From positions 1 through 24,708 of the IMG/VR virus record IMGVR_UViG_3300049846_000176: a DNA stretch of 24,708 nucleotides; one strand, 5' to 3'. This DNA comes from a virus. The position numbers and the translations under genes were made by a program. Below are positions 1 through 24,708 of this stretch, in pieces. How positions within the stretch are numbered: position 1 is the stretch's first letter; each line of letters opens with the position of its first letter. The notes under the pieces are model-generated. The model saw only the letters and a list, made by a program, of their open reading frames with translations, was not told the DNA's origin and did no database searches.

Positions 1-515
1 TGTTAGATCAAGGCATGAAATACACGCCTTTACAAATGTTGACAATGCAAGATACCCAAACAGCCGAATTAAAAATGCAAACCATGAAGCGGATTTGCGG
101 TTTGTTTGGCGTTCCTCATTCAATGTTGAATATTGGTGAAAGCAAATTCAATAATACTCAAACCATGATGGATGAATTTTATAAATCCACCATGTCGCCG
201 CTAATTGTTAATGTTCAGCAAAAGTTAAAACAACATCTTTTCCCAGGATTTCCAAATCTTTGCATTGAATTTGATACACGCAATTTCCTCAAAGGCGCAC
301 CCTTAGACCAGATGAATTTTGCGACTGCTGGCGTTAAAAATGGCATTATGACCCCTAATGAAGCCAGAGAATATCTAGGGATGGCTGAAAAAGAAGGGGC
401 TGACGATTTGCTTGATATTGATGGCAAAGATAAGCCTATTCCTGGTTCAAGTCCACAAGATACAGGGGGTGGCGGGGGCAATCAAACCAAAAAGATGAAT
501 ATCGGCGCAAAATAA
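1..515 (+). CDS. Phage portal protein, HK97 family (3' part only)
   Basis: This is the C-terminal part, about 170 residues, of a dodecameric portal protein that forms the DNA entry channel at one capsid vertex and docks terminase and connector. The reading frame is open to base 1, so the gene starts outside the window; the ATG at 15 is internal. The stretch LDQGMKYTPL, then the helix that leads into RICGLFGVPHSMLNI, is the characteristic portal pattern in which an 'eIa..FgVPp.ll' motif follows the wing/stem helices. The tail is Gly-rich and Gln/Lys-rich (GGGGGNQTKK), as is usual for the flexible crown end. It is followed by the prohead protease and capsid genes, the standard HK97 order. Family assignment rests on this motif and the position; the N-terminal half cannot be checked. 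Confidence 0.88.
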   Translation, partial: LDQGMKYTPLQMLTMQDTQTAELKMQTMKRICGLFGVPHSMLNIGESKFNNTQTMMDEFYKSTMSPLIVNVQQKLKQHLFPGFPNLCIEFDTRNFLKGAPLDQMNFATAGVKNGIMTPNEAREYLGMAEKEGADDLLDIDGKDKPIPGSSPQDTGGGGGNQTKKMNIGAK

Positions 516-516
516 A

Positions 517-735
517 GTGTCCATTATTTTTAAAATAGTGGTAGCATCCTTGGCAACATACAAGCCAAATGGCGAACCCCCTAAAAAAAGGGGTCGCCCA
601 CCTAAAACAATATATGACATTGACCAATCAAAAGGCAATGGGGTTATTTATGACCAAACAATTGATAATGCTTTGCGAAGCGAAAATGGCAATCGAAAGC
701 CAAGACGCAAGCAAAGAGCCGACAGGCAAGATTAG
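517..735 (+). CDS. Possible small AT-hook protein
   Basis: A 72-codon open frame lies between portal and protease and overlaps the start of the protease frame. It holds one AT-hook-like core, KKRGRPPK (about residues 23-30), and a basic C-terminus (RKPRRKQRADRQD). AT-hook motifs bind the minor groove of AT-rich DNA. The only starts are GTG at 517 and TTG at 550, and neither has a convincing ribosome binding site. The core is encoded by a GC-rich hairpin at 571-598, so the peptide may be a by-product of an RNA structure. Against a real gene are the weak starts and the overlap; for it, this stretch has no other occupant if the protease starts at 650. Confidence 0.28.
   Translation: MSIIFKIVVASLATYKPNGEPPKKRGRPPKTIYDIDQSKGNGVIYDQTIDNALRSENGNRKPRRKQRADRQD
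571..598 (+). promoter_or_regulatory. GC-rich RNA hairpin upstream of protease gene
   Basis: GGCG (571-574) pairs with CGCC (595-598), and ACCCC (576-580) with GGGGT (590-594). A575 is bulged and the loop is the A-rich CTAAAAAAA. No U-tract follows, so this is not a standard intrinsic terminator. It could stabilise a processed mRNA end or limit read-through, or it could simply reflect the Pro/Lys/Arg/Gly codons of the overlapping AT-hook frame. Confidence 0.4.
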
Positions 736-1456
736 CGCAAAAGTCACCACATGGGGCGCAAGAGAAGGCGCAGATGGGCGCAAATTCTTTTATAAGCCTG
801 AAGGTTTTATGGAATGGGCAAAAGAGTTTGCCGATCAAGGCAGACCCCTTCCAATGTATGTGAATCATGAATCGCAAATGATGCCTGTCGGTGAATGGAC
901 AGAGTTTGAATTTGACGATGATGGCATGACAGCAAGTGGTAGGCTGTATATGAACACCACAACAGGTTCTGACCTGTATCAAATTATGTGTGAATCGCCG
1001 AATATGTTTGGCGGTGTTTCTGTTGGCGCATACGCTGAACAATATCAATGGGTCAAAGAAGATGGCGAACCAATGACTGTTGGTAGCGACAATCCTTATG
1101 AAGATGGATATTTCCAGATTACTAAAGGTGGTCTGCGTGAAGTCTCTGTCGTGATTCACCCAAATAATCCGCAAGCCGAAGTTAAAAGCCTTGAATATTT
1201 CAGGGAAGATGGCACAGCGGATTTAAAAGTTTTGGAAAAAGCCCTGCGTGATGTTGGACTGTCCAAGAAGGATGCGGTTGCCGCCGCATCTGTGTTTAAG
1301 CAAGTAATCGAACAGCGTGATGTTGTTCAAACTACTGCTGAAACTGCGCCAGATCAGCGTGATGCCGATGTGGAGGCAACCGAAAAGACTGACTTGCTTG
1401 CGTTGCTTGAACAGCGTGAACTGGTCAAAATCCTAAACCAACGAATCAAAGGTTAA
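650..1456 (+). CDS. Prohead maturation protease, HK97/S78 family
   Basis: This is a serine protease that cuts scaffold regions from the capsid shell during head maturation. With the start at 650 it has 268 residues. The His in VNHE (H73), the Ser in FGGVSVGAY (S124) and the Glu in LREVSVVIHP (E164) fit the catalytic His-Ser-Glu set of peptidase family S78, and the sequence after the Glu (HPNNPQAEV) matches the usual '...P.n..A' ending of the core. The C-terminal 90 residues are charged and probably act as a scaffold-binding tail. The start is uncertain: 569 has no ribosome site, 650 has GGGG six bases upstream, and 668 and 686 are also possible, with the conserved-looking part beginning near MAIESQDA (686). 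It ends 2 bases before the capsid gene. Confidence 0.9.
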   Translation: MTKQLIMLCEAKMAIESQDASKEPTGKISAKVTTWGAREGADGRKFFYKPEGFMEWAKEFADQGRPLPMYVNHESQMMPVGEWTEFEFDDDGMTASGRLYMNTTTGSDLYQIMCESPNMFGGVSVGAYAEQYQWVKEDGEPMTVGSDNPYEDGYFQITKGGLREVSVVIHPNNPQAEVKSLEYFREDGTADLKVLEKALRDVGLSKKDAVAAASVFKQVIEQRDVVQTTAETAPDQRDADVEATEKTDLLALLEQRELVKILNQRIKG

Positions 1457-1458
1457 TC

Positions 1459-2799
1459 ATGAAAGAAATCATTGAAAAACTGGATGCAATCGAAGCCGCT
1501 AATGTGGAAAAGATTGCCGAAGTGACCACTCAGGTCAAAACCGAAATCGAAACTGTCAAAGGTGAACTGACTGAACAAGTCGCCGCCCTAGAAGCCAAGA
1601 TTTCTACTCTTGCCGCCCCCGAAATCATCAAGCCTATCGCTAAAACTGTGCGTCAGGATGTGAATCGTTCGGTGCGTGAGCAACTGACTTCCTTCTACAA
1701 AGAAGGCAAGCAGATGGACAAAGAAATTAAGATGTTTGCTGATGAAAGCCAATATCAGGCTTACATGAATGAAGCATCTGCCCTGACTGCTGGTGGTTAT
1801 AACCAAGGTGGTCGCACAACATACGATCCCACATTTGTTGCTTTGCGTCTGATGAACCCCTTGCGTGGTGTTTCTCGCACAGTTGCAACCGATGGTTCTG
1901 CTTATCAATTCCGAGTGAAAACAGGTAATGCTGGCGCACAATGGGGTTATGGCATTCAGAACAACGGCACACCCACCACAGAAAACACTTCCATTTGGCA
2001 GTTGATTTTGAAAGATATTAATGTGCAATTCCCGATCCGCACAGCGGCTTTGGATGACATTGATGGTTTGGAAGCCAATGTGGTTGACGATATGCTGGCT
2101 GAATTCAGTCAGTCGGAAGGTCTGTCCATGATTCGCAACAACGATCAGTCGGGCACAGGCACTTCTGTGACTACTGGCGGTGCTGATGGTCTGCGTGGTT
2201 TGGATCAATACGGCGGTGCTAATGGTTCTTACACAGGCGGCACAACCAGCGTGTCTGCGTTTGGCACATCTGGCACAGCCACAACGAATGGTCTGCATTC
2301 GCTGGCTACCTATGACCAGTTGACCACCAACGGCAATGGTTCTGCTAACAATGTCACTTTTGACGATGTTATCAACCTGATTTATGCCCTGCCGCAACAA
2401 TACTGGACACCTAATGCCAAATTCATGATCAGTCCTCTGATGCTGTCGGCTATTCGTGGTCTGAAAGATGACAATGGCACTCCTGTGTTTGAGCGTATGT
2501 CGCCTCTGGTGTATGAAGGCATTGTCGGTAAACTGTTGGGCTTTGATGTGGTTGTTAACAACTATGTTGATGCCCCCACAGGTGCGGCTGGTTCTCCTGG
2601 CACTACCAGCCTTTATCCGATGTGGTTTGCCGATTGGAGTCGCTATCACACCATCATTGATCGTCTGAACATGATTGTTCGCCGCTACGATCAAACATTG
2701 CCTGGCTACATCACTTTCTATGGTGAGAAGCGTTTGGCAACATCGGTGCGTGACCCCTTTGCTGGCGTTCGCTATCGTTCTACGGCTACTGCCGCCTAA
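1459..2799 (+). CDS. Major capsid protein with N-terminal scaffold (delta) domain
   Basis: This is a 446-residue HK97-fold shell protein. Residues 1 to about 60 are a charged heptad-like coiled coil (IEKLDAIEAANVEKIAEV...), typical of the delta domain that acts as built-in scaffold and is removed by the prohead protease. The mature part probably begins after about residue 85-110, in the region around KQMDKEIKMFADESQ; the exact cut cannot be read from sequence. HK97-fold landmarks include ALRLMNPLRG, the IRTAALDDIDGL segment, a long Gly/Thr/Ser-rich loop (about residues 235-290), and the end PGYITFYGEKRLATSVRDPFAGVRY. A strong terminator follows, and then a paralogous capsid gene. Confidence 0.92.
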   Translation: MKEIIEKLDAIEAANVEKIAEVTTQVKTEIETVKGELTEQVAALEAKISTLAAPEIIKPIAKTVRQDVNRSVREQLTSFYKEGKQMDKEIKMFADESQYQAYMNEASALTAGGYNQGGRTTYDPTFVALRLMNPLRGVSRTVATDGSAYQFRVKTGNAGAQWGYGIQNNGTPTTENTSIWQLILKDINVQFPIRTAALDDIDGLEANVVDDMLAEFSQSEGLSMIRNNDQSGTGTSVTTGGADGLRGLDQYGGANGSYTGGTTSVSAFGTSGTATTNGLHSLATYDQLTTNGNGSANNVTFDDVINLIYALPQQYWTPNAKFMISPLMLSAIRGLKDDNGTPVFERMSPLVYEGIVGKLLGFDVVVNNYVDAPTGAAGSPGTTSLYPMWFADWSRYHTIIDRLNMIVRRYDQTLPGYITFYGEKRLATSVRDPFAGVRYRSTATAA

Positions 2800-2800
2800 G

Positions 2801-2831
2801 AAGGGTCGGGGGGAAACCCCCACCCTTTTTT
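2801..2831 (+). terminator. Strong intrinsic terminator between the two capsid genes
   Basis: AAGGGT (2801-2806) pairs with ACCCTT (2822-2827), and GGGGG (2808-2812) pairs with CCCCC (2817-2821). C2807 is bulged and the loop is GAAA. A run of six Ts (2826-2831) follows, overlapping the stem foot. The stem is about 11 bp and very GC-rich, so this is the most convincing rho-independent terminator in the window. It sits 2 bases after the capsid stop and 28 bases before the next start. Genes downstream must therefore depend on read-through or on a promoter of their own. Confidence 0.9.
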
Positions 2832-2858
2832 AACTCTTGAATTTTTTGGAATATTGCC

Positions 2859-3875
2859 ATGAACATTACCGAAACAATCCTTGAAGGTATCAAAAAAGCC
2901 ATTCATGAAGGTGGCAAACAAACGATTGATTTGCGTGAAGCAAGCAACCTGACAGGTTCTGGTTCTGGCATTGGTGGTAATGTTGTTTTTGATGATGCCT
3001 TTGCCGCATTGCGTTCTGCAAATCCTTTGCGTCAAGGTTCACGCCAAATTACTGTTAGTGGTTCTGATATTCAGTTTGTTGCTAAAACTGGTAATGCCGC
3101 TAACTCTACAAATCCTTGGACTTATGCTGTTGTGCCTGATTCGGGTTCGCCCAATGTGAACACAAGCATTTGGCAATTGCCTGTGCGTGTGATTACTGCA
3201 CAGTTGCCTATCCGCACAGCCGCTATGTCCGACATTAATGGATTGCAACCAACATTGGTTGATGACCTTATGCTTGAATTTAGCCAGTTAGAAGGTCAAT
3301 CCATGATTGTCAATAATGATCAGGCTGGTTCGACTACCACATCTACTGGTGGCACAGATGGTTTGCGTGGCTTAGATTCCTACACAAGTGGTGCGGCTAG
3401 TGCTTATGGCACTTCTGGCACAGCCATTACTGCTGGTATCCATACAATTGCCACAGTTAGCCTTGGCGGGTCTGCTGTGACCTATAACAAGATTGTGGAT
3501 ACGGCTAAAGCGTTGCCGCCTGTGTATTGGTCGTTGCCTGGAACTGCATGGCACATGAGTCCTGACTTCATTCTTGCTTTGCGTGAATTGAAAGACAGTC
3601 AAGGCTTGCCGCTGTTCTTGGAAATTGGCGAAAAAGATGGTGCGGCTGTTGGTAATGTGTTTGGTTTCCCTGTAATTCCCAACCCTTACCTGACCAGCGC
3701 ATTCCCTGCTTATTTGGCTAATTGGGAACAATTCTTGACCATTGGCGACACAGAAACATTCAATGTTCAAATGTTTGAACAAACACAACCAGGCTTTGTG
3801 ACGCTATACGCTGAAAAGCGGGTGGTTTCATCTGTTCGCAATCCATTTGCGGGTGTTCGTATCTCTGCCGCCTAA
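2859..3875 (+). CDS. Second HK97-fold capsid protein (paralogue, no scaffold domain)
   Basis: This 338-residue protein aligns along its length with the mature part of the preceding capsid protein. Shared stretches include NPLR(G/Q)..SR, KTGNA, NTSIWQL, PIRTAA, VDD-MLEFSQ-EG-SMI-NND, GTDGLRGLD and, at the end, EKR...SVR(D/N)PFAGVR. It lacks the N-terminal coiled-coil delta domain and starts with only about 40 residues before the shell fold (MNITETILEGIKK...). It probably co-assembles as a minor or alternative shell subunit, or it may be the product of a duplication that has diverged. The ribosome site is weak (TTTTGGAA before the start). It is expressed downstream of the strong terminator, so probably at a different level from the first copy. 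Confidence 0.85.
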   Translation: MNITETILEGIKKAIHEGGKQTIDLREASNLTGSGSGIGGNVVFDDAFAALRSANPLRQGSRQITVSGSDIQFVAKTGNAANSTNPWTYAVVPDSGSPNVNTSIWQLPVRVITAQLPIRTAAMSDINGLQPTLVDDLMLEFSQLEGQSMIVNNDQAGSTTTSTGGTDGLRGLDSYTSGAASAYGTSGTAITAGIHTIATVSLGGSAVTYNKIVDTAKALPPVYWSLPGTAWHMSPDFILALRELKDSQGLPLFLEIGEKDGAAVGNVFGFPVIPNPYLTSAFPAYLANWEQFLTIGDTETFNVQMFEQTQPGFVTLYAEKRVVSSVRNPFAGVRISAA

Positions 3876-3886
3876 AGGGGTCAACA

Positions 3887-4552
3887 ATGCCAGTAAATCA
3901 GGATATTGCTGGCTTGCCCTTTGGGGCACAGACCCGCAATCCATTCAACTATCAAAAGTTTGAACAGATTGAGCGTGATGTATCTACATCATGGCTAACC
4001 CTGACCCAAATCACCAATCAGTTAAATCTGTTTGATGATGAATCGCAAGATACATATTTAGAAGGTCTTGAATTGGCTGTGCGAATGGCAATTGAAGATT
4101 ATCTAGGTCTGTCGATTTTTTCGGTGAAATATCGGGTTTACTATGGTCCTGAATCATTTGGCTTGCAACCAGCCAGCCTTGATTTGCCAGAAGTAAGCCA
4201 AAACGCATTTCCCTTACAGCCAAATATCGTTATTGATTCGGTTGGTTACTACAATAGTAGTGGCGTATTTACAACACTTGATCCAAATGGTTATATTTAC
4301 GATAACTCAGGCAATAAGATCATTGTCAACAATCTGCCGACAGATATTGACACTAATCGCACAGCCCCGATTGTGGCGATCTACACCACAGCACAAAGTG
4401 TTTTGGCTACCTACCCTGTGATTCAACAGGCTGGTCTATTGTTGTTGACCCACCTTTACAACAATCGTGATGCCGCAACAGATGTAAAGCAAAATAAAAT
4501 TCCTTATGGAATTGAAATGTTGCTCAGACCTTACAAACCTTTGGTGATGTAA
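3887..4552 (+). CDS. Head-tail connector, gp6-like
   Basis: A 221-residue protein in the slot of the HK97 gp6 adaptor ring, which sits under the portal. The N-terminal half has the usual arrangement of this family: a short helix with LTLTQITNQLNLFDDESQDTY, then a helix with LELAVRMAIEDYLGLSIF, corresponding to the common 'l..vk..lrid..edd..l..li..A...ie.y.g..l' pattern. The second half is beta-rich. A good ribosome site (AAAGGGG) precedes the ATG, 11 bases after the capsid stop. It overlaps the next start by one base (TAATG). Assignment is by pattern and position. Confidence 0.8.
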   Translation: MPVNQDIAGLPFGAQTRNPFNYQKFEQIERDVSTSWLTLTQITNQLNLFDDESQDTYLEGLELAVRMAIEDYLGLSIFSVKYRVYYGPESFGLQPASLDLPEVSQNAFPLQPNIVIDSVGYYNSSGVFTTLDPNGYIYDNSGNKIIVNNLPTDIDTNRTAPIVAIYTTAQSVLATYPVIQQAGLLLLTHLYNNRDAATDVKQNKIPYGIEMLLRPYKPLVM

Positions 4553-4896
4553 TGGCAATTGCAAGATTTGAAAACATCACAATTAATAAACTCACTTTTA
4601 GCAAAGATGCGTTTGGTGAGCAAAGCACAACTATTACCCGATGGTTTCAAACTAGGGCTAGGGTGCGTGATGTTGCAAATAGTGTGAAAATCAGCGAAAA
4701 ATATCGTTTGTATCAAGATTTGGTTAATTTAACAGTCAATTACACCCCAAATATGAAAAAGATTGTTGATGATCAAAATCTTTATTCAATTATTTGGCGC
4801 AATCAAGATTGGCGAATTACAGACGCTAGAGAATCAAATGATCGCATGAATATCACATTCATGTGTTATCGTTCTGACCCATCAACGGCGGTTTAA
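4552..4896 (+). CDS. Head closure / head-tail joining protein
   Basis: A 114-residue protein with the signature of small head-tail joining proteins (SPP1 gp16 type): a start with a beta strand and 'KDAFGEQSTTITRWFQTRARVRD', a central beta strand, and an end 'LYSIIWRNQDWRITDARES..R...ITFMCYR' resembling the usual '..y.I..v......r...l.l...'. Such proteins form a ring that plugs the connector before the tail attaches. It begins on the last base of the connector stop and is directly followed by the next gene, suggesting coupled translation. The assignment combines sequence pattern and genome position. Confidence 0.7.
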   Translation: MAIARFENITINKLTFSKDAFGEQSTTITRWFQTRARVRDVANSVKISEKYRLYQDLVNLTVNYTPNMKKIVDDQNLYSIIWRNQDWRITDARESNDRMNITFMCYRSDPSTAV

Positions 4897-5316
4897 ATGG
4901 CAACACAAAATAATGTCGTTCAATATGGACAAGCGATACAGGCGCAATTGCAAAGCATTGTGACCCCTATTCCTGTCTATGCGGCATTTAACCGAAACTT
5001 TGCCACAGAGCCAAAATTCATTGTTTGGATGTTAAGAAATGTCCATCAGCCTGTTTATACAGGTCAAATCCAAAACAATAAAGGCATTGATACGCCAACA
5101 TTTCAAATATCTATTTTTACCCAAAAAATAGAAGATGGTTTCACAATTTCCAATCAAATATTACAATCATTGCATGGTTATGCGGGATTGTTTGGTGGCG
5201 CAACATACGGCTTTAATATAAGTAAAGCCGATGTGTTTTGGCTATACAACAGTTACGATAACACAGAAAAATTGGCGCAAATCTTTTTGGATTGCACCTT
5301 GTATATTCCAGCATAA
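4897..5316 (+). CDS. Tail completion / tail terminator-like protein
   Basis: A 139-residue protein located between head-closure and tail-tube genes, the usual place of the tail terminator that caps the tail tube and links it to the head. It has the look of the DUF3168 type: an N-terminal helix (VVQYGQAIQAQLQSI), a Pro-rich turn (VTPIPVYAA), then strands, a 'TISNQILQSLHGYAG' helix, and a C-terminal strand DCTLYIPA. The match is by overall pattern only, with no single decisive motif. It starts immediately after the previous stop codon. Confidence 0.55.
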   Translation: MATQNNVVQYGQAIQAQLQSIVTPIPVYAAFNRNFATEPKFIVWMLRNVHQPVYTGQIQNNKGIDTPTFQISIFTQKIEDGFTISNQILQSLHGYAGLFGGATYGFNISKADVFWLYNSYDNTEKLAQIFLDCTLYIPA

Positions 5317-5352
5317 GACAGGACTCTTTCAACTCTTGTAAAGGAAACCAAA

Positions 5353-5877
5353 ATGGCTTTAATCAATAAGGTAATGCCTGGATACGCCGCAACGCTGTGG
5401 TGTCAAGATGATGCAACCCCTACCCCTTTGACCGATGCGCAACTGTCAACTTGGACAGCCCAAGTTGCTGACATTATTGGAACTGCGGCTGGTGGAACAG
5501 GCACAGGTGGAACACTTATCCCTGTTGAAAACATCCCTCCGTTTGGTGCAGATGACGCATTTGCGGCTTATGCTGTGGCTGGTGCAAGAACTGGTGCAAA
5601 AATCACCACTCAAAACCAGGTTACTAGCATGACCATTACAGCGGCTTGGAATCCCGCTGATGCGGCTTTGTTGCTGATTCGTGCTGATGGTTACAGCGGT
5701 TCTATCATTCGCACCTATGTGGTCGCTGTCTATGATGGCACAAACACAGTTGCTTATGCGTTCAATGCTAGAGTTGGTGGAATGCAATGGGATATGAATA
5801 CTGCCGCAGAAGGCAAATTCACATTTACTTTGCACCCTGTCGGTGGCAATTCTTACGGCTGGACTACCAACCCCTAA
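5353..5877 (+). CDS. Major tail (tube) protein
   Basis: A 174-residue protein in the tail-tube position, with its own good ribosome site (AAAGGAAAC, 5 bases before the ATG) after a 36-base gap, as expected for the most abundant tail protein. It is Ala/Gly/Thr-rich with a flexible Gly-Thr loop (TAAGGTGTGGTLIP, about residues 45-58). The second half is a strongly beta-patterned region that ends in a barrel-like run (TVAYAFNARVGGMQWDMNTAAEG). No Ig-like extra domain is visible. I infer tube identity from size, composition, ribosome site and position before the tail chaperone and tape measure; the fold cannot be proven from sequence. Confidence 0.7.
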   Translation: MALINKVMPGYAATLWCQDDATPTPLTDAQLSTWTAQVADIIGTAAGGTGTGGTLIPVENIPPFGADDAFAAYAVAGARTGAKITTQNQVTSMTITAAWNPADAALLLIRADGYSGSIIRTYVVAVYDGTNTVAYAFNARVGGMQWDMNTAAEGKFTFTLHPVGGNSYGWTTNP

Positions 5878-5878
5878 G

Positions 5879-6154
5879 ATGACCACCAAGACAATACAAA
5901 ATAGCGATGACTTGCTTGATTGGGTTCTCAATCAGGCAGTCATCAAAAATGACATTCTGAATTATTTAGTCGCCCAATCCGAAGTTCGAAAGGATTGGTT
6001 TGGCTATACACAGCAAAAAATGACCGCTATTGCGACAGCACATCTGATCGCACAGCATCATGCCGATAAGATTTCCCCTGCACAAGCGGTTCAATACTCA
6101 ATTGAATTGAATGAGGAAATTTTCAAACGCATCATAAAACAGGGGTCATCATGA
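5879..6154 (+). CDS. Small tail-module protein of unknown function
   Basis: A 91-residue, mostly helical, charged protein (DDLLDWVLNQAVIKNDILNYLV, later QHHADKISPAQAVQYSIELNEEIF). No motif is recognised. The frame is open to 5843, but that would overlap the tail-tube gene; the ATG at 5879, 2 bases after the tube stop, is the natural start although no clear ribosome site precedes it. It overlaps the next gene by ATGA. Its place between tube and gp10-like genes suggests a role in tail assembly, but this is inference. Confidence 0.65.
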   Translation: MTTKTIQNSDDLLDWVLNQAVIKNDILNYLVAQSEVRKDWFGYTQQKMTAIATAHLIAQHHADKISPAQAVQYSIELNEEIFKRIIKQGSS

Positions 6155-6630
6155 GCATTTCTATCAAACTTGAAGGCATTGGGTCTGTTGATCAAGCCCT
6201 AAAAGAACTTGAGCGAGAATTTGGCGACAAAATGGCACAAAGTAAAGTGCTTGTCCCTGCTGTGCGTGAAGCCATGAAACCTGTTTTAACAGCGGCAAAA
6301 CTAAATGCACCTAAAGATACAGGTGATCTTGCCAGATCATTGATTATTGAAGCAAGGCGACCCAATAAGCGAGATCGTAGAAGCAAATATATTACACAAA
6401 CTGACACAGTTATTGCGGCTGTAACAACTGCATCTGGCAAAAAATTAAAAAAAATGGGCATTAAAAGTGATGCAAGGGCAATTGCACAAGAATTTGGAAC
6501 TGCTAAAAATCCAGCACAACCATATTTGCGCCCTGCCCTTGAATCAAATGCTCAAAGCACAGTAAATAGATTGGCAGATATTCTGGCAAGAAGGATTACT
6601 GAATTCAGAGCAAAAAACACAAAAGGATAA
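6151..6630 (+). CDS. HK97 gp10-like tail/neck protein
   Basis: A 159-residue protein with the recognisable HK97 gp10 family pattern: an N-terminal helix, 'AKLNAPKDTGDLARSLIIEAR' (usual 'A...aPv.TG.Lr.si'), a variable middle, then 'AIAQEFGTAKNPAQPYLRPALES', matching the usual 'a.~~E~GT...~a.PflrPal'. These proteins are usually part of the head-tail interface or tail completion. Here the gene lies after the tube gene rather than before it, which is uncommon. It starts within the previous stop (ATGA) and has an unusually basic middle (RRPNKRDRRSK). Confidence 0.8.
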   Translation: MSISIKLEGIGSVDQALKELEREFGDKMAQSKVLVPAVREAMKPVLTAAKLNAPKDTGDLARSLIIEARRPNKRDRRSKYITQTDTVIAAVTTASGKKLKKMGIKSDARAIAQEFGTAKNPAQPYLRPALESNAQSTVNRLADILARRITEFRAKNTKG

Positions 6631-6633
6631 AAC

Positions 6634-7116
6634 ATGACACGGCTATCAGAAATGCTTGGTGACAATTACAAAGCCAAGCGGGAAATGATCTTTACACGCC
6701 AGTTTGAACTTGGTGGGCATACATTTAAGGTTCGTGTGCCCAATGTTTCAGAAACTGACATGATTTTTGAAAAGGTTTTAAATCCTGACGAAAGTGCAAT
6801 TGATCAGGTTTATCAGCGCATGGCTGAACCTTTGTTGAAATTTAAAAATGAGCCATCAGAAGGGCTTGAATTTAAAGATAATGATATTTTGGTTAATGGC
6901 AAATCTATGCGTGAAGCCGCTAGAAATAAAGTTATTACAGAAACCAAAATTACCGAATACATTAGGTTGCTTTGCCCTGCTAATCCTAATGACACAATGG
7001 CTGATATTACCTATGCAGACATTGAAGCAGAATTTCCCTTGCCTATCCAATTGAGTCTGATTGAAAAGATAAGCGAAGTTATTTCCCCTACTTATAAGGA
7101 ATCAAGGGGAAACTAA
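6634..7116 (+). CDS. Tail assembly chaperone, gpG-like (zero-frame product)
   Basis: A 160-residue protein between gp10-like and tape-measure genes, the place of the lambda G/GT chaperone that coats the tape measure and recruits tube subunits. It has no motif of its own that I can name, but it ends with a -1 slippery heptamer GGGAAAC (7107-7113) directly before the stop TAA (7114-7116), the defining feature of such genes. The ribosome site AAAAGGAT is good. Most ribosomes should stop here; a minority would shift to make the longer G-T form. It is fairly acidic and Glu-rich in the C-terminal half. Function is inferred from position plus frameshift signal. Confidence 0.82.
   Translation: MTRLSEMLGDNYKAKREMIFTRQFELGGHTFKVRVPNVSETDMIFEKVLNPDESAIDQVYQRMAEPLLKFKNEPSEGLEFKDNDILVNGKSMREAARNKVITETKITEYIRLLCPANPNDTMADITYADIEAEFPLPIQLSLIEKISEVISPTYKESRGN
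7107..7113 (+). other. Programmed -1 ribosomal frameshift site (GGGAAAC)
   Basis: The last sense codons of the chaperone read AGG GGA AAC followed by TAA, so the heptamer G GGA AAC is exactly in the zero-frame X XXY YYZ register. After a -1 slip the next codon is CTA (7113-7115) and the frame stays open to 7478. Lambda's G-T signal is GGGAAAG, one base different. I did not find a clear downstream pseudoknot or stem. Confidence 0.88.
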
Positions 7117-7478
7117 TTGGCTCATTAAGGTCGCAAGTTGAATGCGCCATGATCTTTAATGGGCACACAAAACAATCTTTGGCGCAAATTGATGAAATTA
7201 CCATGAAACGATTACAAACCATGTATGCCGATGGTTTGATAGGTAATCATCAAATTTTGACTGTTTTGGGTCAATTGACCGCTGGCGTGTTTAATTACAT
7301 GAGGGCGGCAAATACTCCTGATTACAAACTATCCAACATTTTAGGTAGTGCGTATGATTACATATATCCACCATTGCCCGATGAGGGTAAAGCGGAAAAA
7401 GTCAATGATGCGTTAAAAACATTTATGACGATTGCGCCTGGCTTTAACCCAGAAATGTTCAAGGTAAAAAATGGCTAA
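7113..7478 (+). CDS. Frameshift extension of tail chaperone (gpT-like)
   Basis: In the -1 frame the reading runs CTA ATT GGC TCA... through 12 codons to the in-frame ATG at 7149 and on to the stop at 7478. The G-T fusion would be 281 residues (160 + 121). The extension is hydrophobic-helical early (TMKRLQTMYADGLIG) with a Tyr/Pro-rich turn (YDYIYPPLPDEG) and ends with FKVKNG. No ribosome site suitable for independent initiation at 7149 is visible: the nearest AAGG is about 18 bases away. It overlaps the tape measure start (7471) by 8 bases. Together these make the frameshift reading much more likely than a free-standing gene. Confidence 0.82.
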   Translation, partial: LIGSLRSQVECAMIFNGHTKQSLAQIDEITMKRLQTMYADGLIGNHQILTVLGQLTAGVFNYMRAANTPDYKLSNILGSAYDYIYPPLPDEGKAEKVNDALKTFMTIAPGFNPEMFKVKNG

Positions 7479-9480
7479 CTTTATTGGAAGATTGGGAGTT
7501 TTGCTAGGTCTGGATAGTGCCGAATTTAGAAAAGGCATTGAACAGGCAAGCCGACAACTTGATCAATTTGTTGAGAAAGCCCGAACATCATCTATGGTTG
7601 GTGCGGCGGCTTTGTCGGCAATGACAGCACAAGCCTTTGCCTATGCAGATCAAATTTCTGACACAGCAAAAGCCAATGATCTTGCAATTGATAGCGTTTT
7701 AAAATTAAGAAATGCTTTAGCCTTAAATGGTGGTGAAGCAGAAAACGCAAGCAAATTTCTTGCGTCTTTTACAAATTCAATTGAAAAAGCGGCAGAGGGG
7801 TCATTCGAAACCCAACAAAAATTTGCCAAACTTGGTGTAAGTCTTGGTGATATTGCAACCTTGGATACACAAGGACTAATTGATAAGACTCTTGAAGGCT
7901 TGTCAAAAATGTCTGATCCATTAACACGCAATGCCTATGCAATGGATTTGTTTGGCAAAGCGGCAAAAAATGTAGATTTTGCTGGACTTAACAACGATAT
8001 AAAAGCCAATGCTGGCGCTACTGATGAACAAGCCAACGCAATTAAGATTGCTGGTGATTTATTTGATAAATTTGAGCAACACGCAAGGGATGTTCAATTA
8101 ACACTTGTTACTTTGGTTGCCCCTGCTTTAAGTGAAGTCATTGACTACATGAAAAAGTTTGGAACAGAAAGTGGCACAGGTGCAAAGATTTTTACAACAG
8201 CATTTCAAGCGGTGGCTGTTGTAGGTGCTAATGTGGCTTTTGTTGTTCGTGGAATTGTTGAAGAAATTGGCGCAATGTTCAATTTCGTTAAGAATGCAAC
8301 AACTGTAAGCATTGCGTATGCCATTGCTGAAAATGAAAAATACATTGAATGGACAAAGCAAGCCAGAAAAGACCTAGATGATTTTGAAAAAAAGATTTTG
8401 GGGATTGGTTCTGCTGTTGAATCAGTAACTAATAAGGGTGGTGAAAGTGGTTCTTCTGGTGGGGCTGTTGGCATTCGCAGAGAAGTTAAACCAGGTATTG
8501 ATCCAGAAGCCTTGCGCCGATTGCAATTGTATTTAAAAGGGCAAGCCGAACTTGCAAGACAACAAGAAGAAAGCGCATCCCAATTAGGTCAATTTTATAA
8601 AGCATCTGCTGATGCATTGACTAATCAAGCATCAAGAATTCGATTGGCTGATAAAGAATTGGATCGGGAAAAAGAAATGTTGCAACTGGTTTTTAAAGGT
8701 CGCAACATGAGGGTTGAAGATTTGCAATATCAACAAGAATTACTTGAGATTGAATATAAACGGCGTGACAACATTGAAAAGATTATGGAAGATACTAATC
8801 TTGATGCTGACGCTAAAGAATATGCATTGCGTAGAGAAAATGAATTGGCTGAAAAAGGCAATGAATTAGCCCGAACAAGATTGCGCTTAACCCAAGAAAC
8901 CCGCATGGGAACTTTTGAAGAAGGTTTTTATAATGCAATGGAAAAGTCTGCTAGGACAATTTCCACAGAGTTTCAGCGTGGGCAACAGATGTTTGAAGCG
9001 GTTATGAGCAATATGGAAAATGCTTTAAACCAATTTGTCCGAACAGGTAAATTGTCATTTAAAGATTTTGCTAGGTCTGTGATTCAAGATTTGATCATGA
9101 TTCAAATGAGAGCACAGATGATGTCAATGTTTACAGGTTTTAAAACCTTGTTTGGTGGTGGATTTTTAAATGAGCGTGGCGGTATTGAACCCGCTGGCGC
9201 ACTAGGATTTGCCGATGGTGGCGAACCTCCTGTGGGGGTCGCTAGTCTTGTTGGTGAGCGTGGTCCAGAATTGTTTGTGCCTAAAGTGCCTGGAACAATC
9301 ATCCCAAACAATCAACTAACAAACATGATCGGTGGGCAAACTGTAAATTACAATGGTCCATACATTCAGAGTATGCAAGCAATTGATACTCAATCTGCCA
9401 CTCAATTCCTAGCCAGAAACAAACAAGCGGTGTTTGCGGCTAATTTGAGTGCCCAAAGGTCTTTGCCTGTGAATAAATAA
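7471..9480 (+). CDS. Tape measure protein
   Basis: This 669-residue protein fixes tail length. Its N-terminus, MANFIGRLGVLLGLDSAEFRKGIEQAS, has the usual tape-measure start, followed by long helical, Ala/Lys/Glu-rich segments. A hydrophobic segment lies at about residues 250-275 (AVAVVGANVAFVVRGIVEEIGAMF). A long coiled coil spans about residues 345-480 (LARQQEESASQLGQ..., DKELDREKEMLQ, EYALRRENELAEKGNEL). The C-terminal end has the classic 'ADGGEPPVGVASLVGERGPELFVP' signature. At about 0.15 nm per residue of helix, it would suit a tail near 100 nm (a rule-of-thumb estimate). It is short for the family. No lytic or peptidase motif is visible. Confidence 0.92.
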   Translation: MANFIGRLGVLLGLDSAEFRKGIEQASRQLDQFVEKARTSSMVGAAALSAMTAQAFAYADQISDTAKANDLAIDSVLKLRNALALNGGEAENASKFLASFTNSIEKAAEGSFETQQKFAKLGVSLGDIATLDTQGLIDKTLEGLSKMSDPLTRNAYAMDLFGKAAKNVDFAGLNNDIKANAGATDEQANAIKIAGDLFDKFEQHARDVQLTLVTLVAPALSEVIDYMKKFGTESGTGAKIFTTAFQAVAVVGANVAFVVRGIVEEIGAMFNFVKNATTVSIAYAIAENEKYIEWTKQARKDLDDFEKKILGIGSAVESVTNKGGESGSSGGAVGIRREVKPGIDPEALRRLQLYLKGQAELARQQEESASQLGQFYKASADALTNQASRIRLADKELDREKEMLQLVFKGRNMRVEDLQYQQELLEIEYKRRDNIEKIMEDTNLDADAKEYALRRENELAEKGNELARTRLRLTQETRMGTFEEGFYNAMEKSARTISTEFQRGQQMFEAVMSNMENALNQFVRTGKLSFKDFARSVIQDLIMIQMRAQMMSMFTGFKTLFGGGFLNERGGIEPAGALGFADGGEPPVGVASLVGERGPELFVPKVPGTIIPNNQLTNMIGGQTVNYNGPYIQSMQAIDTQSATQFLARNKQAVFAANLSAQRSLPVNK

Positions 9481-9482
9481 TC

Positions 9483-10163
9483 ATGAGCCTGACAAACATC
9501 CTATCTATTTGCGAATCGGTCGGCATTAATGACCAGCGGTTTGTTGGGCAAACGATCAGTCGCAACCAGAAAATCATCACATCAGAAGTGCTGACTGTTG
9601 TGCCTTTTGTGTTTGAAATGCGACCAATGAATTATTTGCTGTATTCGCAAAGTCGCACCATTCTTAATTCCTTGCGTATTGCTGACAAATCACTAGAACA
9701 ATATTTGAATTTTGCCAGCACAGGATGGGTCAATTACATTAAGTATCAGGGTCAAATGACTTCTGTGCAGATTGCCGCCTGTCAATGGCAAACCAGTAGC
9801 GCAAACAAAACCTTAGTGCTTGGGTCGTTGCCTAGCGTTTCAAGCGGAATATATCTTTTTAAGATTGGTGATTTTGTCCAAGTTGATCGCTATGCTTACA
9901 TTGTTACAGCCGATGTTTTGCGTGGTTCAGGATCAACAGTCAATGTGCCTGTGCATAGAAATTTGATTGCCACTTTGGTTTCGCCTGTGGCGTGTGTTGC
10001 GGGTGAATATGGAACAACAATTAGCATGGGTGGATTAACTTATACAGGTGTTACATTTCCTGTCATTCTTAGGGATTACCCTACATATAATTTAGTCCCA
10101 ATGACCAATGACAGTTTTGTGCAATGGACAGGCGCATTTAAAGCCTTTGAAAGTGTTTTATGA
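9483..10163 (+). CDS. Minor tail protein (distal tail-like), unknown fold
   Basis: A 226-residue beta-rich protein directly after the tape measure, the usual place of distal tail or lambda M/L-type proteins that form the tail tip ring. No named motif is seen. The stretch FVFEMRPMNYLLYSQSRTILNSLRIADK is conserved-looking (aromatic and helical), and the rest reads as alternating strands (YQGQMTSVQIAACQWQT, IYLFKIGDFVQVD, IVTADVLRGSG). It starts 2 bases after the tape measure stop and overlaps the next gene by ATGA. Role is inferred from context only. Confidence 0.6.
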   Translation: MSLTNILSICESVGINDQRFVGQTISRNQKIITSEVLTVVPFVFEMRPMNYLLYSQSRTILNSLRIADKSLEQYLNFASTGWVNYIKYQGQMTSVQIAACQWQTSSANKTLVLGSLPSVSSGIYLFKIGDFVQVDRYAYIVTADVLRGSGSTVNVPVHRNLIATLVSPVACVAGEYGTTISMGGLTYTGVTFPVILRDYPTYNLVPMTNDSFVQWTGAFKAFESVL

Positions 10164-10765
10164 ACATTATTGCGCCTGTTGATGGAACAAATAATATTCG
10201 ATACGCTGATTTTGTGCGTATTACAGTTAATGGAACAGTATATCGTTTTACCACAGCGCCTAATGATATAACTGTTTCCGCCGTTGATGCTGGTCCATTT
10301 TCTGCTGTTGGTGTATTGGTTAAAGTTAATGATGTTCAGCGTGACATTAAATCAACAGCCAATGAAACTACAGTAACCATGACAGGCATTGATACAAGTG
10401 TGCTTGGTTGGGTTTTGTCGCAAAACCTAAAAGGTAGCGCAATTCAAATGTGGCATGGCTTTTTTGATACAAATGGGGCTTTGATTACAACTGGCGGCAC
10501 AGGCGGCTTGTATCAATTTTTTAATGGTTTTGTAAATAGTTTTGCCATTACTGAACAATGGATGGAAGAAATTAAAACCTATGTTGGCACAGTAACAATT
10601 TCTGCCGCATCCATTCAACTTGTTTTACAAAATAGAGTGGCTGGTCGCTATACAAACAATAATAGTTGGCAATTTTTTACCCCAGGCGACACTTCCATGA
10701 ATCGAGTTAGTTTTGTGGAAACCATTAATTACCAGTTTGGAAAAGATGCACCCGCAAATTCGTAA
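10160..10765 (+). CDS. Minor tail protein, second tail-tip component
   Basis: A 201-residue beta-patterned protein. It begins with a strand-rich domain (VRITVNGTVYRFTTAP), has a middle with 'MWHGFFDTNGALITTGG...YQFFNGFVNSFAIT' and a C-terminal part 'NRVAGRYTNNNSWQFFTPGDTSMNRV' that resembles the ending of DUF2163/lambda L-type proteins, where a related '...R....W...fpGDt....v' stretch occurs. That resemblance is weak, so treat it as a tail-tip protein of unsure family. It starts inside the previous stop (ATGA) and overlaps the next gene by 20 bases. Confidence 0.55.
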   Translation: MNIIAPVDGTNNIRYADFVRITVNGTVYRFTTAPNDITVSAVDAGPFSAVGVLVKVNDVQRDIKSTANETTVTMTGIDTSVLGWVLSQNLKGSAIQMWHGFFDTNGALITTGGTGGLYQFFNGFVNSFAITEQWMEEIKTYVGTVTISAASIQLVLQNRVAGRYTNNNSWQFFTPGDTSMNRVSFVETINYQFGKDAPANS

Positions 10766-11201
10766 AGTGTCGCCATACGACATTCCACAAATACTAGACC
10801 TATTAAGGGAATACAGGTCTAATATGCCCTATGGCTTTTTGCAAGATGCTGATGATGCCGAATACATCACAGCAATGCTGGCTGAAATCATGGCTGGAAA
10901 GGGCATTCTTTTGGTGGCTGAATGCGATCAGGAAATTGTTGGTTTGATCATGGCTATTGTGATGCCTAGCATTTGGTCGCCCAAGCATTTCTTTTTGACC
11001 GAACTGGCTTACTATGTCAAGCAAGAACATAGGATGGGAACTGCTGGACATAGGTTGTTAAGCCGTTATCTTGAAGAAGCCATACAGATGAAAGAAGATG
11101 GTCGAATCAATCATTTTTTTATCAGCAAAATGGTCAATAGTCCAAATTTGAATTATGGCAAGTTTGGATTTCAAAAATTAGAAGAATTTTGGGTGATGTA
11201 A
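10746..11201 (+). CDS. GNAT-type acyltransferase-like protein in the tail-tip module
   Basis: A 151-residue protein with the GNAT layout: an N-terminal beta-helix 'IRKVSPYDIPQILDLLREY' (usual 'ir.a...D...i..l'), a strand 'GILLVAECDQEIVGLIMA', a motif A-like 'YYVKQEHRMGTAGHRLLSRY' (about residues 89-108) and a final 'YGKFGFQKLEEFWVM'. The acetyl-CoA loop reads HRMGTAG, so the first residue of the usual R/Q-x-x-G-x-G/A motif is His; binding is plausible but imperfect. Start 10746 is preceded by GGAAAAG; an in-frame ATG at 10713 would extend it. In other tail modules this slot often holds a peptidase (NlpC/P60) gene. Target unknown: tail protein, host protein or small molecule are all possible. 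Confidence 0.68.
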   Translation: MHPQIRKVSPYDIPQILDLLREYRSNMPYGFLQDADDAEYITAMLAEIMAGKGILLVAECDQEIVGLIMAIVMPSIWSPKHFFLTELAYYVKQEHRMGTAGHRLLSRYLEEAIQMKEDGRINHFFISKMVNSPNLNYGKFGFQKLEEFWVM

Positions 11202-14200
11202 ATGCCAGGAACAATCATTGCAACTCAAATTTTTGGTGCTGTTGCAACTTGGGGTATTGGCGCATACGCAACTGCATTTGCTATCAACATGGTGGCAAGC
11301 ACAATTATTGCCAAAGCATTTGCGCCATCAATGCCTGGGTCTAGCGTAGATCAAACGCCAAACCCAGGAAATTCTGCTCAGTTGCCCCCTAATGGTTCAA
11401 ACAAAGTGCCTGTGATTTATGGCACAGCCTACACAGGTGGAATCATTACTGACTTGAGCATTACAAGCGACAATCAAAAACTTTATTATGTTTTGACGCT
11501 GGCTGAAGTTACCAACACCAACACAGGGCAAACGCCTGATACCTATACATTTGGCAATGTGTATTGGGGTGGCAAGCGTTGTATTTTTGACGGAACAGAT
11601 CAATACAAAGTCATTGGTCTTTATGACGAATCAAATGGAACAACAGATAGCACAGTTTCTGGCAAACTGAATATTTATCTGTTTAAAAATGGTTCATATT
11701 CTGGTGTTAACACAACACAAAGTGCTGTTGACATTATGAATTCTGCTGGTCTTGTTTACACATGGAATGGCACAAAATTAATGACCAATGTGGCTTTTGC
11801 CATCATTGAAATGACATATAGCGTTTCTGCTAACTTGCAAGGAATCCAGCAAACACGATTCCAATTGACAAATAGCAGATACAAGCCTGGGGATTGCATT
11901 TCTGATTATTTGGTCAATGAAAGATATGGTGCGGCAATTCCTTCTGCCAATATTGATTCAACATCATTAACTGCGCTAAACACATATTGCAATGCCAATA
12001 TGGTTTATACAACATATTCTGGTAGCACATCAACAATTACAAGATTTAGGTTTGATGGAGTTGTGCAGACTGATCAAACCATTATGACCAACTTGCAGAT
12101 CATGGCGGCTTGCTGTGATTGTTTGATTCGTTACAACGAAATTACAGGCAAGTGGGGTGTTGTTGTTCAGTCGCCCACATATTCGATTGCTATGGCTATC
12201 AACGATAGCAACATGGTTTCAGCCATTCAGGTTACACCTATTGACTTGTCCAGCACATTTAATGTGGCTGAAGTCAAATTTACTGATGGAACTCAAAAGG
12301 ATAGTTTTAGTAGCGCAACATTTGATTTGGCAGATGTTAACCCTTCATTGCTTTACCCCAATGAGCCTGTTAACAAACAGACCATCAACCTGAATCTTGT
12401 TAACAATGATGTTCGGGCGCAATATTTGGCTAACCGATTCCTTGAATCTGTGCGTGAAGATTTGCAGATCAAGGTTGATATCAACTATTCTGGCATTCAG
12501 TTAGAAGCGGGTGATATTGTTTCTGTCACTAATTCCAATTATGGTTGGTCTGCCAAATTGTTTAGGATTGGGCAAGTGGTAGAAAAATATGGTGACGATG
12601 GAAGCATGACTGCATCGTTGACCTTGATGGAATACAACCCAACTGTGTATGACGATGTTAATGTTACACAGTTTACGCCAGCACCCAATAGCGGCATTGG
12701 TTCGCCTTTAGGGTTCGGCACAATTCCTGTTCCTGTTGTAACTACGCAATTTCCAAATGCGGCAATTCCCTATTTTGGTGTTGCAGTTACAGCCCCACCT
12801 AACGGCATTGTGCAATATGCTGAAATTTATTATTCAGCCTATGCATCACCAACTGATTCGCAAAGGATTTTTGCTGGCACGACACCAGTAAACCCAGGCG
12901 GCAATCCATACACCCCAGGCGCATCAATGGGGACTGTTGCTTTAACAAATATTCCACAGGGGGATTGGTATTTCTCTGTGAAAATGGTTAATGCTATTGG
13001 CACAAGTGTGTTTAGTGCATCTAGTAGCGTTTTCCGTTGGCGACCAACCACTTTCCAATTTACCAATCGTTATATTGTTGTTGCTTATGCTGACAGCATT
13101 ACAGGCACAGGCATTTCAAATAGCCCAACAAACAAATCCTATTATGGTTTGTGGAATGTGGCATCTAGTCCAGCCTATTCATCTAATCCAGCAAATTACA
13201 CATGGTATTTGGCACAGCCAACTTTTGGAACAAACATCTATCTTGCATTCTGCAATCGAAGCAATCGCAAGTTTAGTTTTGCCACAGACTATGCTGGCTA
13301 TGCCGCTGGAACAGGCGCATTTGTTCCAACAACAACGACCCAATATGATTCGTCTATTTGGTCGGCATTGCCTGGGAATTCAAACATCATTGATCTTGAT
13401 GCCCGAACAGGTCAGTTGCTAACCACAGGCACGACACAAACAGGATCTGGTGCTGGTGAATTAAACATTATCAATTCTCCTGATGGTCGAGTAGTGGCGC
13501 AATTGGCTACATTGCTTGATTTTGGAACTGGTGTTTATTCTAAAACTTCATCTGTTGCCACTTTGACCATTGATAAATATGGTCGAGTTTTGGGTTTCCA
13601 ATCTCCTGATTCTTTTGGATATACGCTAACTGAATTTGTTGCCACTTCTGGTCAAACTGTATTTACGCCAACATCAAGAAGTGCCGCATATTTTGCGGGT
13701 CAATGTTTGGTTTTCAGAAATGGTTGCTTGCTTGATGAAACTGAATACACTGATACAACGACCACAGTTACATTGGGAACTGGCGCACTTTTGAATGATC
13801 GTATTTCAATCATTAGCATGAGTGCGATATCAAACAGCACAAATTATTCAAGCACACAATTGATTGTGGCATCTGTTGCAACAAATGTTGTAACTTATTC
13901 TGCTACATATTTGCCAAGTCAAAAAATTGTTGCTGGCGACATAATGACATTTGCCAATAGTGGTTCACCAACACAATACACAGTTTCATCTGTTAATTAC
14001 ACGACACGCCAAATTACATTTTCGACAACTGTAACAGGTGTAACTGCTGGTGCAATCATTTATCAATATCGTGCGCCAGCATCTGCCTATCGACCAATGA
14101 GCCGATGGACAACGACATTGACCAACACAAACACTTATACGCCTACTGAATGGGCTTTCATGTCGGGCGCAGAAAAGATTTTCTTAAATGGAACTGCTGT

Positions 14201-14525
14201 TAACGATCAAGATTACGATTTGACCAATACATTGACTTTTATTCAGAATGTTTCTGGATTGGCAACAATCATTCAGTTTGCACCCAATATTTTGACAACA
14301 CCTATTGGTTCATCGGCAAGTGTGGCGACAAATACAGTTGTAGGTCAAACAAACTATAACTATAACTTTGACATTAATGCTTTTGAATTGTATTTCAATG
14401 GTTCATTGTTGGATAATGGTGGTGATTACACTTCTGGTAGTGGTTCATATACTTTGTCTATCACACCAACAACATCAACATCAACAATGCAACAAGTTTC
14501 ATATCAACGAACTGGAGGCGCATAA
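11202..14525 (+). CDS. Tail tip hub / central fibre, lambda J-like
   Basis: A 1107-residue protein. Residues 1-45 are hydrophobic (GAVATWGIGAYATAFAINMVAS) and resemble the membrane-like start of tail-tip I/J proteins. Next comes the linker 'QLPPNGSNKVPVIYGTAYTGGIITDL', a pattern shared with J-type proteins ('p.viyG...vgG'). The middle contains hub-like folds, including 'LEAGDIVSVTNSNYGWSAKLFRIGQVVEKYGDDG' (about residues 430-465) and fibronectin-like strands near residues 525-610. The C-terminal third is low-complexity Thr/Ser-rich and contains two 'G..VF...G..L....YT' fibre modules (about residues 825-870 and 985-1030). It starts directly after the GNAT stop, and GGAGG before the next gene lies within its 3' end. 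Confidence 0.8.
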   Translation: MPGTIIATQIFGAVATWGIGAYATAFAINMVASTIIAKAFAPSMPGSSVDQTPNPGNSAQLPPNGSNKVPVIYGTAYTGGIITDLSITSDNQKLYYVLTLAEVTNTNTGQTPDTYTFGNVYWGGKRCIFDGTDQYKVIGLYDESNGTTDSTVSGKLNIYLFKNGSYSGVNTTQSAVDIMNSAGLVYTWNGTKLMTNVAFAIIEMTYSVSANLQGIQQTRFQLTNSRYKPGDCISDYLVNERYGAAIPSANIDSTSLTALNTYCNANMVYTTYSGSTSTITRFRFDGVVQTDQTIMTNLQIMAACCDCLIRYNEITGKWGVVVQSPTYSIAMAINDSNMVSAIQVTPIDLSSTFNVAEVKFTDGTQKDSFSSATFDLADVNPSLLYPNEPVNKQTINLNLVNNDVRAQYLANRFLESVREDLQIKVDINYSGIQLEAGDIVSVTNSNYGWSAKLFRIGQVVEKYGDDGSMTASLTLMEYNPTVYDDVNVTQFTPAPNSGIGSPLGFGTIPVPVVTTQFPNAAIPYFGVAVTAPPNGIVQYAEIYYSAYASPTDSQRIFAGTTPVNPGGNPYTPGASMGTVALTNIPQGDWYFSVKMVNAIGTSVFSASSSVFRWRPTTFQFTNRYIVVAYADSITGTGISNSPTNKSYYGLWNVASSPAYSSNPANYTWYLAQPTFGTNIYLAFCNRSNRKFSFATDYAGYAAGTGAFVPTTTTQYDSSIWSALPGNSNIIDLDARTGQLLTTGTTQTGSGAGELNIINSPDGRVVAQLATLLDFGTGVYSKTSSVATLTIDKYGRVLGFQSPDSFGYTLTEFVATSGQTVFTPTSRSAAYFAGQCLVFRNGCLLDETEYTDTTTTVTLGTGALLNDRISIISMSAISNSTNYSSTQLIVASVATNVVTYSATYLPSQKIVAGDIMTFANSGSPTQYTVSSVNYTTRQITFSTTVTGVTAGAIIYQYRAPASAYRPMSRWTTTLTNTNTYTPTEWAFMSGAEKIFLNGTAVNDQDYDLTNTLTFIQNVSGLATIIQFAPNILTTPIGSSASVATNTVVGQTNYNYNFDINAFELYFNGSLLDNGGDYTSGSGSYTLSITPTTSTSTMQQVSYQRTGGA

Positions 14526-15101
14526 ATGACGCAAGCACTAAATCTTGGATTGCTTGGCAACAATGTAAACACATCTGGACAACTTTCTTTAACTGCTGGT
14601 GTTGCTGGAACATTGCCTATTGCCAATGGAGGCACAAACGCAACAACAGCCGCAACTGCCCTTGCTAATTTGGGCGGCATTGGTTCTTCATCCCCTACTA
14701 TTACCACCCCGACAATTGCAACTATCAAATCTGCCAGTAGTGGTGTTGCAACTGTATTTCAAGATTCTGGTGGCACTCAAATGGGCACATTGTGCCGAGC
14801 CTGGGTAAACTTTAATGGCACAGGCACATCAGGTGCAAACCAAACTATTCGTGGACAATTTAACATTGCCAGCGTCTATAAAAACGGCACAGGCGATTAC
14901 ACGATCAATTTTACAAACAATATGCCTGATATCAATTATTGTTTTGTTGCAACAGTTGGTAACTCTGACAATGGTTTTGTATTCGTTTCTGCCTATACAG
15001 GTCAAAGTGGTCTATCAACAAGTAATTTCCGAATAATCATTCAGGGAACAAACGGCATTCTTTTTGATCGAGACTACATTGGAATTTCTGTGTTCAGATA
15101 A
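14526..15101 (+). CDS. Short tail fibre with knob domain shared with collagen-like fibre
   Basis: A 191-residue protein with a strong ribosome site (GGAGGCGCATAA before the ATG). Residues 28-50 hold the phage fibre stretch LPIANGGTNATTAATALANLGG. Residues 91-191 form a C-terminal domain (AWVNFNGTGT..., FNIASVYKNGTGDYTINF, ANY-like NYCFVATVGNSDNGF, QGTNGILFDRDYIGISVFR) that also ends the collagen-like fibre (15688-18723). The recurring module suggests an exchangeable receptor-binding or trimerisation head. It probably attaches near the tail tip, since it lies directly after the J-like gene. Role beyond that is inference. Confidence 0.75.
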   Translation: MTQALNLGLLGNNVNTSGQLSLTAGVAGTLPIANGGTNATTAATALANLGGIGSSSPTITTPTIATIKSASSGVATVFQDSGGTQMGTLCRAWVNFNGTGTSGANQTIRGQFNIASVYKNGTGDYTINFTNNMPDINYCFVATVGNSDNGFVFVSAYTGQSGLSTSNFRIIIQGTNGILFDRDYIGISVFR

Positions 15102-15109
15102 TTCAAATG

Positions 15110-15138
15110 TTGATTGAATTTTTGATATTTGGGACAAT
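15110..15138 (+). promoter_or_regulatory. Weak sigma70-like promoter candidate
   Basis: TTGATT (15110-15115) and GACAAT (15133-15138) are separated by 17 bases. Each matches the consensus at 4 of 6 positions. The largest gap of the + strand block (15102-15196) starts here and precedes the fibre accessory gene, so an internal promoter would make sense, but these boxes are too weak to stand alone. Confidence 0.22.
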
Positions 15139-15141
15139 TAA

Positions 15142-15181
15142 AGGGTCGTGACCTGTAAGGGTATGGGTTGCGTTAGACCCT
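15142..15181 (+). promoter_or_regulatory. Inverted-repeat leader with competing hairpins
   Basis: AGGGTC (15142-15147) is complementary to GACCCT (15176-15181). A nearer pair, GGTC (15144-15147) with GACC (15150-15153), and AGGGT (15158-15162) with ACCCT (15177-15181) compete with it. No U-tract follows. The element lies in the 95-base untranslated stretch before the accessory gene at 15197 and may influence its expression. Confidence 0.3.
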
Positions 15182-15196
15182 AGAAAGGGGAACATC

Positions 15197-15685
15197 ATGG
15201 CTGTGTTTAACAAAAACACCCTAACGCAAGTTAGCGGGTTCGACAATCCTATTATTGCTGGCGAATTGGTTTGGGAACAACAAACCTATTGGAATCTGGC
15301 GATTAAAGGGACAGATGATGTTACCCCTGTTGATCTAACAACCGCAACGATTGATGCACAGATCATTCGCAGGGAAGTCACAAACATTGAAGATACCCGC
15401 AATGGTTTGACTTTTGATATCGGTAACTATGAGCCGACCCCCGAACCCATCCCTTTGACCATCACCAATCGACATGACTTGCTTGGCGAATTTACGCTGG
15501 TGATTGATGCGGGTGCTTGGGGCTTGATGGCAACAGACCCTGAATTGGATATCAACGCTGTTGATTGTGTTGGCTACTCTGGTCGCATTAAAATCAGTTT
15601 CCCCACAGATGGCACTAACCCTGCCAATGACTACATCATCTTTTTGCTGTTCTTGGTTCGTTCTGATGGCATCATTGTGGAGTGA
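15197..15685 (+). CDS. Fibre-accessory / baseplate-like protein of unknown family
   Basis: A 162-residue, mostly beta protein with a strong ribosome site (GAAAGGGGAACATC). The stretch LVWEQQTYWNLAIKGTDDVTPVDLTTATIDAQIIRR looks like a beta-sandwich, and the protein ends with FLLFLVRSDGIIVE. Domains of this sort occur next to fibres as structural bases, but I do not recognise a named family. It overlaps the collagen-like fibre start region (stop TGA at 15683-15685, next ATG at 15688) and is probably co-translated with it. A possible role is to anchor the fibre to the tail, which is inference. Confidence 0.6.
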   Translation: MAVFNKNTLTQVSGFDNPIIAGELVWEQQTYWNLAIKGTDDVTPVDLTTATIDAQIIRREVTNIEDTRNGLTFDIGNYEPTPEPIPLTITNRHDLLGEFTLVIDAGAWGLMATDPELDINAVDCVGYSGRIKISFPTDGTNPANDYIIFLLFLVRSDGIIVE

Positions 15686-15687
15686 TC

Positions 15688-18600
15688 ATGGGAAACATAA
15701 AAGTTGATGTGGTTGATCAAAACAACCTGAATGTTTCCATTCATCCCCCGACACGCAATGTCATCAATGTTCAGCCCCCTGCACAGCAAAACATAAACAT
15801 CAATCGGGGGCTATATGGTCCAAGCGGAACATCTGGTTACTCTGGTTATAGTGGGTATTCTGGCGTTGGTCTGCCTGGGGCTAGTGGTTATTCTGGCTTT
15901 AGTGGCACTTCTGGTTTTTCAGGATTTAGTGGCGCAACAGGAACATCTGGCGCATCTGGTGAATCAGGCTATTCTGGATTTTCAGGTGAGTCTGGATTCT
16001 CTGGATTTTCGGGTCAAACTGGCGCATCTGGTCTAAGCGGTTTTAGCGGATTCAGCGGTTATTCTGGATTGGATGGGCAATCTGGAATTTCTGGATTTAG
16101 TGGCTATTCAGGCTTTAGCGGTGAGTCAGGCGCAACAGGCGCAACAGGAACATCTGGATATAGCGGTGTATCTGGCTATTCAGGCTTTTCTGGCGAATCT
16201 GGATTTAGCGGTTATTCAGGTGAATCGGGTGCGTCTGGTTTTTCTGGTCTAAGCGGATTCTCTGGTCAATCTGGTTTTAGCGGTTACTCTGGCGAATCTG
16301 GCACAAGTGGCTGGTCTGGCTTTAGCGGATATTCTGGCTGGTCTGGTGAAGTAGGTATTTCTGGATTCTCTGGCGAATCTGGATATTCTGGCTTTTCTGG
16401 TCAATCTGGTTATTCAGGTTTTAGTGGTGAATCTGGTTGGTCAGGGCAATCTGGTTATAGCGGTTGGTCTGGTGAGTCTGGTCAAAGTGGTTGGTCAGGC
16501 ATCAGCGGATTTTCTGGCTATTCGGGTGAAGTTGGCGCATCTGGGTTCAGCGGTTATTCGGGTGAATCAGGCGCATCTGGAATTAGTGGTTTTAGCGGCG
16601 ATTCTGGTATTTCTGGCTATTCTGGACTGAATGGCGAATCGGGCATTTCTGGCTATTCTGGATTTAGTGGTGAGTCTGGAACATCGGGATATTCGGGTTC
16701 TGGTGTAAGTGGTTATTCTGGATTCTCTGGCTATTCAGGCGAACAAGGCATTTCTGGCTTTAGCGGATATTCTGGCGATTCTGGCTTTAGCGGCATCAGC
16801 GGTTACAGCGGTGATTCTGGTTTGTCTGGATTCTCTGGTCAGTCAGGTTTTAGCGGCTATTCTGGTTCTGGCATTTCGGGCTATTCAGGCGTTTCTGGCT
16901 ATTCTGGTTACAGCGGTGCGCCTGGGGCTGGTGGTGCTATTGGCAATTGGGGTTCTTTTTGGGACACAACAGATCAGGTTGCCACATCTGCCAATACTGC
17001 ATATTCAATCACTTTGAATAGTGCAGATTCAAACAACACAGGTGTTAATGTTGTATCTGGTAGCAGAGTAACATTTTCAAATGCTGGTGTTTATAGCCTG
17101 ACTTTTTCAATTCAATTCGTTAACACAGATACACAAATTCATGATGTTAATGTTTGGTTGAGAAAAAATGATAGCGGTAGCACAGGCGATATTCCTGATA
17201 GCGACACCAAATTAAGTATTCAATCCAAACATGGTAGCGTTAATGGCTATGGATTGATGACTGTTAACTATGTGTTAAAAGTTGTTGCCAATGATTACAT
17301 TGAAATGATCTGGTCAACAACTGACACACAAGTTTCAATTCAATCTGACCCTGCTGGCACATCACCAGTTTCGCCATCTGTCCCTGGTGTTATTTTTACG
17401 GCTACACAAGTAATGTATACCCAAAGCGGGTATAGCGGTGTATCTGGTTATAGCGGCTTTTCTGGTATTTCTGGATTTAGCGGTGATTCTGGAATTTCTG
17501 GTTTTTCTGGATATTCAGGAATTGATGGCGCATCAGGAATTTCTGGTTTTTCTGGTTGGTCTGGTTGGTCTGGTGCTATTGGAAATTCGGGGATTAGCGG
17601 TTATTCTGGATTTTCTGGAATAAATGGTGTTTCTGGAATCAGCGGTTATTCTGGTTTTAGTGGTATCTCTGGTTTTAGTGGCACAAATGGCGCATCTGGA
17701 ATTTCTGGCTATTCTGGTTTTTCTGGAATCTCTGGCTATTCTGGGTTTAGTGGTATTTCTGGTTTTAGTGGTCGGTCTGGATTTTCTGGAAGTGGTGTTA
17801 GTGGCTATTCTGGTTTTAGCGGTATCTCTGGTTATTCTGGTTTTTCTGGAAGTGGTGTTTCTGGATATTCTGGATTTAGTGGCATCAGCGGGTATTCAGG
17901 ATTTAGCGGAATTTCTGGTTATAGCGGAACAAACGGCACATCAGGAATTTCTGGATATTCAGGATTTAGTGGAATAAGCGGTTATTCTGGTTTTAGCGGG
18001 ATTTCTGGTTATAGCGGAACAAATGGTGCATCAGGCATCAGCGGTTATTCTGGCTTTAGCGGAACAAATGGAACAAATGGTGCATCAGGTATTTCTGGCT
18101 ATTCTGGTTTCAGCGGAACAAATGGAACAAACGGCACAAATGGCGCATCAGGTATTTCTGGCTATTCTGGTTTTTCTGGCACAAATGGAACAAACGGCAC
18201 AAATGGCGCATCAGGTATTTCTGGCTATTCTGGTTTTTCTGGCACAAATGGAACAAATGGCACAAATGGCGCATCTGGAATTAGCGGATTTTCTGGAATA
18301 AGCGGATATTCAGGATTTTCTGGTCGTTCAGGATTTTCTGGCGCATCTGGTCCAACTGTTTATCCTGGGGCTGGCGTTGCTATTTCAACTGGTAGCGCAT
18401 GGGACACATCCGCATCTACATCACAACTTGCAAAAGCATGGGTAAACTTTGATGGAAGCACAGCCACACGGCGTGGAAATTACAATGTGGGCAGTATCAC
18501 TAAAAATGGAACAGGCGATTGGACAGTAAATTTTTCATCTGCTCTTGCTGATGCAAATTATTCTGTTTTGACAACAAATGGCAACTCAGATGGTGGTTTT

Positions 18601-18723
18601 ACAATTCAAATTATTGCATTTGGTCAATCTAGTCTTTCAACATCTTCTGTTCGCACAATTTCTAAAGGAACAAACGGCGTAAATTATGATCGTGATTATG
18701 TTGGGGTTGCAGTATTTAGATAA
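15688..18723 (+). CDS. Collagen-like Gly-X-Ser tail fibre
   Basis: A 1011-residue fibre. Residues 1-43 are a short beta/Pro-rich base (VDQNNLNVSIHPPTRNVINV). Residues 44 to about 416 are collagen-type triplets with Gly every third residue, mainly GYS, GFS, GES and GIS. Residues about 417-580 are a globular beta-rich insert with a TNF/C1q-like look (VVSGSRVTFSNAGVYSLTFS). Residues 581 to about 889 are a second triplet block with GIS/GYS/GFS and TNG. Residues about 890-1011 are a knob shared with the 14526 fibre. Prolines are almost absent, and aromatic residues fill the X place. Four 'GSG' interruptions break register. The frame opens at GTG 15682, but ATG 15688 has GGAG at good distance. It is probably a trimeric receptor fibre. 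Confidence 0.9.
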   Translation: MGNIKVDVVDQNNLNVSIHPPTRNVINVQPPAQQNININRGLYGPSGTSGYSGYSGYSGVGLPGASGYSGFSGTSGFSGFSGATGTSGASGESGYSGFSGESGFSGFSGQTGASGLSGFSGFSGYSGLDGQSGISGFSGYSGFSGESGATGATGTSGYSGVSGYSGFSGESGFSGYSGESGASGFSGLSGFSGQSGFSGYSGESGTSGWSGFSGYSGWSGEVGISGFSGESGYSGFSGQSGYSGFSGESGWSGQSGYSGWSGESGQSGWSGISGFSGYSGEVGASGFSGYSGESGASGISGFSGDSGISGYSGLNGESGISGYSGFSGESGTSGYSGSGVSGYSGFSGYSGEQGISGFSGYSGDSGFSGISGYSGDSGLSGFSGQSGFSGYSGSGISGYSGVSGYSGYSGAPGAGGAIGNWGSFWDTTDQVATSANTAYSITLNSADSNNTGVNVVSGSRVTFSNAGVYSLTFSIQFVNTDTQIHDVNVWLRKNDSGSTGDIPDSDTKLSIQSKHGSVNGYGLMTVNYVLKVVANDYIEMIWSTTDTQVSIQSDPAGTSPVSPSVPGVIFTATQVMYTQSGYSGVSGYSGFSGISGFSGDSGISGFSGYSGIDGASGISGFSGWSGWSGAIGNSGISGYSGFSGINGVSGISGYSGFSGISGFSGTNGASGISGYSGFSGISGYSGFSGISGFSGRSGFSGSGVSGYSGFSGISGYSGFSGSGVSGYSGFSGISGYSGFSGISGYSGTNGTSGISGYSGFSGISGYSGFSGISGYSGTNGASGISGYSGFSGTNGTNGASGISGYSGFSGTNGTNGTNGASGISGYSGFSGTNGTNGTNGASGISGYSGFSGTNGTNGTNGASGISGFSGISGYSGFSGRSGFSGASGPTVYPGAGVAISTGSAWDTSASTSQLAKAWVNFDGSTATRRGNYNVGSITKNGTGDWTVNFSSALADANYSVLTTNGNSDGGFTIQIIAFGQSSLSTSSVRTISKGTNGVNYDRDYVGVAVFR
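15817..16935 (+). repeat. Collagen-type triplet repeat block 1
   Basis: About 370 codons of Gly-X-Y triplets, mostly GYS, GFS, GES, GQS, GIS and GWS. At DNA level the repeats are not exact: serine is written TCT, TCA, TCG, AGC or AGT, and glycine GGA, GGC, GGT or GGG, in irregular alternation. The triplet register is broken twice by GSG. Confidence 0.92.
17428..18354 (+). repeat. Collagen-type triplet repeat block 2
   Basis: About 309 codons of triplets dominated by GIS, GYS and GFS, changing to GTN-GTN-GTN-GAS-type units near the 3' end. It has less GES than block 1 and far more exact DNA repetition, suggesting more recent expansion. Two GSG interruptions are present. Confidence 0.92.
18118..18243 (+). 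repeat. Exact 63-bp tandem duplication inside fibre gene
   Basis: Two identical 63-base copies (18118-18180 and 18181-18243) encode TNGTNGTNGASGISGYSGFSG. A third, imperfect and truncated copy starts at 18244 with one C-to-T change early on, and a 54-base relative lies just upstream at 18064. The unit is a multiple of three, so copy number can change without shifting frame. Confidence 0.93.
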
Positions 18724-18732
18724 GGAATGAAA

Positions 18733-19140
18733 ATGGAACAAGTGATTGTTTATACAAATGAATTTGGGGGCGTTTCTGTTTGCTTCCCTACTGGTGAAAT
18801 TCCAATTGATCAGGTAAAAAAAGAACATATCCCAGTTGGAGTTGAATCATTTATTATTGATAAACAAACATTGCCAGATATAAATTATTTTTTTGATGCG
18901 TGGGAACAATTAAATGGCGTTATTTCTATCAATTTTGAGAAAGCAAAAAACATAACCAAAAACAGATTGCGAATAGAAAGATCAGAATTGTTGCAACAAC
19001 AAGATATTGCTTTTCAACGAGCATTGGAAAACGGACAGCCAACAGATCAAATTGTTGCTGAAAAGCAAAGATTGCGTGATCTTCCATTGTTGGCAGATTC
19101 ATGCACAACACTTGATCAACTTAAAAACCTAAAGCCGTAA
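18733..19140 (+). CDS. Tail-fibre-associated protein (chaperone-like), unknown family
   Basis: A 135-residue protein directly after the fibre gene, the usual place of a fibre assembly or adapter protein. The N-terminal half is beta-rich (VIVYTNEFGGVSVCFPTGEIPID). The C-terminal half is helical: FEKAKNITKNRLRIERSELLQQQD, then AFQRALENGQPTDQIVAEKQRLRDLPLL. The latter resembles a helix pair often seen at the ends of phage fibre-associated proteins ('kak...r.eR...l...D..f..A.e.g......i...kq.LRdip'). An ATG at 18727 is also in frame, but AAGGAAT fits 18733 better. Function as chaperone is inference. Confidence 0.6.
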   Translation: MEQVIVYTNEFGGVSVCFPTGEIPIDQVKKEHIPVGVESFIIDKQTLPDINYFFDAWEQLNGVISINFEKAKNITKNRLRIERSELLQQQDIAFQRALENGQPTDQIVAEKQRLRDLPLLADSCTTLDQLKNLKP

Positions 19141-19184
19141 AAAACATATAAAATAATTTAATACAAGACAAGATAGGACAAGAA

Positions 19185-20474
19185 ATGAAATACAGCGTGG
19201 TCATTCCGACCTATAACAATTGTGATCAATATCTGAAGCCATGTTTAGATTCCATCTTTCGGTGGACTAACATGGCTGATGTTGAAATCATTGTTTCTGC
19301 CAATGGTTGTTATGATAATTCCTATTGGTATCTGCATTCGCTGAAAAACCAATTTGCTTCATTGGGATTTGGTGATCATTTCAAGGTTGTTTGGAATGAC
19401 AAGCCTTTGGGTTATGCCAAAGCCACCAATGAAGGCATCAAAGTCAGCACCTGTCAAAAGATTGTGTTATTGAACAATGACACAATTTTGCTTGAGCAAA
19501 ATAAAAACCAATGGCTAGACATGATGGATGCGGCATTTGCCAATCCTGATGTTGGAATTTCTGCGCCTGTTGTTCAGCGTTGCGAAGCCGCCAATTCTGA
19601 TTTTGCTGTGTTCTTTTGTGTGATGGTGGACAGGAAGGTTTTTGACCGAATTGGCTTGCTGAATGAAGAATATGGTGTGGGTAGCGGTGAAGATGTTGAG
19701 TTTTGCGTAGAAGCAAACAAGGCTGGCTTTGTAATTGCTGAAGCCACCCCTAAATTTTACAACGGCGATATATACACAGGTGGTTTCCCCATTTATCACG
19801 CTGGTGAAGGAACAGTATTAAACCCTGAACTGGTGCAAAATTGGAATCAAATTTTCCATGAAAATGAACTGCGCCTGTCCAAAAAATACAACCCTGACTA
19901 TTACCGATGGTTGTTGACAAACAATTTTGAAAGGGCTGTATTCCTGAAGGGCGACCCTGTTTTTGTTCGTGAGTTTGCTAGATATACATGGGCAAGCCAG
20001 CACATTGTTGGCAAAAGCATTTTTGAACTTGGTTGCACCACAGGCTATGGCAGACAGTTTTTCCCCGATGATGTTCAGTATCTTGGTCTTGACTATGACC
20101 CGATCATCATTGATGTTGCTAAAGAGCAAGGTTGGAATGGCAACAACACATTTGTAAATGGTGATATCAACCATTATGAACTTGGTCAATATGACACCAT
20201 CATTGCGTTTGAAGTCATTGAGCATTTAGACAATGGGATTGAAATTGTCGAAAAGTTAAAGAAGCATTGCAAACGATTGCTGATTACTGTGCCGATGAAT
20301 GAGCCTAAAGGGTTTTGGGGTGAACATCACAAATTGCATGGGTTGAATGAATCGCATTTCCTAGGCTTTAAATTCAACTATATTGATGAAAATGGACAGA
20401 TAACAGACACGCCAAAGCCTGTTGACCAATCAAACAATTGCAACCTGATGATTTGTTGGTGGGACAATGAATAA
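19185..20474 (+). CDS. Bifunctional GT2 glycosyltransferase-methyltransferase fusion
   Basis: A 429-residue protein. Residues 3 to about 210 form a GT-A family 2 domain: VVIPTYNN (5-12), LNNDT (96-100, equivalent to the DXD region), GSGEDVEFC (166-174). Residues about 265-429 form a class I SAM-dependent methyltransferase: motif I IFELGCTTGYGRQF (279-292), the acidic residue at GLDYD (301-305), GDINHY (326-331) and AFEVIEHLDN (341-350). Both halves look intact, so both activities are plausible; substrates are unknown. It has its own ribosome site (AGGACAAG) after a 44-base AT-rich gap and overlaps the next gene by 8 bases. Most likely it builds or edits a glycan together with the next two genes. 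Confidence 0.85.
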   Translation: MKYSVVIPTYNNCDQYLKPCLDSIFRWTNMADVEIIVSANGCYDNSYWYLHSLKNQFASLGFGDHFKVVWNDKPLGYAKATNEGIKVSTCQKIVLLNNDTILLEQNKNQWLDMMDAAFANPDVGISAPVVQRCEAANSDFAVFFCVMVDRKVFDRIGLLNEEYGVGSGEDVEFCVEANKAGFVIAEATPKFYNGDIYTGGFPIYHAGEGTVLNPELVQNWNQIFHENELRLSKKYNPDYYRWLLTNNFERAVFLKGDPVFVREFARYTWASQHIVGKSIFELGCTTGYGRQFFPDDVQYLGLDYDPIIIDVAKEQGWNGNNTFVNGDINHYELGQYDTIIAFEVIEHLDNGIEIVEKLKKHCKRLLITVPMNEPKGFWGEHHKLHGLNESHFLGFKFNYIDENGQITDTPKPVDQSNNCNLMICWWDNE

Positions 20475-21435
20475 GATTCTGTGTTCTATTTCAACAAGGG
20501 GCAGATATCACACGACACTACCCCTTGCGTTACAAGCCATCATTAATCAAACAAGGCAGGTTGATAAGTTGGTCATTTTTGATGACAACGATGAGCCGCA
20601 AGATATGCGAAAGGAATTGATCTATTCGCATTTCTTTCAGATCATGGATGCAAAGGGAATCCCTTGGGAATGGCAATTTGCAGGTAAAAAAGGGCAACAC
20701 CATAACCATCAGATTGCAAACCGCATGGGCTACGATTGGGTTTGGCGCATTGATGATGATGCGATACCTGAACCTAATGTGCTTGAAACATTATGCAAAT
20801 ACATTAGTCATGATGTTGGTGCTATTGGCAGTTCTGTGCTGACAATGCCATGCGATACAAAACCAAATAACGCATCAGGCAAGATTGATCTGATTGATCA
20901 AGAGCCGAACATTCAATGGGGTCAAATTACAGCCCCCCAAATGGTTGAGCATTTGCATTGCACTTTCCTGTATCGTGCTGGCATCCATGACTACAACACA
21001 GGTCTATCTAGGGTTGCCCATAGGGAAGAAACTTTGTTTACCTATGGCTTGCATCAAAAAGGCTACAAAATTTGGGCTGTGCCCAATGCTGTGACATGGC
21101 ACATGAAAAACCCGCAAGGTGGCATTCGATCTGAAACCAATCAAGCCCTGTTTGAGCATGACGAAAGAATTTTTAGGAATATCCTTGCCGCTAGGGACAA
21201 GACCATTGTGGTGCTGAATTGTGGAATGGGTGATCATGTCGTTTTTAGCCATGTGTTGCCCAAAATTAAAAACCCTTGGGTATTTACTTGCTACCCTGAT
21301 TTGGTGGCTGGCGAACCCATAGCCAAGGCAGAATCCCTGTTTGGCAGTCTTGAGCAATTTAGCGTGTATTCTTGGATGGACAAACACAAATGGAAGCAAA
21401 GCCTTCAATCTGCGTTTGAAAGGATGTATCTGTGA
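20467..21435 (+). CDS. GT2 glycosyltransferase with C-terminal GT9-like half-domain
   Basis: A 322-residue protein. Residues 1 to about 240 form a GT-A transferase with metal-binding IDDDAIPEPN (95-104), the acceptor-side HREETLFTYGL (185-195) and a late His in AVTWHM (208-213). Residues about 245-322 look like the N-terminal Rossmann half of a heptosyltransferase (GT9): IVVLNCGMGDHVVFSHVLP (247-265), then WVFTCYPDLV. The other half of that fold is the next gene. The stop TGA shares bases with the GTG start of that gene (GTGA). Probably a sugar-transferring protein or subunit; donor and acceptor unknown. Confidence 0.8.
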   Translation: MNKILCSISTRGRYHTTLPLALQAIINQTRQVDKLVIFDDNDEPQDMRKELIYSHFFQIMDAKGIPWEWQFAGKKGQHHNHQIANRMGYDWVWRIDDDAIPEPNVLETLCKYISHDVGAIGSSVLTMPCDTKPNNASGKIDLIDQEPNIQWGQITAPQMVEHLHCTFLYRAGIHDYNTGLSRVAHREETLFTYGLHQKGYKIWAVPNAVTWHMKNPQGGIRSETNQALFEHDERIFRNILAARDKTIVVLNCGMGDHVVFSHVLPKIKNPWVFTCYPDLVAGEPIAKAESLFGSLEQFSVYSWMDKHKWKQSLQSAFERMYL

Positions 21436-21872
21436 TCATCATTGCCCCTTTTGCCCAAAAACTGCACAGCGGCAAAGAAAACCCTAAAAATTACCCTTTT
21501 TGGAAAAAGTTAGTTGATTCCATTGAATGCCCAATTGTTCAGGTTGGTCGGTCTGGTGAACAAGAGTTGGTTCAAGATTGTCGGTTTGATTTGACCATTC
21601 CTGAACTGCGCCAATTGATCAGGGAATGCAAAACATGGATTGGTGTTGATAGTTTCTTTCAGCACCTAGCCTGGGATGAAGAAAAGCCAGGAATTGTGCT
21701 TTGGTCGGTTTCTGACCCGCTAATTTTTGGGCATCCAGAGAATGTCAACCTGCTTAAACATAGGGATTATCTGGCTGGAAACCAATTCTTACATTGGGAT
21801 TACACAAAGCACAATCCAGATGCATTTGTTGAGCCACAAGAAGTTGTTAAACACCTGACCAAATTTCTATAA
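21432..21872 (+). CDS. GT9-like (heptosyltransferase) C-terminal half
   Basis: A 146-residue protein, GTG start. It holds the C-terminal half of a GT-B family 9 fold: NYPFWKKLVDSI (20-31), PIVQVGRSGEQELV (34-47), DLTIPELRQLIRECKTWIGV (53-72), then DSFFQHLAW (73-81), the counterpart of the usual donor-binding DSG..H.A stretch, and SDPLIFGHPEN (94-104). Taken with the end of the preceding gene, this makes a complete but compact two-domain transferase, so the two products may function as one enzyme complex. An artefactual frameshift separating a single gene is the main alternative, since the two frames differ by one base. Confidence 0.78.
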   Translation: MIIIAPFAQKLHSGKENPKNYPFWKKLVDSIECPIVQVGRSGEQELVQDCRFDLTIPELRQLIRECKTWIGVDSFFQHLAWDEEKPGIVLWSVSDPLIFGHPENVNLLKHRDYLAGNQFLHWDYTKHNPDAFVEPQEVVKHLTKFL

Positions 21873-21881
21873 AAAATTACA

Positions 21882-21915
21882 ATCCTATATACCTTTTTTT
21901 TGAGGTTTGTAGGAT
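21882..21915 (+). promoter_or_regulatory. Hairpin that may hide the ribosome site of the lysis cassette
   Basis: ATCCTA (21882-21887) pairs with TAGGAT (21910-21915), which includes the first two bases of the start codon. After a 3x3 internal loop, ACCT (21891-21894) pairs with AGGT (21903-21906). The putative Shine-Dalgarno GAGG is at 21902-21905 and mostly lies in the inner stem. The loop is T-rich. No terminator-type U-tract follows. Confidence 0.45.
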
Positions 21916-22096
21916 GGCATCAATCAATGAAACCGAAGCAAGATTAAACAGTCATGAGGCTGTTTGTGCTTTGCGCTATGAGCAAATAAACGCTAGATTA
22001 AAGCGACTAGAAGGCATCATTATCAAATCTGCTGGCGTTATGCTGGTGGGTATGGCGGGGGTAATTTGGGTTTTTATGACCCAAATTAATAGGTAA
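21914..22096 (+). CDS. Small XhlA-like protein, coiled coil plus one membrane span
   Basis: A 60-residue protein: a charged heptad-like N-terminus (TEARLNSHEAVCALRYEQINARLKRLEG) followed by one hydrophobic segment at about residues 35-56 (IIKSAGVMLVGMAGVIWVFM). This layout is that of XhlA/hemolysin-type and other small accessory lysis proteins, which support holins. It starts the lysis block and overlaps the next gene by one base. The family name is inferred from architecture only. Confidence 0.65.
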   Translation: MASINETEARLNSHEAVCALRYEQINARLKRLEGIIIKSAGVMLVGMAGVIWVFMTQINR

Positions 22097-22584
22097 TGGA
22101 CCCGATTACAACCGCAATGGCGGCATTCGCCGCTGTCCAAAAGACTGTTCAGGTCATCAAGGCGGCGCAAAAGACTGTCAATGATGTAGGCAGTCTTGGA
22201 CCATTGCTAGGGCAATATTTTGGGGCTAAACAGCAAACAGTAAAGGCTTTGGATGAAGCCAAAAAAAAGGGCGGTTCTAGTCTTGCCCAGGCTATCCAAA
22301 TTGAAATGGAATTGCTGTCTCAAAAGAAGTTTGAAGATGAACTAAAAATGATTTTCTTTCAAACTGGTCATGCCGATGTTTGGGAAAACATACAAAAGCG
22401 GGTTCAAGAAGGCGAACAAGCCGAGCGTGAAGCAAGACGCAGGGCTAACGATGCCGCCAAAGTTAAGGCTAGAAAAATGGCTGAATTGGTTAACATGATT
22501 ATTGGCGTTGTGCTGGTAGTTTTGTTAGTGCCGCCGCTAATTTGGTTGGTCATTCAAGGCATTATGTTTGCCAAAGATAAATGA
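22096..22584 (+). CDS. Membrane-anchored protein of unknown function in lysis block
   Basis: A 162-residue protein. It starts with a helical MDPITTAMAAFAAVQKTVQVIKAAQK and has a long charged helix in the middle (REARRRANDAAKVKARKM). One C-terminal hydrophobic segment lies at about residues 134-156 (IIGVVLVVLLVPPLIWLVIQGIM). No enzyme motif is seen. The 'MDP...' start with a Lys/Ala/Glu-rich middle is a type I have seen in environmental phage contigs without assigned function. A spanin-like or holin-related role is possible but unproven. It is placed between the XhlA-like and the holin-like genes. Confidence 0.55.
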   Translation: MDPITTAMAAFAAVQKTVQVIKAAQKTVNDVGSLGPLLGQYFGAKQQTVKALDEAKKKGGSSLAQAIQIEMELLSQKKFEDELKMIFFQTGHADVWENIQKRVQEGEQAEREARRRANDAAKVKARKMAELVNMIIGVVLVVLLVPPLIWLVIQGIMFAKDK

Positions 22585-22594
22585 AAGGGTCATC

Positions 22595-23131
22595 ATGTTA
22601 ACTTTACTTTCCACATTGCTTTCTTTTCTAATGGGTGGTTTGCCCAAGTTGCTAGATTTCTTTCAAGATAAGGCTGATAAAAAGCATGAACTTGAATTAG
22701 CCAGAATGCAAGTTGAGCGTGAATTGCAAATGCTTGAGCGTGGTTATGTTGCCCAAGCAAAGATAGAAGAAATCAAACTAGAAGAATTAAAAGTGCAATC
22801 TGATGCTGATAAATACATGGCTGATGCAAAAACCAAAACAGCCGTGATTGATGCACAAAAGGCTGAAATGGAAGCCGTTTACAAGCATGATGAAAGCCTG
22901 AATGAAGGCACAAGCCAATGGGTGAAAAATCTGCGTGGTGCAACCCGATCATTGATCACTATGGGTTTCTTTGGGTTGTTGTGCTTTATTGACTTTGGAT
23001 TGATTGTTTATGGTTTCTGGCACAAGGTTGACTTTATTCAAATGGCTGAAATGCTTTGGGATACCAACACAGCCGCATTGTTTGCCAGCATCATTGCGTT
23101 TCATTTTGGTGGTCGGGCTTTTGGCAAATGA
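22595..23131 (+). CDS. Holin-like protein (3 hydrophobic segments, coiled-coil middle)
   Basis: A 178-residue protein. It has a hydrophobic start (LLSTLLSFLMGGLPKLL, about residues 4-20), a long coiled coil (about residues 24-95, ELELARMQVERELQML...), then two membrane spans (about residues 118-142 and 158-175). WVKNLRGATRSLITMGFFG (109-127) resembles the 'WV..lR...RP.it' pattern before the spans in the 3TM holins that release gene-transfer agents and some phages. The start at 22595 has GAAAGGGTCATC before it; 22568 would overlap the previous gene. Its position next to the endolysin supports a holin role. It overlaps the endolysin start by 4 bases. Confidence 0.7.
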   Translation: MLTLLSTLLSFLMGGLPKLLDFFQDKADKKHELELARMQVERELQMLERGYVAQAKIEEIKLEELKVQSDADKYMADAKTKTAVIDAQKAEMEAVYKHDESLNEGTSQWVKNLRGATRSLITMGFFGLLCFIDFGLIVYGFWHKVDFIQMAEMLWDTNTAALFASIIAFHFGGRAFGK

Positions 23132-23607
23132 TCAGCAAAAAAGCCATTGAAATGATCAAACACCATGAAGGTGTTAGGTTGTTGCCCTATCGTTGTCCCG
23201 CAAGATTGTGGACTGTTGGGGTCGGTCATGTGATTGATCCCAATCATGCCAAAGTGCCTTTTGATCAGCGTTTGGATTTATCTATTCCTATTGGATGGAA
23301 TAGAAAACTAACAATGGATGAAGTCGATGCTATCCTTGCTAAAGACCTTGAACGATTTGAGATTGGCGTGGTTCGATTGTGTCCTGGTTCTGTTGATAAG
23401 CAAAACCATCTGGATGCAATGGTCAGTTTTGCATTCAATGTGGGATTAGGCAATTTACAAAAATCCACCCTAAGAATGAAATATAACAGGGGTGATTATG
23501 ATGGTGCAAGTGAAGCATTTTTAGATTGGACAAAAGCCGCTGGCAAAATATTGCCAGGGCTTGTCAAACGCAGAAAAGATGAACAGGCTTTGTTTTTAGG
23601 TCAATAG
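23128..23607 (+). CDS. Endolysin, T4-type lysozyme (GH24)
   Basis: A 159-residue muramidase that cuts the glycan backbone of peptidoglycan at the end of infection. Catalytic Glu14 is in IKHHEGVRLLPYRC; Cys23 and Thr29 follow at the 8- and 5-residue spacing of the T4 lysozyme E-D-T set, with Cys in place of Asp, as also occurs in other phage lysozymes. WTVGVGH (28-34), DAMVSFAFNVG (about 94-104) and KILPGLVKRRKDEQALF (near the end) match the family. There is no signal peptide or SAR segment, so export should depend on the holin. ATG at 23128 is the best start; 23056 is upstream inside the holin gene. It overlaps the minus-strand gene end by 7 bases. Confidence 0.93.
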   Translation: MISKKAIEMIKHHEGVRLLPYRCPARLWTVGVGHVIDPNHAKVPFDQRLDLSIPIGWNRKLTMDEVDAILAKDLERFEIGVVRLCPGSVDKQNHLDAMVSFAFNVGLGNLQKSTLRMKYNRGDYDGASEAFLDWTKAAGKILPGLVKRRKDEQALFLGQ

Positions 23608-23906
23608 CCTAATTTTTTATTGAGCCTTGCAGTTTCTGCTCTGTCTATTGCTTCATCCATCAAATCTTGTTGTTGATTGGCATAAAGTTTTTCCCAAGAC
23701 AATTTCTTAATTTCAATATATTCCTTATGAGGAATATCCCATGTGACTTCTTCATTTTTTTTATTGAAAATGGAAATGTCTAAGTTTTCTTCTATACCAA
23801 TATCATTTTCTGCTGGAATGTAGCAAACTGCTACTTCAAAATCATCAGTTTCAAATGTGTAATCTGCCGCATTAATGATGTTGTTGTAGTAATCAATTTT
23901 GCTCAT
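23601..23906 (-). CDS. Small acidic protein of unknown function
   Basis: A 101-residue protein with a very good ribosome site (GAGGA, 7 bases upstream). It is acidic, with Tyr/Asp/Glu-rich stretches (YYNNIINAADYTFETDDFE), then a Lys/Glu-rich helix (KEYIEIKKLSWEKLYANQQQ) and an RAETARLNKKLGY end. No domain recognised. It converges with the endolysin (7-base overlap) and forms an ATGA-coupled pair with the gene before it (24247). The gene order suggests an early or accessory operon on the other strand. Confidence 0.75.
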   Translation of the reverse strand: MSKIDYYNNIINAADYTFETDDFEVAVCYIPAENDIGIEENLDISIFNKKNEEVTWDIPHKEYIEIKKLSWEKLYANQQQDLMDEAIDRAETARLNKKLGY

Positions 23907-24247
23907 GAATACATCCTCAAAATTTGATCGGTTTCAGCCTTTGTTGCCCTGCGATACTCAAACAAGTCTTTGTGTTCAGGATACATCAATGCAAACAATC
24001 TAGCCAAATAAGGGCTGATGTTGTTATTGATTTTCCAGATAGAACCATTTTCTTGCATTGCGCTGTGATGCCGCAATACATGGATAATTGTTCTCGCTGA
24101 ATAATGCTTAAATCCCTTGTTGATCACTTTTGATGTTTCGCTAAGAAATGCAACCCAAATGTGATTGTTTTCAGGAATCCAGGCAACAAATTCATCAGAA
24201 AATTCACCCCTGTTTTCTTTGATAATTTGATCAATGGTTTTCATCAT
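23903..24247 (-). CDS. Small protein of unknown function
   Basis: A 114-residue protein with no recognised motif. It contains 'DEFVAWIPENNHIWVAFLSETSKV', a His-rich stretch (KHYSARTIIHVLRHHSAM) and helix-like 'SPYLARLFALMYPEHKDLFEYRRATKAE'. Starts at 24247 and 24244 are both possible (MM). It overlaps both neighbours by ATGA. The His/Arg-rich middle might bind nucleic acid or metal, but no proven pattern is present. Confidence 0.7.
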   Translation of the reverse strand: MMKTIDQIIKENRGEFSDEFVAWIPENNHIWVAFLSETSKVINKGFKHYSARTIIHVLRHHSAMQENGSIWKINNNISPYLARLFALMYPEHKDLFEYRRATKAETDQILRMYS

Positions 24248-24588
24248 GACACCCGAATCACATCAATGCTTTGATCGTCTTTGTTTCTGGATGTGATGCA
24301 AGACCCATTACCAAAAACTCTGCATACATAACTTGATGTAACTGATTGCAACCCATCCATATCGAAATTTTCAAATGGAATAGAAACCGATTGACCAATT
24401 TGTAAATCTTTGGCGTATTTTTTAATATGTTCTGTTAAAACACCATAACCATATTTTGCCCCTCTTTTGGGTTTTTGACTAATAGGTTCACCGAATTCTT
24501 GTCCATCAATTGCAATGTGATATTCACAACCAACAGCATCCAGCATAGCAAGTGCTTTTTTCAATGTGACTTCTTGAATGTGTTTCAT
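24244..24588 (-). CDS. Small protein, possibly DNA-binding regulatory type
   Basis: A 114-residue protein with a good ribosome site (AGGAAAAAAT before the ATG). The C-terminal half reads 'DLQIGQSVSIPF...LQSVTSSYVCRVFGNGSCITSRNKDDQSIDVIRVS', similar to small environmental phage proteins with a 'GdS...p......v...a...g.k..tR....gv.v.Rv' pattern. I know of no assigned function for that pattern. It starts with a helix (LKKALAMLDAVGCEYHIAID) and has a basic linker (KPKRGAKYG). It is the second of at least four ATGA-linked genes. Confidence 0.7.
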   Translation of the reverse strand: MKHIQEVTLKKALAMLDAVGCEYHIAIDGQEFGEPISQKPKRGAKYGYGVLTEHIKKYAKDLQIGQSVSIPFENFDMDGLQSVTSSYVCRVFGNGSCITSRNKDDQSIDVIRVS

Positions 24589-24708
24589 ATTTTTTCCTGT
24601 TTTAAAAATGGTGGGTTAATTGCTTGTGCTTTAATCTTTTGATTAAAAACAATTGGTAGTGCAACTTCCACCATAACAGCAAGTGGTGCAAGTGACCATG
24701 CGCCCACC
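24585..24708 (-). CDS. 3' end of a further minus-strand gene (partial)
   Basis: Reading the minus strand from the window edge, one frame stays open for 40 codons and ends with TGA at 24587-24585, overlapping the next start as ATGA. The peptide reads WSLAPLAVMVEVALPIVF, then NQKIKAQAINPPFLKQEKI. The ATGA coupling, identical to the other joints of this operon, supports a real gene. A second frame is also open for part of the region, so confidence is moderate. No function can be given. Confidence 0.5.
   Translation of the reverse strand, partial: VGAWSLAPLAVMVEVALPIVFNQKIKAQAINPPFLKQEKI

Follow-up and report, generated by a model that had tools for sequence, protein, structure and literature searches.

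Sugar-transfer genes with a split GT9 accompany Gly-X-Ser collagen-like fibres in uncultured phages and are inferred to glycosylate them

Introduction

When a phage carries sugar-transfer genes directly behind the gene for a serine-rich, collagen-like fibre, is that fibre their substrate? The question is raised by a 24,708-base viral contig (the window, meaning the whole stretch of DNA that was analysed), which holds a portal end, a protease, two capsid-fold genes, tail genes, fibres, and lysis genes, and is a contig of a siphophage-type virus. A first-pass annotation of this DNA had proposed that the enzymes glycosylate the fibre or the capsid, and had named the remodeling of host surface glycans and the synthesis of a nucleotide-linked sugar as alternatives. 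Glycosylation of collagen-like proteins by adjacently encoded transferases is already known, as is virion glycosylation by phage enzymes. The literature searched contained nothing on point for collagen-like phage fibres paired with glycosyltransferases (GTs), and we did not find in it the combination of fibre and cassette, the split GT9-GT2 enzyme, or the Ser/Thr rule described below.

The locus and its fibre

The fibre gene, the small gene behind it, and three enzyme genes form a single tight run on one strand (Table 1), with a 3-bp gap after the fibre, a 44-bp gap before the enzyme genes, and overlaps of 8 and 4 bases among these. All three enzyme ORFs are intact, confirming the earlier description of three sugar-transfer genes behind a Ser-rich collagen-like fibre and its associated protein.

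Table 1. Genes of the fibre-cassette run in the window and, in the last row, relatives discussed in the text
Feature	Position	Strand	Details
Collagen-like fibre, proposed substrate	15682..18723	+	1013 aa; Pfam Collagen E 6e-95
Small gene in the fibre-to-cassette interval	18727..19140	+	137 aa; phrog_20196 E 2e-14
Gene 1, GT2 fused to class-I SAM methyltransferase (MTase)	19185..20474	+	429 aa; Pfam GT2 E 7e-14, MTase E 2e-9
Gene 2, GT2 fused to truncated GT9 N-lobe	20467..21435	+	322 aa; GT2 E 2e-6
Gene 3, GT9 C-lobe (donor-binding half)	21432..21872	+	146 aa, GTG start; GT9 E 6e-5
Gly-X-Thr-fibre relatives with a different GT2: L449-L453 (G051, G059, G075, G061, G079)			

The fibre contains 228 Gly-X-Y triplets, 194 of them with Ser at Y and the remaining Y positions (~15%) with other residues, while X is mainly Phe, Tyr, or Ile; there is hardly any proline. 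It is laid out as a Gly-X-Ser shaft, a non-collagen insert at about aa 425-545, and a C-terminal tip domain. In reported bacterial collagens the favored residues are Pro for X and Thr for Y (PMC8968730), so this Pro-poor, Ser-rich collagen type is unusual. The product of the small gene matched a tail-fibre-assembly family only marginally (E 0.026) and may possibly be a fibre chaperone.

Other features of the window were also observed. Comparison of translations revealed a homologous C-terminal tip domain of ~100 aa in a small fibre gene (14526-15101) and the collagen fibre, and fibA was ~50% identical to the fibre end of L003. A GNAT-type acetyltransferase (10713-11201; PF00583 E 2e-5) sits among the tail genes, with a tail protein on one side and a J-like protein on the other.

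Enzyme domains

Membership of the GT2 family was met by both genes 1 and 2, which scored 52.5 and 28.1 bits against Pfam PF00535 (cut-off 23.3). Gene 3 was barely above the cut-off for the GT9 family (PF01075, 23 vs 22 bits), and its membership as a GT9 C-lobe was met by this profile match together with donor-site residues of WaaC: in an alignment of the gene 3 profile to Escherichia coli WaaC, K19, E43, and D73 line up with K192, E222, and D261, which we take to be part of the WaaC ADP-heptose site. These three residues are invariant in 44 gene 3 sequences, along with H78 and S94-D95-P96; in gene 2, D96-D97-D98, E187-E188, and G253-x-G255-D256-H257 are invariant across 49 sequences with identity down to 40%. 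Gene 1 occurs in relatives either as a GT2-MTase (~405-460 aa) or as an MTase alone (~205-235 aa), and the constant partners are therefore the MTase, the GT2-GT9 N-lobe protein (GT2-GT9N), and the GT9 C-lobe (GT9C). Alignment thus demonstrates that these three core proteins are conserved, with their predicted catalytic motifs intact.

AlphaFold models of gene 2 and gene 3 were confident (pLDDT 91 and 95, respectively). The best solved structural matches of the gene 3 model in Foldseek were WaaF (E 9e-5) and TibC (E 2e-4), and WaaC was also similar. The gene 2 model had many GT-A matches, including GalNAc-T, the collagen galactosyltransferase COLGALT1, and TarP; these are unspecific and represent a generic GT-A fold. 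Neither donor nor acceptor can be read from the sequence.

A GT9 enzyme split over two genes

By domain assignment, the two GT9 halves would be the two lobes of one split GT9, with the N-lobe fused to GT2. The start codon of gene 3 overlaps the stop codon of gene 2, and the junction (GTGA in the window) is an identical 4-base ATGA/GTGA overlap in 167 of 170 loci. This recurrence rules out an annotation error or frameshift as the cause of the split, and because of it the arrangement of the locus is neither chance nor sequencing error. A programmed frameshift in place of two proteins is unneeded: overlaps of the ATGA/GTGA kind are common in translationally coupled genes, and the gene 2/gene 3 junctions sampled revealed no slippery run in common. 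Distant phages that have gene 2 joined to a GT2-MTase (L438, L440, and L441) also keep the split, and one distant relative, L305, carries the GT2, GT9 N-lobe, and GT9 C-lobe in a single frame of 573 aa, immediately followed by a Gly-X-Ser fibre. Given the conserved overlap, the retention of the split in distant phages, and the fused form, the products of genes 2 and 3 most likely work together in a single complex.

The GT9-like N-lobe of gene 2 is unusually short, at ~78 aa from about aa 244. When the two GT9 halves were joined and compared with Pfam, the match still stopped short of this N-lobe, which remained unscored. On one other contig (G011), a full-length GT9 (L420) stands as a gene of its own behind a GT2 gene; the GxGDH-type Gly-Asp motifs of this protein and of L305 aligned only weakly with the N-lobe LGD motif of the GT9 structure 3TOV. 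Alg13/Alg14 is likewise a split GT-B, with its two lobes made as two polypeptides, but that enzyme is membrane-associated, whereas the one described here belongs to GT9, is apparently soluble, and has its N-lobe fused to GT2.

The cassette follows fibres with serine at Y

The first-pass annotation had proposed its own test, that the cassette should co-occur with Gly-X-Ser fibres in other phages. Run with controls, this test was strongly positive, and the cassette tracked Ser rather than Thr at Y. Loci located through their GT genes alone were clustered at 98% identity, requiring at least 4 kb of upstream DNA and taking the member with the longest upstream stretch as representative: a Gly-X-Ser collagen lay upstream in all 52 clusters, and another type of collagen in none. 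Pooled, the upstream fibres of these clusters had Ser at 88% of Y positions, and their X positions were 31% Tyr, 22% Ile, 17% Phe, and only 0.5% Pro. Locus by locus, an upstream Gly-X-Ser collagen was found on the same strand in 98/102 cases and on the opposite strand in none, with a median gap of 409 nt. The BclA-type criterion, a collagen-like substrate gene side by side with GT genes, is therefore met.

Sampling by fibre type gave the same association. We detected full-length GT2-GT9N in half of the contigs of at least 17 kb that were picked by a Gly-[Phe/Tyr]-Ser DNA pattern (24/48) and in no contig with a Gly-Pro-Thr pattern (0/48; Fisher p 2e-9), although differences in habitat and base composition between these samples are possible. 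More generally, the contigs are fragments, and full independence of the sequence clusters cannot be assumed. Among the 24 Ser-pattern contigs without the gene, as we read them, 11 had only short or antisense matches to the pattern and lacked a genuine Ser array, five were cut shortly past the fibre, and eight were intact counter-examples. There are thus at least eight untruncated long Ser arrays without GT2-GT9N (G001, G007, G011, G012, G013, G026, G032, and G039), and a Gly-X-Ser fibre therefore does not always need the cassette. Two of these contigs, G011 and G026, encode other GT2 genes ~5-14 kb downstream of the array, and in G007 a weak GT2 match and sugar-nucleotide genes lie several kb upstream of it; G001 has no GT2-family match anywhere in the contig.

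As phage genomes are mosaic, the cassette could be carried along neutrally, or could be a module for general sugar metabolism or DNA modification that lies near the fibre for merely historical reasons; viral GTs hypermodify DNA in some phages (Pyle 2024, cited in PMC12619734). Distant gene 2 homologues (40-45% identity) on contigs of 18-494 kb are also found in Gly-X-Ser records, however, and the association holds down to 40% identity, across contig sizes of 17 to 494 kb, and with unrelated capsids, with invariant catalytic residues throughout, while the same gene 2 query found nothing in the 48 Thr-type contigs. We regard a passenger or general module as very unlikely.

Phage GTs of the Gtr kind alter host surface glycans, and the cassette could instead modify the host glycan that is the receptor of the fibre, blocking re-adsorption or superinfection and making fibre and cassette a unit of receptor specificity. 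GT9 and GT2 are normal LPS enzymes, and co-transfer of fibre and cassette would be expected in this case too, but the cassette tracks the chemistry of the shaft and not a given tip, homologues of the window tip domain being found in only nine loci. We also detected no membrane-like stretch in the three enzyme proteins (maximum Kyte-Doolittle over 19 residues 1.3) and no flippase-like gene within the cassette, which has a late structural position. Host glycan remodeling is thus the weaker explanation, and we consider it distinctly unlikely. A membrane-bound Gtr-type cassette (GtrB/GtrC plus the flippase GtrA) was rejected for want of membrane segments in the three proteins; the GtrB-like PHROG match in the window was only weak (E 0.096). 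Synthesis of a nucleotide-linked sugar also lost ground, as the cassette contains no sugar-nucleotide synthesis domain.

The cassette does not follow the capsid lineage

We found 33 records with a relative of the window capsid protein, of which only three contained gene 2, all with Ser fibres (G049, G056, and the isolate phage P19250A; fraction of Ser at Y 0.72-0.86). None of the ten capsid relatives with Thr-type collagen (0.00-0.04) carried the cassette (Fisher 0.0035, excluding G050, a twin of the window that is cut inside the fibre). Conversely, the window capsid matched only 7 of 44 cassette records, five of these over the full capsid length, so the cassette is not bound to any one lineage of capsids. 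Because it follows the Y-position chemistry of the fibre instead, the fibre is favored over the capsid as substrate. Glycosylation of another virion protein, such as the capsid or tail tube, has a precedent in that virion glycosylation by phage GTs is established (Freeman 2023, cited in PMC12619734), yet capsid relatives without a Gly-X-Ser fibre also lacked the cassette, which was found with unrelated capsids. We judge this to be the least likely of the explanations weighed here.

The capsid-fold (PF05065) genes of the window stand in tandem (1459-2799 and 2859-3875), and both copies are also adjacent in the five cassette records that match the capsid over its full length (G029, G047, G086, G088, and G089).

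A GT2 domain of any kind was present in 8/14 of the capsid-relative records with collagen and 0/19 of those without (7/10 vs 0/7 among records of at least 30 kb). Half of the ten Thr-fibre phages encode a different GT2 ~2-4.5 kb beyond the fibre, four as GT2-TPR fusions and one as a GT2-methyltransferase (Table 1). These genes are possibly a second, Thr-matched cassette, and each of the two fibre types, Ser and Thr, may be served by transferases of its own.

Proposed mechanism

The observed gene anatomy, conservation, and association with Gly-X-Ser fibres lead us to suggest that the cassette probably O-glycosylates the Y-position serines of its own collagen-like fibre. Co-occurrence supports this hypothesis, though the substrate is inferred from sequence and there is no biochemical evidence of a sugar; the donor, the identity of the sugar, the order of steps, and the role are likewise inferred. 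Newly made chains would be modified while still in the cytoplasm of the host, either ahead of fibre assembly or in the course of it. Together, the GT2 domains and the GT9 complex (the gene 2 N-lobe with gene 3) would build a short chain of sugars on the Y serines, which recur at regular intervals, and the methyltransferase would O-methylate one sugar of this chain, perhaps as a cap. The serine may be primed as it is by TibC, though the evidence assigns the first sugar to no particular enzyme. As donor for the GT9, the most likely candidate would be ADP-heptose or a related ADP-sugar from the host LPS pathway; ADP-heptose itself is a tentative inference without an enzyme assay, and we rate it somewhat below an even chance. 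Some collagens carry Y-position sugars in place of hydroxyproline, and a sugar here would probably serve to stiffen, hydrate, or shield a shaft nearly without proline.

More broadly, there may be a widespread system in which each Gly-X-Ser serine is O-glycosylated by the split GT9-GT2 complex, possibly heptosylated and methyl-capped, with the sugar replacing helix-stabilizing proline or hydroxyproline and with lineages swapping Ser and Thr fibres together with matching transferases. This fuller picture is speculative, and we think it rather doubtful as a whole.

Comparison with known systems

A close parallel in gene layout is in Clostridioides difficile, where the O-GlcNAc transferase gene sgtA adjoins the gene for a collagen-like spore protein, bclA3, and SgtA glycosylates the BclA3 repeats, placing sugar on Thr of the repeat region and also on Ser in test peptides (PMC7157674). 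The system described here differs in involving a phage fibre, Ser at Y, and three enzymes that include a methyltransferase and the split GT9-GT2. The bacterial autotransporter heptosyltransferases (BAHT) TibC and AAH share a GT9-type fold and glycosylate many Ser, not Thr, of a repetitive surface protein (PMC4358343). TibC is, by fold, the protein-modifying GT9 nearest to gene 3, and its specificity for Ser and not Thr fits the Ser-only association of the cassette, whose enzyme is instead split over two genes and fused to GT2. Membership of the BAHT family was not met, as no window protein matched the profile TIGR04414 at E 0.01 and L305 reached 16 bits against a cut-off of 200. Mycobacteriophages also encode GTs that act on virion proteins (Freeman 2023, via PMC12619734), but their known targets are the C-termini of capsid and tail-tube subunits and not collagen-like fibres.

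Distribution and implications

The carriers of both cassette and Gly-X-Ser fibre are many uncultured, mostly freshwater viruses of bacteria. The cassette was present in only one of 50,697 isolate records, that of Methylophilaceae phage P19250A (KX815270), whose host is Methylopumilus (PMC7678222). As in the window, a Gly-X-Ser fibre (gp23, 1201 aa) is directly followed by the cassette (gp24, gp25, and gp26), but the first gene is an MTase only; gp24-gp26 are annotated "hypothetical protein" and gp23 "tail length tape-measure protein". Querying isolate proteins with the repeat shaft of the fibre gave no match, probably owing to low-complexity filtering. A cellular origin of the cassette was rejected: a scan for close relatives found it in no cellular genome contig, and a profile scan matched three MAG contigs, one of which (L583, binned to an archaeon, labeled Candidatus Nitrosotalea) has a gene 2 homologue with a Gly-X-Ser array and is probably a mis-binned phage contig.

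If the proposed glycosylation is real, sugar-coated collagen-like fibres would be common in freshwater and other environmental phages, on contigs from ~35 kb and siphophage-type to 494 kb, while the enzyme genes of the sole isolate record with the cassette are annotated as hypothetical. It would also provide an enzyme and substrate that can be tested directly as a pair, an unusual GT9 in split form, glycosylated collagen from a natural source, and a sequence rule by which Ser or Thr at the third position predicts the accompanying transferase genes.

Further GT2 genes were observed on two other contigs. In the 494-kb contig G034, the GT2-GT9 pair is preceded at ~3.5 kb by a 2500-aa frame (L435, 2128-9627) that combines five GT2 and three GT17 domains with several methyltransferase domains. 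In G042, a GT2 gene (L459, 7541-8863) is followed after ~60 bases by a GPK/GDK-type collagen frame, in which Y is mostly Lys and never Ser.
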